DNA from: Maribacter algicola | GTDB lineage: Bacteria > Bacteroidota > Bacteroidia > Flavobacteriales > Flavobacteriaceae | Reading direction: 5' to 3' | Length of the DNA stretch: 64,000 bases | Assembly (NCBI RefSeq): GCF_003933245.1 | Contig: NZ_QUSX01000001.1 | Span: forward strand, 1,116,001 to 1,180,000 | Shown: positions 1-64,000 of the stretch, piece by piece | Layout of the letters: every line of letters starts with the position of its first letter | How positions within the stretch are numbered: the stretch's first letter is position 1 | The notes under the pieces: generated by a model | The model's database searches: none | Seen by the model: only the letters and a program-made list of their open reading frames with translations | What the model was told of the DNA's origin: nothing | Program-made: the position numbers and the translations under genes

Positions 1-812
1 CTCCCGTTGCCGTAATGGAAATACTAAGTACAGAGGTAAATCGTGACAGACTTGATGAAAATGCATTGGAGGTTCAAGTGTTAAGTAATACCTGCGCAAA
101 CTCCAATGAAGGTAATGTTATTATAAAAAATAATTCCCCTTTTGCTTATTTGGCAACAATAGTCAAAGAAGATGGAGAAGAAATTACTTTTTCTTTAAAT
201 CCTCCAAAAGGTGAGGAAGAAAATGGTGAGATTGAAATAGAAAATCTACCTTCCGGTAGACATTTGGTCTCTTTTAAATTTGAGGACGAATCCATAGAAC
301 TTATCCCCCCGATTTTTGAAATATTCATTGAAGCTTTAAATGGTACCTCCCTCAAAGCGAAAAGTATAGACTTTTCCAGTAAAATGGGATATTTAAAGGT
401 ATCTGGTAGCAGGAAATATATTGTTTACAACAATGAAAAGGAGTACGTTTTCGATACACAAGGGTACGATGAAACTATTATTTCCGTACCGTTGGAAGAT
501 GGAGTCAATAATCTAAAAATTAAAGGTGAAGCTGCCTGTCAAGGAATCTTGGAAACTACACTTAATTTAACAGAGTTGACAATATATCCGAACCCTAGCC
601 AAGGAAGGATAATAATTAACGGGTTTTTAAGAGACAGCAAAGCTAAAGTTTTTGTTACCAGTCTAGAAGGTAAAAATATTTATACAGAAACAATGGAAAT
701 AAAAAATAATCGCCTTGACCTTGATTTATCGTTCTTTCCTAGTGCACTATATATAGTAAATGTCGCTACGGAATCTGGTGAAAATATAGAATTTAAATTA
801 TTAAAGAACTGA
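1..812 (+). CDS. T9SS C-terminal sorting domain protein, 5' end outside window
   Basis: The frame is open from the first base and there is no signal peptide after the first ATG at position 15, so this is the C-terminal part of a larger exported protein. The last ~75 residues form a type A T9SS sorting domain: a YPNPSQG motif, beta-rich sequence, a YIVNV strand and a KLLKN end. This domain directs Bacteroidetes proteins across the outer membrane, where it is normally cleaved. The visible upstream part is beta-rich and matches no enzyme family I recognise. It sits 4 bp before a lipoprotein gene, so the two are probably co-transcribed. The secretion route is secure; the function is unknown. Confidence 0.85.
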   Translation, partial: PVAVMEILSTEVNRDRLDENALEVQVLSNTCANSNEGNVIIKNNSPFAYLATIVKEDGEEITFSLNPPKGEEENGEIEIENLPSGRHLVSFKFEDESIELIPPIFEIFIEALNGTSLKAKSIDFSSKMGYLKVSGSRKYIVYNNEKEYVFDTQGYDETIISVPLEDGVNNLKIKGEAACQGILETTLNLTELTIYPNPSQGRIIINGFLRDSKAKVFVTSLEGKNIYTETMEIKNNRLDLDLSFFPSALYIVNVATESGENIEFKLLKN

Positions 813-816
813 AGAC

Positions 817-1518
817 ATGAAAAAAGTAATTATTTGTTCTTTTATGGCATTAGTAAGCCTATTACTAGCATGTGATGGTGAATTTGTAAAAAATGATTTA
901 GCTATTTTTTTGACTTCACCAAAAAATGATGCCCCCTGTCTAGACGGTGAAAAAGTTGGTGAGAAACTTGATATACCCGTTGAATGGACTATAGAGGGAT
1001 TACCTAATAATTTGATTATTTATGTAGACAAACTAGATGATAATAAAGAAATCATAGACATTTCAAACCAACAACAAATACCTATAGCAGTCGAAGAAAC
1101 TTCAAAAAAAATCACTGTCGATCCAGGCAGTTGGTATCAATGGCAAATAATTGGAAATGAAGGAAACCTAAAAAGTGATGTATATACATTTTTCAGTGAA
1201 GGCCCTCCATCACCTAACCAAGTTCCTTTACCGGCGCAAATTCAAATTACAAGAAACAGTAATTCTCAGGTTCAATTTAATTGGACACAAACTCCAGATC
1301 TTGACAATGATCGTTTAGTTTTTGATGTTTTTTTTGGAGAAACAGAGGATACAAGTATTCCTCTCCGGGAAAACTTGGAAAGCCCAGAAGAAATATCACT
1401 CTCACCAATAGAAGCAGATAAAACGTACTACATAAAAGTAATTACCAAGGAAATTAGATCGGACAATACCGTAGGTAATAGAGCGATAGCTTTGTTAAAA
1501 GTTGCCGTGAATGGTTGA
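817..1518 (+). CDS. Lipoprotein with fibronectin-III-like region
   Basis: This encodes a 233-residue protein starting with a lipoprotein signal: a basic MKK start, a hydrophobic stretch and an LLAC lipobox with the lipidated Cys at about residue 19. The mature protein is probably anchored in the outer membrane. Two beta-sandwich segments can be guessed: residues ~45-130 with a WYQWQI core, and residues ~140-230 with a VQFNWTQTPDLDND motif and a TYYIKVITKE strand, as in fibronectin III domains. It starts 4 bp after a T9SS gene and overlaps the next gene by 8 bp, pointing to a shared surface role. No enzymatic motif is visible. Confidence 0.8.
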   Translation: MKKVIICSFMALVSLLLACDGEFVKNDLAIFLTSPKNDAPCLDGEKVGEKLDIPVEWTIEGLPNNLIIYVDKLDDNKEIIDISNQQQIPIAVEETSKKITVDPGSWYQWQIIGNEGNLKSDVYTFFSEGPPSPNQVPLPAQIQITRNSNSQVQFNWTQTPDLDNDRLVFDVFFGETEDTSIPLRENLESPEEISLSPIEADKTYYIKVITKEIRSDNTVGNRAIALLKVAVNG

Positions 1519-2653
1519 TTTAAAAGGCCTTGTTTATTATAAAAGTCGAAATGTAGTATTTCTAATATTTTTTCATTTCGTGACGCTCAGCGCACAAAAT
1601 GACATCCAATCCAATAATCTATTTAGCGTTCAACCCCCCCTCCCCCTCCAACTCTCCTACACCAATAAGCAAATAAAAAAGGAGACGAATAAAGAAAAGG
1701 GCATTCATACCAATTTATTATACAAGCAAGGAGAAAATTGGGATACCGTTCCCATATCCCTTAGGGCACGGGGGAACTTTAGAAGAAATACCTGTTATTT
1801 TACCCCCTTAAAAGTATACTTTAAACGGGGTGGTACCCAGAACACGCCCTTTGAAGACCACAAAAACATAAAAATAGTTTTGCCTTGTTTATTGGAGGAC
1901 CGCAGCAACGATGACGTACTTAAAGAATACTTGGCCTATAAAATGTATGAATTACTATCCCCTATCCACTTTAAGACCCGCTTGGCAACATTGGACTATA
2001 CGGATACCCGTGGTGAAAAAGAGGAACTACACCCGTTGGCCATGTTTTTAAATGACTCCAACAAAGTTCTGTACAACGGTGAGGAAGCTTGGGCCGCTAG
2101 AAAACCAAAAAACCATACCTTGCTAACCATCCTTATTGAGGATGACAAAGTAGTGGCCAAGCGCAATGATGCCAAAGTACTTGAGCGTTTTGTGCATCCC
2201 TTGAACCAGGAGGAAACCATCTCCACCACCAATGCCTTTTTCCAGTTTATGATCGGGAATACGGATTTCTCCACAGCCTATAGCCATAACCAAAAACTGA
2301 TTTTCAAGGAGGGCAAAAGCTATCCTATTCCCTATGATTTTGACATGAGCGGTCTGGTGAATGCTTCCTACGCGGTTGTATCCAACATAAATAACACTTC
2401 TTTGGAAATTGATAAGGTGACCGAACGCCAATACCGAGGATTCAAACGGAATACTGCCCTTTTTGAAGACACTCGCAAGCATTTTCTTTCGCAAGAGTCG
2501 GAAATCCTAAAAATACTGGAAGCGCATAAACCCCTATTCAAAGAAGTTAAAAGCTATGAAACGGCACACGATTTTATATCCGACTTCTTTGCCATTTTGA
2601 AAAATGACCTTCGGTTTCAAAATGAGATTGTGGAAATAGCAAGGGAGAAATAA
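1511..2653 (+). CDS. Secreted CotH-like protein (atypical kinase fold candidate)
   Basis: The 380-residue product begins with a hydrophobic signal ending at about residue 28 (LSAQ), so it is exported. Its motif order resembles the CotH family: an RARGNFRR segment near residue 88, HKNIKIVLP near residue 122, YLAYKMYELL near 147, MIGNTDFS near 248 and IPYDFDMSG near 273. In spore-coat CotH kinases the comparable N-D and D-x-D regions bind ATP and metal. Here the match is only by motif, and some catalytic residues may differ. The start overlaps the upstream lipoprotein stop by 8 bp, indicating translational coupling. Only 7 bp separate its stop from the convergent CHASE2 gene. Extracellular kinase activity is inference. 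Confidence 0.7.
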   Translation: MVDLKGLVYYKSRNVVFLIFFHFVTLSAQNDIQSNNLFSVQPPLPLQLSYTNKQIKKETNKEKGIHTNLLYKQGENWDTVPISLRARGNFRRNTCYFTPLKVYFKRGGTQNTPFEDHKNIKIVLPCLLEDRSNDDVLKEYLAYKMYELLSPIHFKTRLATLDYTDTRGEKEELHPLAMFLNDSNKVLYNGEEAWAARKPKNHTLLTILIEDDKVVAKRNDAKVLERFVHPLNQEETISTTNAFFQFMIGNTDFSTAYSHNQKLIFKEGKSYPIPYDFDMSGLVNASYAVVSNINNTSLEIDKVTERQYRGFKRNTALFEDTRKHFLSQESEILKILEAHKPLFKEVKSYETAHDFISDFFAILKNDLRFQNEIVEIAREK

Positions 2654-2660
2654 TCCAACT

Positions 2661-3857
2661 TTACTTGTAATAAGAGTTGAATTCCGTCTTAGTATTAATA
2701 TACTTTACCAAATGCTTGTAAAACTTTACAAATCCAGCACTAAAAAGCGTCACGGCAATAATGGGAGCGGACTTGATTACAATCCCATTTTTAAACAGGG
2801 AGATGGTCAACCAAACAAAGAGTACGGTAAAAACGAATAAAATGGCCTTACGTACGGTCCTATAACTGATCTTTAATTTCGTGTCCAACCAAATGAAGTA
2901 GGCACTGGCCAAAAAGCTGAGTAAAAAGGTTAGAATAACAATCCAAAACAAAGGAACTTCATATAAAAAGGTATTGTATAGGATCATGGAAATGATATTG
3001 GCATGTATGACCATACCATACATATCCGGAATGCTTTTACCGGCCGTTACCTTGTTCAAAGGGGTAAAGTGTTTGTCTTCCACATCAAAGGGATTTCCGG
3101 TAGGGCTGCCCAAATAACCGAACAAAACAATTTTGTCCTTCACCATTTTTTTATTGGGAAAAGAAAGAAAATCCTTTAGCGGAAAATGGACAAATCCCAA
3201 GTAATCACTCTTATAGTTTATCAATTTGGGTTTCGATAATTTTTTGGGATAACCTCTAGCATACCATTTGTCTGTACTCATATACGACTTGGCTACGGCC
3301 ACGGGAAATGCCTCAAAAGTATTTTCCTGAAATACATAGGTGGGGGTAAATTCACGAACTACCGCATCCTGGTAGCCAAAATTGTAGTTGACATAGCCCT
3401 GTTTTCCATCACCCACAAAAAACGGATGATTCAAAAAGAATTGATTTTCCTTTAAAATATAGCCCGATATTACTCTTTTATCATTGAGTACTCGGGCCAG
3501 AAGTGTATCGGTCTTTGATTTATCAAAATGTTGCAACATCACGTCAAAACCAACGACTGTTGGATTTTCAGCAAGCACATTTTGCAACCCTTCCAAAATA
3601 GTCTCCCGGTTTTCATGCTCGATATTGATTAATACAATATTAGAATCCATATCCAAATTGGGATTCATTTGCTCACTGTAGTAAATATCCAAAAAACTAA
3701 AATCCTCCAGGGCCTTTTTAAGGGGATTAAAAAAGTTTAGGTTTACAAAGAGTAGTGATAACAAAAAACAGGTCATCAAGGAAAGAAGGGTGCTAAATAA
3801 GGCATCCCTCCAAAGTAATTTTCTTTTAGAACGTTTCGGTACAAGTTCGGAATCCAT
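2661..3857 (-). CDS. CHASE2-domain membrane sensor A, no output domain
   Basis: The 398-residue product has one membrane segment near residues 16-39 and an extracytoplasmic CHASE2 domain at ~45-295. Three C-terminal membrane segments follow (~298-320, 333-352, 358-380), then a tail of about 20 residues. CHASE2 domains usually sense an extracellular signal for an attached cyclase or kinase; here no such module is present. The conserved motifs VGFDVML, FGYLGSP, EDKHFTP and VIHANI recur in the second CHASE2 protein at 4634-5851, so the two are paralogues. It is the last gene of a five-gene operon and starts 12 bp after the FecR-like gene. Confidence 0.88.
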   Translation of the reverse strand: MDSELVPKRSKRKLLWRDALFSTLLSLMTCFLLSLLFVNLNFFNPLKKALEDFSFLDIYYSEQMNPNLDMDSNIVLINIEHENRETILEGLQNVLAENPTVVGFDVMLQHFDKSKTDTLLARVLNDKRVISGYILKENQFFLNHPFFVGDGKQGYVNYNFGYQDAVVREFTPTYVFQENTFEAFPVAVAKSYMSTDKWYARGYPKKLSKPKLINYKSDYLGFVHFPLKDFLSFPNKKMVKDKIVLFGYLGSPTGNPFDVEDKHFTPLNKVTAGKSIPDMYGMVIHANIISMILYNTFLYEVPLFWIVILTFLLSFLASAYFIWLDTKLKISYRTVRKAILFVFTVLFVWLTISLFKNGIVIKSAPIIAVTLFSAGFVKFYKHLVKYINTKTEFNSYYK

Positions 3858-3869
3858 GTAGGCCTTTGT

Positions 3870-4661
3870 TTAATAGGGGCAAAATTTATAATCCGCACAG
3901 ATAGCTTCCTTAATCTTGGCCTCTGGATATCCCAATAACGTAAACGTTTTAATCAAGACATCCATTTCCTTTTTCAATTCCTGAAAAGTCTCATCATCCA
4001 ACAAAGTAAGTGTGTTATATTTTATGTCCTTCAAACTGGGAAATGGCTCCAGACTAATGGCCCATTCATATTGTCTTCCCTTTTTCAAAAGATTATTGTC
4101 CACATAAAGTAGCATAGAATCTGAAGCGGTTCCTATTTTAGTAATGTGGTCTCCATCATGCTGTTTTAAAAAAAGATAAACCAAATCGCTTTTTGAATTG
4201 TTCTCCCATCGAAAAAATATACTGGGCTGATATAATTTGGCACTATCCACTGGAAAATGTTTGATGATCGTCCTATCTTCCCTATACACTACCCCGGCTT
4301 CCTGCTTACTTTTTCGGCGGTTTGTGAACTGCGTCCACACATACGTAAAATACTTTCTTGTAAATGAAGTTTGGTTCAATTGTACCTTGTTTTTCGAAAT
4401 ATCCTGAAAAACAAATGCATTTGGGCCTGACAAAGCAAAAATTTCCCCTGTCTGGTTTACGAGCGTGACCTTTTCATGATCCGCAAGTCTCAATGTATCC
4501 AAAGCCTCAAAATATACGCCTCTATTGGCCTTTTTGTTCGAAGAAAATTTAGGCTCGCCCGTTTTTTGATACACATAGTAGCTTTCCTGACCGAAACATT
4601 CGGCAGTAAACACTGTACACAAAATGATGAAAATCAATCGTGAAAAAAGAATCCTTCCCAT
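3870..4661 (-). CDS. Secreted FecR-like / Ig-like periplasmic protein
   Basis: The 263-residue product has a signal peptide ending near residue 24 (ECFGQ). Residues ~28-95 look like a FecR-type beta domain, with ordered short strands including LRLADHEKVTLVNQTG and a small-residue turn ALSGPNAFVF. A second beta region at ~135-205 contains SIFFRWENNSKS and RQYEWAISLE, as in the Ig-like domain that often follows FecR. The helical C-terminus holds two cysteines in CADYKFC. Its start lies 28 bp inside the end of the CHASE2-B gene and its stop is 12 bp before CHASE2-A, so it is locked between the two sensors. The FecR assignment rests on pattern only. Confidence 0.75.
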   Translation of the reverse strand: MGRILFSRLIFIILCTVFTAECFGQESYYVYQKTGEPKFSSNKKANRGVYFEALDTLRLADHEKVTLVNQTGEIFALSGPNAFVFQDISKNKVQLNQTSFTRKYFTYVWTQFTNRRKSKQEAGVVYREDRTIIKHFPVDSAKLYQPSIFFRWENNSKSDLVYLFLKQHDGDHITKIGTASDSMLLYVDNNLLKKGRQYEWAISLEPFPSLKDIKYNTLTLLDDETFQELKKEMDVLIKTFTLLGYPEAKIKEAICADYKFCPY

Positions 4662-5851
4662 TTAAATCGTTTATATAAATAATGTGCCAACTTTTTATAA
4701 AACCCTATCAGACCAATACTAAAAACCATCACAGCGGTTATGGAAGCTGTTTTAAAAAGTAGTTTTTGCCTGAAAAGCAACAAGGCCACCCAAACAAAAA
4801 ATACGATAAAAAATAGTTGTACGATATTCAACCTAAGTATATAACTGGCCAACTGTCTTTTATTCAACCAAATGAAGTAACAAAGGGCCATATAGGTCAA
4901 TACGATCGTCAACAGGATACGTATCCAATTGGGAACCACTTTTATAAAATTACCTTCAATAATCATTTGGACAATATTCGCGTGAATGACCAACCCAAAG
5001 GTATCTGGTGGACTTTTCCCCACAAATCTGGGATTCATCGGGGTAAAATGTTTGTCCTCCAAATCAAATCGGTGTTGAATGGGATTACCCAAATATCCTA
5101 CCAAAATAATTTTATCCTTTATCAAAGGAGAAAACTCTCCGTTCATAATTTCATCATATTCCAAAACAAGGAAAAAATCCCTATTGCCGGAATAATTTAT
5201 GGGCCTGTCGATGGATAGATAGGATTCCATTCCAATGTCCCAATCCTGGGCCATAAATTTCTTCGATACGGCTGTTCCAAAAGCTTCCAAGATGGTATCG
5301 TTTTTTTTATAGACACCCCTAAAATTTCTTATTACCGCGGATTCATCATCAAAATTGAAATTCGAGTATCCCAAAGCCACACCTTCTTCAAGTATATTTT
5401 TATTTGAAATAATTCTTTTATCATCATTTAGAACATAGGCGGCGACTATGTTTTCACTTTTAAGAAATTCCGAAAGAAAACGATCCCATACGGGATCTTC
5501 CAAATCTTTAAATATGACATCGACACCGATCACTTTTGGTTGGGATTCCTGTATTTTTTGTAGCATCCCTGCTATCTCCTTTCTATTCCGCCTGTCAACA
5601 TTTACCAAAATGATGTTCTCATTTATATTTGGATCATTCGTTTCTAGCTTTTCAGCATAGTACATATCCAAATAGCTAAAATCCTTAAACGCATTTTTAA
5701 AAGGACTAAAAAAATTAAGGCTAATACCTATCCAAGAGACTATGCACAACACGGTAAAGGCGAAAATCATACACAAAAATGCCTCTTTGAACAAATTCCT
5801 GTTCCTCATAAAAAAGTTGTAGAAATACCTTTTTTTATTTGATTCCTGCAT
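4634..5851 (-). CDS. CHASE2-domain membrane sensor B, no output domain
   Basis: This 405-residue paralogue of the CHASE2 protein at 2661-3857 has the same plan: a short cytoplasmic N-terminus, one membrane segment (~24-45), an extracytoplasmic CHASE2 domain (~50-300) and three closing membrane segments with a short basic tail. Shared signatures are VIGVDVIF, VGYLGNP, EDKHFTPMN and VIHANIVQM. No cyclase, kinase or protease domain is fused, so its signal must pass to a separate protein or through the membrane helices. The last 28 bp overlap the start of the FecR-like gene. It begins 42 bp after the lipoprotein gene. Confidence 0.88.
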   Translation of the reverse strand: MQESNKKRYFYNFFMRNRNLFKEAFLCMIFAFTVLCIVSWIGISLNFFSPFKNAFKDFSYLDMYYAEKLETNDPNINENIILVNVDRRNRKEIAGMLQKIQESQPKVIGVDVIFKDLEDPVWDRFLSEFLKSENIVAAYVLNDDKRIISNKNILEEGVALGYSNFNFDDESAVIRNFRGVYKKNDTILEAFGTAVSKKFMAQDWDIGMESYLSIDRPINYSGNRDFFLVLEYDEIMNGEFSPLIKDKIILVGYLGNPIQHRFDLEDKHFTPMNPRFVGKSPPDTFGLVIHANIVQMIIEGNFIKVVPNWIRILLTIVLTYMALCYFIWLNKRQLASYILRLNIVQLFFIVFFVWVALLLFRQKLLFKTASITAVMVFSIGLIGFYKKLAHYLYKRFKWEGFFFHD

Positions 5852-5893
5852 GTAGAAAACAATTAAGAGGTTTGTTAATTGCCCCCCTTTGAT

Positions 5894-6388
5894 CTATTTT
5901 TTATTCGATAAATTTTTACGGAAAAAAGGAAAACCGGAGGTAACGCTGATCACCTCTCTTCCAAAAAGGTCCATAAAGGCGATTTTATTTTCATTTTCAT
6001 CAAGCAGTATGGTCAACTGTTCATCATTGTTTTTTAATATGAACTGCTGCTGAGGATCAAAAGATGAATTTGAATTCTGTGGATCCCAAACATAATTGGT
6101 ATCGTCAATAAGCACTTGTTTTAATTCCTGAGTACTGTTGATATTCAAAGTGTCCAGTACTTTTAGCTGATTGTAATATTCATTTTCTGTTCCTTCGATA
6201 AGCGTTTTGACCAAATCAATTCTAATGACTGTATTGGCATTTTCAATTTTACCGAATCTTTCCGGGTTGATCAAGGCCTTTATTTTTGTACTTTCTATCG
6301 TATTGGAAGCTTGGATTTTTTCCGATTTCTGCGAAGACATACAGGAATACATCAATAGAACGACCATCAAAAAAGCTAGTTTTTGCAT
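5894..6388 (-). CDS. Small lipoprotein of the CHASE2/peptidase operon
   Basis: The 164-residue product has a lipoprotein signal with lipobox MYSC (Cys at about residue 16). The mature part carries no recognised domain. It is acidic and Asn/Gln-rich, with a NSNSSFDPQQQF stretch and a C-terminal segment ITSVTSGFPFFRKN-like in character (phenylalanines followed by basic residues). Its start lies 1 bp after the stop of the papain-like peptidase gene, so the two are almost certainly co-translated. A role as accessory factor or inhibitor of that peptidase is inferred from position only. Confidence 0.8.
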   Translation of the reverse strand: MQKLAFLMVVLLMYSCMSSQKSEKIQASNTIESTKIKALINPERFGKIENANTVIRIDLVKTLIEGTENEYYNQLKVLDTLNINSTQELKQVLIDDTNYVWDPQNSNSSFDPQQQFILKNNDEQLTILLDENENKIAFMDLFGREVISVTSGFPFFRKNLSNKK

Positions 6389-6389
6389 T

Positions 6390-7835
6390 CTAGGACCTTT
6401 TAATATCCAATATCATCATCGCCAATGAACCTTTATCGAATTCTGCTTTAAAACTCATTTTATCCTTACTCAACTTCATCGCTTCTTTTTTGATTAGCTT
6501 ATCATCAAAAATCACGTACAATCGATCTAATAACGTACCATCCAATTCTTGAAGTTTGGATTGCACCTCCTTCATGTCTATTTTTTCCAAAGAAAAAACG
6601 ACTATGGTATAGTCCTTTTCCACATCCTTGCTTAATCTCGCATAGGCCTTAGCTCCTTTTGGCGCCGCAGGCAATATAACTTCGGACTTATCGGAATTTA
6701 TGAACGGGCTTATGGAGTCCTTATGGGGAAATAATGGAGAAAACTCATTATCCGAATCCATCCCAAAAACATATACATAAGCGGGTTGATTTACTTTAGT
6801 TACCATACGATACCTAGTTCCGGTACCATAAACATCTTCCGTAATATAATCTCCAATACTTTCATCCTCTTTTTCAATGACCACATCCTGAGCACCAAAT
6901 ACGGATCCGGTATATTCGCCCTTTTCATTGCGTACGTTCATAGGTTCGTTACTTCTAAGGATAAAGTCGACCTCTCCAGCCAAAATCTGTTTTTCCTCTT
7001 TTTTGACTTTTAAGGGTATCATTTCAAAGGCATATCTTGTATACTCGGCAAAATCTGAATACCTGATCCACATAAACCCATCATTTCCCCATGTAGGCCC
7101 CCAACTATTTACAATTTCAAAAGAACCGCCGTACTTATCATCGTCATATCCAATTACACACATGGCATGCCCCCCGGTTGTCCCCAAATTATCAGGGACA
7201 TAAACATTCTTGGCACTTTGAAATGCATTATCTACCATAAACCCGATAACCACGGGATTTCCATTTAGAAGTGAACGTTTTACACCATCTACTTTAAACT
7301 CCTCCGACTCATCGGAACCAAATATTCTTGCAAAATCCTTTATCTTGAATCGCTCGGCAGAACTATACAATTCTTCAGGTATCTCTGTATCACACATAAC
7401 ATTATAATCTTCGTAGTAGGGCACGCCCTTTTCCACCATGGCTTCCATGGCCTTGCCAATGAAGGCACCTCCCCCACAGTTATAATCGTTGTCAACGTTG
7501 GAATGTAGATAGGTAAACACCGGAGCAAAAGCACCCCGGGATATGGCCGTTGAATCCTTAATGTTATATAACCTGGACTCCAGAATGGTCCTGCCGTAGT
7601 ATGCGGTTGCCCATCCTACACAAGTACTATATCCCCCCTGGTTTTTTATGGGAGGAACGAAGCTTTTTAAAGAAGACGAGGTAAATTCCGTTACCACATC
7701 CTGGAAAGCAACATTTTTTGCTTTAACGGGTGTATTTTCATAAGCTTCATCATCAAATAAGAGTCCTGTACTACGTTGGGTTTGTGAGTACCCTAATACA
7801 GAAATAAAAAATAAGATCAAGGTGAGATTTCTCAT
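6390..7835 (-). CDS. Secreted papain-like (C1) peptidase with DUF4384-like C-terminal domain
   Basis: The 481-residue product has a signal peptide ending near residue 17. The papain catalytic set is visible: oxyanion Gln66 in IKNQGG, nucleophile Cys72 in STCVGWA, His223 in GGHAMCVIGY and Asn243 in IVNSWGPTWG. There is no obvious inhibitory propeptide beyond ~40 residues. Residues ~285-400 resemble DUF4384, including VNQPAYVYVFGMD and a SPLFPHKD segment; that domain is best known at the C-terminus of bacterial caspase-like proteins. It is the first gene of the operon with a lipoprotein, two CHASE2 sensors and a FecR-like protein. I saw no canonical promoter in the 143 bp upstream. Confidence 0.9.
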   Translation of the reverse strand: MRNLTLILFFISVLGYSQTQRSTGLLFDDEAYENTPVKAKNVAFQDVVTEFTSSSLKSFVPPIKNQGGYSTCVGWATAYYGRTILESRLYNIKDSTAISRGAFAPVFTYLHSNVDNDYNCGGGAFIGKAMEAMVEKGVPYYEDYNVMCDTEIPEELYSSAERFKIKDFARIFGSDESEEFKVDGVKRSLLNGNPVVIGFMVDNAFQSAKNVYVPDNLGTTGGHAMCVIGYDDDKYGGSFEIVNSWGPTWGNDGFMWIRYSDFAEYTRYAFEMIPLKVKKEEKQILAGEVDFILRSNEPMNVRNEKGEYTGSVFGAQDVVIEKEDESIGDYITEDVYGTGTRYRMVTKVNQPAYVYVFGMDSDNEFSPLFPHKDSISPFINSDKSEVILPAAPKGAKAYARLSKDVEKDYTIVVFSLEKIDMKEVQSKLQELDGTLLDRLYVIFDDKLIKKEAMKLSKDKMSFKAEFDKGSLAMMILDIKRS

Positions 7836-7978
7836 TTCAATATCTAATTGGTTATGAGAACAATATACTATTTTTTTAAGAAGCCCTAAGTACCGTTTAT
7901 TGGGTATTTATAGATAAATTGGAAAGTTTGAACGCGTTTGTAGTATAATTCTTTAGTATACTGGTGTAAAGACATCAC

Positions 7979-9355
7979 CTACACAAAGGTCCTCTTGATT
8001 TCCCTTCTCAAAAAATAACCGGTAACGATGGTTGCCAGGACATCGGCGATGGGGAAAGAGAGCCAAACACCCAATTCGCCAAACAATTTTGGAAGAACCA
8101 GAATCAAGGGAATGAAGAAAAAGCCCTGTCTGGAAAGTGTCAATAATAGCGCAGGAATGGCCTTGCCTATAGCCTGAAAATAGGCCGCCCCTATTAACTG
8201 TAGTGCTATGATTGGAGTTGCCGCAAAAACCCAACGCATCGCATTAGGGGCATTTTCCAAAACAAAAGCGTTCGTATTTACATCCTCTGGTGACATTCCA
8301 GGCTTATCGCTCAGGAAAAGTGCCGTAATTGCTTCGGGAAAAATCATGAGCCCTATGAAAACAATGGTCGCTAAAAGAGAGGCGTAGGTAATTGCCGTGT
8401 TGATGGTCTTTCGTACCCTATCGTATTTTCGGGCCCCATAATTAAATCCGGCAATGGGCAAAAATGCTTGGGTAACCCCAAACACGGGGAATAAGGCAAA
8501 CATCAACATTCTGCCAATGATGGCATACACCGCCACCATTGCCTCACCGCCCAAAGAAAATAGGATATTGTTCATAATCAAGTAAATGACACTTACCACT
8601 GCCTGTCTGGCTAAAGTGACAAAACCTAAGGACCCCATTTCCTGTACAACCGGCATGTCCAATCCCAAATGTTTCCATTGGATCTTCATTTCGGAATGCC
8701 TGGAAAAGAAAAAGTAACCAACATAAAGGAAACATAATATATAGCCAATCGTTGTTGCCCAGGCTGCTCCTGTCATACCCCAATCAAAAACATAGATAAA
8801 AACATAGTCCATCAGTAGGTTGCCTATGGATGGAATGATCATGGCAATCATGGCAAACTTTGGCTTCCCTTCGGCCCTAATTACCGTATTACCCATCATA
8901 CAAAGCGCCAAAAAAGGAACTCCGTACAGGACTATGGTGTAATAAATTTTTGCTGGATCGTAAATGGCCCCTTTTCCTCCAAAAGCGGGAATGATGGACT
9001 CAACAAAAGTGAGGCCGACAATGACCATGGAAATGGTTATAATCAGGGTAAGGGTGATTTGATTTCCGAAAGTCGTGAAGGCTTTTTCCTTGTTTTCGGC
9101 ACCAAGGGCCCTAGAGATGATACTAGATCCGCCTACACCAATGGCCATGCCCAAAGCCCCTATAAAAAAAGAAACGGGAAGCACAACATTGATGGCCGCT
9201 ATGGCTATGGAACCTATCCAGTTTCCAACAAAAATGGAATCGACCAATACATTCAAGGACATCACAAGGATTCCTATACTGGCAGGAACTGCCTGGCCTA
9301 CCAATAGCTTTCCAATGGGTTGTTTACCTAAATCTTCCGATGTGAATTTGGCCAT
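7979..9355 (-). CDS. MATE family multidrug / cation exporter
   Basis: This is a 458-residue polytopic membrane protein with about twelve hydrophobic segments in two related halves, as in MATE antiporters that expel drugs with Na+ or H+ influx. Typical segments are PIGKLLVGQAVPASIGILVM near the N-terminus, VGGSSIISRALG in the first half and PIAGFNYGARKYDRV in the second. I chose the ATG at 9355 because a longer frame would need a TTG start three codons upstream. It begins 29 bp after the DUF3050 gene on the same strand and may share its transcript. The substrate cannot be read from the sequence. Confidence 0.92.
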   Translation of the reverse strand: MAKFTSEDLGKQPIGKLLVGQAVPASIGILVMSLNVLVDSIFVGNWIGSIAIAAINVVLPVSFFIGALGMAIGVGGSSIISRALGAENKEKAFTTFGNQITLTLIITISMVIVGLTFVESIIPAFGGKGAIYDPAKIYYTIVLYGVPFLALCMMGNTVIRAEGKPKFAMIAMIIPSIGNLLMDYVFIYVFDWGMTGAAWATTIGYILCFLYVGYFFFSRHSEMKIQWKHLGLDMPVVQEMGSLGFVTLARQAVVSVIYLIMNNILFSLGGEAMVAVYAIIGRMLMFALFPVFGVTQAFLPIAGFNYGARKYDRVRKTINTAITYASLLATIVFIGLMIFPEAITALFLSDKPGMSPEDVNTNAFVLENAPNAMRWVFAATPIIALQLIGAAYFQAIGKAIPALLLTLSRQGFFFIPLILVLPKLFGELGVWLSFPIADVLATIVTGYFLRREIKRTFV

Positions 9356-9384
9356 AGGCCTCAATCTGTTTTCTTAAAAATGCC

Positions 9385-10179
9385 CTAGACCAAAGAAGAG
9401 GCATTTTTCTTTTGGTTTTGAATGGCTTCGCTTATGTAATCCCATAACTCAATTCTTCGCTGAAGTGCTTTTTTGGAAATATCTAGTACAGCCTCCCATT
9501 TTGATTTTTCATCCCCACATAGTTCCATCATCATTTTCAGGGAAAGCGGACCATGATCATCGCCATCCAGTTCTATATGTCTTCTCAGATAGTATTCCAA
9601 CTTGGGATATAGAGATGCCTTTCCATTGCTCTCGATAATCTTTAGGAACATATCTGGAATAAGTTCCTCCCTTCCAAAGGTGAAGGCCGCTGCTATTTCA
9701 TGAGGTTTGCCATCCGCTATTACATCAAAAGTAAATTGCATAAATTCCTTGACGGCATCGGGCAATCCTGATTGTAAGATACTTGTCTGGATATCACCCG
9801 ATTTTTTAACCGTATCAATAAACGCTTCAATAGGGTACGTCTTGGCATCCACTTCCTTCATGGCTTCTAGATACATCTCAAAATGGCTCCTAAAGTTTCC
9901 GGCCTCGTCCCTATCTGTCTCCTCTTCCAACACAATCTCATTGATAAACCGGGCCGTATTTGTATTACTGCAAGGTATCCAAGGTGTTGTAACACAGGTT
10001 AGGTTTATCTGTAATGCTTTTAGCAAGGACATAAAGTCCCATACCGCATATATATGTCCTTCCATAAAAAGCCTAACATCCTCAATAGTGGAGAGCTCGC
10101 TATAAAGCTGATGATTTTTTAAGGCCGACCTCAACGGGTCTAAGGCCTCCTCAATATGTCTAATATTCTTTTCGAGCAT
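9385..10179 (-). CDS. DUF3050 family protein
   Basis: The 264-residue, largely helical protein matches DUF3050: an HIYAVWDFMSLLK motif near residue 42, RFINEIVLEEETD near residue 75 and a YYLRRHIELDGDDHGP motif near residue 200. These His and acidic residues resemble those of heme-oxygenase-like helical bundles, where they could bind a metal. I chose the ATG at 10179, 11 bp after hemH, over an upstream ATG at 10236 that would overlap hemH by 46 bp and add residues unlike the family. Its position directly after ferrochelatase suggests co-expression, but a heme-related role is only inferred. Confidence 0.85.
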   Translation of the reverse strand: MLEKNIRHIEEALDPLRSALKNHQLYSELSTIEDVRLFMEGHIYAVWDFMSLLKALQINLTCVTTPWIPCSNTNTARFINEIVLEEETDRDEAGNFRSHFEMYLEAMKEVDAKTYPIEAFIDTVKKSGDIQTSILQSGLPDAVKEFMQFTFDVIADGKPHEIAAAFTFGREELIPDMFLKIIESNGKASLYPKLEYYLRRHIELDGDDHGPLSLKMMMELCGDEKSKWEAVLDISKKALQRRIELWDYISEAIQNQKKNASSLV

Positions 10180-10190
10180 ATCTTTATTAT

Positions 10191-11225
10191 TTAATAATGA
10201 GGCAATACCCCATCCTTTTCCCACGAGTCTATCCATTGCGCCATCAAGGAGACCCAGGCATCGTTGTCATTCAAACAAGGTATGTGTTTGTAGGCTTCCC
10301 CCCCAGCTTCCATAAACTGGTGTTTCCCTTCCATGGCGATTTCCTCCAAAGTTTCCAAACAATCCGCTACAAAGGCAGGGGTAACCACCGCCAACTTCTT
10401 CTTGCCCTCCTTCGGAAATCGTTCAAACTCAAAATCCGTATAGGGTTTCAGCCATGGGTCATTGGGCAAACGGGATTGGAAGGACACGCTTACTTTATCT
10501 TCCGGTAGGTTCATCTGGGTGCGGACCAGCTCGGTCATTTTATAGCATTGGTGGCGATAACAGGTATGGTGGGCTACAGAATTTGTATGGCAACAGGAGC
10601 CATCGATTTTACAATGGAACTTTGTTGGGTCCGATTTTCGGATATGCCGTTCCGGAATTCCGTGATAGGAAAAAAGAATGTGGTCATATTCAAAATCCTT
10701 CAAACCCTCCTTTATGGAATCCGAAAGGACTCGGATATAGTCGGTATTTTTATAAAATGCCGGTAAGGTGGTAATTTTTAGTTCAGGAAAAAAGGCATCC
10801 TTTACTTCCAACGCCTTTACTACCACGGTTTCATAGGAAGACATGGCATAATGTGGGTATAAGGGCACCAACAAAACCTCGACCACACCCTTGTTCTTAA
10901 GCTCTTGAAGCGCATTTTTAATGGTCATGCTTCCATATCGCATGCCCAGTGCCACAGGAAGTTTAGTTTGTTCGCGGAGCTTATCCGTAAACCGTTCCGA
11001 GAGCACGATCAAAGGCGAACCTTCTTCCCACCAAATCTTGGAATAGGCCTCTGCCGATTTTTTAGGTCGGGTTTGCAAGATGATTCCCCTAACAAGGATG
11101 TTACGCAATAACTTTGGAACGTCGATTACGCGTTCGTCCATAAGAAACTCGTCCAAATACGGTTTTACGTCCTTTGCCGTGGGACTATCAGGGGATCCCA
11201 AATTAACCAGTAAAACTCCTTTCAT
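10191..11225 (-). CDS. hemH: Ferrochelatase
   Basis: This 344-residue enzyme inserts Fe2+ into protoporphyrin IX, the last step of protoheme synthesis. Visible family motifs are GVLLVNLGSPDSP at the N-terminus, GMRYG near residue 98, FSYHGIPERHI with the catalytic His near residue 192, a following Cys/His-rich stretch (FHCKIDGSCC), and QSRLPNDPWLKP near residue 245. Length fits bacterial ferrochelatases. It is divergent from the MscS gene, with 161 bp between them. It lies ~3.4 kb from the main heme cluster and on the opposite strand, so it is probably a separate transcription unit with the DUF3050 gene. Confidence 0.97.
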   Translation of the reverse strand: MKGVLLVNLGSPDSPTAKDVKPYLDEFLMDERVIDVPKLLRNILVRGIILQTRPKKSAEAYSKIWWEEGSPLIVLSERFTDKLREQTKLPVALGMRYGSMTIKNALQELKNKGVVEVLLVPLYPHYAMSSYETVVVKALEVKDAFFPELKITTLPAFYKNTDYIRVLSDSIKEGLKDFEYDHILFSYHGIPERHIRKSDPTKFHCKIDGSCCHTNSVAHHTCYRHQCYKMTELVRTQMNLPEDKVSVSFQSRLPNDPWLKPYTDFEFERFPKEGKKKLAVVTPAFVADCLETLEEIAMEGKHQFMEAGGEAYKHIPCLNDNDAWVSLMAQWIDSWEKDGVLPHY

Positions 11226-11386
11226 TACCTAAAATTGATTTATGAACTGCAAAAATAACACTTGATATGCGATGATATTTTAATTTAGGGCATTAGTTTT
11301 CTATACTACCATAAAGTCCGTCGATTTATTTCACTATTGTTTTGTGGGCTACCAAATTTTAGTATGTTGTACCCAAACTTGGAGAT

Positions 11387-12460
11387 ATGGATACAGTTTT
11401 CGAAGATATTCCCAGGGAATCGTTGATTTATTTAGGTATTTCGTTCACGGTTTTCCTCATAATCTATTGGGTTACGCTATTTGTATTGCGAAAATTTGGT
11501 AAAGACCCCCGGTATTTGGTGCCCGAGGGGGTCATGAAAAAGGTTGCCTTTCCCATTTTTCTCCTATTTGTTTCCATTGTGGTCCGTATGACTTCCTTTA
11601 GACAATTATTGGGTATGGAAAACGAGGAATACTGGTTCAAAAAGGCCAGTACCCTTCTTTTTATATTCGCTATGACTTGGCTTATCATTGGAATCCTAAA
11701 AGTGGTCAAACAACTCATCATCCACAATTATGATGTAAACACGGAGGACAATCTTAAGGCCCGAAAAATCTATACGCAATTCAATATTCTGGAACGAATC
11801 GTCATATTCATAGTTGTAATTCTGGCCATTGGAGCAGTCCTTATGAGTTTTCAAGAAATCAGGGAGGTAGGGGTAAGTATTTTTGCATCGGCCGGGGTGG
11901 CAGGTATCATCATTGGTTTTTCGGCTCAAAAACTTATCGGAACCGTATTGGCGGGCATACAGATTGCCATTGCCCAGCCCATAAAGTTGGATGATGTAGT
12001 TATCGTAGAAGGGGAATGGGGCCGTATCGAGGAAATCACGTTAACCTATGTGGTCGTAAAAATTTGGGATAAACGCCGTCTCATTGTACCTACGCCTTAT
12101 TTTATTGAAAAACCTTTTCAAAACTGGACCAAAACTTCCTCAGACATTTTGGGCACCGTTTTTTTATATACCGATTACAAGGTTCCTTTTGATGCTTTAC
12201 GGGAGAAATTGACCCAGATTTTGGAAAATACCGATTTATGGGACAAAGAAGTTAATGTATTGCAGGTAACCGATAGCAAGGCCAATTTTGTAGAGATAAG
12301 AGCCCTCATGAGTGCCAAGGATTCTTCTACGGCATGGGATTTGAGGGTGCATGTACGAGAAAAATTGATATCTTTCCTTCAGGAAAATTATCCGGAAAGT
12401 ATTGTTCATAATAGGTTGTTGATCAACGACAAAGATCTTGCTCCTTCCAAGACGGATTAA
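11387..12460 (+). CDS. MscS-type mechanosensitive ion channel
   Basis: The 357-residue inner-membrane protein has about four N-terminal membrane segments. The pore-lining helix and beta domain follow: GIIIGFSAQKLIGTVLAGI near residue 180, then PIKLDDVVIVEGEWGRIEEI and VPTPYFIEKPFQNW. MscS channels open under membrane tension to release solutes during hypo-osmotic shock. The C-terminal ~100 residues form the usual alpha/beta vestibule domain. It is monocistronic or co-transcribed with the DUF1460 gene 103 bp downstream. Confidence 0.93.
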   Translation: MDTVFEDIPRESLIYLGISFTVFLIIYWVTLFVLRKFGKDPRYLVPEGVMKKVAFPIFLLFVSIVVRMTSFRQLLGMENEEYWFKKASTLLFIFAMTWLIIGILKVVKQLIIHNYDVNTEDNLKARKIYTQFNILERIVIFIVVILAIGAVLMSFQEIREVGVSIFASAGVAGIIIGFSAQKLIGTVLAGIQIAIAQPIKLDDVVIVEGEWGRIEEITLTYVVVKIWDKRRLIVPTPYFIEKPFQNWTKTSSDILGTVFLYTDYKVPFDALREKLTQILENTDLWDKEVNVLQVTDSKANFVEIRALMSAKDSSTAWDLRVHVREKLISFLQENYPESIVHNRLLINDKDLAPSKTD

Positions 12461-12563
12461 CACAAACTAATGAAACCCTCATCGCGGGATTTGTTAGGAT
12501 AAGTTAAATACCTCTACAAAAGTAAATGATTAATAATCAAGCCATTGACCTAATTTTAAACGT

Positions 12564-13406
12564 ATGAAATATACCTTACTATTTTTCCTTTTGTTCCTTC
12601 CATTGAGTAGGACAAAGGCCCAGACTATCACCTGCTCTCCATTGGACAGGCAGGCTGTACAGACTAAAATTGATGAGACCCAAGGTTTGGAACAACCTGA
12701 TTTTGGACAAACCTTAGTCGCGGTAGGCAAAACTTTTCTAAAGACGCCATACGTGGCCAAAACACTGGAAATTGGGAACACGGAAACTTTGGTAATTAAC
12801 CTACAGGGGCTGGATTGTACGACGTTCGTAGAAAATGTTCTTACATTTTCATTGATGCTTAAGGAGGATAAAACCACATTCGATGACTTTACTCGGACAT
12901 TAGAAACCATTCGGTATAAAGATGGAGACCTTGACGGTTATGCGTCTAGACTTCATTACTTTTCAGAATGGATCGCCAATAATACAGAAAAGGGGTTAAT
13001 AGAGGATATTACAGGAGAGATTGGCGGCAACCAAATTACCAAGGACATCAACTTTATGAGCGAGCATCGTGACCTCTATCCCTTTCTTGCTGACGATACC
13101 AATTTCGAAAAAATAAAGACATCCGAGAATTTCCTGAACAGTCAGCCTATTTGTGTTTTGGCTCAGGATGAAATTGCCAACAACGAACATTTGATACAAT
13201 CCGGTGATATCATTGCCTTGGCAACCTCCATCAACGGACTGGATGTTACCCATACCGGAATAGCCACTCGTGAGGCTGACGGGAGAATTCATCTTCTACA
13301 TGCCTCAACAGGTTCTATGGAAGTGGAAGTTTCGGAAAAACCGCTAGCGGAATATTTGAAAAAAATAAAAGGTAATACTGGTATTATGGTGGCAAGGCCA
13401 CTATAA
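12564..13406 (+). CDS. DUF1460 NlpC/P60-like amidase-fold protein, exported
   Basis: The 280-residue protein has a signal peptide ending after TKAQ at about residue 20. It matches DUF1460, a family with a cysteine-peptidase fold and N-acetylmuramoyl-L-alanine amidase-like activity in studied members. The nucleophile is the Cys in LDCTTFVENVL near residue 89, and the likely catalytic His is in DVTHTGIA near residue 232, followed by LHAS. It probably acts on peptidoglycan fragments in the periplasm. The substrate is inferred from the family. Confidence 0.9.
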   Translation: MKYTLLFFLLFLPLSRTKAQTITCSPLDRQAVQTKIDETQGLEQPDFGQTLVAVGKTFLKTPYVAKTLEIGNTETLVINLQGLDCTTFVENVLTFSLMLKEDKTTFDDFTRTLETIRYKDGDLDGYASRLHYFSEWIANNTEKGLIEDITGEIGGNQITKDINFMSEHRDLYPFLADDTNFEKIKTSENFLNSQPICVLAQDEIANNEHLIQSGDIIALATSINGLDVTHTGIATREADGRIHLLHASTGSMEVEVSEKPLAEYLKKIKGNTGIMVARPL

Positions 13407-13570
13407 GGCTAAAAAATAAAAACCAACCACTGGGTTTGTTCCCCCAATTAGAAAAGGCAGAAGTCTTTTTAAATCTATCGAAAACTATCTAGGTTTTATC
13501 GATGAACAGCAAAAATATCTTTAAAACTCGTTGTACTTATTTCGAATACAAACTACTTAGTTTGTTAAAT

Positions 13571-14464
13571 TCAAGTAGTACTAGCCAACGCCATCACATA
13601 TTTCTTGGGCGTTGTCCCATACTTTTTCTTAAAAGCAGCTATAAAATGGCTGGATGTACTATAGCCAATCTTTAAGCCGATCTCAGTAACATTATATTGA
13701 CCGGATTCTAGTAACTTCCTGGCATGTTCCATTTTATAATCGAATAGAAAGCTGTACACGGAATCGCCATAGATTTGCTTAAAACCCTCTTTTAAACGCT
13801 TTAAACTCAGGCCTATTTCTTTGGAAAGCTGGGTCAAGGTAGGTGGTTCCGCCATATTGGAAATAATGATTTCCTTGGCCTTTCGGATCCGTTTCACGTT
13901 ATCCTCGTCTACCAGAAACGGACACTGTTCTACATCGGCATCCGTATTTTTATTAAAATAAAGAGCGATCAATTCATATATCTTGCCTTTTAAATAAAGT
14001 CCTTTTATCGTTGGATGTAGATTGTAGTTGATGATCTGACTCAAAACCACAGCGATTGGGGGCGATACCGGTTCCTGTGCATAATACTTCTTTTCCTGGT
14101 TCTCTTCACTAAGAAAAGGAATATAACCGGCCTCGTCTGAAAACAAGGAATGAAATTTACGTATACTCATTACCACGGAAACCATCCATGAATTTGGGGC
14201 CAACATAAGGTTCAAGGGCAAATCCAATTGCGTATTATAAAGCAACAGCGAATTCTCCTCGGATACCTCCAAGGCATAGGTTCCTTGGTTAAAAACAAAC
14301 TTCCCCCCTCCTTTTAAACAGAAGTGGAATTGGATATAACTGCGGTTGATCTCGCGTGTGACGTTCTTTGTTTCTGAAGTATTGTTCTGAATTTTAAGTA
14401 CATAAAATCCATTTTCTATCAGTAGTTCCTCAAAGGAACCTTGGGCGATGTTTTTGCTTTCCAT
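13571..14464 (-). CDS. AraC-family transcription regulator, divergent from hemA
   Basis: The 297-residue protein has an N-terminal cupin-like sensor part (to ~190) and a C-terminal AraC DNA-binding domain. Both helix-turn-helix units are visible: LTQLSKEIGLSLKRLKEGFK and VTEIGLKIGYSTSSHFIAAF, ending in the KKYGTTPKKY signature. The overall form resembles PchR-type siderophore regulators. It is transcribed away from hemA across a 195-bp gap, a common arrangement for a regulator of the neighbouring operon. That gap holds TTAGAC (14528-14533) and its inverted copy GTCTAA (14576-14581), which could be binding half-sites, though short. Heme or iron sensing is inference. Confidence 0.92.
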   Translation of the reverse strand: MESKNIAQGSFEELLIENGFYVLKIQNNTSETKNVTREINRSYIQFHFCLKGGGKFVFNQGTYALEVSEENSLLLYNTQLDLPLNLMLAPNSWMVSVVMSIRKFHSLFSDEAGYIPFLSEENQEKKYYAQEPVSPPIAVVLSQIINYNLHPTIKGLYLKGKIYELIALYFNKNTDADVEQCPFLVDEDNVKRIRKAKEIIISNMAEPPTLTQLSKEIGLSLKRLKEGFKQIYGDSVYSFLFDYKMEHARKLLESGQYNVTEIGLKIGYSTSSHFIAAFKKKYGTTPKKYVMALASTT

Positions 14465-14640
14465 ACTTTCGCAACTTAAAAGCTATTATTTAGAATCTAT
14501 CTAAACAACAACGATGGAAGATTTCCGTTAGACGTTGTAAAAATAGGGGTTTTGAGCCGATTTATATTGTATTTTGTCTAAAATCACTTCTACCGACGCT
14601 TATAGTTCCTCAAGCGTTATTTTTATTTAATCGATGCGTT

Positions 14641-14648
14641 TATTTTTG
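14641..14648 (+). promoter_or_regulatory. Possible -7 element of the hemA promoter
   Basis: TATTTTTG fits the Bacteroidetes TAnnTTTG -7 consensus and lies 11 bp before the hemA ATG. There is no TTG at the expected -33 spacing, so the call is weak. If correct, the leader would be only a few bases long. Confidence 0.3.
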
Positions 14649-14659
14649 TCGCCGCAACT

Positions 14660-15916
14660 ATGAAGGACTATCACATTTCTAAACATAACTCCTTTTATAC
14701 GATCGGCCTTAATTATAAAAAGGCTGATGCCGAGGTAAGAGGGAAATTCAGTTTGGACGAGGCATCCATGACGGCACTCCTGGCAAAAGCGAAGGAACAG
14801 GGTATCGATGGGTTATTGGCCACCTCCACCTGTAATAGAACTGAACTTCATGGTTTTGCCCAGCATCCCTTTCAATTGATCAAATTATTGTGCGACTTTT
14901 CCCTTGGCAGTGTGGAGGAGTTTCAAGAAGTGGCCTATGTGTATAAAAACAAGGAAGCTATTTCGCACTTATTTCGGGTTGGAACGGGATTGGATAGTCA
15001 GATTTTAGGTGATTTTGAAATCATCAGTCAATTAAAGCAGAGTTTTTTCCGTTCTAAAAAACAGGATATCGCCAATCCGTTCATAGAGCGTTTGGTCAAT
15101 GCGGTCATTCAGGCCAGCAAACGCATAAAAAATGAAACCGAGATATCTTCGGGTGCAACTTCGGTGGCATTTGCATCGGTTCAATATATTTTAAACAACG
15201 TTGAGAATATTTCCGAAAAGAACATTCTTCTCTTTGGTACGGGTAAAATTGGACGAAACACCTGTGAAAATCTTATCAAGCATACCAAAAACCCACATAT
15301 TACACTAATTAACCGAACTAAGGAGAAAGCGGATAAGGTGGGTGGTAAGTTTAACCTTACCGTTAAGGATTATGGTGACCTGCAAGCGGAAATACGCAAA
15401 ACAGATGTTCTGGTCGTTGCCACAGGTGCACAAAAGCCCACCGTTTGCAAAGAACTCATTTACACAAAGAACCCTTTATTAATTTTAGATCTTTCAATTC
15501 CTAAAAATGTGGACGACAACGTTTTGGAACTGGATAACGTATCCCTCCTACATTTGGACCATTTATCCCAAATGACGGACGAAACCCTGGAGAAACGGAA
15601 GCTTTTCATCCCAAGAGCGGAAGCTATCATTGAAGAAGTCAAGGAAGATTTCATACAATGGCTGGAGACGCGTAAATTTGCTCCCGTTATCAAGGCACTT
15701 AAAATGAAGCTAAAGACCATGAAGGATGAAGAGTTGGACTATCAATCCAAAAAAACCTCAAATTTTGATGCCGAACAGGCCGAAATCATATCCAACAGAA
15801 TCATCCAGAAAATCACCAAGCAATTTGCCAACCATCTTAAGGACGACACTATTGATTCAGATTCTAGCCTAGAGCTTATCCAAAAAGTGTTTCAATTAGA
15901 GCTAGAGACTAAATGA
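14660..15916 (+). CDS. hemA: Glutamyl-tRNA reductase
   Basis: This 418-residue enzyme reduces glutamyl-tRNA(Glu) to glutamate-1-semialdehyde with NADPH, the committed step of the C5 heme pathway. The catalytic Cys58 lies in ATSTCNRTEL. The substrate domain motif GLDSQILGDFEI is near residue 113, the NADPH-binding loop GTGKIGRNTCEN near 195, and the helical dimerisation domain occupies the last ~100 residues. It heads a + strand heme operon; its TGA overlaps the ATG of hemCD by 4 bp. Regulation by the divergent AraC-type gene is likely. Confidence 0.98.
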   Translation: MKDYHISKHNSFYTIGLNYKKADAEVRGKFSLDEASMTALLAKAKEQGIDGLLATSTCNRTELHGFAQHPFQLIKLLCDFSLGSVEEFQEVAYVYKNKEAISHLFRVGTGLDSQILGDFEIISQLKQSFFRSKKQDIANPFIERLVNAVIQASKRIKNETEISSGATSVAFASVQYILNNVENISEKNILLFGTGKIGRNTCENLIKHTKNPHITLINRTKEKADKVGGKFNLTVKDYGDLQAEIRKTDVLVVATGAQKPTVCKELIYTKNPLLILDLSIPKNVDDNVLELDNVSLLHLDHLSQMTDETLEKRKLFIPRAEAIIEEVKEDFIQWLETRKFAPVIKALKMKLKTMKDEELDYQSKKTSNFDAEQAEIISNRIIQKITKQFANHLKDDTIDSDSSLELIQKVFQLELETK

Positions 15917-17493
15917 GTAAAAGTATTCGCATAGGCACGCGCGATAGTGAATTGGCACTATGGCAGGCCAATACCGTTAAAGAGCAGCTTGAGGCATTAG
16001 GCCATTCCGTAACATTGGTTCCTGTCAAATCAACCGGCGACCTAGTTTTGGACAAACCACTGTATGAACTTGGTATAACAGGGATTTTCACCAAAACCTT
16101 GGACGTGGCCATGCTCAATGGTGATATCGATATAGCGGTACACTCCATGAAGGATGTACCTACTCAACTCCCAAAAGGCATTGTTCAAGCTGCGGTCCTC
16201 AAAAGGGCCAACTATATGGATATTCTGGCCTTTAAGAACAATGAGGAGTTCTTGGGTTCTCCTGATGGCATTATCGCTACCGGAAGTTTGCGAAGAAAGG
16301 CACAATGGCTAAACCGATATCCTTCCCATACCGTAGTAGACCTTAGGGGGAACGTGAACAGCCGCTTACAAAAGTTGAAGGATAACGATTGGAACGGGGC
16401 CATATTTGCAGCCGCGGGGTTGGAACGGATTGGCTTGGAACCTGAGAATACAATCGGACTCACATGGATGGTACCCGCACCTGCACAAGGCGCTATTATG
16501 GTGGTAGCCATGGAAAATAATCAGGAAATTCGTAAAATATGTGCCGAACTCAACCATGAGGAAACCGAAATCTGCACAAAAGTGGAACGTGAATTCCTAA
16601 GGGAATTGGAAGGTGGGTGTTCGGCCCCAATCGGCGCCTTAGCCTATATTGATAAAGAGAACGTCGTTAACCTCAAAGGGGTCCTTCTGACCGTTGACGG
16701 ATCAAAAAAGCTTGAAGCCTCCTTAACGGCACCCCTGGGCAAACATAAAAACCTAGGGATTGATGCCGCACGAAGTATTTTAAGCCGCGGGGGAAGACGC
16801 CTTATGAACGAATTACAAGGTGCGGACCTCAAGACCAATATATTTTCCACAAAAAAACTGACCGAGGCCCAATTACAAAGATTCAAGGGCTCCATTAAAG
16901 TTGATTCCGATGATTTTATAAAGATTAGCCCTAACAGGATTTCTCCAATAGTGTTAAAAAAGGAGCATAAAAATGTAGTTTTTACCAGTAAGAATGCCGT
17001 AGAAAGTCTTTTGACGAACATAAGTCCCGAAGAACTTCAATTTGAGAATATTTACTGCGTAGGCAGGAAAACAAGGAGACTTATTCGGAAAAAAATTGGT
17101 AAAGTGACCCATTTTGAAAACAGTGCTACGGATTTGGCGAATTATCTGGTGGAATATATAGAGGGTACAGAAGTCACCTATTTTCATGGAAACCTTAGTT
17201 TGGATCATCTGCCCAGCATTTTGGAGGAAAACCAGATTACCGTAAACAAAATTGAGGCCTACAGGACCAAACTTTCCAGCAAATCCATATCGGAGTCGGT
17301 TGAGGGTATTTTGTTTTATAGCCCTTCTACCGTAGAAAGTTATTTATTAAAAAACAAGCCACATTCAATTGCTTATTGCATTGGGGAAACCACAGCAACC
17401 GAAGCCCGGAAACATTTCAAGGAAGTGAAAGTTGCAAAAATACCCGATACAGAAAGTGTCATTGATTTGGTAAATGAGGATTATAGTAGTTAG
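15913..17493 (+). CDS. hemC: Fused hydroxymethylbilane synthase - uroporphyrinogen-III synthase
   Basis: The 526-residue product joins two consecutive heme enzymes. Residues 1-~300 are HemC: IGTRDSELALWQA, HSMKDVPTQLP, GSLRRKAQW and GGCSAPIGAL, whose Cys236 would carry the dipyrromethane cofactor. Residues ~310-526 are a divergent HemD: NVVFTSKNAVESLL, IYCVGRKTRR, YFHGNLSLDHLP and ILFYSPSTVESYL. HemC polymerises porphobilinogen and HemD closes the ring, so fusion could channel the unstable linear product. A normal HemC is ~310 residues, so the extra length is the HemD part. It overlaps hemA by ATGA. Confidence 0.95.
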   Translation: MSKSIRIGTRDSELALWQANTVKEQLEALGHSVTLVPVKSTGDLVLDKPLYELGITGIFTKTLDVAMLNGDIDIAVHSMKDVPTQLPKGIVQAAVLKRANYMDILAFKNNEEFLGSPDGIIATGSLRRKAQWLNRYPSHTVVDLRGNVNSRLQKLKDNDWNGAIFAAAGLERIGLEPENTIGLTWMVPAPAQGAIMVVAMENNQEIRKICAELNHEETEICTKVEREFLRELEGGCSAPIGALAYIDKENVVNLKGVLLTVDGSKKLEASLTAPLGKHKNLGIDAARSILSRGGRRLMNELQGADLKTNIFSTKKLTEAQLQRFKGSIKVDSDDFIKISPNRISPIVLKKEHKNVVFTSKNAVESLLTNISPEELQFENIYCVGRKTRRLIRKKIGKVTHFENSATDLANYLVEYIEGTEVTYFHGNLSLDHLPSILEENQITVNKIEAYRTKLSSKSISESVEGILFYSPSTVESYLLKNKPHSIAYCIGETTATEARKHFKEVKVAKIPDTESVIDLVNEDYSS

Positions 17494-17628
17494 AAAATAC
17501 AAGTTCAAGAGCAAGATTCAAGCTCAAATAAAAAATTGCTTAGCAATAACGAACAACCAAAAACCAACAACAAACAACCAAGAAATCCAACAGCCAATAG
17601 CTAATAGCAAACAGCCAATAGCAATAAT
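17494..17628 (+). repeat. AC-rich low-complexity spacer between hemCD and hemE
   Basis: This 135-bp gap is built of short A/C-rich words (AACAACCAA, ACCAACAAC). It contains an exact 13-bp direct repeat, AACAGCCAATAGC, at 17589-17601 and 17610-17622. No ORF, hairpin or promoter stands out. A similar word pattern, inverted, occurs at 30946-30980, and a related GT/TA-rich one at 46515-46584. Confidence 0.6.
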
Positions 17629-18660
17629 ATGATAAAGAACGATTTATTCCTTAGGGCCCTAAAAGGTGAAACAGTAGAGAGACCTCCGGTTTGGATGATG
17701 CGCCAAGCAGGCAGATACCTTCCGGAATTCATGGAAATCAAGGAGAAATACGACTTTTTTACTCGATGTCAAACCCCAGAACTGGCTTCGGAAATAACGG
17801 TACAGCCCATCCGAAGGTTTGGTATGGATGCCGCCATTCTCTTCAGCGATATCTTGGTGATTCCGCAGGCAATGAACATTGAGGTTCAAATGAAACCTAA
17901 TTTTGGTCCCTATCTACCAAACCCCATAAGAAGCCAAAAGGGCGTTGATGAAGTTATCGTTCCTGATGTAGAAGAGGCATTGGATTATGTGATGCAGGCC
18001 ATTACCGCTACCAAAGAGAAATTAAATAACGAAGTGCCGCTGATAGGTTTTGCGGGATCTCCATGGACCATTCTTTGCTATTGTGTACAAGGACAAGGCA
18101 GTAAGACTTTTGACAAGGCCAAGGAATTCTGTTTTACACAACCAGTGGCAGCCCATGAATTGTTGCAAAAAATCACGGAGACCACCATTGCCTATTTGAA
18201 AGCTAAGGTAAAGGCGGGCGTCAACGCCGTACAGGTTTTCGATTCTTGGGGAGGGATGTTGTCACCTATGGATTATCAAGAGTTTTCATGGCAATACATA
18301 CAACAAATAGTAGACGCCCTTAAGGAAGATACCCCAGTAATCGTCTTTGGTAAAGGATGCTGGTTTGCGCTCAAGGAAATGTCCCAATCAGGGGCCTCGG
18401 CCCTTGGTGTGGATTGGACCTGTTCCGCCCAAAATGCACGCTATCTCACCGGTGGCAATATTACGCTACAGGGTAATTTTGATCCGGCCAGGTTATTGTC
18501 ACCTCCATCGGAAATCAAAAAAATGGTCACGCAAATGATCCATGAATTTGGTAAGGACAGATATGTTGTGAATTTAGGACACGGAATCCTGCCCAATGTT
18601 CCGGTGGAAAATGCGAAGGCTTTCATAGATGCCGTTAAGGAATATAAAGAAACGCACTGA
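17629..18660 (+). CDS. hemE: Uroporphyrinogen decarboxylase
   Basis: This 343-residue TIM-barrel enzyme removes four acetate carboxyls from uroporphyrinogen III to give coproporphyrinogen III. Signature motifs are [17 protein letters not shown] near residue 20, with the catalytic Arg residues, the [12 protein letters not shown] segment with the key Asp near residue 65, and [12 protein letters not shown] near residue 141. It follows the AC-rich spacer, which may weaken coupling with hemCD. Confidence 0.98.
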
Positions 18661-18728
18661 ACTAATTAATTTTTCCAAACCTTGCGTTTTACCTTTTCAA
18701 AGGGCCAAAGACTTCGTACTTTTAAGGA

Positions 18729-19271
18729 ATGATTCCCATCGCGAACGGTACTTTTGAAATAACGCCCATCCATGAAAAATACGCATGGCGAATCTGTGAT
18801 TTTGTTACGGTCAACACCTCAAGGCTTAAAACCTATTTCCCTCAAACCCTGACCGAAAATTTGACCCCGGAGCTTTCCAAATTATTCGTCGACCAAAAAA
18901 TTAAGGATTTTAATAGCAAGACCGAATTTGTGTTCGTGATAAAAAATACCATCGATAGAAGCGTAGCGGGTTTGCTCTTTGTAAAAAATCTGGATTTTGA
19001 TAAAAAGGAGGCCGAAATCGCCTATTGTATTGGGTACCAGCACGAAGGCATTGGGATAACGACCATGGCGGTCAAAGAGATAACGGCTTGGGCATTCAAG
19101 GAACAAGACCTAAGAACATTGCGAATCATTGTACATAAGTCGAATCCCGCAAGTATACGTATCGCAGAAAAGTGTGGGTATACGTGGAAGGAAACCTTGC
19201 CCAAAGAACATCAGCCACCAGCAATGCAACCTATGGATATGGAATTATATGTGAAAGCTTATGAAGGATAA
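18729..19271 (+). CDS. GNAT-family N-acetyltransferase (RimJ/RimL type)
   Basis: The 180-residue protein has the GNAT layout: IAYCIGYQHEGIGITTMAV, an acetyl-CoA-binding loop, then LRTLRIIVHKSNPASIRIAEKCGYTWKET, the helix typical of RimJ/RimL-like N-terminal or ribosomal-protein acetyltransferases. It lies between hemE and hemF and overlaps hemF by 11 bp, so it is part of the heme operon, but no link between acetylation and heme synthesis is evident. The substrate is unknown. Confidence 0.92.
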   Translation: MIPIANGTFEITPIHEKYAWRICDFVTVNTSRLKTYFPQTLTENLTPELSKLFVDQKIKDFNSKTEFVFVIKNTIDRSVAGLLFVKNLDFDKKEAEIAYCIGYQHEGIGITTMAVKEITAWAFKEQDLRTLRIIVHKSNPASIRIAEKCGYTWKETLPKEHQPPAMQPMDMELYVKAYEG

Positions 19272-20163
19272 ATTTTTCGAGTACATACACCAGCTACAGG
19301 ATACCATCACTAAAAAACTTGAATCCATTGATGGCAAGGCAAAATTTCAAGAAGATTTTTGGGAACGGCCCGAAGGAGGAGGCGGACGTACGCGGGTCAT
19401 TGAAAATGGGGATGTCTTCGAAAAAGGTGGCGTAAATATTTCGGGGGTTCACGGAGCTTTGCCCGAAAGTATGCAGGCCTATTTTGGGGTGAAAGATGCC
19501 GATTTTTTTGCGTGCGGACTAAGTTTAGTCCTACACCCAAAAAACCCTATGGTGCCCACCGTACATGCTAATTGGCGCTATTTTGAAATGTATAATAACG
19601 ATGGAAACGTGGTGGATCAGTGGTTTGGTGGTGGGCAGGATTTGACTCCGTATTATTTATTCGAGGAAGATGCCAAGCACTTTCATGAAATTTGCAAAGC
19701 AGCATGTGACAAACACGACCCCAGTTTTTATCCCACCTATAAAAAACGCTGTGATGAGTATTTTTGGAATACGCACCGGAACGAGGCTAGAGGCGTTGGC
19801 GGTCTATTTTTCGATTATTGCAAGGCAACGGAGAAAATGTCCATGGAAGACTGGTACAACTTCGTTACCGAGATAGGAAACAGTTTCTTGGATTGTTATA
19901 TACCGATTGTTACAAAACGTAAGGACCTCGCCTACACCCAAGAACAAAGGGACTGGCAAGAAATCAGAAGGGGCAGGTATGTTGAATTCAATCTGGTTCA
20001 TGATAAGGGCACACTTTTCGGTTTAAAAACCAACGGTCGTATTGAAAGTATCTTGATGAGCCTACCGCCGCATGTGCAATGGCGATATGACCATCATCCT
20101 GTAGCAGGTAGTGCGGAAGAAAAACTGATCCATGTTCTGCAAGAACCAAAAGCCTGGGTTTAG
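19261..20163 (+). CDS. hemF: Oxygen-dependent coproporphyrinogen-III oxidase
   Basis: This 300-residue enzyme uses O2 to decarboxylate coproporphyrinogen III to protoporphyrinogen IX. Diagnostic segments are VHANWRYFEM near residue 101, WFGGGQDLTPYY near residue 121, THRNEARGVGGLFFDY near residue 170 and RRGRYVEFNLVHDKGT near residue 238. The presence of HemF indicates aerobic heme synthesis. The start overlaps the GNAT gene by 11 bp and the stop is 3 bp before the phzF-like gene. Confidence 0.98.
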   Translation: MKDKFFEYIHQLQDTITKKLESIDGKAKFQEDFWERPEGGGGRTRVIENGDVFEKGGVNISGVHGALPESMQAYFGVKDADFFACGLSLVLHPKNPMVPTVHANWRYFEMYNNDGNVVDQWFGGGQDLTPYYLFEEDAKHFHEICKAACDKHDPSFYPTYKKRCDEYFWNTHRNEARGVGGLFFDYCKATEKMSMEDWYNFVTEIGNSFLDCYIPIVTKRKDLAYTQEQRDWQEIRRGRYVEFNLVHDKGTLFGLKTNGRIESILMSLPPHVQWRYDHHPVAGSAEEKLIHVLQEPKAWV

Positions 20164-20166
20164 ACT

Positions 20167-20955
20167 ATGAAACAAAAAATATATCAAATCGATGCTTTTA
20201 CGAACAAGCTCTTTGGTGGTAACCCGGCAGCGGTTTGTATTCTGGAAAAATGGTTGTCCGATGATACCATGCAAAAAATAGCCGCGGAAAATAATTTGGC
20301 AGAAACCGCTTTTTCCGTTCCTCATGGCAATGATTATGAACTACGCTGGTTTACACCAGAGGTAGAGGTCGACCTATGTGGACATGCTACCTTGGCCACG
20401 GCCTACGTTATCTTTAATTATTACGATTACAAAGATCATACCATTAGGTTTATTTCGCCTAGAAGCGGTGAACTTCTGGTAAAAAGGGATGAAACCGGAC
20501 AAATGACCATGGATTTTCCTACGGACGACCTGGTTCCCATTGACAGTGTGAAGGAAATTAACGAAGCCATTGGAAAGGAGCCCTTAGAAACATTTAAAGG
20601 GAAAACAGATTACTTGTTGATTTACGAAGACCAGCAAGATATTGAAAACATTAGGCCGAATTTTCACTTAGTGGACCAGTTGGATTGCAGGGGAGTCATC
20701 GTTTCGGCTAAAGGAGATGCTGTCGATTTTGTGTCCCGTTTCTTTGCTCCACAATGTGGTATTCCGGAAGATCCAGTAACAGGTTCGGCACACACGACCC
20801 TTACGCCGTATTGGTCGAAAAAATTGAACAAAACTGTTATGAGTGCCCAACAATTATCGCAACGTGGAGGAAGCTTGACTTGTGAATATTCGGGAACCAG
20901 GGTGAAAATTTCAGGACAGGCAGTTTGTTATCTTGAAGGTGAAATCACTATATAA
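20167..20955 (+). CDS. PhzF-family isomerase/epimerase
   Basis: The 262-residue protein has the PhzF family form: YQIDAFTNKLFGGNPAAVC at the N-terminus, the catalytic Glu in NNLAETAFSV near residue 46, DLCGHATLATAYV near residue 73, and GIPEDPVTGSAHTTL near residue 199. Family members catalyse isomerisation through a general acid/base Glu; most are not phenazine enzymes and their substrates are unknown. It begins 3 bp after hemF and 40 bp before hemB, so it is co-transcribed with heme genes for no known reason. Confidence 0.92.
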   Translation: MKQKIYQIDAFTNKLFGGNPAAVCILEKWLSDDTMQKIAAENNLAETAFSVPHGNDYELRWFTPEVEVDLCGHATLATAYVIFNYYDYKDHTIRFISPRSGELLVKRDETGQMTMDFPTDDLVPIDSVKEINEAIGKEPLETFKGKTDYLLIYEDQQDIENIRPNFHLVDQLDCRGVIVSAKGDAVDFVSRFFAPQCGIPEDPVTGSAHTTLTPYWSKKLNKTVMSAQQLSQRGGSLTCEYSGTRVKISGQAVCYLEGEITI

Positions 20956-20994
20956 ATTAAAAAGTATAAATTATAAGTTCCTAAAACAAGTAAT

Positions 20995-21987
20995 ATGTAC
21001 CCACTCATAAGAAACAGAAGATTACGCGCATCCGAATCCATTAGAAGATTGGTTAGGGAAACCATCATAAGTCCGGATGATTTTTTAGTACCCCTTTTCG
21101 TCGTAGAAGGTAAAGGAATAAAGGAAGAGATTGCCTCCATGCCCAATTACTTTCGGTTGAGTTTGGACAATTTGGAAAAAGAGGTCAAGGAACTCTGGAG
21201 TCTGGGACTTTCCTCCGTACTGTTGTTCGTGAAAGTCCCTGACAATCTAAAAGACAATGCAGGGGCGGAAGCTGTAAATGACAACGGGCTCATGCAATTG
21301 GCCATTAAAACGGTCAAAAATGCCTGTCCGCAGATGTTGGTCATGACCGATGTCGCCCTTGACCCCTATTCGTCATACGGGCATGATGGGATTGTGGCCG
21401 ACGGACAAATCCTAAATGACGAAACCGTAGAAATTCTTTCTGAAATGAGCGTTTCGCATGCCAAGGCCGGAGCTGATTTTGTGGCGCCCAGCGATATGAT
21501 GGACGGTAGAATACTCAGCATTCGCGAAGCTTTGGAAGATGAAGGATATAGCAACACCGGTATTATGAGCTATAGTGCCAAATACGCCAGTGCCTTTTAT
21601 GGGCCGTTCAGGGATGCCCTAGATTCTGCGCCCGTAGATATTAAAAACGTTCCCAAGGACAAAAAGACCTACCAGATGGATTATGCCAATCGGTACGAAG
21701 CTATCAGGGAAACCCAAATGGACATTGACGAAGGTGCCGATATCGTCATGGTAAAACCCGGACTTTGCTATTTGGATATTGTCCGTGAAATTAGGAACGA
21801 AGTGGACGTGCCTGTGGCGGTGTACCAGGTCTCTGGCGAATACGCCATGGTAAAAGCTGCTGCCGAAAAAGGCTGGCTAGACCATGATGCCGTGATGATG
21901 GAACAACTGACCGCAATCAAACGTGCCGGGGCCAATATCATAGCGTCCTATTTCGCTAAAGATGTTGTCAAACTGCTTAATACCTAA
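20995..21987 (+). CDS. hemB: Porphobilinogen synthase (delta-aminolevulinate dehydratase)
   Basis: This 330-residue TIM-barrel enzyme condenses two 5-aminolevulinate molecules to porphobilinogen. The Schiff-base lysines are in SYSAKYASAFYG near residue 200 and VMVKPGLCYLD near residue 252. The metal loop reads VALDPYSSYGHDGI near residue 122, so it lacks the Cys triad of Zn-dependent enzymes and matches the Asp-rich Mg2+-type form. It ends the + strand heme gene set, 40 bp after the phzF-like gene. Confidence 0.98.
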   Translation: MYPLIRNRRLRASESIRRLVRETIISPDDFLVPLFVVEGKGIKEEIASMPNYFRLSLDNLEKEVKELWSLGLSSVLLFVKVPDNLKDNAGAEAVNDNGLMQLAIKTVKNACPQMLVMTDVALDPYSSYGHDGIVADGQILNDETVEILSEMSVSHAKAGADFVAPSDMMDGRILSIREALEDEGYSNTGIMSYSAKYASAFYGPFRDALDSAPVDIKNVPKDKKTYQMDYANRYEAIRETQMDIDEGADIVMVKPGLCYLDIVREIRNEVDVPVAVYQVSGEYAMVKAAAEKGWLDHDAVMMEQLTAIKRAGANIIASYFAKDVVKLLNT

Positions 21988-22069
21988 AATTACTCCGCCC
22001 TCAACATCAGCATACAATGTAACATTCCACCAAAGGCATTATCTTTAGAGGGAACCAAACCTCCCTTTT

Positions 22070-23650
22070 ATGAAAAATGTCCTTTTCTACGCTTCCCTGT
22101 CCTGCTTTATGATCCTGGGTGGCTGTAAACATCAGACCCATGAGCAAGTTACTCCCAGCCCTACGGAAAAAGCTCAGCGGTTCTCCAACAATTATATCCC
22201 TCCAAAATTTGAAAACGATCAGCGGACCAGCAAAATTACTGGGGCACAGGATAAAATCCAGAGGATTTTTGAAGCCAATGCAAAAGCAAGACATATTCCG
22301 GGCATCAGCTACGGCATTGTAGTGGACGATTCACTGGTACTTACCGGAAGTTATGGTGTTATTGACCTTGAAACACAAATCGAAGCCAACACAACAAAAG
22401 CCTTCCGGATTGCGAGCATGACAAAGAGTTTTACGGCCATGGCCATTTTAAAATTGCGGGACGAAGGCAAGCTGGACTTGGACGACCCTGTATCAAATTA
22501 CTTTCCGCAGTTGGACACCTTAGTATACCTTACCCAAGATTCCCCGGCAATTACCATAAAGAACCTTCTAACGATGACCGCAGGCTTTCCCGAGGACAAC
22601 CCTTGGGGTGATCGCCATTTGAACGATGCTACGGAAATGTTGGAAAATATGTTGGCCGAGGGACTTTCCCTCTCCAAAGTTCCATCTTTTCAATTCGAAT
22701 ATAGCAATACAGGATATGGCATGTTGGGCCAGATTGTGGCAAAAGTGTCCGGAATCACCTATCAGGAGTACATTACCCAAAATATCCTAAGACCATTGGC
22801 TATGGAGCATACCTACTGGGAATATGAAAAAGTACCCAAGGACATGCTGGTACATGGATACCGATATGAGGACGACACTTGGAAGCCCGAACCCATTTTG
22901 CATGATGGTGTCTTCGGTTCCATGGGCGGGCTGATTACCACGATTGCCGATTTTTCAAAATATGTGAGCTTTCACCTCTCCGCATGGCCACCCAGAAGCG
23001 AAAAAGACAATGGGCCCGTAAAACGGAGTACCCTACGGGAAATGCATACGCCACAATATCCGTACCTATCCACTTGGGCAACCGATTGGAATAACGAGCC
23101 CTGTGCAAGGGTCTCCGGCTATGGATATGGGCTGGGAATTTCGGAAGATTGTAAAGGAATCATAAAGGTTTCCCATGGTGGGGCACTGCCCGGTTATGGT
23201 AGTAACTACTCCTTTTTTCCGGAATATGGTATAGGAATTATGGCCTTTGGCAATTTAACCTATACCGGACCTTTGCCCTTGGACGAAATCTCTAAGGTAC
23301 TGTTTGAGGAACTGGAATTGCAGCCTAGAAAAAAGGTAGCTTCCCAAATGCTTAAAAAAAAGAAAGACCAATTGGTATCCGCTTTGAAAACATGGGAAAC
23401 CGGGATGGATACCACCTTATTTGCGGATAATTTCTTTTTGGACCGTTCCCTGGAAAAACGAACCCAACACATTTCCGATTTGAAACAAACTATAGGGGAA
23501 ATCGATTCCATTGGGGAAATACGCCCCAGAAACCAATTACGTGGAGATTTTGAAATTTACGGTAAACATGGCGCCATCTCCGTTTTCTTTACCTTAAACC
23601 CTGAAATTGACCCGAAAATCCAACAATTGGAAATGAGAATTAATCCCTGA
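22070..23650 (+). CDS. Lipoprotein serine hydrolase, beta-lactamase / class C PBP fold
   Basis: The 526-residue protein starts with a lipoprotein signal (lipobox LGGC, Cys19). The beta-lactamase domain (~65-420) carries the S-x-x-K motif at Ser116-Lys119 (ASMTKSF), the Y-x-N motif in EYSNTGYG near residue 215, and a late HGGALPGYGS segment in the third-motif position. The last ~100 residues form a smaller beta domain often seen after such hydrolases. Substrates could be D-amino-acid peptides or esters. It is 82 bp after hemB and may be a separate unit. Confidence 0.9.
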   Translation: MKNVLFYASLSCFMILGGCKHQTHEQVTPSPTEKAQRFSNNYIPPKFENDQRTSKITGAQDKIQRIFEANAKARHIPGISYGIVVDDSLVLTGSYGVIDLETQIEANTTKAFRIASMTKSFTAMAILKLRDEGKLDLDDPVSNYFPQLDTLVYLTQDSPAITIKNLLTMTAGFPEDNPWGDRHLNDATEMLENMLAEGLSLSKVPSFQFEYSNTGYGMLGQIVAKVSGITYQEYITQNILRPLAMEHTYWEYEKVPKDMLVHGYRYEDDTWKPEPILHDGVFGSMGGLITTIADFSKYVSFHLSAWPPRSEKDNGPVKRSTLREMHTPQYPYLSTWATDWNNEPCARVSGYGYGLGISEDCKGIIKVSHGGALPGYGSNYSFFPEYGIGIMAFGNLTYTGPLPLDEISKVLFEELELQPRKKVASQMLKKKKDQLVSALKTWETGMDTTLFADNFFLDRSLEKRTQHISDLKQTIGEIDSIGEIRPRNQLRGDFEIYGKHGAISVFFTLNPEIDPKIQQLEMRINP

Positions 23651-23718
23651 CTTTTTCTGAGTTAACCCAGTCACTTCAGAATAATATCATCGCCCCTGAT
23701 GGCCAAGGTAATGGTAAA

Positions 23719-23750
23719 AGACCTGTCCGGTTCAAATACCCAACAGGTCT
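23719..23750 (-). terminator. Hairpin with perfect 8-bp arms, likely terminator / palindromic repeat
   Basis: AGACCTGT (23719-23726) pairs perfectly with ACAGGTCT (23743-23750) around a 16-base loop. On the minus strand it lies 12 bp after the stop of the 72-aa gene and is followed by a short T run, fitting a terminator for the DinB operon. The arms resemble the hairpin at 31075-31107, so it may also be a degraded copy of a dispersed repeat. Confidence 0.5.
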
Positions 23751-23761
23751 ATTTATACTCC

Positions 23762-23980
23762 TCAATGCAATTCCTCACAGAAAAAACCCCGTTGAGTCAA
23801 GAGTGTTGAAACAGCTGAGGGATTGGGCTTTTGAGTCTCTATGCGGAGAATATTATCGCAATCCTCCAGATCAAAGTTCCATCGCCCATGGTCATTTATC
23901 AATTCGTTTAAATAAGGGGCAAGATAGTTCACCTTTCCCCTTTTTCTTACGGAAGTTTTAAAAACCAATACTGTTTTCAT
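23762..23980 (-). CDS. Conserved small protein, possible HMA-like fold
   Basis: The 72-residue product starts MKTVLVFKTSV and contains WNFDLEDCDNILRIE near residue 34, an arrangement seen in flavobacterial proteins with a ferredoxin-like (HMA-type) fold, but without the CxxC metal site. Its ATG overlaps the TGA of the DinB-fold gene by 4 bp (23977-23980), which strongly supports a real, co-translated gene. Function is unknown; it may act with the DinB-fold protein. Confidence 0.75.
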   Translation of the reverse strand: MKTVLVFKTSVRKRGKVNYLAPYLNELINDHGRWNFDLEDCDNILRIETQKPNPSAVSTLLTQRGFFCEELH

Positions 23981-24474
23981 ATGTAGCTTCTATCATAAAA
24001 CATGGGTGGTTCAATCCCCAAAGATCGCAGATATACATAAGCTTGACCGCGATGATGGATTTCATTATCCATAAAATAAAAAAGTGCGGATTGCACCGTT
24101 CCCGGGAATTGTCCAAAAGAAACTATTTGTTTCTGAAAGTCCATTTCTTCCATTTGCGCCCATAACATGTTTAGTTGCTCCGTGGCACTGTCCCAAGCCT
24201 CCAATAATTTCGCCTTGCTGTTGCCGTGGTCAAAATATTCGTTTAATTGAGTGGTTTGCCCAGTAACAATTTCACGTAATCCCGGTTCAGCAATGCCCAG
24301 AAGTTCCAAAACCATATCAGCAAAGGGACGCATCCCTCCAATACTATACGTAAAGAATTCATTCTCTGGGAATGTTTCGATAACCCTGCGGGTAAGTCTT
24401 CTGTGTCCTTGCCAATGTTCCAACAATTGATCTGGCGTGATTACTTGGGATGTTTTTTCCTTGATGTTTTCCAT
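23977..24474 (-). CDS. DinB-fold (YfiT-like) putative metal-dependent enzyme
   Basis: The 165-residue four-helix-bundle protein resembles the DinB/YfiT superfamily. Candidate metal His residues are in LEHWQGHRR near residue 20 and DNEIHHRGQAYVYLR near residue 138. Such proteins act as thiol-dependent transferases or hydrolases; this is not the DNA polymerase also called DinB. It is divergent from a WYL-type regulator, and a -7 element and inverted repeats lie in between. Confidence 0.88.
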   Translation of the reverse strand: MENIKEKTSQVITPDQLLEHWQGHRRLTRRVIETFPENEFFTYSIGGMRPFADMVLELLGIAEPGLREIVTGQTTQLNEYFDHGNSKAKLLEAWDSATEQLNMLWAQMEEMDFQKQIVSFGQFPGTVQSALFYFMDNEIHHRGQAYVYLRSLGIEPPMFYDRSYI

Positions 24475-24509
24475 AACTCTTGATATTTAATGATTTATTA
24501 TTTCGAAAT

Positions 24510-24517
24510 CAAAGGTA
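24510..24517 (-). promoter_or_regulatory. Candidate -7 element of the DinB-fold operon
   Basis: Read on the minus strand this is TACCTTTG, an exact TAnnTTTG match, 35 bp upstream of the DinB-fold ATG. No TTG is found at ideal -33 spacing. Its -33 region is occupied by the inverted-repeat arm GGTGTGACA, so a bound regulator would interfere with polymerase there. Confidence 0.45.
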
Positions 24518-24524
24518 TGGAGGC

Positions 24525-24598
24525 GGTGTGACAACCCTTTGTCAGTAGTCTTTTGGAATTCAAAAATAATTTTGCTCTTGACATACAGCTGTCACACC
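24525..24598. promoter_or_regulatory. Inverted repeat, candidate operator of the WYL regulator
   Basis: GGTGTGACA at 24525-24533 is matched by its exact reverse complement TGTCACACC at 24590-24598. A second, tighter inverted repeat TGACAA-CCCT-TTGTCA lies at 24529-24544, and ACAGCTGT (24585-24592 region) is a local palindrome. The arms are 65 bp apart, close to six helical turns, which would suit looping between two dimers. The site lies between divergent regulator and target genes. Confidence 0.5.
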
Positions 24599-24649
24599 TC
24601 AGACCTATTTTTGATCAAAAGGAATACTAAAATGGATACCAAATGGACA

Positions 24650-24678
24650 TTTGACCTTAAAATCTTGTCCTATCTTTG
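24650..24678 (+). promoter_or_regulatory. Promoter of the WYL regulator gene
   Basis: TTTG at 24650-24653 and TATCTTTG at 24671-24678 are 17 bp apart, near the Bacteroidetes -33/-7 consensus. Transcription would start near 24685. This supports a start codon at 24698, because upstream in-frame ATG codons would be outside the transcript. Confidence 0.55.
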
Positions 24679-24697
24679 GAAGAAAGGCCGCTCTATT

Positions 24698-25657
24698 ATG
24701 GGAATGGATACCGTAAAACGTTTTGATAGGATTGTAGCGATATTTATACAGTTGCAGTCCAAACATATTGTAAAGGCCCAGGAACTTGCAGATCGATTCC
24801 AGGTGAGTCAACGAACCATCTATAGGGATATTCGAACCCTTGAGGCTTCAGGAGTGCCCATTGCCAGTGAAGCAGGTGTTGGATATTCTATCATGGAGGG
24901 CTATAGCCTTCCCCCGGTCATGTTTACCCGTGAGGAGGCCGGCAGTTTTGTTGCTGCGGAAAAATTAATGCAACAATTTACCGATAAGTCCCTGGGATCT
25001 TACTTCGAAGCGGCCATGTACAAGGTGAAGTCGGTACTCAGGGTAAGGGAAAAAAAGTGGGTGGAAGCTCTGGAATCACAGGTGAGGATTTTTCCGAACC
25101 AGCAATTGTTCAATGAAAATATACCGAATGCCCTTGAAATTCTTTTTGAAAGTATTGCCGAAAAGAAACAAGTTTTTCTACGATACACAGCCGTAGAGGC
25201 CGATGTACCATCGGAAAGATATATTGAACCCATAGGTGTTTTTAATGAAAATAACTATTGGTATGTTATGGGGTATTGCCACCTGCGTAACGACTATAGA
25301 CAATTTAGGACCGATAGGATTTTAAAAATTATAGATACTTCCAAGCCCTTCCTTTTGGAACACAAAACACTGGACGACTTGCGAAAACGTTACGAAGTCA
25401 AGGACAAAACAAAAGTTCGAATTCGTGTGGACAAAAAAGTAAGCAAATACTTAGGGGCAAGTAAATACCACCAAGGTTTTATTTCTGAAAAAATCAAAGG
25501 AAATCAAGTAGAAATGACCTTTATGGTCGATGATGTCCAAAATTATTTTTCTCGATGGTACATTTCCTTTGGAGATTATGCACAAATTTTGGAACCGGAA
25601 TCCTTGAAAAAAAGAGTAGTGGAGATTCTTTTACAAACACAGGAAGGTCTTAAATAA
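24698..25657 (+). CDS. DeoR-type HTH / WYL-domain transcription regulator (YafY-like)
   Basis: The ~319-residue protein has an N-terminal winged helix (KRFDRIVAIFIQLQSKHIV, then QELADRFQVSQRTIYRDIR), a middle linker, and a WYL domain near ~135-230 with NNYWYVMGYCHLRNDYRQF in the ligand-binding strand, ending in a WCX-like domain. WYL regulators bind small ligands or nucleotides. I preferred the ATG at 24698 over the one at 24539 or 24632, because family members begin just before the HTH and a promoter fits at 24650-24678. It is divergent from the DinB-fold operon, its likely target. Confidence 0.9.
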   Translation: MGMDTVKRFDRIVAIFIQLQSKHIVKAQELADRFQVSQRTIYRDIRTLEASGVPIASEAGVGYSIMEGYSLPPVMFTREEAGSFVAAEKLMQQFTDKSLGSYFEAAMYKVKSVLRVREKKWVEALESQVRIFPNQQLFNENIPNALEILFESIAEKKQVFLRYTAVEADVPSERYIEPIGVFNENNYWYVMGYCHLRNDYRQFRTDRILKIIDTSKPFLLEHKTLDDLRKRYEVKDKTKVRIRVDKKVSKYLGASKYHQGFISEKIKGNQVEMTFMVDDVQNYFSRWYISFGDYAQILEPESLKKRVVEILLQTQEGLK

Positions 25658-25694
25658 AATGAATGTTGGCAGCCCACCAATGAACTTCAAGGAT

Positions 25695-25702
25695 TATATT
25701 TG
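25695..25702 (+). promoter_or_regulatory. Candidate -7 element before serine hydrolase gene
   Basis: TATATTTG matches TAnnTTTG exactly and lies 19 bp before the ATG at 25722. No TTG is found at the usual -33 distance; the nearest upstream is about 26 bp away. Confidence 0.4.
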
Positions 25703-25721
25703 AAAGACTAACAAAACCGTC

Positions 25722-27029
25722 ATGCCAAAAATTATCCTTTATCTATTTATTGGAATATGTTCAAATGTACTTTTAGGACAAAAATACAACGTTGAACAGG
25801 TTGTGGGGGATTTGAACCAATTTGATTATCAGCTGGTTTATAATCAATTAGATTCCATCATAACAAATGGTATAAAAAATGAAGCTTTCCCAGGAGCCCA
25901 GGTATTGGTTGCCAAAAACGATTCCATCATTTTTCACGAGGTTTTTGGATATCACACGTATGACAGTATTCAGCCCGTGGCCTTGGATGATTTGTACGAC
26001 CTTGCTTCGGTAACAAAAATTACGGGACCATTGCCTGCCATTATGAAATTGGTTGATGAAGGCAAATTGGATTTGGATGTTCCTTTTAGTACCTATTGGA
26101 AACCTTGGAAGCGACGAAAAGATAAGAAGGATATCACCCTCAGAGAGATATTGGCACATCAGGCGGGACTGGAACCGTATATCGTCTTTTTAAACAAAAC
26201 CTTAAAAAAGAACGGTCGGTTTAAAAATAGGTTTTTACGGAAATTAAAAAGTAAAAGATTTGACAAACATGCCTTTGAGAATATTTATGTAAAAAGTAGG
26301 TTCAACCGGAAAATGTATCGGATGATAAACCGTTCCAAGGTATCAGAAGATAAGACCTATCGGTATTCTGGGTTGACGTTTCTTGTTTTTCCAAAAATAA
26401 TAACGGATTTGACAGGGGTTCCCTATGAGGAATATGTCCAAGAAAACTTTTACGAACCTATTGGTGCCAAGACCTTGGGTTTTCTCCCGTCGACCAAAAA
26501 CTATCGAAATCACATTGTCCCCACCGAAATGGATACGCTTTATAGAAATACCCTTACCCAAGGTTGGGTACATGACGAGAATGCTTCGCTGCTTGGGGGT
26601 ATCTCTGGCAACGCCGGTTTGTTCGGCACAGCGAAGGATTTGGCTAAAATCATGCAGTTGTATTTAAACTACGGTGCCTTTGAAGGGAAACAGATTTTAC
26701 CCAAAGATGTCGTCCAGGAATTTATCAGGGTTCAATATCCCGAAAATGATAACCGAAGAGGACTCGGGTTTGACAAACCTTTATTGAACAACAAGGAACT
26801 CCCCTTGGAAGAGGCTTATCCAGCTCCGCAGGTGAGCCCAGATAGCTTTGGCCACAGTGGTTTCACGGGAACTTTCGTTTGGGCAGATCCTAAAAACCAA
26901 TTGGTATATATTTTTCTTTCCAACAGGGTCTATCCCACTAGGGAACATAGGGCACTTTACGAATTGAACATAAGATCGGCTGTGCAGCAAGTTTTTTACA
27001 AGGGATTGGCGAACCAATTAAAATTATAA
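25722..27029 (+). CDS. Exported serine hydrolase, beta-lactamase fold
   Basis: The 435-residue protein has a signal peptide ending at about residue 19 (VLLG). The active-site S-x-x-K is Ser96-Lys99 in LASVTKITG, the Tyr motif is YRYSGLTF near residue 211, and SFGHSGFTGTFVW near residue 373 fills the third-motif position. The basic insertion between ~125 and 205 is larger than usual. It is unlike the lipoprotein paralogue at 22070-23650 in length and anchoring. A role in peptidoglycan or ester hydrolysis is likely, but the substrate is unknown. Confidence 0.9.
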   Translation: MPKIILYLFIGICSNVLLGQKYNVEQVVGDLNQFDYQLVYNQLDSIITNGIKNEAFPGAQVLVAKNDSIIFHEVFGYHTYDSIQPVALDDLYDLASVTKITGPLPAIMKLVDEGKLDLDVPFSTYWKPWKRRKDKKDITLREILAHQAGLEPYIVFLNKTLKKNGRFKNRFLRKLKSKRFDKHAFENIYVKSRFNRKMYRMINRSKVSEDKTYRYSGLTFLVFPKIITDLTGVPYEEYVQENFYEPIGAKTLGFLPSTKNYRNHIVPTEMDTLYRNTLTQGWVHDENASLLGGISGNAGLFGTAKDLAKIMQLYLNYGAFEGKQILPKDVVQEFIRVQYPENDNRRGLGFDKPLLNNKELPLEEAYPAPQVSPDSFGHSGFTGTFVWADPKNQLVYIFLSNRVYPTREHRALYELNIRSAVQQVFYKGLANQLKL

Positions 27030-27151
27030 TCCTTTTAATTATTATTTCCAATTTCTTTTTTGACCTCATCCAAAAATACATACCCTAAAAGATATGTGTT
27101 TATGGTGTAGACGGATTTAATTGGTATCTTAGACACTCATTAAACAGACTT

Positions 27152-28300
27152 ATGGGACTACTCATTTTTTACGCCCTCATTTCCATTTTTTTCTCTTTTC
27201 TGTGCTCCATTTTGGAGGCTGTATTATTGAGTATTACCCCAACTTTTGTGAACGTAAAAAAAAGGGAAGGCAAGACATACGCTCTAACTCTAGAGGAGTT
27301 GAAACAGGACGTGGACAAACCTCTTATAGCCATTCTTACGCTCAATACCGTTGCCCATACCGTAGGTGCCATATTGGTAGGAGTACAGGCAAAAGTAGCT
27401 TATACCGAAATGTACGGGACTACTACCCGTTCCATATGGGGCATTGAATTTACGGAAGACCTCATGGTAGGTGTTGTTTCAACCCTCATGACCATTTTGA
27501 TACTGGTGGCTTCCGAAATCATTCCAAAGACTATTGGCGCTACCTATTGGAGACAGTTGGCCAATTTTACCTCCAAAGCACTTAAGGCGATGGTCTTAGC
27601 TCTAAAATATACCGGATTGTTGTGGTTATTACAACTATTCACCAAATTGGTAGGTGGCAAAGGTCATCACGGTAGCGTCTTGAGCCGGGAAGACTTTACG
27701 GCGATGACGGACATGGCCCATGAGGAAGGGGTATTTCAAAAGTCGGAATCGACCATCATTAAAAACTTATTACGTTTTGAAGAAGTTCAGGTGAAGGATA
27801 TTATGACTCCCCGGGCGGTGATGAAGATTGCTTCCTCAAAGAAAACCATCCAGTCCTTTTTTGAAGATAACCCAAAATTGCGCTTTTCCCGGATTCCGAT
27901 TTTTGAGGATAAAGTGGATAATATCACCGGTTTTGTTTTGAAAGACAACGTCTATGAGGAAATCATCCATAAAAACGGTGATTTGCCCTTGCAGGAAATC
28001 AAACGTGACATCTTACTGACCAAGCGTGACACCCCCATTCCCAAGTTGTTCGACACCTTCGTAAACAAAAGGGAGCATATTGCCTTGGTCATGGACGAAT
28101 ATGGTTCCGTTAGCGGCCTTGTAACAATGGAAGACGTTATTGAGACCCTCCTAGGACTCGAAATCATGGATGAAAGCGATAATGTAGCCGACCTACAACT
28201 TCTGGCCCGTAGAAATTGGGAAAATAGGGCCAAACAGAGCGGGGTCATCGAAAAAAATCCCGTAGAACAAGTACCAACAGAGGAAAAAGAACAAGAATAG
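27152..28300 (+). CDS. CNNM/CBS-domain membrane protein (so-called hemolysin family)
   Basis: The 382-residue protein has a DUF21/CNNM membrane domain (~1-175, with LNTVAHTVGAILVG and ASEIIPKTIGATYW) and then a CBS pair (~205-330: VKDIMTPRAVM, RFSRIPIFEDKVDNITGFV, VMDEYGSVSGLVTMEDVIE). Relatives transport or sense Mg2+/Co2+; there is no evidence of hemolysis. The usual C-terminal CorC/HlyC transporter-associated domain is missing and replaced by a charged tail. It ends 6 bp before ogt and is probably co-transcribed with it. Confidence 0.92.
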   Translation: MGLLIFYALISIFFSFLCSILEAVLLSITPTFVNVKKREGKTYALTLEELKQDVDKPLIAILTLNTVAHTVGAILVGVQAKVAYTEMYGTTTRSIWGIEFTEDLMVGVVSTLMTILILVASEIIPKTIGATYWRQLANFTSKALKAMVLALKYTGLLWLLQLFTKLVGGKGHHGSVLSREDFTAMTDMAHEEGVFQKSESTIIKNLLRFEEVQVKDIMTPRAVMKIASSKKTIQSFFEDNPKLRFSRIPIFEDKVDNITGFVLKDNVYEEIIHKNGDLPLQEIKRDILLTKRDTPIPKLFDTFVNKREHIALVMDEYGSVSGLVTMEDVIETLLGLEIMDESDNVADLQLLARRNWENRAKQSGVIEKNPVEQVPTEEKEQE

Positions 28301-28306
28301 CGGCAA

Positions 28307-28780
28307 ATGGAAACTGCATTTATCCACACGCCCTTAGGTACCACAAAGTTGGAAGGCGACGAAAACGGTCTTTCTGCTATAACCGTTTTGGATACCCATG
28401 AAGAACCCACGGATATTATTCCCATGGAATTAGAGGATGCCGCCTATCAATTAAAAGAATATTTTGAGGGCTCGAGAACACAATTCGACCTAGTACTCAA
28501 CCCATCCGGCACCGATTTTCAAAAATCCGTTTGGAAGGCCCTTCAGAAAATTCCCCATGGCAAAACAGTTTCCTATTTGGATTTAAGTAAAACCTTGGGC
28601 GATGTAAAAGCGATAAGGGCAGTAGCCTCGGCCAACGGTAAAAATCCGCTTTGGATCGTGGTTCCGTGCCATCGGGTTATAGGTAGCGATGGTTCGCTTA
28701 CAGGTTATGCCGGTGGCCTGCACCGAAAAAAATGGCTTTTGGAGCATGAGAATCCCGTAAAACAGCAATCCTTGTTCTAA
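28307..28780 (+). CDS. ogt: Methylated-DNA--protein-cysteine methyltransferase
   Basis: The 157-residue repair protein accepts the alkyl group from O6-alkylguanine onto its active-site Cys in IVVPCHRVIG near residue 125. The DNA-binding helix-turn-helix region (FQKSVWKALQKIPHGKTVSY, AIRAVASANGKNP) is intact. The short N-terminal domain fits Ogt rather than the larger Ada. It is the second gene of a pair with the CNNM/CBS gene. Confidence 0.96.
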   Translation: METAFIHTPLGTTKLEGDENGLSAITVLDTHEEPTDIIPMELEDAAYQLKEYFEGSRTQFDLVLNPSGTDFQKSVWKALQKIPHGKTVSYLDLSKTLGDVKAIRAVASANGKNPLWIVVPCHRVIGSDGSLTGYAGGLHRKKWLLEHENPVKQQSLF

Positions 28781-28817
28781 TATTCTCCTTATTTAGTGTG
28801 GTGCTTACCTTCTTCCT

Positions 28818-28837
28818 AACCGACCGAATAGTCGGTT
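28818..28837. promoter_or_regulatory. TetR-type palindrome 1
   Basis: AACCGAC and GTCGGTT are perfect 7-bp inverted arms around a 6-bp centre. This pattern is typical of TetR/AcrR operators. It lies between convergent genes, where no promoter is expected and no TetR gene is close. Confidence 0.45.
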
Positions 28838-28944
28838 CCCTTAGATTGAATCCAATAAAAAACCGAGTTTGTTGCTTTTAAACTTAGTCAAAATCACTTT
28901 TGTCCAAGAACCCTTCCTAATGTTTAACCCTGTCAAACTATGTG

Positions 28945-28962
28945 ACAGACCACTTGGTCTGT
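28945..28962. promoter_or_regulatory. TetR-type palindrome 2
   Basis: ACAGACCA and TGGTCTGT are perfect 8-bp arms around a 2-bp centre, an 18-bp palindrome of TetR-operator form. It lies only 6 bp beyond the stop of the downstream lipoprotein gene (28968). It is 127 bp from the first palindrome. The nearby genes do not point to a regulator. Confidence 0.5.
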
Positions 28963-28967
28963 AAACC

Positions 28968-30113
28968 CTAATCCACAAAATATGTAGGTACAAAATTCAA
29001 ATTTTTCTGTGCCCTTAGCTTTCCCTCGGTTGAAAGCAAAAGAAAACCCCCAGGTTCATCAATTTCACCATTAGGTAATATATATGAAATGGCGAACACA
29101 TTTTTATCAGGAAGGTATTGACCTAAAATAGGTTGAATATCCAAGCTCTTTTCACTATTCAATTTTTCAATGGTCCCCGATAAATCCAAAACTGTGTTGG
29201 TCCCAGTGGAAATATCAAAAATAGCAGGCCCCTTTGATAGGCTAAATGGCTGTTGATAGACGTAATCGTAATACAATTTATCCCCCATTAGTTTTCCATT
29301 TATGGGACCCGTTGGAAAGGACTGATCAAATTGTAGCTCCCTAACCGAAATATTTAGAAGGTTTTCCATGTCAAATAACTCCAAAAAGGTATTTTCGTTA
29401 TTCTCTTTGGTAAAGATGCCCAATTCCCCTTCTTCGGTAATCAAAACACTAGGCTTACTGCCCCCTAATTCGAAGGTTTTGACGATGTCATCCGTTTGGG
29501 TATCAAAAAGTATGATTTTGTAGTCCTCATTCCCTTTTCTATAGGTAATCACCAGTTTGCCATCATGATATAAAGGTTGAAACAATTGGTCTATTCCAAA
29601 TTCGATAGCAATGTCAAATCCTTCTAAAGTTTGCAAATCGACAATGCGGAGGGCCAAATTGGTGGACCCAAATGGTTTGTACAAACCAAAATAAACCGAA
29701 TTTTCACTGCTAAGTCCCCAAACCAAGGACCGCTCCGAGGTAATGGTATAAAATTCGGGATAGGTGGTAATTCCAGAAGAAACCAAATCCTTTTGGTACA
29801 AGGAAATGGCGCCGTTGGATAATGAAAAAAAAGAAAGCTTGTCATTGAGCTGTCGCAAGGTCAAATAATCGTTTGAAATGCCCAATTCGCTAGACAAGTC
29901 CGTTTGAAGGCCTTCATCGGTTTCACTATTATAATCGTACTGGTATACCTTGTCCAAATCCTCCCCGATCAACGTCAGGTTTATGGCCTCATCAATAGTT
30001 GGGTTCTCTGTGCTATCCATATTGCAAGAAATCAGCAACAGCAAACCGCAAACAATCGATATACCAAAGAATTTAATGAATGTGCCTTCGAATCTGATTT
30101 TAGTTGACCCCAT
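28968..30113 (-). CDS. Lipoprotein of unknown function, possible beta-propeller
   Basis: The 381-residue protein has an extended N-terminus (~13 residues), a hydrophobic stretch and a lipobox LISC with Cys at about residue 30. The mature protein is made of repeated short beta hairpins such as KLVITYRKGNEDYKIILFDTQT and SVLITEEGELGIF, suggesting a propeller, but no family motif is recognisable. It is divergent from the exonuclease gene and has no same-strand partner. Function unknown. Confidence 0.8.
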   Translation of the reverse strand: MGSTKIRFEGTFIKFFGISIVCGLLLLISCNMDSTENPTIDEAINLTLIGEDLDKVYQYDYNSETDEGLQTDLSSELGISNDYLTLRQLNDKLSFFSLSNGAISLYQKDLVSSGITTYPEFYTITSERSLVWGLSSENSVYFGLYKPFGSTNLALRIVDLQTLEGFDIAIEFGIDQLFQPLYHDGKLVITYRKGNEDYKIILFDTQTDDIVKTFELGGSKPSVLITEEGELGIFTKENNENTFLELFDMENLLNISVRELQFDQSFPTGPINGKLMGDKLYYDYVYQQPFSLSKGPAIFDISTGTNTVLDLSGTIEKLNSEKSLDIQPILGQYLPDKNVFAISYILPNGEIDEPGGFLLLSTEGKLRAQKNLNFVPTYFVD

Positions 30114-30203
30114 TTTTAAATATAACCTATTTTGAGGTATTCAGAAGACCTTAAAGATTAAATAAAATATGTTAAATTACTGACTCTTAGGAATGCCAAA
30201 ACT

Positions 30204-30917
30204 ATGCTGCACAAGATTAACTTGGAACACATCCTATTTTTGGATATTGAAACCGTTCCCGAAAAGGCGAATTTTCAGGAATTGGACGATGTAAAACAAG
30301 AACTTTGGGAACAAAAATCAAGATATCAGCGCAAGGAAGATTTTACTGCGGAAGAATTTTATGATAGGGCAGGTATTTGGGCGGAGTTTGGTAAAATAAT
30401 CTGTATTTCGGTAGGTTATTTTAAAATGCTGGGAGAAATCCTCCAATTTAGGGTCACCACGTTTCACGGCGATGAAACGAAACTATTAAAAGACTTTAAA
30501 AACCTTTTGAACGGGCATTTTAGCGAAGCCAAACACTTACTCTGCGCACACAACGGTAAGGAGTTCGATTTTCCTTATATCGCCCGACGGATGATCATAA
30601 ATGGTATTTCCTTGCCTTGGAAACTGGATCTCTTTGGAAAAAAACCTTGGGAAGTTCCTCACTTGGATACGATGGACCTTTGGAAATTTGGGGATTATAA
30701 ACACTATACATCCTTAAAGCTGATGGCGAACATCTTGGGCATCCCTTCTCCTAAAGAAGATATAGACGGTAGTATGGTGAGAGACGTGTTTTATGAGAAT
30801 AGCGATCTGGACCGTATCATCACCTATTGCGAACTAGATGTGGTTACCACCGCTCAGGTCTTTCTGAAACTACGCAATGAACCTTTATTGGAAGAGCATC
30901 AAATAAAGAAGGTGTAA
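30204..30917 (+). CDS. Predicted 3'-5' exonuclease, PolB-type DEDDy fold
   Basis: The 237-residue protein carries the DEDD exonuclease motifs: LFLDIETVP at residue 11 (Exo I, D and E), LLCAHNGKEFDFPYIARRM near 112 (Exo II), and ITYCELDVVTTAQVFLKL near 210 (Exo III, Y-x-x-x-D). It resembles the family of standalone exonucleases related to the proofreading domain of family-B polymerases. It probably trims DNA or RNA 3' ends. It stands alone on its strand. Confidence 0.9.
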   Translation: MLHKINLEHILFLDIETVPEKANFQELDDVKQELWEQKSRYQRKEDFTAEEFYDRAGIWAEFGKIICISVGYFKMLGEILQFRVTTFHGDETKLLKDFKNLLNGHFSEAKHLLCAHNGKEFDFPYIARRMIINGISLPWKLDLFGKKPWEVPHLDTMDLWKFGDYKHYTSLKLMANILGIPSPKEDIDGSMVRDVFYENSDLDRIITYCELDVVTTAQVFLKLRNEPLLEEHQIKKV

Positions 30918-30946
30918 AGCCTCCTAGCCCCTAAAGAGGAATTTGG
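30917..30946 (+). repeat. Dispersed C/G-rich palindromic repeat, copy 1
   Basis: Positions 30917-30946 run from AAGCC through a CTAGCCCCTAAAGAGG core to ATTTGG. The same sequence plan recurs at 49741-49765 and, inverted, at 49856-49880. It starts within the exonuclease stop codon. Confidence 0.5.
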
Positions 30947-31016
30947 TTGTTCGTTTTTGGTCGTTGGTGGTTGGTTTATTGATAATCGCTTCAAATTCCA
31001 GAAGGAACGCAGGGTA

Positions 31017-31035
31017 CACGAGCTAGATGCTCGTG
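31017..31035. repeat. Short perfect hairpin
   Basis: CACGAGC and GCTCGTG are perfect 7-bp arms around TAGAT. It has no T run and is not near a gene end, so it is more likely a repeat remnant than a terminator. Confidence 0.45.
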
Positions 31036-31074
31036 CCTTTTGGCTTGCCGCTAATCCCATTTCTTTAAACTGGC

Positions 31075-31107
31075 AGACCTGTCACGTTATGAAAACCTGA
31101 AAGGTCT
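31075..31107. repeat. Palindromic repeat with AGACCT/AGGTCT ends
   Basis: AGACCT at 31075-31080 pairs with AGGTCT at 31102-31107, with partial pairing inside. Ends and length match the hairpin at 23719-23750, suggesting a small dispersed palindromic family. Confidence 0.45.
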
Positions 31108-31239
31108 AATCGTTCCCCAATATGTTCTTTAGGTTTATCATTATATAACCATATTCTTGTTTTAAGACATATTGAAAAAAACATTCATAAAGCACACCTA
31201 TGTTTAATATAAAATAATGGAATTTTTTGGCAATTGAAT

Positions 31240-31266
31240 AAAAAAAGGGCAGCCGATTGGCCGCCC
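31240..31266 (-). terminator. katG rho-independent terminator
   Basis: On the minus strand GGGCGGCC pairs with GGCTGCCC (one G-U pair) around AATC, followed by seven T residues (31240-31246 on the + strand as A). It lies 28 bp beyond the katG stop. Confidence 0.85.
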
Positions 31267-31293
31267 TTTCTACAGTTTATGAGTTAGTTTGGA

Positions 31294-33615
<2,322 letters not shown>

Positions 33616-33674
33616 TCTTGTTTTGACTTATTTCAATATCGATTTTGTCTATAATTTCTGTATCACTGATACCT

Positions 33675-33712
33675 AAAAAAGAAGACCCGACACGCGAAAG
33701 GCAAGTCGGGTC
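33675..33712 (-). terminator. Terminator of the subtilase gene
   Basis: GACCCGAC (33684-33691) and GTCGGGTC (33705-33712) form a perfect 8-bp stem. On the minus strand it is followed by a T tract (33675-33680). It lies 54 bp beyond the subtilase stop. Confidence 0.85.
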
Positions 33713-33765
33713 CAGATAAAAGTAAAAATGAATTGGTTCCGGGGGAATACGAGGCGGACTACAAT

Positions 33766-35976
33766 TTAATTTTTAAAGAATTTGGTGCTTTTATACGTAT
33801 CGCCATCCTTAATTTGAAGGATGTACATTCCAGTGGCGAGGTCGGCTACTGGAATAGGTTCTTTTTCTATCGTGCCCACCTTCAACTCAATTCCGGCAGG
33901 GGAGATAATTCGATACATGGCAGATGCGCCAACTTCGGTCAGAAGGCTTATTTGGTTAACAGCAGGATTGGGATATACGGAAAAGCTGATGCCTTGGTCC
34001 GCGCTTAATGTCTGAAAGGTGTCCAAAAGCCCTACAACGGTATTGGGTCCATCGAAGGTAAACTTGTATTCCATACTAAATTCTGACGCGATATTTTGGG
34101 AACAGAATGTTCTGACACGCACAACGTAACTCTCATTTAAAACCAAATCCGATAGGGTTTTTGAACCGGTTGTTGTAAAAATCGAAATCCATGAACCCTC
34201 GCTTTCCTTTCTGTACTGTACTTCATAAAGCCCATCAACGATTTCATTCCACTTCAACATAATTTTATTATCAAGTGGATTTTCCAATGACAAACCACTG
34301 GGTGAATTCAAACTACATTCTGTAAAGGAAGCTCCCGAAACTATCAAGGAATAGTCCTGTTTATCCTGCAATAAACCTCTTTTATGGGAAACAATTATAG
34401 TATAAGTACCTAGAGCATTGGGTATTTCAATTTTCTCAAAAGGATCTACCCGATTATCACCATGTTCGGCTGGAGCATTGGGATTCTTGGGATTCAATTT
34501 CCATGGAAGAAATGTTTTTCCATCTTGGGTTATTCTTATATCTAGATCGTTCACGAGCGCCGGTGTACCATCGTTCAATTCTCCCCTGTTGATATATTCC
34601 GATGCAGGATCGGTCCATGAAATGGAAGCCATCAAGGTCGCGCCTTCGGTTGCCTTAACAGTCAATTCAAAGATTTCCCCGTCTACAAGGGTGTTCTCCA
34701 AAATTTGAGTGCTGAACTCCTTTTGATGCAGGACCTCAGCGGCCCTTTTTGCATTCATGACTCCCCATCCCATTTTGTAATCCGGGCCGGGAGCATCAAC
34801 ATCATCTGCGGTATGTAAGGCCAACCCCTTTAATGTGGCGGCTTTTAAATAAGATCCATATAATTGTTCATTATACTGTTGCAATAGCAATAAGGCACCC
34901 GTGACACCAGGTGTGGCCATGGACGTGCCGGCGGATATATCATAGCTGGTTTCACTTTTGGCATCTGTAGAAAGGATGGAGGATCCATCTCCGGCCAAAT
35001 CCGGCTTAATTCTACCATCGTCCACAGGACCATAACTGCTATAGGCAGAAACCGAAGCCTCCTTTAAGTTGCCCCTAGTATCTATCCGAGAATTTGAACC
35101 TGCCACTGTCAGTCCGTTCTTGGCAACGGTAAATCCCAATAATAAATCAAAACCATCGGCACTTGTTCCAAAAACCGGAGACTCATTATCCCCGCTGTGC
35201 CTTGCATTTCCGGCCGCAGTCACCATAAGATAATACGGGGCATTGTACATAATATTGTCCCAATCCTGGGCCACTTTAATATAAGACCCAAAATACCAGT
35301 CAGGGACGCGGTCCGTCTTTATTCCATAAGAATGGTTGGAAAGTAACAACCCATTGGCCGCGGCCTCCGCTACTTCGATCTTGTCCCGAGTCCAGTCGTG
35401 TGAAAGAACACTGGCCCTGTAGGCGACTCCCTGTGCATTTCTTTTTATCCCGGAAGAAATCAAACTTCCGGTGACCATAGTGGCATGCGCATCGATTTCC
35501 GTACCTCCATCACCCACATGGGCCCTTACATCATATTCCTGATGTGTGGTCATCGCCACACCAGCGTCCCAGACACCAACTTCCATACCAAGACCATCCA
35601 AATCCAAATTCAAAAGACCGTTATTATGTAGGGCGGAGGCCCTGGAAGTTTGACTGGCATTATCGGCATAGGTCTCATAATAGATGGGGCTACCATCATG
35701 ACCAATTTCCTGCAATTCGACCTTTTTACCATTGGGCAATACCTCCTTGATTTTTAGATTATTCGCTTTAGCCATAGCCATCGTCTTGGCCCTGTTCACC
35801 TCATAGTCGAATTCGAGGTCTACTTGCATGGAACCTATTTTAGAAAAATCATATTCTTTCTTAATCAAAGACTTTAATTCCAGGGATTGAGCAACCATCT
35901 TCTGGCCCACGGAGACAAAAAGGAATAAGAACGACATGGTTACACCATTATAAAAGAAGCGAATTCTAGAGTCCAT
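33766..35976 (-). CDS. Secreted S8 (subtilisin) peptidase with fibronectin-III and T9SS sorting domain
   Basis: The 736-residue protein begins with a signal region (~10-30). The subtilase triad is visible: Asp137 in GVWDAGV, His164 in DAHATMVTG and Ser352 in GTSMATPG, with the oxyanion Asn in AAGNARHSG. A beta-sandwich P-domain-like part follows (~430-545), then a fibronectin III domain (~555-640), and a T9SS type A sorting domain at the C-terminus (YPNPAVNQ, GMYILQIKDG, KFFKN). It is exported to the cell surface or medium, probably for protein degradation. It stands alone with its own terminator. Confidence 0.95.
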   Translation of the reverse strand: MDSRIRFFYNGVTMSFLFLFVSVGQKMVAQSLELKSLIKKEYDFSKIGSMQVDLEFDYEVNRAKTMAMAKANNLKIKEVLPNGKKVELQEIGHDGSPIYYETYADNASQTSRASALHNNGLLNLDLDGLGMEVGVWDAGVAMTTHQEYDVRAHVGDGGTEIDAHATMVTGSLISSGIKRNAQGVAYRASVLSHDWTRDKIEVAEAAANGLLLSNHSYGIKTDRVPDWYFGSYIKVAQDWDNIMYNAPYYLMVTAAGNARHSGDNESPVFGTSADGFDLLLGFTVAKNGLTVAGSNSRIDTRGNLKEASVSAYSSYGPVDDGRIKPDLAGDGSSILSTDAKSETSYDISAGTSMATPGVTGALLLLQQYNEQLYGSYLKAATLKGLALHTADDVDAPGPDYKMGWGVMNAKRAAEVLHQKEFSTQILENTLVDGEIFELTVKATEGATLMASISWTDPASEYINRGELNDGTPALVNDLDIRITQDGKTFLPWKLNPKNPNAPAEHGDNRVDPFEKIEIPNALGTYTIIVSHKRGLLQDKQDYSLIVSGASFTECSLNSPSGLSLENPLDNKIMLKWNEIVDGLYEVQYRKESEGSWISIFTTTGSKTLSDLVLNESYVVRVRTFCSQNIASEFSMEYKFTFDGPNTVVGLLDTFQTLSADQGISFSVYPNPAVNQISLLTEVGASAMYRIISPAGIELKVGTIEKEPIPVADLATGMYILQIKDGDTYKSTKFFKN

Positions 35977-36136
35977 AGCATAATTAGATTATGTAAGATT
36001 TGGACTACAATATTATAGGTTGAACCGAATTCGATAATCAATTGCCCCTATATATTCGATGAACTACACACTAGATTCTTGAAGGCTGTTGTGAAAGTAT
36101 CAAATTTTGATGTTTGTAGGATTATTCTTCCTTTTT

Positions 36137-37114
36137 CTACTTGTTGAGCTTTAGAACGATGTACACAGGAAAATGGTCACTGTAACCGCCCAAGTATTTT
36201 TTACCAACAAAGGTCCTAAAGGGATTCCCCTTGTATTTCCCTTTTATTTCCTTTAAAAAATCTTGGTCAAAAATATTGGCGGTATCGAAACTGTGGCTTC
36301 CTTTTTCATATTTATAGAATCTATGGGAAAGTAGTATTTGGTCAAATAAACTCCAGGTTTTTTTGTAACTGGCACTTCCCCGCGACTTTGGTATATGAAG
36401 GCTTTCCATTGGGTTATGTAACCCCGTATCCTGTAAAAGTGTTTGAACACTCTTGGAGGAAGGATCGTCATTGAAATCTCCCATTACGATGCATTTGGGA
36501 TTGGGTTCATCCCTTTCAATAGTGGCTATTTTTCCTTTTACAACTTCGGCGGCAGCCATTCTTTTATATTCGGTGCTTTCTGCACCATCCCTTCTGGACG
36601 GCCAGTGATTCACGAACAAATGTATTTTTTCTCCATTCAGGTGGCCGCATACATATAGGATATCCCTGGTAGTATCACGAACTCCATCAGGGTTGCATAC
36701 CATAAGCGGGATTGCTTCGGACATGATTACCTTGAAATACTTTCTATTGTATATAAGTCCGGTATCGATTCCCCGTTCGTCAGGTGATTCATAGTGCACG
36801 AAATCATAATCCACATCCTCTAAAGGCTCGGTTTCGATCAAATCCCTTAAAACTGATTGATTCTCTACCTCAGCCACACCGACGATTACAGGCGGATAGG
36901 GATTTGCCGATTGTCCTATTTTAAATATGGTCTTGGCCAATCCAGATAATTTCTTGCGATACTTTTTGGGTGTCCATTTTTTAAATCCGTCAGGAGTAAA
37001 ATCCTCATCGAGCGTACGAACATTGTTCTTGGGGTCAAATAGGTTTTCGAGATTATAGAAAGCGATGGTAAATAATTGTTTTGAAATTTTCCTTTTAAAG
37101 AATGGGAATCGCAT
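36137..37114 (-). CDS. Endonuclease/exonuclease/phosphatase (EEP) family protein
   Basis: The 325-residue protein shows the EEP motif series: FYNLENLFD near residue 19, VAEVEN near 79 with the metal Glu, HWPSRRDG near 169, MGDFNDDP near 211 and SDHFPVYIVL at the end. Members hydrolyse phosphodiesters in DNA or lipids. The N-terminus has no signal peptide, only a basic MRFPFFKRK start. It is divergent from hflX with a 74-bp gap. Confidence 0.9.
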   Translation of the reverse strand: MRFPFFKRKISKQLFTIAFYNLENLFDPKNNVRTLDEDFTPDGFKKWTPKKYRKKLSGLAKTIFKIGQSANPYPPVIVGVAEVENQSVLRDLIETEPLEDVDYDFVHYESPDERGIDTGLIYNRKYFKVIMSEAIPLMVCNPDGVRDTTRDILYVCGHLNGEKIHLFVNHWPSRRDGAESTEYKRMAAAEVVKGKIATIERDEPNPKCIVMGDFNDDPSSKSVQTLLQDTGLHNPMESLHIPKSRGSASYKKTWSLFDQILLSHRFYKYEKGSHSFDTANIFDQDFLKEIKGKYKGNPFRTFVGKKYLGGYSDHFPVYIVLKLNK

Positions 37115-37166
37115 GTCCTTTTTTTAGGGGCCATAAAATTACTAAAATAGCATAGGCGGTTTTCCG

Positions 37167-37174
37167 TAATTTTG
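37167..37174 (+). promoter_or_regulatory. Possible hflX -7 element
   Basis: TAATTTTG matches TAnnTTTG and lies 14 bp before the hflX ATG, giving a leader of under 10 bases. No TTG sits at -33. Confidence 0.35.
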
Positions 37175-37188
37175 CACTTTACCTATAT

Positions 37189-38403
37189 ATGTTAGAAAAG
37201 AAAACTACAGAATACGAAAAGGCCGTCCTCATTGGAATTATCAATAAGGAACAAAACGAAGAGAAAGTAACAGAATATTTGGATGAATTGGAGTTCCTTA
37301 CCTATACGGCGGGCGGGGAGGTTATGAAACGTTTTGTACAAAGGGTCGACGTACCCAATCCCAAAACGCTAATTGGTAGTGGTAAAATGGAGGAGGTTGA
37401 ACGTTTTGTGGACGAAAACGAAATTGGTTCCGTAATATTCGATGATGAACTTAGCCCTGCCCAGCAGCGGAATATAGAAAAACAGTTGCGCTGTAAAATC
37501 ATTGACCGTACCAGTCTTATCTTGGACATCTTTGCCCAACGTGCCCAGACCAGCTATGCCAGAACACAGGTGGAGCTGGCCCAGTACGAATATTTGTTAC
37601 CACGTTTAACTGGTTTATGGACACACTTGGAACGGCAAAAAGGAGGTATTGGGATGCGCGGTCCGGGTGAAACGGAAATTGAGACGGATAGACGTATCGT
37701 GCGCGACCGTATTACACTGCTTAAGAAAAAGCTTGAGAAGATAGATAGGCAAATGGAGACCCAGCGCGGCAACCGGGGGTCGCTGGTACGGGTTGCCCTT
37801 GTTGGTTATACCAACGTTGGGAAATCTACCTTAATGAACGTCATTAGCAAAAGTGATGTTTTTGCGGAGAACAAGCTTTTTGCAACCTTGGATACCACGG
37901 TAAGAAAAGTGGTTCTTGGAAACCTCCCCTTTCTTTTAAGCGATACCGTTGGATTTATTAGAAAATTGCCCACCCAATTGGTGGAAAGCTTTAAAAGTAC
38001 CTTGGACGAGGTTAGGGAGGCGGATCTCCTATTGCATGTAGTGGACATTTCCCATCCCCAATTTGAGGAACACATAAACTCCGTCAATCAGATTCTTTCT
38101 GAAATCAAAAGTTCCGACAAAAAGACCATAATGGTATTTAACAAAATCGATCAATATAAAAATGAGGTCATTGCAGAGGATGATCTTATGACGGAAAAAA
38201 CCTCCAGGCATTTCACCATTGAGGAATGGAAACTAACTTGGATGGAGAAAGTAGGCGATAGAGCCTTATTCATTTCTGCCTTGAACAAAGAAAATCTGGA
38301 CGAGTTTAGAAAACGGGTATACAATGAGGTCAGGGACATACATGTCACGCGTTTTCCATACAATAATTTCCTGTATCCGGAGAATTTGGACGAATTTCAA
38401 TAG
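37189..38403 (+). CDS. hflX: GTPase HflX
   Basis: This 404-residue GTPase binds the large ribosomal subunit and helps rescue stalled or heat-damaged ribosomes in studied bacteria. The N-terminal HflX domain carries NPKTLIGSGKMEEV and the glycine-rich loop GIGMRGPGETEIE near residue 160. The G domain follows: G1 GYTNVGKSTLMN near 205, G3 DTVGFIRKLP near 246, G4 NKID near 318 and G5 SALNKENL near 363. Confidence 0.97.
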   Translation: MLEKKTTEYEKAVLIGIINKEQNEEKVTEYLDELEFLTYTAGGEVMKRFVQRVDVPNPKTLIGSGKMEEVERFVDENEIGSVIFDDELSPAQQRNIEKQLRCKIIDRTSLILDIFAQRAQTSYARTQVELAQYEYLLPRLTGLWTHLERQKGGIGMRGPGETEIETDRRIVRDRITLLKKKLEKIDRQMETQRGNRGSLVRVALVGYTNVGKSTLMNVISKSDVFAENKLFATLDTTVRKVVLGNLPFLLSDTVGFIRKLPTQLVESFKSTLDEVREADLLLHVVDISHPQFEEHINSVNQILSEIKSSDKKTIMVFNKIDQYKNEVIAEDDLMTEKTSRHFTIEEWKLTWMEKVGDRALFISALNKENLDEFRKRVYNEVRDIHVTRFPYNNFLYPENLDEFQ

Positions 38404-38616
38404 CCATTTTAAAAAGCTCCAGTGTAATTCATCGATCAAATTAAACCACTCATATTTTACACCACATTTTGGGTTTGGTTCACAACATAAATGCTGTCCA
38501 ACCTTAATGAAGGCCGTACCTTTACCCTGTGTTTAAGTGATAGTGTTGACCCCAAATCAGTATTTAACTTCTTAAGCTATAAGTAAAACCCCAAATTTTA
38601 CGATACCTACTTAACC

Positions 38617-38648
38617 AAAAAGCCCTCCTAAAAAGGAGGGCTTTTTTT
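38617..38648. terminator. Bidirectional terminator between hflX and the DUF3078 gene
   Basis: AGCCCTCCT pairs perfectly with AGGAGGGCT around AAAA, flanked by an A run upstream and a T run downstream, so it can work on both strands. The two genes converge here. The 210 bp between hflX and the hairpin show no gene. Confidence 0.9.
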
Positions 38649-38669
38649 GATTTATTTGAAACTTATGAC

Positions 38670-39599
38670 TTAAAACGCATAATTTAACCCAAACAGGACG
38701 TAGGTCTGTAGGTCATTCTCAATATTATCAAAAGTAGCATTTGCAACAGGGTTTGGGCCGTTCAAAGCATAATTTAAGGCCTCTTGTTTGTTGTTCCTTA
38801 GTCCAAACTCAAAACCAAGTCCAATACCGTTCCAAAGCGTGTAACCAAAAGAGTTGATCCAAGTATAGTTGGAAAGATCACCGCTCTTATAACTTTGGAA
38901 CATTGATAGGTTGGTCTTAAAGTTGACGGCACCAATTTTTCTAGTATAGTCGGCAACAATCTTGGCTCCCAAAGAAGACTCAAAAACAGCGTCGTTCTTG
39001 CTAAAAACAAAGTTGTAGTTCAACGGATGGATGACCACTACCAAATCCGTAATAGGGGTCCAAGTAGCTCCCACACCCAAATCCAAATATCCAGGGTCAT
39101 TGAAATTGCTTAAAATAGTAGTTCTATATTCGCCCAATCCTGATATGGCGAACTTTTCACTGAGTTTTTGACCGTACAATGAAGAAATTGTAAATACGTC
39201 CGATGCCTGTCTAAAGCTATCATCATCATCAGGGTCATCCTTGTCATCGAATTTCACCCATGCAAGATTAACGTTCATGGCATTTCTCCAAAAGAATTTT
39301 TCCTCTTGTAGATTAGCGAATCCGTTTACGGTAACGCCAATGTTTCCTGAAGAGTTGTTTGGTGAACCTTGGGCATACCAATTGTTAAAGTTGGTCAAAT
39401 TGGCACCTATGGTACCAAAAGCGCCCTTCTTCCATCCTGGAAGCGCATCGATTTTGGCCTGAATGGCATCTACCCGGGCCTGAATTGCTGCAATAGAATC
39501 CTTCTTTGGACCCATTTCAGATTTTAATTCCTCTTCCGTTTGGGCAAAACCAAACGCACAACCCAAGAGAAGAAAAGTAACTAAGAAAATGTTTTTCAT
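38670..39599 (-). CDS. DUF3078 family exported protein, predicted outer-membrane beta-barrel
   Basis: The 309-residue protein has a signal peptide ending at FAQ (about residue 20), a short coiled segment (~21-55), and then alternating beta strands with WKKGAFGTIGANLTNFNNWY and TWTPITDLVVVIHPLNYN, as in DUF3078. It ends in an aromatic residue (YAF), typical of outer-membrane barrels. Function unknown. It has its own promoter (39627-39658) and is probably not in the suf transcript. Confidence 0.9.
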   Translation of the reverse strand: MKNIFLVTFLLLGCAFGFAQTEEELKSEMGPKKDSIAAIQARVDAIQAKIDALPGWKKGAFGTIGANLTNFNNWYAQGSPNNSSGNIGVTVNGFANLQEEKFFWRNAMNVNLAWVKFDDKDDPDDDDSFRQASDVFTISSLYGQKLSEKFAISGLGEYRTTILSNFNDPGYLDLGVGATWTPITDLVVVIHPLNYNFVFSKNDAVFESSLGAKIVADYTRKIGAVNFKTNLSMFQSYKSGDLSNYTWINSFGYTLWNGIGLGFEFGLRNNKQEALNYALNGPNPVANATFDNIENDLQTYVLFGLNYAF

Positions 39600-39626
39600 G
39601 ATTTAGTGTTTATTTCAATTAGACAC

Positions 39627-39658
39627 CAAATGTACGAATAGTCACTTTTTGGTTGCAA
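39627..39658 (-). promoter_or_regulatory. Promoter of the DUF3078 gene
   Basis: On the minus strand TTG (39656-39658) and TACATTTG (39627-39634) are 21 bp apart, close to the consensus 19. The predicted start is about 20 bp before the ATG at 39599. Confidence 0.55.
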
Positions 39659-39669
39659 AAATTGACCGA

Positions 39670-40179
39670 TTATTTACGCTTGAAAAGGGGAACCGAAGAA
39701 CAGGCCTCCCCGTACATAATGGACTTGGCCACTTTCTGCAGCTTTTGTGTCAAAAAGATGTAGGCGTTCGGAGGTACCGGTCTTTTGCTACACCCTTTTA
39801 CAATTATGAGTTTATCTTGATATAGGGAGAAGTCCAAGGTATTGATGACATCGTAGTAAAGCGCGGTCTCCAAATCCTCCATTGAACCTTGTACAATTCT
39901 TTTGGCGATTGGTTGTAATTTAGTTGTGATCAACATAAATGCCCATCCGGGCACAATGGCGTCACTGGAACACGTTAGCGCCACATAGCAGTCCTGGTAT
40001 TGGCTCCAATCGTATTCCTCCAGAGTTGTCCTGAACTCTTTTTCCCTCAGAATAATACCCTCATACAACCAGTCCTTTATATCCAATAGTTTCCGTTCAC
40101 CGGCAGGGTAATGGTCTTCTAGGTTGAACGTAACCAGTTTGCTTTGGGCGACCCTATTTACAATTTCCTCCGCCATCAA
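39670..40179 (-). CDS. DUF2480 family protein (end of suf cluster)
   Basis: The 169-residue cytoplasmic protein starts MMAEEIVNRVAQSKLVTFNL and matches DUF2480, a Bacteroidetes family repeatedly found beside suf genes. It has CxxS-type cysteines (ALTCSSDAIVP, VKGCSKRPVPP) that could bind iron or a cluster, but the role is unknown. It begins 3 bp after the DUF59 gene, so it is co-transcribed with sufE. Confidence 0.9.
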   Translation of the reverse strand: MMAEEIVNRVAQSKLVTFNLEDHYPAGERKLLDIKDWLYEGIILREKEFRTTLEEYDWSQYQDCYVALTCSSDAIVPGWAFMLITTKLQPIAKRIVQGSMEDLETALYYDVINTLDFSLYQDKLIIVKGCSKRPVPPNAYIFLTQKLQKVAKSIMYGEACSSVPLFKRK

Positions 40180-40182
40180 TAC

Positions 40183-40515
40183 TTATAAAAGTCCCAGTTC
40201 CAATTTGGCCTCTTCACTCATCAAATCCTGCGTCCAAGGTGGATCAAAAGTAATCTCCACTTCCGCATCCTTGATGGCATTTAAGGATTTCACCTTTTCC
40301 TCAACCTCTACCGGAAGTGTTTCCGCAACCGGACAATTGGGAGACGTTAGGGTCATCAAAATTTTTACCTCGTTGTCCTCATTGACCAAAACATCGTAAA
40401 TGAGTCCAAGTTCATAAATATCCACAGGGATTTCTGGATCGTAAATGGTTTTAAGCACCTTTACGATTTTCTCCCCCAAATCTGAGGTATCCGTTCCTAC
40501 TACTTCTTCTTTCAT
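40183..40515 (-). CDS. SUF system DUF59 (MIP18-like) Fe-S assembly protein
   Basis: The 110-residue protein is a MIP18/DUF59 domain: TIYDPEIPVDIYELGLIYDV near residue 20, the conserved Cys in SPNCPVAETLPVEVEEKV near residue 62, and a FDPPWTQDLMSEEAKLELG end. Relatives (SufT-like) aid maturation of Fe-S proteins. It lies 5 bp after sufE. Confidence 0.93.
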   Translation of the reverse strand: MKEEVVGTDTSDLGEKIVKVLKTIYDPEIPVDIYELGLIYDVLVNEDNEVKILMTLTSPNCPVAETLPVEVEEKVKSLNAIKDAEVEITFDPPWTQDLMSEEAKLELGLL

Positions 40516-40520
40516 GTCTT

Positions 40521-40943
40521 TTATTTTATTTGGGTTTGATAAGCCACAGCATAAAGTTTCAGCTGTTTGATCATACTCACCAGTCCGTTGGCCCTTGTGG
40601 GCGACAAATGTTCCTTAAGTCCTATTTTATCTATAAATTCCGTATCCGCCTCAATAATATCCTTAGGCTTTTGGTTACTAAAGGCCCGTATTAAAATGGC
40701 TATAATACCTTTGGTTATAATGGCATCACTATCTGCGGTAAATACCAACTTATCATCCTTTAGTTCTGCATGCACCCATACCTTACTCTGGCATCCCTTA
40801 ATGATATTATCATCGGTTTTATAGGTTTCCTCAATTAAAGGCAATGATTTTCCAAGCTCTATCATATACTCATAGCGCTGCATCCAATCATCGAACATGG
40901 AGAACTCGTCTATAATTTCTTCCTGTATTTCTTTTATTTGCAT
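40521..40943 (-). CDS. sufE: Cysteine desulfurase activator SufE
   Basis: The 140-residue protein accepts persulfide from SufS on its Cys in NIIKGCQSKVWV near residue 50 and passes it to the SufBCD scaffold. I chose the ATG at 40943 because a good promoter lies at 40958-40988 and an upstream ATG at 40988 would put the promoter inside the gene. It heads a short run of sufE, DUF59 and DUF2480 genes. Confidence 0.95.
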   Translation of the reverse strand: MQIKEIQEEIIDEFSMFDDWMQRYEYMIELGKSLPLIEETYKTDDNIIKGCQSKVWVHAELKDDKLVFTADSDAIITKGIIAILIRAFSNQKPKDIIEADTEFIDKIGLKEHLSPTRANGLVSMIKQLKLYAVAYQTQIK

Positions 40944-40957
40944 GTATCGCTTTTCTA

Positions 40958-40988
40958 CAAAAGTACAATAGGAATTCTTGGGAATCAA
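40958..40988 (-). promoter_or_regulatory. Promoter of sufE
   Basis: Minus-strand TTG (40986-40988) and TACTTTTG (40958-40965) are 20 bp apart, an excellent Bacteroidetes promoter. Transcription would start near 40951, just before the ATG at 40943. Confidence 0.6.
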
Positions 40989-41016
40989 AAGTTTAGTCTT
41001 ACTCTAACAAATTGCC

Positions 41017-42231
41017 TTACAAGAGCATGTTTCGAGCCCTTCGTACTCCCTCGACCAAGACATCCACTTCTTTATTGGTATTATAAAAACTAAAGCTGGC
41101 CCTTACCGTACCCGGGATTTTATAAAAATCCATGATAGGTTGGGCACAATGATGCCCGGTTCGCACGGCGATGCCCAATTTATCCAAAATGGTGCCTATA
41201 TCATAAGGATGAATACCATCAATATTAAAGGAAATAACCGAAGTTTTATTTTTAGCAGTACCGTAAATTTTGAGGCCGTCTATCTTTAACAATTCTTGGG
41301 TAGCGTAGAGCAGCAATTCGTGCTCGTATTTGGCAATTTCTTCAAAACCAATGCTATTCATGTAATCCAATGCTGCACCAAAAGCAATACCTCCACAAAT
41401 ATTTGGGGTTCCGGCCTCAAACTTATGCGGCAGGTCTGCATAGGTCGTTTTTTCAAAGGTAACTTCGGCGATCATTTCCCCACCACCTTGATAGGGGGGT
41501 AGTTTTTTTAACCATTTTTCCTTGCCATAGAGCATACCTACTCCTGTGGGACCACATACTTTATGTGCGGAACAGGTGTAGAAATCGACATCCAAGGCCT
41601 GTAAATCCGCTACAATATGGGGAGCCGCCTGTGCACCATCTATTAAAACCGCAGCGCCTAGATTATGTGCCTTTTCTATTATTTCCTCAATAGGATTAAT
41701 TGTTCCCAAGGCATTGGAGATATGATTACAGAATACCAGTTTCGTTTTTTTGGACAATAATTCATCGTACACATCCATCAACAATTCCCCTTCTTGGTTC
41801 ATGGGGATAACCTTTAAAACAGCACCTGTGCGCTCACATAGCATTTGCCATGGTACAATATTGGAATGATGCTCCATAGCGGACACCAAAACCTCATCAC
41901 CCCTTTTAAGAATGGATGAAAAACCATTGGCTACCAAATTGATGCTATGGGTCGTTCCCGACGTAAAAATTATTTCATAGGGATTGGCCGCATTAAAATG
42001 CCTCTGGATTTTTATCCTGGCCTGCTCGTACTTGTCCGTTGCCTCCTGTGAAAGGGTGTGAACGCCTCTGTGGATGTTGGCATTGTAGTTTTCATAATAA
42101 TCTACGATGGCTCCAATGACCTGTTTTGGTGTTTGTGAAGTTGCGGCATTGTCCAAGTACACTAGAGGCTGGCCATTGACCTTTCTTTTAAGTATTGGAA
42201 AATCTTCGCGTATCTTATTAATATCTAGCAT
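41017..42231 (-). CDS. sufS: Cysteine desulfurase SufS
   Basis: This 404-residue PLP enzyme takes sulfur from cysteine for Fe-S clusters. The substrate-site start YLDNAATSQTP is near residue 25, the PLP Lys is in CSAHKVCGPTGVG near residue 223, and the catalytic Cys is in RTGHHCAQPIMD near residue 361. Spacing is 73 bp before sufE and 111 bp after the outer-membrane gene, so it probably has its own promoter (42249-42256). Confidence 0.97.
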   Translation of the reverse strand: MLDINKIREDFPILKRKVNGQPLVYLDNAATSQTPKQVIGAIVDYYENYNANIHRGVHTLSQEATDKYEQARIKIQRHFNAANPYEIIFTSGTTHSINLVANGFSSILKRGDEVLVSAMEHHSNIVPWQMLCERTGAVLKVIPMNQEGELLMDVYDELLSKKTKLVFCNHISNALGTINPIEEIIEKAHNLGAAVLIDGAQAAPHIVADLQALDVDFYTCSAHKVCGPTGVGMLYGKEKWLKKLPPYQGGGEMIAEVTFEKTTYADLPHKFEAGTPNICGGIAFGAALDYMNSIGFEEIAKYEHELLLYATQELLKIDGLKIYGTAKNKTSVISFNIDGIHPYDIGTILDKLGIAVRTGHHCAQPIMDFYKIPGTVRASFSFYNTNKEVDVLVEGVRRARNMLL

Positions 42232-42248
42232 ATCGACTTAATGATATA

Positions 42249-42256
42249 CAAAGATA
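42249..42256 (-). promoter_or_regulatory. Candidate sufS -7 element
   Basis: Minus-strand TATCTTTG matches TAnnTTTG exactly and lies 17 bp before the sufS ATG. No TTG is found at -33. This fits the break in gene type between the beta-barrel genes and sufS. Confidence 0.45.
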
Positions 42257-42342
42257 CCTAGTACAGTATTAAATTCGAATTAAATAAACTTCAAAGTTCA
42301 ACCCAAATCTTAACACTATCTCACACAATGAAAGTACGGTCT

Positions 42343-43557
42343 CTAGAACAACCTATAACCCAAGATTAAGGATTGTCCGCTATATTGGGCATTTTGAAAA
42401 ACATAATTGAGAAGCTGCCTGTCAAACGTATGCCTGAATTCAACAAAGAATCTATTGTTGTACGCAAAACCTAGACCAGCTGCAACAGTACTCCCTTTTT
42501 CAATTGGTCTGGAAGGTCCAATATCAATATTAGAATTACCACTGTCAATGGCAAAAATACCCGAAGCGTTTATGAATAGTTTTGAATTGTCGTTTAAGAA
42601 AAGATAATGTCTTATTCCTAAGCCTAAACCAAAATACTTATAATCTACAGATAGTGTTTGACTGGCACTTATAGGCAATTCTGATTCATAGGTTTCATAA
42701 AAAGGTTCGGCAGTCACCGCCCATTTATTTTTATTAAAAGGCATAACAGCTTCAATTTCAACTCCAACCCTAGGTGATAATTTATTCTCAAAAGTAAATT
42801 CCCTTCTAACCAAACCTGTATTTGTTGGTGAAACTTCAAGGTTTACTGACGAATAATGTATTCCAGGTCTAAGAATAATATTGATCCATTTTTTTCGATT
42901 TTCTTTTGAGTAGCTTATGGCATCAATGCTACTTTCATTATTAACCTTTTGAAAAAAAGAAGTCAAACTTTTCTCTCTATAGGCCAGCTTAGATAGTTCT
43001 TTTTCGGTAACTCCTTGACCATTAAATGCATTAAATAATTGCTGCTTGTACTGTACATTTTCACCAATCTTATTTTCACGAGTAATGTATTTTTTAAACA
43101 CCAAAGGCTCGATTTTACCATCTGAAACTTTGTAAAAATAATTTGCCCCAAACGAGTCTTCAAATTTGTAGAGTGTTGCTTTTCCTTCAACCAACACCAT
43201 TAAAAATAGGGTTTCATTGGAAAAACTTGGTTCACGGACCAAGGTCAATTTATCGACTTCTTGACTGGATCGGTCAATATTTACCGTTGCCCTTATGAAT
43301 TTTGATTCTCCAATCACGCCAAACTCCTGTGTATTGGTCAAATTCCCAGTTTGAGCATCTTCATTTTCAGAAAGTTTATACTGAAAAGAATCAGGGTTCT
43401 TCATCCAGTCCACATTTCTAATCAAGCATTCTGTCTTGTTTCCAGAATTGTCAATAAAATATCCTTTTTCATAGGTGATTTGGCTTTGTACGCTAATATT
43501 GAGTAATAACATTAAAACAGACAGCCAAATAGGCAAAGAGAACTTTTGAAATATCAT
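42343..43557 (-). CDS. Predicted outer-membrane beta-barrel protein
   Basis: The 404-residue protein has a signal peptide (cleavage near residue 25, VQSQ). The first half is a soluble region (~30-215). The second half has alternating aromatic strands such as GLGLGIRHYLFLNDN and GLGFAYNNRFFVEFRHTF, ending in Phe, as expected for an outer-membrane barrel. Close relatives are sometimes mislabelled as tRNA-modification GTPases; no GTPase motif is present. It is one of three barrel-type genes between sufD and sufS. Function unknown. Confidence 0.82.
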   Translation of the reverse strand: MIFQKFSLPIWLSVLMLLLNISVQSQITYEKGYFIDNSGNKTECLIRNVDWMKNPDSFQYKLSENEDAQTGNLTNTQEFGVIGESKFIRATVNIDRSSQEVDKLTLVREPSFSNETLFLMVLVEGKATLYKFEDSFGANYFYKVSDGKIEPLVFKKYITRENKIGENVQYKQQLFNAFNGQGVTEKELSKLAYREKSLTSFFQKVNNESSIDAISYSKENRKKWINIILRPGIHYSSVNLEVSPTNTGLVRREFTFENKLSPRVGVEIEAVMPFNKNKWAVTAEPFYETYESELPISASQTLSVDYKYFGLGLGIRHYLFLNDNSKLFINASGIFAIDSGNSNIDIGPSRPIEKGSTVAAGLGFAYNNRFFVEFRHTFDRQLLNYVFQNAQYSGQSLILGYRLF

Positions 43558-43726
43558 TTAAAGATTTGGTTAGGTTTAAAATAGAATATCCTATTAATAA
43601 TTGGTCTTTTCTATCAATGGATATTTTTGGGAAAAATACTACAAACTATTTTTAGATACCAAATGAATTGGCCAATTACTTTTTTTTCCGTCCAAACACC
43701 TTACCTGTTTATTCTAAAAATGTTTA

Positions 43727-44347
43727 TTAAAACCGAAAACCGATACCCGCTTTAAAAATGTTTAGATTTTCCCTTATACTATATGAGTAAGATTGCCCAG
43801 AAAGATCTGTATTGCCCTTATAATGCATCCATAAGTAATCCCACTGAATTTGTACATAAAATCTCTTTGTAAGATTATAACTAACTCCCAAGTTTAAATT
43901 TAGCCCTCCATCTGATGAAGTTGGCAAATCATAAACTATATCGTTATTATTATTGGAATATGTATTATTGAACAAAATGGAATATCCTAATCCTATTTGA
44001 GGTTTTAGCCTTGTGAAACCTGGTATTTCCATTTCTCCAAAAACCTTAGGCTGCAAAATCACGACATTCTTTTTATAATCAAAAAAAGCATCCCCACTCT
44101 GTGATCCGTAAGTGAAGTTGTCATATTCCCTAAAGTAGGATATATTAATGCCAGTGCCTAACTTGAAGATACCAAGATTTAAAAAACGGTATTTCGCACC
44201 CAAATCCAAGACCTCATTGATTTCCCCTATTGCAGGTGCTGTTTTGAAAGTTAAAGGATAACTGGCCTCAACACTCCATTTCTGGTCTTGGGCATATGTA
44301 ATCAAAGAAATAAAAACAAAAGCCGAAGTGATAAAAAACTGTTTCAT
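43727..44347 (-). CDS. Predicted outer-membrane beta-barrel protein
   Basis: The 206-residue protein has a signal peptide ending at TYAQ (about residue 20) and about eight alternating beta strands, ending in a FRF C-terminus. Segments such as KPQIGLGYSILFNN and FYVQIQWDYLWMHY are typical barrel strands. It is unlike its neighbours in sequence. It may be an OmpW/OmpX-size barrel of unknown function. Confidence 0.78.
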   Translation of the reverse strand: MKQFFITSAFVFISLITYAQDQKWSVEASYPLTFKTAPAIGEINEVLDLGAKYRFLNLGIFKLGTGINISYFREYDNFTYGSQSGDAFFDYKKNVVILQPKVFGEMEIPGFTRLKPQIGLGYSILFNNTYSNNNNDIVYDLPTSSDGGLNLNLGVSYNLTKRFYVQIQWDYLWMHYKGNTDLSGQSYSYSIRENLNIFKAGIGFRF

Positions 44348-44527
44348 AGATGTTGATTAGATTAGTTGTTGAAGTAGCTAATGTAGATTTACGAATTGTA
44401 GGAAAATAAAAATGGTTTGTTAATATTACTCAACAAACCGTTAATTGTAGCACCAATAATTCTTAAAATAGAAAAGTCTCAAAAACCTTTAGCTTCATCA
44501 GAAAACCTCGAATCCACCCAAGAAAAA

Positions 44528-45184
44528 TCACCTGAATACATAATTCAGCGATAACTGTATGGCAGCGTTGTAGTTCTGTGCTCCTTGGAGTGCATTTAAC
44601 CTATTTCGAAGCCCGATATAAAACCTTGGGGAAACCGAGAAATTGTCGTTCAATTTTAACCCTAATCCTACGGCCGCGCCATAATCCAATTGAAAATCCC
44701 CGGAAATGGAAGATCTTCTTTCCAAATTGGAATCCTGATTCAAGTCTTTATTTTTTATTACCTGATTGAGCAAAAAACCAAACTGTGGACCAAATTCTAG
44801 GTCTATACGGTCATTAAGGGCAAACTTTCCCAAAATAGGAATCATAAGATAATTTAACTGAACGTTGGTCCTGAAATCGTTTTCTTCCCCAACAGAACCA
44901 TTGGTTTGAATGGCGGCCAAATCCGTACTATATTGAAATCCTTGGGAAGAATATAACAGCTCTGGTTGCAGCTTAAATTTCTCGGAGAAATCGATTTCCA
45001 CAAATATGCCACCGTGACCGGAGAATCTAAACTTTAATCCATCCGTAAGGTCACCCACAATGGAAGAATAATTGAGTCCCCCCTTGACCCCAAAATGTGC
45101 CTCTTGTGCTTTTACCCCTAGGTTTGACAATAAAAAAAGGGCCATTATAATAATGACCCTCTTATATCTATGATAATATTTCAT
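44528..45184 (-). CDS. PorT-like outer-membrane beta-barrel protein
   Basis: The 218-residue protein has a signal peptide ending near GVKAQ (about residue 27), then HFGVKGGLNYSSIVGD, the typical start of the PorT/OMP_b-brl_2 family, LQPELLYSSQGFQY, and an FR end. It begins 7 bp after the sufD stop on the same strand, so it is expressed with sufBCD although nothing links a barrel to Fe-S assembly. Confidence 0.85.
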   Translation of the reverse strand: MKYYHRYKRVIIIMALFLLSNLGVKAQEAHFGVKGGLNYSSIVGDLTDGLKFRFSGHGGIFVEIDFSEKFKLQPELLYSSQGFQYSTDLAAIQTNGSVGEENDFRTNVQLNYLMIPILGKFALNDRIDLEFGPQFGFLLNQVIKNKDLNQDSNLERRSSISGDFQLDYGAAVGLGLKLNDNFSVSPRFYIGLRNRLNALQGAQNYNAAIQLSLNYVFR

Positions 45185-45191
45185 ACGATTT

Positions 45192-46508
45192 CTACAAGTC
45201 GAACCCTAGGTTCACCCCTAATTTATTCGCTATTAATTTATTGATTCGTGTTTTGAGTTCCGGAATCCGAACCGTTGCCAATACATTGTTGGCAAAGGCA
45301 TACATCAAAAGCGCACGGGCCTCTTTTTGTGGTATCCCACGTGTCTGTAGATAGAATAGTGCATCCTCATCTAACTGTCCAATGGTACAACCATGGGAAC
45401 ATTTTACGTCATCCGCAAAAATCTCCAATTGCGGTTTGGTATTGATAGTGGCCTTATCACTTACTAAAATATTGTTATTCTGTTGGAATGCATTGGTCTT
45501 CTGGGCTATTTTATCGACTATGATCTTACCGTTGAAAACCCCGGTGGAACTATCTCCATAAATCCCTTTGTAATCCTGATGGCTTTCGCAGTTGGGCTCT
45601 ATATGGTGCACCAACGTATGATGGTCTACATGTTGCTTGTCCCCCAAAATTGTCACCCCCTTCATAGTTGAGTCAATATGTTCTCCGTTCTGGTAAAAGT
45701 TAAGGTTGTTACGGGTCAATTTTCCACCAAAAGAGAACGTATGTACCCTCACAACGCTCTTGTCCTTTTGATCGATATAGGTATTATCAATCAAAGAGGC
45801 CGTTGGGGCATCGTTCTGAATCTTATAGTAATCTACAATGGCATTTTTTGCGGCAAATATTTCGGTTACAGAATTGGTCAATACCTCATTGCTTGTTAAG
45901 CTTTGGTGTCTTTCAATAATCTGTACCTCCGCATTTTCTTCCACAATGACCAAGTTCCTAGGCTGCAACATCAAAGAGGCCTCGTTACCCGTAGCAAAAT
46001 GTAAGATTTCGATAGGTTTCCTTGGCATTTTGTTCTTTGGGATGTAGATGTATGCCCCTTCCCTGCTAAATGCTGTATTCAACGTGGTCAAGGATTCATC
46101 CTTGGAGGCTACTTTGTTAAAGTATACATCGATTACGGGTTGATACATGGGTTTTGTCAGCGCCGCACTCATCAAACAGATATCCACACCGTCATGGGTC
46201 GTCTCGGAAAGATAGGAACTATAGATTCCGTCAATAAAAACGATTTTATAGGTATCTATCTCATGAAGAAAATACTTCTTCACATCCTTGTATTCCAAGG
46301 CATTCTCTTCCTTAGGGAAAATGCTAAAGTCTATTTTTTGTAGACCGTTCAGGGAAGTGTATTTCCAAGCCTCCTCCTTTTTGGTAGGAAATCCCTTTTT
46401 CTCAAAGTTCTTTATCGCTTCCATACGCACATCATGAACGGGATGCTCCACATCCACGTTGTTTTCGAACGCCATAAAGGAAGAAATCAATTTATCTTTT
46501 AAATCCAT
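45192..46508 (-). CDS. sufD: Fe-S cluster scaffold subunit SufD
   Basis: This 438-residue protein forms the SufBC2D scaffold with SufB and SufC. It has a right-handed beta-helix core and the C-terminal signature DVKCSHGCTIGQLDEDALFYLQTRG near residue 370 (Cys- and His-bearing). It lies 76 bp after sufC, a gap filled with low-complexity repeats, and 7 bp before the PorT-like gene. Confidence 0.96.
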   Translation of the reverse strand: MDLKDKLISSFMAFENNVDVEHPVHDVRMEAIKNFEKKGFPTKKEEAWKYTSLNGLQKIDFSIFPKEENALEYKDVKKYFLHEIDTYKIVFIDGIYSSYLSETTHDGVDICLMSAALTKPMYQPVIDVYFNKVASKDESLTTLNTAFSREGAYIYIPKNKMPRKPIEILHFATGNEASLMLQPRNLVIVEENAEVQIIERHQSLTSNEVLTNSVTEIFAAKNAIVDYYKIQNDAPTASLIDNTYIDQKDKSVVRVHTFSFGGKLTRNNLNFYQNGEHIDSTMKGVTILGDKQHVDHHTLVHHIEPNCESHQDYKGIYGDSSTGVFNGKIIVDKIAQKTNAFQQNNNILVSDKATINTKPQLEIFADDVKCSHGCTIGQLDEDALFYLQTRGIPQKEARALLMYAFANNVLATVRIPELKTRINKLIANKLGVNLGFDL

Positions 46509-46514
46509 ATTTTT

Positions 46515-46584
46515 AGTATTAAGTAGTTAGTAAAAAGTGGTTAGTTTTTGATACGTACCACTTTGTACCTGATACCTTGTACTT
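46515..46584 (-). repeat. Low-complexity spacer between sufC and sufD
   Basis: The gap is made of short repeated words: TAGTTAGTAAAAAGTGGTTAG, then ACCACTTTGTACC and ACCTTGTACTTTT. It resembles the word-repeat spacer before hemE. No hairpin or promoter is evident. Confidence 0.4.
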
Positions 46585-47340
46585 TTAACCAGAAACTGTT
46601 TCCTGCTTTAACCAATCATATCCTTTTTCCTCAAGCTCCAAGGCCAATTCCTTACCTCCGGACTTCACAATTTTACCATCGTGCAATACGTGTACGAAAT
46701 CGGGAACAATATAATCCAACAATCTTTGATAGTGGGTAATTACGATTACGGCGTTATCCTTGCTCTTTAACTTATTGACCCCGTTAGCAACGATACGCAA
46801 GGCATCAATGTCCAGTCCGGAATCCGTCTCATCCAAAATGGCCACTTTAGGCTCTAACATGGCCATTTGAAAAATCTCGTTACGCTTCTTTTCCCCTCCT
46901 GAAAAACCTTCGTTCAAAGACCTTGATAGAAATTTGCGGTCTATTTCCAACAATTCCGATTTCTCACGAATCAACTTCAACATTTCGTTGGCGGGCATAT
47001 CCTCTAACCCCTTGGCCTTTCTAGATTCATTGATGGCCGTTTTCATAAAATTGGTGACAGACACTCCTGGAATTTCTACAGGGTATTGAAAGGAAAGGAA
47101 AATACCTTTATGCGCCCTTTCTTCCGGAGCTACTTCCTCTAAATCCTCACCTTCCAACTCAATCGAGCCCTCGGTAACTTCAAATTCCTCCTTACCGGCA
47201 ATGACCTCTGCCAAGGTACTCTTGCCAGAACCATTAGGTCCCATAATGGCATGTACCTCTCCTGCTTTTACTTCAAGGTTTATTCCCTTTAATATTTCCT
47301 TGTCTTCTACCTGTGCATGCAGGTTCTTTATTTTCAACAT
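46585..47340 (-). CDS. sufC: Fe-S assembly ATPase SufC
   Basis: This 251-residue ABC-type ATPase powers the SufBCD scaffold. Walker A GPNGSGKSTLAEV is near residue 35, the signature SGGEKKRNEIFQ near residue 145, and Walker B AILDETDSGLDID near residue 168. It lies 6 bp after the metallo-hydrolase gene, with which it is translationally close. Confidence 0.97.
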   Translation of the reverse strand: MLKIKNLHAQVEDKEILKGINLEVKAGEVHAIMGPNGSGKSTLAEVIAGKEEFEVTEGSIELEGEDLEEVAPEERAHKGIFLSFQYPVEIPGVSVTNFMKTAINESRKAKGLEDMPANEMLKLIREKSELLEIDRKFLSRSLNEGFSGGEKKRNEIFQMAMLEPKVAILDETDSGLDIDALRIVANGVNKLKSKDNAVIVITHYQRLLDYIVPDFVHVLHDGKIVKSGGKELALELEEKGYDWLKQETVSG

Positions 47341-47346
47341 AATCTG

Positions 47347-48213
47347 TTACTTTAAATATTCAGGTGCCTTTGGCATTTTATTAAAATCTTCTTTTTGATG
47401 TTGTACATAGACCTTGGCGTCCATTTCCTTTACAAATATTTCAAAATCTTCCATGCTTGCCAAGGTTTCTTCTACATCATAATTAAAACTGGGAACTCTC
47501 TTATGTTCCCTATTTTCGTAAAGGTGATACAAGTCCCCTGTTAACAGTGTAGGTCCGTTTTCGGGTAAATCCAAAAACAGTACTTGATGCCCGGGCGTGT
47601 GTCCCGGCATGGATTTCATAATCACAGTTCCATCCCCAAACACATCATAATCCCCTTCTATTTTTTGAATCTTGTCCAATTCCTGAATTGCCTCATAAAT
47701 TCCCTCTCCACTAATTTTAACTTCCTCACTGGTGATAAAATCATACTCCGGACCTTGAACCAACCAAGTAGCGTTTTTCATGGTGTTTGCATGCCCGCTA
47801 TGATCAAAATGGGTGTGCGAAAGTGCGATGTAATCAATATCGTCAGGGGTCATTCCTATTTTTTTCAATTGATTTACCACGGAATCCTTCCTAGAAACAG
47901 TAAACGCTCCTGAAGGATCCGTATACTCGGGCTGACCTACCAACATTTGTGGTAAACCGGCATCCCACATTAAAGTCCCTTCGGGGTGAACAATTACGTA
48001 AAAAGGATCGGCAAATTCCTTGGTCTGACCTTGATACGTAGAGTCTTGGGAAAATAACTCCAAGTTATTGACCATTACCGTACCTCCATCAAACGTATAG
48101 AGTTTAATCTCTGGTGCCGGTGCTTCGGCAACCTCGGTTTTCTCTTCTTTCTTGGTTTCCTTACAGGAAAGAAATCCAATTAAAACCGCTGTAAACAAGA
48201 AAAATCTTTTCAT
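47347..48213 (-). CDS. Lipoprotein metallo-beta-lactamase-fold hydrolase, AHL-lactonase-like, inside suf operon
   Basis: The 288-residue protein has a lipoprotein signal (lipobox FLSC, Cys17) and a Glu/Lys-rich linker. The metal-binding motif ALSHTHFDHSGH is near residue 130, followed by PGHTPGHQVLFLD near 203, the LLTGDLYH Asp near 223, and a VYVQHQKEDF end. This arrangement matches the AiiA/AttM-like N-acyl-homoserine lactonase group of the superfamily. It lies between sufB and sufC, 6 bp before sufC, so it is part of the suf transcript. A quorum-quenching role is inference; other lactones or esters are equally possible. Confidence 0.9.
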   Translation of the reverse strand: MKRFFLFTAVLIGFLSCKETKKEEKTEVAEAPAPEIKLYTFDGGTVMVNNLELFSQDSTYQGQTKEFADPFYVIVHPEGTLMWDAGLPQMLVGQPEYTDPSGAFTVSRKDSVVNQLKKIGMTPDDIDYIALSHTHFDHSGHANTMKNATWLVQGPEYDFITSEEVKISGEGIYEAIQELDKIQKIEGDYDVFGDGTVIMKSMPGHTPGHQVLFLDLPENGPTLLTGDLYHLYENREHKRVPSFNYDVEETLASMEDFEIFVKEMDAKVYVQHQKEDFNKMPKAPEYLK

Positions 48214-48252
48214 AAATTTCTACTATAACTCATTAAAAAAGAACAAGGAATG

Positions 48253-48276
48253 ACCCCTAGACTGCGCTCGAGGGGC
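48253..48276. repeat. Intergenic hairpin repeat
   Basis: CCCCTAGA and TCGAGGGG form 8-bp arms with one mismatch around a CTGCGC loop. It lies in the 76-bp gap between the metallo-hydrolase and sufB genes, where it could affect mRNA stability. The form resembles short extragenic palindromes of flavobacteria. Confidence 0.45.
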
Positions 48277-48289
48277 ATCCCGTAACCAT

Positions 48290-49735
48290 TTAACCTACCG
48301 ACCCCTCTAAACTAATTTCCAATAATTTTTGGGCCTCAACGGCAAATTCCATGGGCAACTTGTTCAATACCTCTTTGCTGAATCCGTTAACGATCAACGC
48401 GATGGCCTTTTCCGTATCGATACCACGTTGATTGCAATAGAAAATTTGGTCTTCCCCAATTTTACTAGTGGTAGCCTCATGCTCTATTTGAGCCGTTTTA
48501 TTTTTTGCTTCGATATATGGAAACGTATGGGCCCCACATTCGTTGCCCATCAACAAGGAATCACATTGTGAAAAATTACGTGCATTGTCCGCACGACTAT
48601 TAATCTGTACCAGACCCCTGTAACTATTCTGTGATTTACCTGCCGATATTCCTTTTGAAATGATGGTGCTCTTGGTGTTTTTACCCAAGTGAATCATTTT
48701 GGTTCCCGTATCCGCCTGTTGGTAATTATTGGTAACCGCAATGGAATAAAACTCGCCAATGGAGTTGTCCCCTTTTAGGATACAAGAAGGATATTTCCAT
48801 GTTACGGCGGAACCTGTTTCCACCTGTGTCCAGGAAATTTTCGCATTCTTCTCGCAAATTCCACGCTTGGTTACAAAATTATAAACCCCACCCTTTCCAT
48901 CCTTGCCTCCGGGAAACCAGTTCTGTACCGTGGAGTATTTTATTTCCGCGTTGTCCAGGGCAATAAGCTCAACCACGGCGGCATGCAATTGGTTCTCGTC
49001 CCTGGATGGCGCGGTACACCCTTCCAGATAACTTACATAACTCCCTTCATCGGCTATGACCAGGGTTCTTTCGAACTGACCGGTACCTGCTTGATTTATC
49101 CTAAAATAAGTGGATAGTTCCATAGGGCAGCGCACTCCTTTTGGGATATAGCAAAAACTACCATCGGAAAAAACGGCGGAATTCAAGGCCGCATAGAAGT
49201 TGTCCTTTTTGGGAACTACGGTGCCTATATATTTTTTGACCAATTCCGGATGCTCCTTAATTGCTTCGGAAATAGAACAAAAAATAATACCTTTCTCTGC
49301 CAAGGTCTTCTTAAAAGTAGTAGCTACCGAAACGGAATCCATCACGATATCCACGGCAACCCCTGCCAGTTTCTTTTGCTCATCTATAGAGATACCCAGT
49401 TTTTTGAACGTATCCAACAATTCTGGATCTACTTCATCCAAACTATCATACTTTGGTTTCTTGTTAGGTGCCGAGTAATAGGAAATAGCCTGAAAATTGG
49501 GCTTTTTATACCTAACGTTTGCCCATTCCGGCTCCTCCATTTCCTTCCAGGCTTTGAAAGCTTCCAAGCGCCATTGGGTCATCCAGTCAGGTTCATCCTT
49601 CTTTTTGGAAATCGCAATAATCACTTCCTCGTTTAGTCCTACAGGAAGGGTATCCGATTCTATGTCCGTATAGAAACCATACTCGTACTCCTTGGTTTCC
49701 AGTTCTTTTTTTAATTCCTCTTCAGTATATGCCAT
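48290..49735 (-). CDS. sufB: Fe-S cluster scaffold subunit SufB
   Basis: This 481-residue subunit of the SufBC2D scaffold is where clusters are built. Key segments are [15 protein letters not shown] near residue 200, the [21 protein letters not shown] region near 240 with a conserved Cys, [20 protein letters not shown] near 396 with the ligand-type Cys, and [20 protein letters not shown] near 427. It is preceded by sufA after a 143-bp gap. Confidence 0.97.
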
Positions 49736-49740
49736 AACTA

Positions 49741-49765
49741 AAAGCCCCTAAATCCCCAAAGGGGA
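49741..49765. repeat. Dispersed C/G-rich palindromic repeat, copy 2
   Basis: The stretch from AAGCCCC through TCCCCAAAGGGG is internally palindromic and repeats the plan of 30917-30946. It lies just before the sufB start codon, opposite in orientation to copy 3. Confidence 0.55.
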
Positions 49766-49855
49766 CTTTGTTTTAATTGTTAAATTTCTTCTTCTCGTAT
49801 AACAGATATTAACTATCTTTTTAAATTAACTCTACTAGAGTACCACCCAAAGCGT

Positions 49856-49880
49856 TCCCCCTTTGGGGGCTAGGGGGCTT
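49856..49880. repeat. Dispersed C/G-rich palindromic repeat, copy 3 (inverted)
   Basis: TCCCCCTTTGGGGG followed by CTAGGGGGCTT is the near-exact reverse complement of copy 2 (49741-49765). It touches the stop codon of sufA. Copies 2 and 3 could pair into a stem across the 90 bp between sufA and sufB. Confidence 0.55.
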
Positions 49881-50208
49881 ACAGTGAAAAACTCTCCCCG
49901 CATCCACAAGTGCGCTGGGCGTTTGGATTGTTAAACACAAAACCTTTCCCATTAAGACCTCCGGAGTATTCCAAGGTGGTCCCCACTAAATATAAAAAAC
50001 TCTTTTTGTCTACAATGATCCGTACGTCATTATCTTCAAAAACCTTGTCCGTTTCGTCCATTTTGTTATCGAAATTGAGTTCATAGGACAAACCGCTACA
50101 GCCTCCACTCTTTACGCCCACCCTGACATAATCCTTGGAAGCATCGAACCCTTCCTCTTCCATAAGGGTTCTCACCTTCTTTTTTGCCGTTTCCGATACT
50201 TGTATCAT
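49879..50208 (-). CDS. sufA: A-type Fe-S carrier (SufA/ErpA/IscA family)
   Basis: The 109-residue HesB/IscA-fold protein has the three ligand cysteines in SGGCSGLSY near residue 36 and CGCG near residue 103. It carries nascent clusters to targets. It is the first gene of the suf set, with a clear promoter at 50240-50269. The name sufA rests on its place in the suf cluster. Confidence 0.95.
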   Translation of the reverse strand: MIQVSETAKKKVRTLMEEEGFDASKDYVRVGVKSGGCSGLSYELNFDNKMDETDKVFEDNDVRIIVDKKSFLYLVGTTLEYSGGLNGKGFVFNNPNAQRTCGCGESFSL

Positions 50209-50239
50209 ATCTTAAAATGGATTAATTATAAATAGTTCA

Positions 50240-50269
50240 CAAATATACTTCATTGGTAGGTTTTAACAA
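50240..50269 (-). promoter_or_regulatory. Promoter of the suf operon
   Basis: On the minus strand TTG (50267-50269), 19 bp, then TATATTTG (50240-50247): an exact match to the Bacteroidetes -33/-7 consensus. Transcription would start near 50233, about 25 bp before sufA. Confidence 0.7.
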
Positions 50270-50333
50270 TAGAACCTAACATTATTATAACGTATTAAAC
50301 TATAGGACTTCTCTATGTTGAAGAAAAGGGAAT

Positions 50334-51677
50334 TTACCGGAGTTTAATGAGTACCAAATCGGATTTTCCTTTTGATCCCAGTCCTTGGAAATCAACACTT
50401 TGACTTTCTCCGATAAGCAGTACACTTCCATCCTCGCCTTCTACTACATCATAGCCAAAGTCTATTTGGGAACCACCAAAGGAACCTTGCCAAAGCAGGT
50501 TGCCTTTATCATCGGTTTTTAGCATCCAAATATCATTTTCGCCATTATTGGATGATACATCCTGATCTGAACTTTTAGAATTACCAACAACATAATAACC
50601 GCCATCTTTGCTCGATACAACAGCCTGTGCAGCGTCAAACCGACTGCCTCCAAAAGTGCGCTCCCAAATAAGGTTGCCGGAACCGTCCACTTTTACCAGC
50701 CAGAAGTCGGATTCCCCCTTACTAGCGGTAATGTCCCCATCGGTACTAAAGGTATTGCCAACAACCACGTAACCGCCGTCCAAGGTGTTGTCTATATCAT
50801 AGGAGATCTCTATTCCCGTTCCGCCAAAAGAACGTTCCCATTCCATCGTCCCCGTGTTATCCAATTTCACAAGCCAAAAATCATAACTACCTCCCGGATT
50901 GCTGATATCAAAATCATTACTTTCCGAGAATCCGGCCATGACAAAACCCCCATCCTGCGATCTCACCACGGCATGTGACCTGTCATTGTTAGTGCCCCCA
51001 AAGTAACCCCGCCATTCAACATCCCCAAACGGGTCGATTTTGGTACCCCAAAATTCCCCCACACCATGTCGGGTGAGCGTGTTGCCTTTTTCCGTATATC
51101 CATCGGCCCGGGCCGAAGTAATATCCAAAAAACCGGTAAAGAAAAAACCCCCGTCCTCGGTCTGTAAAAGGTCGTAGGAATGATCATGACCGGAAAAACC
51201 ATAGCTTTTTTCCCATTCGATCTCCCCGGTAGTATTGAGTTTCAACAACCAATTATCATGAAAACCCCGATTCAAAGAGGCATCACCATCGTCGCTCATT
51301 GCGTATCCTGTAAGGGCATAACCACCGTCCATGGTCTGGACCAAACTCTGTCCCCTATCGTCCTTGGAGCCGCCATAGGTCTTGCTCCACTGTGCATTTC
51401 CATCGGCATCCAGTTTCAATAGCCAATAATCATTGACCTCAACTGTTTTTCCCTGTAAATCACCATCAATACTGTTGGAAAATCCCAAAATGGCATAGCC
51501 CCCATCCGAAGTCTGGATAATGGCCTGACCAATATCCTCGCCCGATCCACCAAAAGTCTTGATCCATTCAACTTCGCCCAAAAAACCTTGTTCGTTACTT
51601 TCAAGGTTTTCCCCATTGGCATCCTTGGAACAGGACCAAAAGAAGATAAGTGCCCAAATGAAATGAAACCTGTACAT
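50334..51677 (-). CDS. Lipoprotein with GG-D/DGG propeller repeats
   Basis: The 447-residue protein has a lipoprotein signal (Cys16 in FWSCSKD). The rest holds about seven ~55-residue repeats of the form W-x-K-x-(Y/F)-GG(S/T), then a V-x-x-x-DGG(Y/F)-x-(L/V)-x-G step and a DxWLLKLD strand, e.g. FGGSGEDIGQ, YGGSKDDRGQ, FGGTGIEISYD, FGGSRFDAAQ and FGGSQIDFGYD. This suggests a beta-propeller. It lies 3 bp after the choice-of-anchor B gene, whose lipobox is also SCSKD. Confidence 0.87.
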   Translation of the reverse strand: MYRFHFIWALIFFWSCSKDANGENLESNEQGFLGEVEWIKTFGGSGEDIGQAIIQTSDGGYAILGFSNSIDGDLQGKTVEVNDYWLLKLDADGNAQWSKTYGGSKDDRGQSLVQTMDGGYALTGYAMSDDGDASLNRGFHDNWLLKLNTTGEIEWEKSYGFSGHDHSYDLLQTEDGGFFFTGFLDITSARADGYTEKGNTLTRHGVGEFWGTKIDPFGDVEWRGYFGGTNNDRSHAVVRSQDGGFVMAGFSESNDFDISNPGGSYDFWLVKLDNTGTMEWERSFGGTGIEISYDIDNTLDGGYVVVGNTFSTDGDITASKGESDFWLVKVDGSGNLIWERTFGGSRFDAAQAVVSSKDGGYYVVGNSKSSDQDVSSNNGENDIWMLKTDDKGNLLWQGSFGGSQIDFGYDVVEGEDGSVLLIGESQSVDFQGLGSKGKSDLVLIKLR

Positions 51678-51680
51678 TTT

Positions 51681-52925
51681 CTATTCCGATTTCTTAATCA
51701 CAAAAAACCCGTCGCTTATATCGCTGACAACAATCTTTCCGCTTTCAAAAAACGGATAAACACTCCAAACGCCATCAAATTCGGTATTATCATTCTGCGG
51801 AAACGTATCAAAAAAACCTGTTTCAGCTATATTCTTACCTTCAATATCTGAAATATCCAATACCCTAATTCCTGCGGTATAATTGGCCAAATAGAACTCG
51901 TTCCCCAAAACATAACCATTATGATCTATAGCACTTGTTGGGCCCAAATAGGTATCATGTAACACAGGGCTGTCCAAATCCGTCATATCAAAAATCAAGG
52001 TCCTAGACCTAAAGCCGTAGTTTATCTCATCCAACTCATCGCCCAGGATAAAATAGCGCTGGTCTTCCGTAAACCATCCTTGATGGGTATAGCCAATATT
52101 GGGATACGGAAGCGTCGCAATCTCAACAGGATTTTCCTTGTTGGTAATATCTACCACAACGACTTGCGTCTCGTTGGCCCCAACAAAAATTTCTCTATCC
52201 GTATAATCCGTATCGGGACCGGTATAGGTCACTACTTGAGCATCATGGGTATAGCCATTAACACCCCAACCGCCAGCGGCCAATGGCATTGTGGGATTTG
52301 AAAGATCCAGGAAATGGACACCCCCATTGTAAATATCATCCCGATTGGTTCCAACGGGATAGGCAAACCCCGTAACCGCATTGATTACAATATTGTGGGC
52401 ATTACCGATACCCGTAAACCTTCCGTCTTCCTCAAATTCATTTGAATTGCCCACAGCATCGCGCAATTTTGTAAGGTCGAACACCTGCACCCCATGAGCA
52501 TTCGCCTCTGAAACAATGAACGCATAGTCCCCATACACTTTTATATCCCGCCAGGAACTGGCCGTTGTAGCAGTTGGCAGTTTTCCTAGATACATCAAGT
52601 TCTCGGTATCGGAAATATCAATAAAGGCGGTTCCGTTATCCAGGCCCATCAAGGCATATTCCTTTCCTGTGGAGGCATCCGTCCATCCCCAGATATCGTT
52701 GCCCGATTGTGCGTTCAGCTCTGTCATTGGAATGTGTCCCAATAAGTCATACCCATTACAGGGATAGTCTCCGGCAAACCCATTTTCACAGGGAACAAAG
52801 GAGGTCGTTTCTCCCGGCACTTCCGGGTTTTCAGATTCATTCAGGACATCAGTATCAATATTCCCATTATCCTTGGAACAGGAAACGAAAACGAATAAAA
52901 ACAATAGAACGGCCCTTAATCCCAT
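51681..52925 (-). CDS. Choice-of-anchor B lipoprotein with LVIVD-type repeats
   Basis: The 414-residue protein has a lipoprotein signal (Cys16 in FVSCSKD). It resembles choice-of-anchor B family proteins: repeated D-(I/L)-(S/T) steps such as FIDISDTEN, VQVFDLTKL, VHFLDLSNP, VVVDITNKENP and RVLDISDIEG, each a propeller blade (LVIVD repeat). It is surface or outer-membrane attached. It probably shares a transcript with the second propeller lipoprotein 3 bp downstream. Confidence 0.9.
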   Translation of the reverse strand: MGLRAVLLFLFVFVSCSKDNGNIDTDVLNESENPEVPGETTSFVPCENGFAGDYPCNGYDLLGHIPMTELNAQSGNDIWGWTDASTGKEYALMGLDNGTAFIDISDTENLMYLGKLPTATTASSWRDIKVYGDYAFIVSEANAHGVQVFDLTKLRDAVGNSNEFEEDGRFTGIGNAHNIVINAVTGFAYPVGTNRDDIYNGGVHFLDLSNPTMPLAAGGWGVNGYTHDAQVVTYTGPDTDYTDREIFVGANETQVVVVDITNKENPVEIATLPYPNIGYTHQGWFTEDQRYFILGDELDEINYGFRSRTLIFDMTDLDSPVLHDTYLGPTSAIDHNGYVLGNEFYLANYTAGIRVLDISDIEGKNIAETGFFDTFPQNDNTEFDGVWSVYPFFESGKIVVSDISDGFFVIKKSE

Positions 52926-52974
52926 CTTGATAAATTTATCCTAATAGTAAAGATACGATATAAAATATCCTGTT

Positions 52975-52982
52975 TACTTTTG
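52975..52982 (+). promoter_or_regulatory. Possible thiL -7 element, leaderless layout
   Basis: TACTTTTG fits TAnnTTTG but ends only 4 bp before the thiL ATG at 52987. If real, the mRNA would be nearly leaderless. No TTG is seen at -33. Confidence 0.3.
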
Positions 52983-52986
52983 CAAC

Positions 52987-54036
52987 ATGCTAGAAGACAA
53001 GAATAAAGAAAGGACCTCCTTGGAGAAATTGGGCGAGTTTGGACTTATTGACCATCTGACCCAAAATTTCACCCTAAATCACTCCTCTACCCTAAAAGGC
53101 GTGGGCGATGATGCTGCGGTGCTGGACTTTAAAAATAAAAAAACGGTACTTTCTACGGATTTGCTGGTGGAAGGCGTACATTTTGACCTAAGCTACATGC
53201 CGTTAAAGCATTTGGGATACAAATCCGTCATGGTCAACCTCTCCGATATCTATGCCATGAACGCAAAGGCCACCCAAATCACGGTGTCCCTTGCCGTTTC
53301 CAACCGCTTTCCTTTAGAGGCCTTGGAAGAATTATATGCAGGCATCCATCTCGCTTGCAAAACCTATAATGTGGACATGATCGGGGGCGACACCACCTCT
53401 TCCAAAACGGGTATGTTAATAAGTGTCACCGCCATTGGCGAGGCCGAGGAAGACAAAATCACATATCGTTCAGGTGCCAAGGAAAATGATCTATTGGTGG
53501 TTTCAGGCGATCTGGGCGGAGCCTATATGGGACTGCAAGTACTGGAGCGCGAAAAAGAGGTTTTTAAGGTCAACCCGAACAATCAACCCGATTTGGAACC
53601 CTATTCCTACATCGTAGAGCGACAGTTAAAACCGGAAGCGCGCAAGGATATTGTAGAATTGCTTGAAAAACTGGAAGTCATTCCAACATCCATGATCGAT
53701 ATCAGTGACGGACTCTCTTCGGAAATATTGCATTTATGCAAAAGCAGTAAGGTGGGCTGTGCACTGTACGAAAATAAAATTCCGTTAGATCCAACGGTTA
53801 TTTCTACCTGTGAGGAATTTAAGATGGACGGCACCATGATCGCCTTGAGCGGGGGTGAGGACTACGAATTGTTGTTCACGATAGATCAGGCCGATTTTCC
53901 AAAAATAAAGGGGAATCCAAACCTAACGGTGATTGGGCATATGACCGATACATCCGGTGGAGCAAACTTGGTAACTAGAGCAGAAACATTGATACCCCTT
54001 AAAGCGCAGGGCTGGAACTCCTTTCAGGAGGAATAA
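52987..54036 (+). CDS. thiL: Thiamine-monophosphate kinase
   Basis: This 349-residue enzyme phosphorylates thiamine monophosphate to thiamine pyrophosphate. Motifs include GVGDDAAVLD near residue 38, TDLLVEGVHFDLSYM near residue 57, MIGGDTTSSK near residue 134, and SDGLSSEILHL near residue 240, with ALSGGEDYELLF near residue 290. No TPP riboswitch is visible in the short 61-bp upstream gap. Confidence 0.97.
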   Translation: MLEDKNKERTSLEKLGEFGLIDHLTQNFTLNHSSTLKGVGDDAAVLDFKNKKTVLSTDLLVEGVHFDLSYMPLKHLGYKSVMVNLSDIYAMNAKATQITVSLAVSNRFPLEALEELYAGIHLACKTYNVDMIGGDTTSSKTGMLISVTAIGEAEEDKITYRSGAKENDLLVVSGDLGGAYMGLQVLEREKEVFKVNPNNQPDLEPYSYIVERQLKPEARKDIVELLEKLEVIPTSMIDISDGLSSEILHLCKSSKVGCALYENKIPLDPTVISTCEEFKMDGTMIALSGGEDYELLFTIDQADFPKIKGNPNLTVIGHMTDTSGGANLVTRAETLIPLKAQGWNSFQEE

Positions 54037-54040
54037 AAAA

Positions 54041-54125
54041 TCCTGGAAAAAAGCGCGATTCTTTCCTTAACCGTTGTGGGGCATACGACAGGTAAGAATT
54101 AAAGATGCTTACTTAATTTCCAGGA
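54041..54125 (+). repeat. Long imperfect palindrome after thiL
   Basis: TCCTGGAAA (54041-54049) and TTTCCAGGA (54117-54125) are perfect 9-bp inverted ends. The inside is partly complementary as well (AAGC with GCTT; CTTTCCTTAACC with GGTAAG...AAAG), so the ~85 bp could fold into one long hairpin. It may be a 3' end structure, a small RNA or a palindromic mobile repeat. Confidence 0.45.
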
Positions 54126-54187
54126 ATTCGTTGTTGGGTTACGCGTTACGGAATGACGAAAACCCGGTGTTTTTTAAAAGAAGTGCA

Positions 54188-54403
54188 TTACGCTACTTGA
54201 TGCTCGCTATGTCTGTACTGGTAAATACGTTCCAAGGTTCTATTGATGTCCTGCAGTTCTGGTGTTAATATGGATAGGTTGCCACTTACGTCTGTGGTAA
54301 CCTCCTTTTTGCAATGGATACATTTATATTCCTTGATGTGGGACGTCACTTTTTTGGAAACGGCATAATGATGTCCAAAGATGGTGCAGAAAAGTTTTTT
54401 CAT
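54188..54403 (-). CDS. Small CxxC protein
   Basis: The 71-residue protein begins MKKLFCTIFGHHYAV and has KCIHCKKEVTTD near residue 27. Cys6, the His pair and the CxxC could bind one zinc. A second half (LTPELQDINRTLERIYQYR) is helical. It resembles small conserved flavobacterial proteins, which supports it being real. It converges with thiL and is divergent from brnQ. Confidence 0.75.
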   Translation of the reverse strand: MKKLFCTIFGHHYAVSKKVTSHIKEYKCIHCKKEVTTDVSGNLSILTPELQDINRTLERIYQYRHSEHQVA

Positions 54404-54650
54404 GCCTTAGGATTTTTTAGGTTCACATTTGGTTCGATTTGGGAATCGGTTAAATGTTGATTTTTTTTTGGTTTCTGTATTTCAATTATGAGAACGAAGC
54501 GTTTTCAATAATATTTGTTAAAGTATATCTTTTTAAGCACCTGAACCATAATTTGTTGTGATGTGGATAAAACTTGTGGTCAACGCTAAATTTTTATGGG
54601 TCTTGATTTTTTGAAATAGGTATTCCATCTTTTTCTTCTATCTTCCCATC

Positions 54651-55934
54651 ATGATTTCAAGTGCTTTCAAGACTAAGGAAATATGGGTAACGGCCTTTGC
54701 CCTTTTCTCCCTGTTCTTTGGCGCCGGTAACTTAATATTGCCGCCCCAACTTGGTTTAAAATCGGGTGAACTTTGGTGGTTGGTTACCTTGGGGTTTTGT
54801 ACCTCAGCCGTCCTGATTCCTATTCTGGGAATATTGGCCCACGCCAAACTGCAGGGAACAATCTTTGATTTTGGGAAAAAATTTTCTCCCACTTTTGCCC
54901 TGATCTATTCGTTACTCGTTTATGCTATTGCCATAGGGCTACCAGCACCCAGAACGGCCTCGGTAACCCATGAAATGGCCGTTGCCCCTTTTTTTGATAG
55001 CTCACCTTGGCTCACCAGCATGCTCTATTTTGTCTTAGTGTTCGTATTTGTCATGAACCGATCAAAAATTCTGGACCTCATTGGCAAACTGTTGACCCCG
55101 GCCATCTTTCTCATTTTAATAGGCATCATTGGGGTCATTACCTTTTCGCTGGATTATGATTTTGCCCACAGCACTATGGAAAATACCTTTACAGCCGGCA
55201 TTTTGGAGGGCTATCAAACCTTTGATGCCATTGGGGCCGTTGTTGTGGGTGGTGTCATTATAGTCTCCATAAACATTAGGCACACAAAAAGAAGTTATGC
55301 AGAAAAAAAGACCTTGATCCGCAAAGCGGGATGGCTTGCCGGGTTGGCCCTTTTTCTAATCTATATGGGACTCATTCTTTCAGGGGCCTTGTCCCATTCG
55401 CTTTTTGATTTGGATATTTCCAGAACGGAACTCCTCTCCGGATTGGCGACCGAAGCCTTGGGCACCTATGGAAATTTATTCTTGAGTATGCTCGTTGCCC
55501 TGGCCTGTTTTACCACGGCCGTAGGCATTGTTACGGGTACCTCGGATTTTATACGATCACGATTTCAAGATTCCCAAAAAGCGTATACCATCACGGCTAT
55601 CCTGGGCTGTGTTCTAGGGGTTGTCATGGGACAGTTTAATGTGGACTACATTATTGCCGTAGCCTTACCGGCTTTGATGATCATTTACCCCATTACCATT
55701 GTTTTGATATTATTGAACATAGTCCCGGAAAAATACGCCTCCCCAACAGTTTTTAAAGCGGTCGTGTGGACGACCATCATTTTTAGTATCCCTGATTTTT
55801 TAAATAGTATTCCATCCCTTGCGCCAACACCTGAGGCGTTTTCTTGGATTCCTTTACAGGATTATAGTTTGGGGTGGGTGTTGCCAGCTTTGGCGACTTT
55901 TATTGTAGGGAATCTAACATCTTCTAAAGATTAA
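54651..55934 (+). CDS. brnQ: Branched-chain amino acid transport carrier
   Basis: The 427-residue inner-membrane protein has about twelve hydrophobic segments. LFFGAGNLILPPQLG near residue 20 is the family signature; later segments include IGAVVVGGVIIVSI near 195 and ACFTTAVGIVTGTSDFI near 285. It takes up leucine, isoleucine and valine by Na+ symport in known members. Its 3' end overlaps the convergent ATPase gene by 11 bp. Confidence 0.95.
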   Translation: MISSAFKTKEIWVTAFALFSLFFGAGNLILPPQLGLKSGELWWLVTLGFCTSAVLIPILGILAHAKLQGTIFDFGKKFSPTFALIYSLLVYAIAIGLPAPRTASVTHEMAVAPFFDSSPWLTSMLYFVLVFVFVMNRSKILDLIGKLLTPAIFLILIGIIGVITFSLDYDFAHSTMENTFTAGILEGYQTFDAIGAVVVGGVIIVSINIRHTKRSYAEKKTLIRKAGWLAGLALFLIYMGLILSGALSHSLFDLDISRTELLSGLATEALGTYGNLFLSMLVALACFTTAVGIVTGTSDFIRSRFQDSQKAYTITAILGCVLGVVMGQFNVDYIIAVALPALMIIYPITIVLILLNIVPEKYASPTVFKAVVWTTIIFSIPDFLNSIPSLAPTPEAFSWIPLQDYSLGWVLPALATFIVGNLTSSKD

Positions 55935-57864
55935 AATAGTCCTCAATTTCATTCATCCATTTTGGTTTGCTTGTAACTATTAATTCTTTATACTCCTTAG
56001 ATATTTTCTCCTTATTTTTTTCTATAAAATTCATAATTTTCTCTTTATTAGAAATCATGTCACTGGCGGCGCCATTAAAGGTGAGCATCGAATAGTCTCC
56101 TTTAATTTGACTGCATGAAGCATTCTTTGATACAGAAAAATTTATTAAATCTTTTTTCAATTCCTCATCTCCATGTAAATTAATGGTTTGTGATAAACAT
56201 TTAAAAAAATCATTAGGGTCTATTGCTTCCTCAATTTCTAAAGGCATTCGTGCCTGATGTTCATTCTTAACCAATGTTACTTTCCCATCAATAATTTGTA
56301 ATCTCCTGAATTTTAATTTATTCGATCTTGTTTCGGAAGAATGTTGTAATTCTGGCCCCATTAAATCAGTATCTGTAAGGCATAGAATTTTTCCTTTAAC
56401 ATCTAAAGCTTCAGATTTATGACTCATTGGGACATATAGAAAATCATACAACAATTTAACAACTCCGCAACCACCTACAGGTAAAATTTTTAAATTTTTT
56501 ATTCTTAAATTTTTTGATAAATAATTGAAATCATCAGTCCCTTCCACAATAAGCCAATTTGTTGAATAGTGCTTTAAAGAACTAATTATTGAACTTGTCA
56601 AATCATAAAAGCTCTTTAGTTGAATATCATTTGGGTGGCTACCCCTATCTTCAAAATAATTTTGGAAATTAAATCTTCTGTGCTTGGGTGTATCTGTATC
56701 CAATTCTATTTGAATCAAGGTTCCCTTATTAAGTATCGGAAGAGAACCATACCAATGGGTTGTTAAAAGTACTTGACAATTTTTAGCCTCACTTATTTCC
56801 TCAATCCTAATAAATTGGTCATAACAATTGGATATATGCAATGAAGATTCAGGTTCATCTATTGCTAGAATTATCTCGCTGTCCCTATCTTTTGCTCCAG
56901 ATATAAAGGAGTACGCAATATCAATTAAAGCTTTTTTTCTTTCTCCTGCACTTAAGTTTCTTATTGGTTTGTCATCCTTTTTCAGTGTTCTTTTTGATAA
57001 ATAGGAATAAATTATTTGCTCTTTAATATCACTGGCAGTTAGATTTTGTTTTGCCTTGTATTGCATTTTAAAATCATAGCCCTTATAAATAGTTTTTATA
57101 GTTCTTTCAGTATCATTAATGTATCTTTTCAAATTTTCATTAATGATATCCAGCAAACTTATTTTTTTTGTTCGATTGGGTCCAGTAGCTCGGGTGATTC
57201 TTTTATCGGTTAGTGTTTTGTCAATTTCTGATGAAATTTTCTTATCTATTAAATTTTGCATTCCTTCTGTTTCTATCCGTAAAAAATCTTCAATAGAAGT
57301 TTCAATGGGAATGTATAGATAAGTATAAACCTTTCTTAGTCTTGAAATTAAAGCGTTATATTCTTTTGGTTTAAATGGTTGAAGACCAGCTTCTTTAAAT
57401 TTCTTTTGAACTGAACCGGTAAAGGTGAAAAAATATTGATTGCCATTGTCAAACTCCTTACTAAGGACTAAAAGAATATGTGTGTCTCGGTATTTTAAAA
57501 GGTTATTTTTTCGAAAACTAAAATAATTTTTAATTGGTTTATAATTGGAATTAGAAGCTTTTTCCTCCCATAAAAAATCACTTAAAACCTCAATATATTT
57601 TTGATTTGATGGTGTGAAATTTTTTAATTTTTCTTTTTCAAATAGCAGTAAAGGTGCTACAAAAGCTTCTCCTTTTTTTGATCCAATATTAATGTTGAAA
57701 ATTCTATTATTGAAAAATGTATCAACCGCTTCCAAAATTGAACTTTTTCCGCAACCATTGTTGCCAATTATTACGGAAAGTGTTTCAGGGTCTTCGGAAT
57801 GAAAGGGAATAAATGAAAAACCCTTGTAAATTTTATAATGCCTTTGAAATAAACCTATTATCAT
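55924..57864 (-). CDS. OLD-like ATPase with C-terminal TOPRIM-like domain, putative defence gene
   Basis: The ~646-residue protein has an ABC/SMC-type ATPase: Walker A GNNGCGKSS near residue 34, a long insertion with basic and coiled regions (~70-300), signature LSAGERKKA near 302, Walker B ILAIDEPESSLH near 330 and the H-loop LLTTHW near 360. A TOPRIM-like part follows: LIVEGTDDFNYL near 440 (Glu) and LCLTDTDL near 495 (D-x-D), as in OLD nucleases and DUF4435-like proteins. The gene is visibly more AT-rich than its neighbours, a sign of transfer. I chose the ATG at 57864; the longer frame needs TTG. No partner gene (helicase or reverse transcriptase) is adjacent. Confidence 0.88.
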   Translation of the reverse strand: MIIGLFQRHYKIYKGFSFIPFHSEDPETLSVIIGNNGCGKSSILEAVDTFFNNRIFNINIGSKKGEAFVAPLLLFEKEKLKNFTPSNQKYIEVLSDFLWEEKASNSNYKPIKNYFSFRKNNLLKYRDTHILLVLSKEFDNGNQYFFTFTGSVQKKFKEAGLQPFKPKEYNALISRLRKVYTYLYIPIETSIEDFLRIETEGMQNLIDKKISSEIDKTLTDKRITRATGPNRTKKISLLDIINENLKRYINDTERTIKTIYKGYDFKMQYKAKQNLTASDIKEQIIYSYLSKRTLKKDDKPIRNLSAGERKKALIDIAYSFISGAKDRDSEIILAIDEPESSLHISNCYDQFIRIEEISEAKNCQVLLTTHWYGSLPILNKGTLIQIELDTDTPKHRRFNFQNYFEDRGSHPNDIQLKSFYDLTSSIISSLKHYSTNWLIVEGTDDFNYLSKNLRIKNLKILPVGGCGVVKLLYDFLYVPMSHKSEALDVKGKILCLTDTDLMGPELQHSSETRSNKLKFRRLQIIDGKVTLVKNEHQARMPLEIEEAIDPNDFFKCLSQTINLHGDEELKKDLINFSVSKNASCSQIKGDYSMLTFNGAASDMISNKEKIMNFIEKNKEKISKEYKELIVTSKPKWMNEIEDYFNL

Positions 57865-57938
57865 TAGTACCAAAAATTTTCATTTTTTTCAAAAATTTCT
57901 TGAAAGTTTGTTAAGTTAATTAATTATAGGTGTAATTT

Positions 57939-57954
57939 ATAAGAATATTCTTAT
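57939..57954. promoter_or_regulatory. 16-bp palindrome upstream of the OLD-like gene
   Basis: ATAAGAATATTCTTAT is a perfect palindrome 75 bp before the ATPase start. It could be an operator for that gene. AT-rich DNA makes chance palindromes likelier. Confidence 0.35.
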
Positions 57955-57988
57955 TAGTAAATAATTAATGAGTTCAAGGCAACTATTT

Positions 57989-58168
57989 TTATTTAGTTTT
58001 TCGCTTTTTTGAATAGTAATAGAAAAAATAGGCTACCAGAATCAACACTACAAAAGGCAAATAGGTGCCAATGGCTACCCCAATTTCATAGGAACTGTCC
58101 GGTGCTTCCTGCATTTTCTTTTCAATTTCGGAAACATCCTGTAAAACCATAAATACACCCATAATCAT
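57989..58168 (-). CDS. Small single-pass membrane protein coupled to xth
   Basis: The 59-residue frame starts with an ATG whose bases overlap the TGA of xth (ATGA, 58165-58168). It reads an acidic/basic N-terminus (VLQDVSEIEKKMQEAPD), a hydrophobic helix around residues 29-52 (IGTYLPFVVLILVAYFF), and a basic KKRKTK end. The clean overlap, the one membrane helix and the positive tail argue that it is real. A second ATG at 58162 is possible. Function unknown. Confidence 0.7.
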   Translation of the reverse strand: MIMGVFMVLQDVSEIEKKMQEAPDSSYEIGVAIGTYLPFVVLILVAYFFYYYSKKRKTK

Positions 58169-58935
58169 ATGTCAATTTCCAAACTGATGGGACAATGGTC
58201 GCTACCCATAATCTGGTCATGAATTTCCGCCGACTTCACTTTAGGCCACAGCGATTCGCTCACCAAAAAATAATCGATACGCCAACCTACATTCCTACTT
58301 CTGGCACCGCCACGCATACTCCAAAACGTATATTTGTCAAACGTATCTGGGTGCATTGCCCTAAAACTGTCCACTAGATTTAGGGTATTAAGCATGTTTT
58401 CAAACCCATCGATTTCCACTTGGGTAAAACCTGCCGTTTTGTTGTAATTTGATTTGGGATTGGCCAAATCGTTCTCCGTATGGGCTACGTTAAAATCTCC
58501 CGTAATGATCAATGGTTTCTTTTTGGACAAGTCGAGAAGATAATCCGTAAAGTCCTTATCCCATCCAGAGCGGTAGTCTAAACGTTTTAAACCATTACCG
58601 CTATTAGGCACATAGACATTGACCAAATAGAAGTCGGGGTACTCAGCATAGGAAATCCTGCCCTCCAAATCATGGTCCGCAATACCCATATTACTGCCAA
58701 AAGAGATCGGCTCTTGCTTTGAAAGGATCCCTGTTCCCGAATAACCTTTTTTCTCGGCGCTATTGGAATATAAATGGTAGTCCTCAATTCCGGATAAGGC
58801 CTCTACCACCTGGTCGTCCTGTGCCTTGGTCTCCTGAATACAAAAAACATCCGCATCAAAATTGGATACCACTTCTTCAAAGCCTTTTTTAACGGAGGCC
58901 CTTATACCATTTACGTTCCACGATACTAATTTCAT
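58165..58935 (-). CDS. xth: Exodeoxyribonuclease III
   Basis: This 256-residue EEP enzyme cuts DNA at abasic sites and trims 3' ends in base excision repair. Key motifs are SWNVNGIRASVKKGF near residue 4, CIQETKAQDDQV near residue 32 with the metal Glu, GDFNVAHTENDL near residue 148 and the catalytic His in GSDHCPISLEI at the end. The downstream small membrane protein overlaps its stop by 4 bp. Confidence 0.97.
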   Translation of the reverse strand: MKLVSWNVNGIRASVKKGFEEVVSNFDADVFCIQETKAQDDQVVEALSGIEDYHLYSNSAEKKGYSGTGILSKQEPISFGSNMGIADHDLEGRISYAEYPDFYLVNVYVPNSGNGLKRLDYRSGWDKDFTDYLLDLSKKKPLIITGDFNVAHTENDLANPKSNYNKTAGFTQVEIDGFENMLNTLNLVDSFRAMHPDTFDKYTFWSMRGGARSRNVGWRIDYFLVSESLWPKVKSAEIHDQIMGSDHCPISLEIDI

Positions 58936-58969
58936 AACACTATTGTTTTAATATAATTCCTTGATGATC

Positions 58970-60262
58970 TTAGGCATTCATCAAATCCTCAATTTCCTCT
59001 ACTTCGATGGGAATATTACGCATAAGATTAAATGGTTCACCCTTCTCCCGAATCACCACATCGTCCTCCAAACGTATGCCCATCCTTTCATCGGGAATAT
59101 AAATCCCCGGTTCTACAGTAAAGACCATGTTGGCCTTCATGGGTGTTTTTAGCTCCCCGTAGTCATGGGTATTCAACCCAATATGGTGACTGGTACCGTG
59201 CATAAAGTATTTCTTGTAGGCGGGCCACTCCGGATTTTCATTTTGAACATCGGCCTTGTCCAAAAGTCCGAGCCCCAATAATTCTGAGGTCATGAGTTTA
59301 CCACATTCCTTATGGTATTCAGCCCACAGCGTTCCAGGTACCAACATTTTGGTCGCATCGTTCTTCACCCTTAGGACGGCGTTGTAGACTTCTCTTTGTC
59401 TTTTGGTGAATCGCCCGTTGACAGGAATGGTGCGGGTAAGGTCGCTGGAATAATTGGCATACTCGGCGGCTACATCCATCAATAGCATATCACCATCCTT
59501 ACAGGGTTTGTTGTTTTCCAAATAATGCAGCACATTGGCATTATTCCCGGAAGCGATGATGGGCGGATAGGCGAATCCCTTGGAACGGTTCCGCACAAAT
59601 TCGTGCAACAGTTCCGCCTCTACTTCATACTCCATGACGCCGGGCTTTACAAAGCCCAATAATCTTCTAAAACCTTTTTCGGTAATGTTACAGGCCATTT
59701 GCATGAGCTCCAGTTCCACCGGTTCCTTGACGCCTCTTATTTCTTGAAGTATCGGGTTGCTCTTGGTCACTTGATGGGCCGGAAATTTTTGTTGGCAGGC
59801 GAGAATAAATCGGTCTTCCCGGGTTTGGGTCTCTACCGCTTGCCTGTAATGCTCATTCGTATTGAAGTAAATGGTATCGGCCTCCGTCATCAAATCAAAG
59901 AATATTTTATCGAATTCCTTTAACCAATAAATGGTCTGTATCCCCGATACGTCGGTTGCTTGTTGCTTGGTCAACTTTGCACCTTCCCAAATGGCGATGT
60001 GCTCGTTGGTCTCACGTACGAACAGAATTTCCCGGTGTTTTTTGTCCATCGCATCCGGAAACAGCAACAAAATGGTTTCCTCTTGGTCGGCCCCGCTTAA
60101 ATAGAAAATATCCCGGTGCTGTTCAAAGGGCATGACACTATCCGCACTTATAGGGTAAATGTCGTTGGAATTAAATACCGCAATACTTTTAGGGCGCATG
60201 CGGGCCATAAATTTCTCTCGGTTTTTTATAAATAGGGCGTTGGGAATTTGTTCGTATTTCAT
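58970..60262 (-). CDS. pepP: Xaa-Pro aminopeptidase (aminopeptidase P)
   Basis: This 430-residue dimetal peptidase removes an N-terminal residue preceding proline. The creatinase N-domain occupies ~1-165. In the catalytic domain the metal ligands are seen in LLMDVAAEYANYSSDLTRT near residue 245 (Asp, Asp), HGTSHHIGLNTHDYG near residue 350 (His), VFTVEPGIY near residue 382 (Glu), and GIRLEDDVVI near residue 396 (Glu). No signal peptide is evident, so it is cytoplasmic. Confidence 0.95.
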   Translation of the reverse strand: MKYEQIPNALFIKNREKFMARMRPKSIAVFNSNDIYPISADSVMPFEQHRDIFYLSGADQEETILLLFPDAMDKKHREILFVRETNEHIAIWEGAKLTKQQATDVSGIQTIYWLKEFDKIFFDLMTEADTIYFNTNEHYRQAVETQTREDRFILACQQKFPAHQVTKSNPILQEIRGVKEPVELELMQMACNITEKGFRRLLGFVKPGVMEYEVEAELLHEFVRNRSKGFAYPPIIASGNNANVLHYLENNKPCKDGDMLLMDVAAEYANYSSDLTRTIPVNGRFTKRQREVYNAVLRVKNDATKMLVPGTLWAEYHKECGKLMTSELLGLGLLDKADVQNENPEWPAYKKYFMHGTSHHIGLNTHDYGELKTPMKANMVFTVEPGIYIPDERMGIRLEDDVVIREKGEPFNLMRNIPIEVEEIEDLMNA

Positions 60263-60412
60263 GAAGTCTATGATTTTGACATAAAATTAAGCATTAGCCA
60301 CTGTTTTCTTAAGAAATGAACCACATATTTACCATAATTACACCCTTTTTAAAAGGCTATTTTAGACAACAATTGGCTAACTTGTACACCATACCAAAAC
60401 AAACCAATTGTC

Positions 60413-63400
60413 ATGAAAATCCGGTATTTATTGCTCGCATTACTTCTTTTAAACTTTGTTTCAATTTTTCCCCAAACCGATGCTGCTATTTTTGAGAACC
60501 TACGATTTCGTTTTATAGGACCAGAAGGCAACCGTACCATTGCCATGGCGGGGGTACCTAGAGATCCCATGACTACCTATATCGGTGCGGCATCGGGAGG
60601 ATTGTGGAAAACTTCCGACGGCGGTATTAGCTGGGACCCCATTTTTGACGACCAAGATGTTTCTTCGATTGGCTCGGTGGCCATTACCCCAACAAATCCC
60701 GATATCGTTTGGGTGGGCACGGGTGAAACCTTTGTGATTAGGCCCGCCCATGCCATGGGCGATGGCATTTATAAATCCGAGGATGGTGGAAAAACATGGA
60801 AAAACATGGGCCTTGAGAAAACGGGGCGTATCGGTCGGGTCCTTGTGCATCCTACCAATCCAGACATTGTATATGCAGCTGCCCTTGGACATACCTACGG
60901 ACCACAGCAGGAAAGGGGTGTATATAAAACTAAGGATGGTGGAAAGACCTGGAATCGAATCTTTTTTGTGGACGAGAACACAGGTGCAGCCGAACTGGCC
61001 ATAGACCCAAAAAATCCAGACCGACTCCTAGTAGGTATGTGGTCCATACATATCAACACATGGGGCTTGAACAGCGGTGGTCCCGGAGGAGGTGTATACA
61101 GGACCTTGGATGGTGGGGATACTTGGGAGCCCTTGTCCAAAAATGGCCTGCCAGGAGGAAAAGAAAATCCCGTTGGTAAAACAGCCGTAGCCATTTCACA
61201 TTTCAGCCCGAATATTGTGTATGCCCTTTTTGAAATAGAGAGTCCGGCTCTTTATCGCTCCGAAGACTTTGGGGAAACGTGGACACTGCAGACAAGAAAC
61301 CACGATATTGCCGAACGTGCACCCTACTACACCCGGATGGCGGTTTCGACTTCTGACCCTAATGAACTCTATTTTGCCAGTGTTAAATTCAGCATTTCCA
61401 AGGATGGCGGCAAAACCATTGAAAGCGGTTACAGTGCCGGAGGCGATAACCATGATATCTGGGTGGACCCCACCAATGCGGACCGTCTCATGGTGGCCCA
61501 TGATGGGGGTGCCAGTATCAGCATGAATCATGGAAAAACCTTTCAGCGGATCGTGCTTCCAATAGCTCAAATGTACCATGTAGCCGTTGATGATAAGATT
61601 CCATACAATGTCTATGGAAACCGTCAGGATGGCTATTCCTATATGGGGCCAAGTAACAGCAAACAGGGCTATATCCCTTTGGGCCTTTGGAAAGGTGTGG
61701 GCGGATGCGAAAGTGGCTTTGCACAGCCCGATCCTTTTGACAATGACATTGTTTGGTCCGGTTGTTATGATGGTGGATTACAACGTTATAATGTTAAAAC
61801 AGGGCACGCCCGTGATGTACGGGTCTGGCCAGAGGCCGGGTACGGTTGGGAACCGGGAAAATTGAAATACCGTTGGCATTGGAATTTTCCCTTGGCCTTC
61901 TCTCCCCATACAAAACATAGGGTCTATGTGGGTAGCCAATATGTGCATAAAAGTGATGACGGCGGACAAAGTTGGCAAGTGATCAGTCCGGACCTTACCT
62001 TGAACGACAAAAGCCATCAACAAAATTCTGGGGGCATCGCCGTTGACAACCTCATGACCTTTGATGGGTCGGTTTTGTTCAGCATTGTGGAGTCAACATT
62101 GGAACCTGGCCTTATTTGGACCGGTAGCAATGACGGACAGGTACAGCTCACCAAAGATGGAGGAACCACTTGGACCAATGTAACCTCCAATATTCCTGAC
62201 CTTCCCAAATGGGGCACCATTGCCAACATAGAAGCATCCCGATATAAAAAGGGAAGTGCCTACATCACGGTAGACTTGCATCAAATGGGGGACTTTGACC
62301 CTTATGTTTACAAAACAGAGGATTATGGGCAGACCTGGAAGTTAATAAGCGATACAGTGCCGAAATCTGTCCACAGCTTTGCCCATGTTATCAAGGAAGA
62401 CCCCAAAAGGGAAGGAATGCTCTACTTGGGAGTTGATAACGGACTTTATATAAGCCATGATGATGGTGAACATTGGATGCGTTTGCGCAACAACCTACCA
62501 CCTGCACCCGTGTATTGGTTGGAAATCCAAGAACGGTTTGATGATCTTGTGGTGGGCACGTATGGAAGAGGCTATTATATCATGGACAATATTTCCCCTT
62601 TACGGGAATACGATATGGATGCAAAGGATAAGGAGGCCCATCTTTTCAGTCTAAGACCGGTATATCGTTTCCAAGATGTTCAAAGCATCAAAACCGATGG
62701 TCCTAGCTTAAATTCCGGTACTAACCCTGCCTATGGTGCGGAAATCAATTACTTCTTAAAGGATAGTACCGATCAAAAAATCGAAATACAGATTTTGACC
62801 ATGGAAGATGAAGTTGTCCGCACCTTGGAAGGAAAAAACAAACCAGGCGTCAATAGGGTCATGTGGAACCTACGCTATGAACCCACATATAAACCAAAAC
62901 TTCAGACCTCCCCACCAGGAAGGCCATGGGTCCAGCTCAATGGTGAAGGATGGCGCCCCTTGGTCACTTGGGACCTTGATTTAATGCGTGGACAATACGG
63001 TCCCAAAGTAGTACCCGATAACTATAAGGTAAAACTGGTTATTGGCAACAAAGAATACATTAGGGAACTGGAGGTTTTAAAAGACCCGAGTACTGAAGGT
63101 AATCTCGAAGACATTCAAAAACAAGTAGCCTTTTCCTTGGAACTTCGCGATGCGATGAACTTGGCCGTAACCATGATCAATGATATTGAAGCGATACGGG
63201 CAGAGCTCAATGATATCATCCCAAAGTTAAGCCGCTCAGCGGACCGAAAAAAAGCCGAGGAACTACGCGCCATGGCCATTGCCATAGCTGGCAGCCTTTA
63301 TGACATCCATCTGACAGGGGCCCGTGAAGATGCCTTTAGATCTCCCATAAAGCTTTATGGTAGGCTGAGTGCTTTGGCCAGTGACATCGGTGGGTTTGGT

Positions 63401-63574
63401 GCAGATTTTAAACCTACGGACCAACAACAGGAAGTGTATGCCATTTTTAATGAACGTCTTAAAGAGGTAGATGCCAAGTTTAAGAAATTCATAACCGTGG
63501 AAGTGGAGCAATTGAATTCCCGATTGAAACAAAGCGAACTACAAATACAACATACCCAAAAGATAAAATCATAA
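60413..63574 (+). CDS. Large exported BNR-repeat / sortilin-like propeller protein
   Basis: The 1053-residue protein has a signal peptide ending near residue 20 (FPQ). It then carries at least nine BNR/Asp-box motifs of the form S/T-x-D-x-G-x-(T/S)-W, e.g. SDGGISWD, SEDGGKTWK, TKDGGKTWN, TLDGGDTWEP, SEDFGETW, SDDGGQSWQ, TKDGGTTW and TEDYGQTW, forming one or two beta-propellers (~40-730). A FlgD/Ig-like part follows (~780-890), then a helical C-terminus. BNR propellers occur in glycosidases and sortilin-like receptors; no glycosidase catalytic set is clear. No T9SS sorting domain is present. The M28 peptidase gene follows 22 bp later. Confidence 0.9.
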   Translation: MKIRYLLLALLLLNFVSIFPQTDAAIFENLRFRFIGPEGNRTIAMAGVPRDPMTTYIGAASGGLWKTSDGGISWDPIFDDQDVSSIGSVAITPTNPDIVWVGTGETFVIRPAHAMGDGIYKSEDGGKTWKNMGLEKTGRIGRVLVHPTNPDIVYAAALGHTYGPQQERGVYKTKDGGKTWNRIFFVDENTGAAELAIDPKNPDRLLVGMWSIHINTWGLNSGGPGGGVYRTLDGGDTWEPLSKNGLPGGKENPVGKTAVAISHFSPNIVYALFEIESPALYRSEDFGETWTLQTRNHDIAERAPYYTRMAVSTSDPNELYFASVKFSISKDGGKTIESGYSAGGDNHDIWVDPTNADRLMVAHDGGASISMNHGKTFQRIVLPIAQMYHVAVDDKIPYNVYGNRQDGYSYMGPSNSKQGYIPLGLWKGVGGCESGFAQPDPFDNDIVWSGCYDGGLQRYNVKTGHARDVRVWPEAGYGWEPGKLKYRWHWNFPLAFSPHTKHRVYVGSQYVHKSDDGGQSWQVISPDLTLNDKSHQQNSGGIAVDNLMTFDGSVLFSIVESTLEPGLIWTGSNDGQVQLTKDGGTTWTNVTSNIPDLPKWGTIANIEASRYKKGSAYITVDLHQMGDFDPYVYKTEDYGQTWKLISDTVPKSVHSFAHVIKEDPKREGMLYLGVDNGLYISHDDGEHWMRLRNNLPPAPVYWLEIQERFDDLVVGTYGRGYYIMDNISPLREYDMDAKDKEAHLFSLRPVYRFQDVQSIKTDGPSLNSGTNPAYGAEINYFLKDSTDQKIEIQILTMEDEVVRTLEGKNKPGVNRVMWNLRYEPTYKPKLQTSPPGRPWVQLNGEGWRPLVTWDLDLMRGQYGPKVVPDNYKVKLVIGNKEYIRELEVLKDPSTEGNLEDIQKQVAFSLELRDAMNLAVTMINDIEAIRAELNDIIPKLSRSADRKKAEELRAMAIAIAGSLYDIHLTGAREDAFRSPIKLYGRLSALASDIGGFGADFKPTDQQQEVYAIFNERLKEVDAKFKKFITVEVEQLNSRLKQSELQIQHTQKIKS

Positions 63575-63596
63575 ATTAAATTCAACTAGCAGACCT

Positions 63597-64000
63597 ATGA
63601 AAAAACAACTCTTTATTGTTTTAACAGCCATTTTAGCCGTCTCTTGCGGCGAAACGAAAAAAGCAGAAACACAGGCAGAACTATTTGCCCGCATAGATTC
63701 CGAAATCAAGCAAAACGCAAAAGGCTACAGTACGTTAAAGGAAGCTTCCGAAACTATTGGTCACCGACTTACAGGTTCCGAAAACGGTGCCAAGGCAGAG
63801 GAATACACCTATAATAAGTTCAAGGAATATGGTTTTGAGGATGTGGAATATCAATCTTTTGAAGTAGAGGCTTGGTCCAGGGGAACCGTATCCGTCACTA
63901 TAAATGAAGAACCTGTCAAGGCGGTGACGCTAGGACATTCACCCGTGGAAGCCATGGTATCGGGAGAAATCGTGGACATGGGCAACGGCCTAGAAGTAGA
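63597..64000 (+). CDS. M28-family peptidase lipoprotein, 3' end outside window
   Basis: The first ~134 residues are visible. They start with a lipoprotein signal (lipobox VSCG, Cys17), then TIGHRLTGSENGAKAEEYTYNKF near residue 52, the typical start of secreted M28 aminopeptidases, before the PA-like insertion. The zinc-ligand region lies beyond the window. It follows the BNR protein gene by 22 bp and is likely in the same operon. Confidence 0.85.
   Translation, partial: MKKQLFIVLTAILAVSCGETKKAETQAELFARIDSEIKQNAKGYSTLKEASETIGHRLTGSENGAKAEEYTYNKFKEYGFEDVEYQSFEVEAWSRGTVSVTINEEPVKAVTLGHSPVEAMVSGEIVDMGNGLEV

Follow-up and report, generated by a model that had tools for sequence, protein, structure and literature searches.

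The locus

The window, a stretch of 64,000 nucleotides of the Maribacter algicola genome (contig NZ_QUSX01000001.1), carries five tightly packed minus-strand genes (Table 1). Their reading frames match the coordinates and spacing given in an initial annotation, the gaps being, in gene order, 1, 42, -28 and 12 nt. Compared with the Maribacter flavus copy (L021), dN/dS ranges from 0.07 to 0.21 across the five genes, which are under purifying selection.

Table 1. Genes and features of the operon, with positions in the window
Feature	Position	Strand	Details
Gene 1, C1 (papain) peptidase with C-terminal DUF4384, predicted exported	6390..7835	-	481 aa
Peptidase_C1 domain of gene 1	7059..7661	-	residues 59-259; Gln66, Cys72, His223, Asn243
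DUF4384 of gene 1	6654..6830	-	residues 336-394; present as well in the partner caspases at L051, L094 and L104
Gene 2, small lipoprotein	5894..6388	-	164 aa; adjoins the papain in every FEC-linked locus
Gene 3, CHASE2-A	4634..5851	-	PF05226 2.6e-22; hydropathy
CHASE2-A/FEC frame overlap	4634..4661	-	28 nt
Gene 4, FEC	3870..4661	-	263 aa; CHASE2 partner, predicted exported; not FecR by Pfam
Gene 5, CHASE2-B	2661..3857	-	398 aa; PF05226 2.6e-21; hydropathy

The identity of the first product as a C1 peptidase was borne out by a match to PF00112 well above the cut-off (4.4e-13, 50.2 bits for a cut-off of 20.7), and DUF4384 (PF14326, 3.5e-7) was likewise found above its curated cut-off. The nearest solved structure by profile is 3ois (E 1e-20). 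The protein has a predicted N-terminal signal peptide (read by eye), and no type IX sorting tail was detected in it with the Por_Secre_tail, PF18962 and TIGR04183 profiles. For gene 2 we found no Pfam family and no PDB relative; its Cys16, which resembles a lipobox cysteine, does not vary among the 6 aligned sequences, one of which is the window's.

CHASE2-A and CHASE2-B both exceed the curated cut-off of PF05226, with hydrophobic segments on either side of the CHASE2 domain according to hydropathy and a short tail after the last of them. CHASE2 is the sole Pfam match above cut-off in either protein, and there is no cyclase, no kinase and no output domain of another kind on the cytoplasmic side, so that the response would be delivered in the periplasm or the membrane. 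The initial annotation had overlooked this absence. CHASE2-B is a paralogue of CHASE2-A with the same topology, located on a separate branch of the CHASE2 tree. The two CHASE2 sensors that had been described are thus both present in the window, but a pair is not needed, since 7 of the 12 papain loci described below have one. Across the phylum, Pfam CHASE2 matches occur in 124 of 345 genomes and come mostly from long proteins of roughly 700 aa.

The fourth gene had been taken for a FecR-like protein, a reading that found no support in the searches. It has a hydrophobic N-terminus and no Pfam family match; the FecR profile PF04773 matched no FEC gene in 12 genomes (E up to 1), FecR was not among the best 25 of the 27 families listed for 20 members of the FEC family, and hhalign of FEC against 12 anti-sigma-type FecRs of our own set returned a probability of 0.1. 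Structural matches covered residues 134-226 only, with a fibronectin-III-like part at residues 134-224, within a low-confidence predicted model (pLDDT 53, with values below 50 over long stretches of the N-terminal half). A weak FEC match in genome G398 was set aside, as it sits in an unrelated ORF of 654 aa.

A conserved gene neighbourhood

The proposal that these genes form a conserved neighbourhood holds: 12 loci of the window's family unite the papain-DUF4384 peptidase, the lipoprotein, CHASE2 and FEC, and such neighbourhood counts indicate that the arrangement is not due to chance. The exact five-gene order of the window is found in 4 of the 12. The association itself spans genera in 12/12, despite changes of order and inserted genes. 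The catalytic Gln, Cys, His and Asn are kept in all 12 FEC-linked papains. The lipoprotein flanks the peptidase in every one of these loci and is absent from the 48 other papain-DUF4384 loci. In 11 of the 12 papain loci the frames of CHASE2 and FEC share 22-28 nt; the overlap is 31 nt in L047, 25 nt in L048 and 4 nt in L051, all three linked to a caspase or CHAT gene. The module has CHASE2-FEC as its core pair; many such pairs have no adjoining peptidase. The locus set covers 20 of the 28 further class genomes with an FEC match.

Additional genes accompany some of these loci, and had escaped the initial annotation. In 6 of the 12 papain loci, M48 metallopeptidase genes with the HExxH motif lie between the lipoprotein and the CHASE2-FEC pair; these M48 matches are partial, and TPR or Sel1 repeats occur in several of the genes. 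In two loci (L044 and L049) CHASE2 is overlapped by an ion-channel gene, and another such gene adjoins the caspase in L054.

A papain in the proposed place of a caspase

That a papain here occupies the position of a caspase had been suggested from the window's sequence, and the comparison of related loci agrees with it. The closest CHASE2-FEC pairs outside the papain clade adjoin C14 caspase or CHAT genes, located at the papain's position. In the CHASE2 tree, the papain-linked proteins form one branch (support 89), which the caspase/CHAT-linked L047 and L048 join with a support of 100. In the FEC tree, a branch of 20 rows (98) comprises 12 papain-linked, 6 caspase/CHAT-linked and 2 unlinked members; among the other 18 rows, one is linked. 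As both trees were rooted at their midpoint, the direction of the exchange, from caspase-type enzyme to papain, is one that we infer.

In two distant genomes (L051 and L094), genes for a C14-DUF4384 protein, CHASE2 and FEC stand in a row on one strand, with the C14 gene preceding the CHASE2-FEC pair and its product predicted to be exported and to have DUF4384 at its C-terminal end. DUF4384 exceeds the cut-off in L051 only, reaching 25 bits against the required 27 in L094 and L104; L104 has its caspases on the other strand, two ORFs intervening. Closest to the papain clade are the caspases of L046 and L048, which show a WD40-type domain or none besides the caspase domain, and no DUF4384; contig ends truncate the loci L046 and L047. 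The three-gene row was not found again in relatives, being present in 1/70, 1/5 and 1/12 genomes around G402, G910 and G875, in each case the genome itself.

The papains themselves offer a second line of evidence. A six-frame count, which includes L080-L082, gave 60 papain-DUF4384 loci: 12 linked to FEC, 12 to a C14 gene, 1 to a CHAT gene and 35 unlinked. The C14 gene is immediately adjacent in 10 of the 12 C14-linked loci. Of the C1 places listed, 40 were fetched, weaker or partial ones being left out. The FEC-linked papains form one branch (99) within a set of 24 that also holds 10 of the 12 C14-linked papains. By sequence, the window's papain clade groups with papains encoded beside caspases.

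Comparison with known systems

A metacaspase-CHASE2 protein of Trichodesmium (PMC3501461) and EACC2-caspase proteins whose CHASE2 C-termini vary (PMC8195603) combine a caspase-type peptidase with a CHASE2 receptor that has one transmembrane segment before the domain and three after. These are fusions of caspase and CHASE2 in which, according to the authors, the caspase is cytoplasmic, whereas in the window the peptidase is separate, predicted to be exported, and a papain. The window's operon has the linkage of CHASE2 to a cysteine peptidase, with a C1 catalytic domain instead of C14 or CHAT. The Burkholderia BiofilmReg operon (a LysM-FecR protein and a CHASE2 histidine kinase; PMC5192318) resembles the window's operon in that the gene for a secreted protein adjoins that for a membrane sensor of the CHASE2 type. 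However, a kinase output and a response regulator belong to that CHASE2 protein, whereas those of the window lack any output domain, and Pfam does not identify FEC as FecR.

The rows of L051 and L094 come closest in layout, in DUF4384 and in the CHASE2 and FEC families; they differ in having a C14 caspase rather than a papain, and no lipoprotein gene. A literature search found no published naming of exported C14-DUF4384/CHASE2/FEC rows. Taken together, the comparison suggests receptor-linked, caspase-like proteolysis of a known kind, with its catalytic domain exchanged.

A proposed receptor-linked proteolysis module

We propose that the operon is a membrane-receptor-linked periplasmic proteolysis module in which a papain holds the place of a caspase, an explanation to which we assign a probability of about 0.5. 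CHASE2 and FEC, being encoded in overlapping frames, would be produced together and form a receptor with a periplasmic sensing part, which would hold or switch an exported cysteine peptidase. This peptidase would be of caspase type (C14 or CHAT), often with DUF4384, in the ancestral form of the module and in its most distant versions. A papain-DUF4384 enzyme, with relatives encoded beside caspases, may have taken its place in the window's clade, accompanied by its own lipoprotein, possibly an inhibitor or anchor. An M48 metallopeptidase would join the module in half of the loci.

Other explanations were weighed. The papain, together with M48 where present, could degrade misfolded periplasmic or outer-membrane proteins in the manner of BepA, with CHASE2-FEC acting as a stress gauge and no death involved. 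We consider such envelope quality control rather unlikely. The M48 genes, several with TPR or Sel1 repeats, speak for it; E. coli BepA is a periplasmic metallopeptidase of the M48 family with a role connected to LptD, and periplasmic M48-TPR proteases of its type are among the nearest likenesses. The matches are however partial, 6 of the 12 loci have no M48 beside them, the window's own included, and a module met so seldom (9 papain-type loci among 397 family genomes) is unlike housekeeping quality control. We know of no counterpart of the sensing pair and the papain in BepA-like M48-TPR systems.

It is less probable still that the exported peptidase serves abortive defence, attacking the cell's own envelope once CHASE2-FEC senses an attack. 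The patchy distribution (12 of 397 family genomes, and neither of the two genomes listed from the same genus), the exchange of partners among caspase, CHAT and papain, and the ion-channel genes would all fit self-killing. Against it, PADLOC models matched 0/5 of the proteins (E up to 0.1), and the locus bears no sign of mobility, the searches returning distant relatives only; as its flanks (MATE and ferrochelatase) are common to L022 and L040, it is not in an obvious island. A plain scavenging protease, lying by accident near unrelated membrane genes, is disfavoured and seems very improbable. It is true that 35 of the 60 papain-DUF4384 loci are without such neighbours, and the enzyme type is therefore able to work alone, but the association with lipoprotein, CHASE2 and FEC is fixed across genera, and no type IX secretion tail was found.

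Bacterial caspase-type proteases have mostly been studied as cytoplasmic enzymes. Extending the proposed receptor-linked module beyond the window, we suggest tentatively, at somewhat less than even odds, that Bacteroidia possess a class of exported protease modules that are gated by a receptor and have an overlapping CHASE2-FEC gene pair as their basis. DUF4384 and the receptor would remain constant in these modules, and the executioner could be exchanged among cysteine-peptidase folds that are unrelated to one another (C14 caspase, CHAT, papain); the window's operon would be the papain form with a dedicated lipoprotein. Our data suggest that, within one and the same module, bacteria can exchange such proteases for each other. 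If the receptor pair is indeed kept while the protease fold changes, it is the receptor, and not the caspase fold, that defines the system, and marine flavobacteria would offer a small genetic system of four or five genes for direct tests of how an exported cysteine peptidase is gated.

Papains and caspases within genomes

C14 genes are found in 4/4 of the caspase/CHAT-linked genomes and in 5/20 others, and the window's genome has zero C14 matches. Mutual exclusion of papain and caspase per genome is not general, as C14 occurs in 4 of 9 papain-FEC genomes. A general reciprocal loss of activity in neighbouring papains and caspases was also dropped, the caspase cysteine of L024 being intact by alignment. 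Papains without their cysteine are confined to one lineage (L025 and L026, with L027), and the caspases adjoining them in L025 and L026 keep both His and Cys.

Composition and conservation of the operon

The five-gene minus-strand set of the initial annotation is borne out, with intergenic gaps of 1, 42, -28 and 12 nt. Genes 2 and 4 match no Pfam family, and the FecR label given earlier to gene 4 has been dropped in favour of the working name FEC; NCBIfam and PADLOC scans of the operon proteins added nothing to the Pfam assignments. Profile comparison places the cysteine protease 3ois (E 1e-20) as the solved structure nearest to the peptidase, whose N-terminus reads by eye as a putative signal peptide. 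A rough scan of hydropathy picked out a segment in FEC and the CHASE2 proteins and none in the products of genes 1 and 2; both CHASE2 proteins have one hydrophobic segment before the domain and about three after it, and their short C-terminal tails carry no output domain. Compared with the copy in Maribacter flavus, genes 1 to 5 have dN/dS values of 0.07, 0.21, 0.11, 0.15 and 0.17, in that order.

Coordinates of features in the window and at related loci in other genomes
Location	Feature	Strand	Coordinates	Pfam cut-offs
Window	Gene 1, C1 (papain-type) peptidase with C-terminal DUF4384	minus	7835-6390	above
Window	Gene 2, lipoprotein	minus	6388-5894	
Window	Gene 3, CHASE2-A	minus	5851-4634	above
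Window	Gene 4, FEC	minus	4661-3870	
Window	Gene 5, CHASE2-B	minus	3857-2661	above
Window	Type IX secretion tail protein; 233-aa putative lipoprotein; 380-aa protein	plus	3-2653	
Window	MATE transporter and ferrochelatase genes		7979-11225	
L044	Ion-channel gene (PF00520)		11432-12136	
L049	Ion-channel gene (PF00520)		7347-8060	
L054	Ion-channel gene (PF00520)		4819-5640	
L025	Papain-DUF4384 protein, catalytic cysteine absent		7740-9356	
L026	Papain-DUF4384 protein, catalytic cysteine absent		7941-9314	

Of the family's 397 genomes, 12 have FEC, a count that takes in the window's genome; nine carry the papain and three carry caspase or CHAT (caspase-like) genes. These nine and three named genomes (Maribacter flavus, L021; an uncultured Flavobacteriaceae, L022; Muricauda sp. 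CAU 1633, L023) make up 12 papain-FEC loci. The neighbourhood is conserved across all of them, but its order varies: the window's exact order (peptidase, lipoprotein, CHASE2, FEC, CHASE2) is found in 4 of the 12 (the window, L021, L022 and L040). L045 adds an inserted M48 metallopeptidase gene to that order, L023 is without the last gene and L043 without the first CHASE2. L044 and L049 run peptidase, lipoprotein, M48, ion channel, CHASE2, FEC; L042 has an opposite-strand gene, then M48, CHASE2 and FEC; and at L041 and L050 the peptidase-lipoprotein-M48 genes converge toward CHASE2-FEC. From these orders, the constant set is the peptidase, the lipoprotein, one CHASE2 and FEC, the second CHASE2 and M48 being optional. 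At 11 of the 12 loci the upstream CHASE2 frame runs 22-28 nt into that of FEC, which suggests coupled translation. The two CHASE2 types are old paralogues that form separate branches in the CHASE2 tree, and each has been lost at some loci.

M48 frames occur at six of the 12 loci, nine distinct ones in total, all with HExxH and several with TPR, Sel1 or TonB_C regions. The ion-channel gene overlaps CHASE2 by 4 nt in L044 and 8 nt in L049, and at L054, a papain-caspase locus, it adjoins the caspase.

The plus-strand cluster of the window is convergent with the operon and ends 8 bp from it. Relatives of its type IX tail protein and 233-aa lipoprotein adjoin the operon in L021, L022, L023, L040 and L045, and those of the 380-aa protein in L021, L022 and L043, so these proteins may be part of the system. 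MATE and ferrochelatase genes flank the operon in L022 and L040 as in the window; L023 has a tRNA-modification GTPase-like gene on that side (names read by eye, MATE excepted), which means either a move of the locus or a rearrangement of its flank.

A papain proposed to take the place of a caspase

Among 60 papain-DUF4384 loci (neighbours scored in six frames, FEC linkage meaning within 8 kb), 12 are linked to FEC, 12 to C14 (caspase-type) genes and one to CHAT, which leaves 35 without any such link. The caspase immediately adjoins the papain in 10 of the 12 C14-linked loci. Every FEC-linked locus has the lipoprotein beside the peptidase (12 of 12), and not one of the remaining 48 does. Both PF00112 and PF14326 were matched in the 12 members of the alignment (A4) that were scanned. 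In the midpoint-rooted papain tree, the FEC-linked papains form a single branch (99) nested in a group of 24 rows (93), where 10 of the 12 C14-linked papains are also placed, the remaining 36 rows being largely unlinked.

On the receptor side, a broader FEC profile matched 29 of the 325 class genomes, the window's genome counted; at the loci examined, from 20 of the 28 others, CHASE2 adjoins FEC in 15 (same strand in 13), and three (L094, L104, L110) have a nearby gene for C14 or CHAT. The FEC tree, which has some long branches, contains a branch of 20 rows (98), 12 papain-linked, six caspase- or CHAT-linked and two unlinked; protease linkage is 18/20 inside it and 1/18 outside (Fisher test, 2e-7, the rows not being independent). 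The 17 papain-linked rows of the CHASE2 tree (89) are united at 100 with L047 (CHAT-linked) and L048 (C14-linked); in L047 the CHAT gene, a fragment at a contig end, lies on the other strand, and the FEC of L046 is likewise at a contig end.

Caspase versions of the layout also occur. L051 (genome G402) has an exported C14-DUF4384 protein (DUF4384 29.4 bits, cut-off 27), then after 1 nt CHASE2, then FEC overlapping by 4 nt. L094 (genome G910) has a C14 protein with a DUF4384 match (25.4 bits, slightly under the cut-off) upstream of CHASE2 and FEC and a second caspase downstream, and L104 a C14-DUF4384 gene (25.2 bits) on the opposite strand beyond two intervening frames. In L046 and L048, the caspases found at family level showed no DUF4384. 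These caspases retain the H-C dyad, as do those of L051, L094 and L104. Relatives of the L051, L094 and L104 genomes yielded no further caspase-CHASE2-FEC rows, and these three are single finds.

Published work describes a Trichodesmium metacaspase fused to CHASE2 (PMC3501461), caspase proteins with CHASE2 C-termini (PMC8195603), a Burkholderia operon of FecR and a CHASE2-kinase (PMC5192318), and cyanobacterial orthocaspases with DUF4384 (among PMC3501461, PMC7475262, PMC5192318 and PMC8195603). No description of a papain together with CHASE2 was found in full text lacking most subscription journals and bioRxiv preprints; in the one paper where both words occur, the passages use them for different systems. 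Full-text searches likewise found no combination of CHASE2, caspase and FecR, none of CHASE2 with CHAT, and none of CHASE2 with a peptidase in a Flavobacteri- context.

The earlier proposal of a papain in the caspase's place draws support from both the peptidase and the receptor side, through the papain, FEC and CHASE2 trees and the neighbour counts. What the data show directly is the linkage, the clade structure and the catalytic residues. Most likely, CHASE2-FEC is a receptor that controls an exported cysteine peptidase, and in the window's clade a papain has replaced the caspase, this direction of exchange being the probable one. The receptor would face the periplasm and hold or switch the peptidase, and the lipoprotein could serve as an inhibitor or as an anchor, a role with a precedent in the paired genes for staphopain and staphostatin.

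The outcome of such a switch may be repair or death: the M48 genes at papain loci count in favour of quality control, and the patchy distribution and the link to caspases in favour of a role in defence or one that is lethal under certain conditions.

Genus g464 (L100, L101, L102, L105, L109, L111 and L112) has a fixed CHASE2-FEC pair without an adjoining caspase, CHAT or papain; in L101 its neighbour is an 858-aa protein whose start looks MutS-like by eye.

The papain catalytic residues Q-C-H-N are complete in 12/12 FEC-linked, 10/12 C14-linked, 33/35 unlinked and 1/1 CHAT-linked proteins. The cysteine is absent in L025, L026 and L027, the last on a contig too short to reveal a neighbour; in L025 and L026 the cysteine-less papain directly adjoins a caspase with an intact His-Cys dyad.
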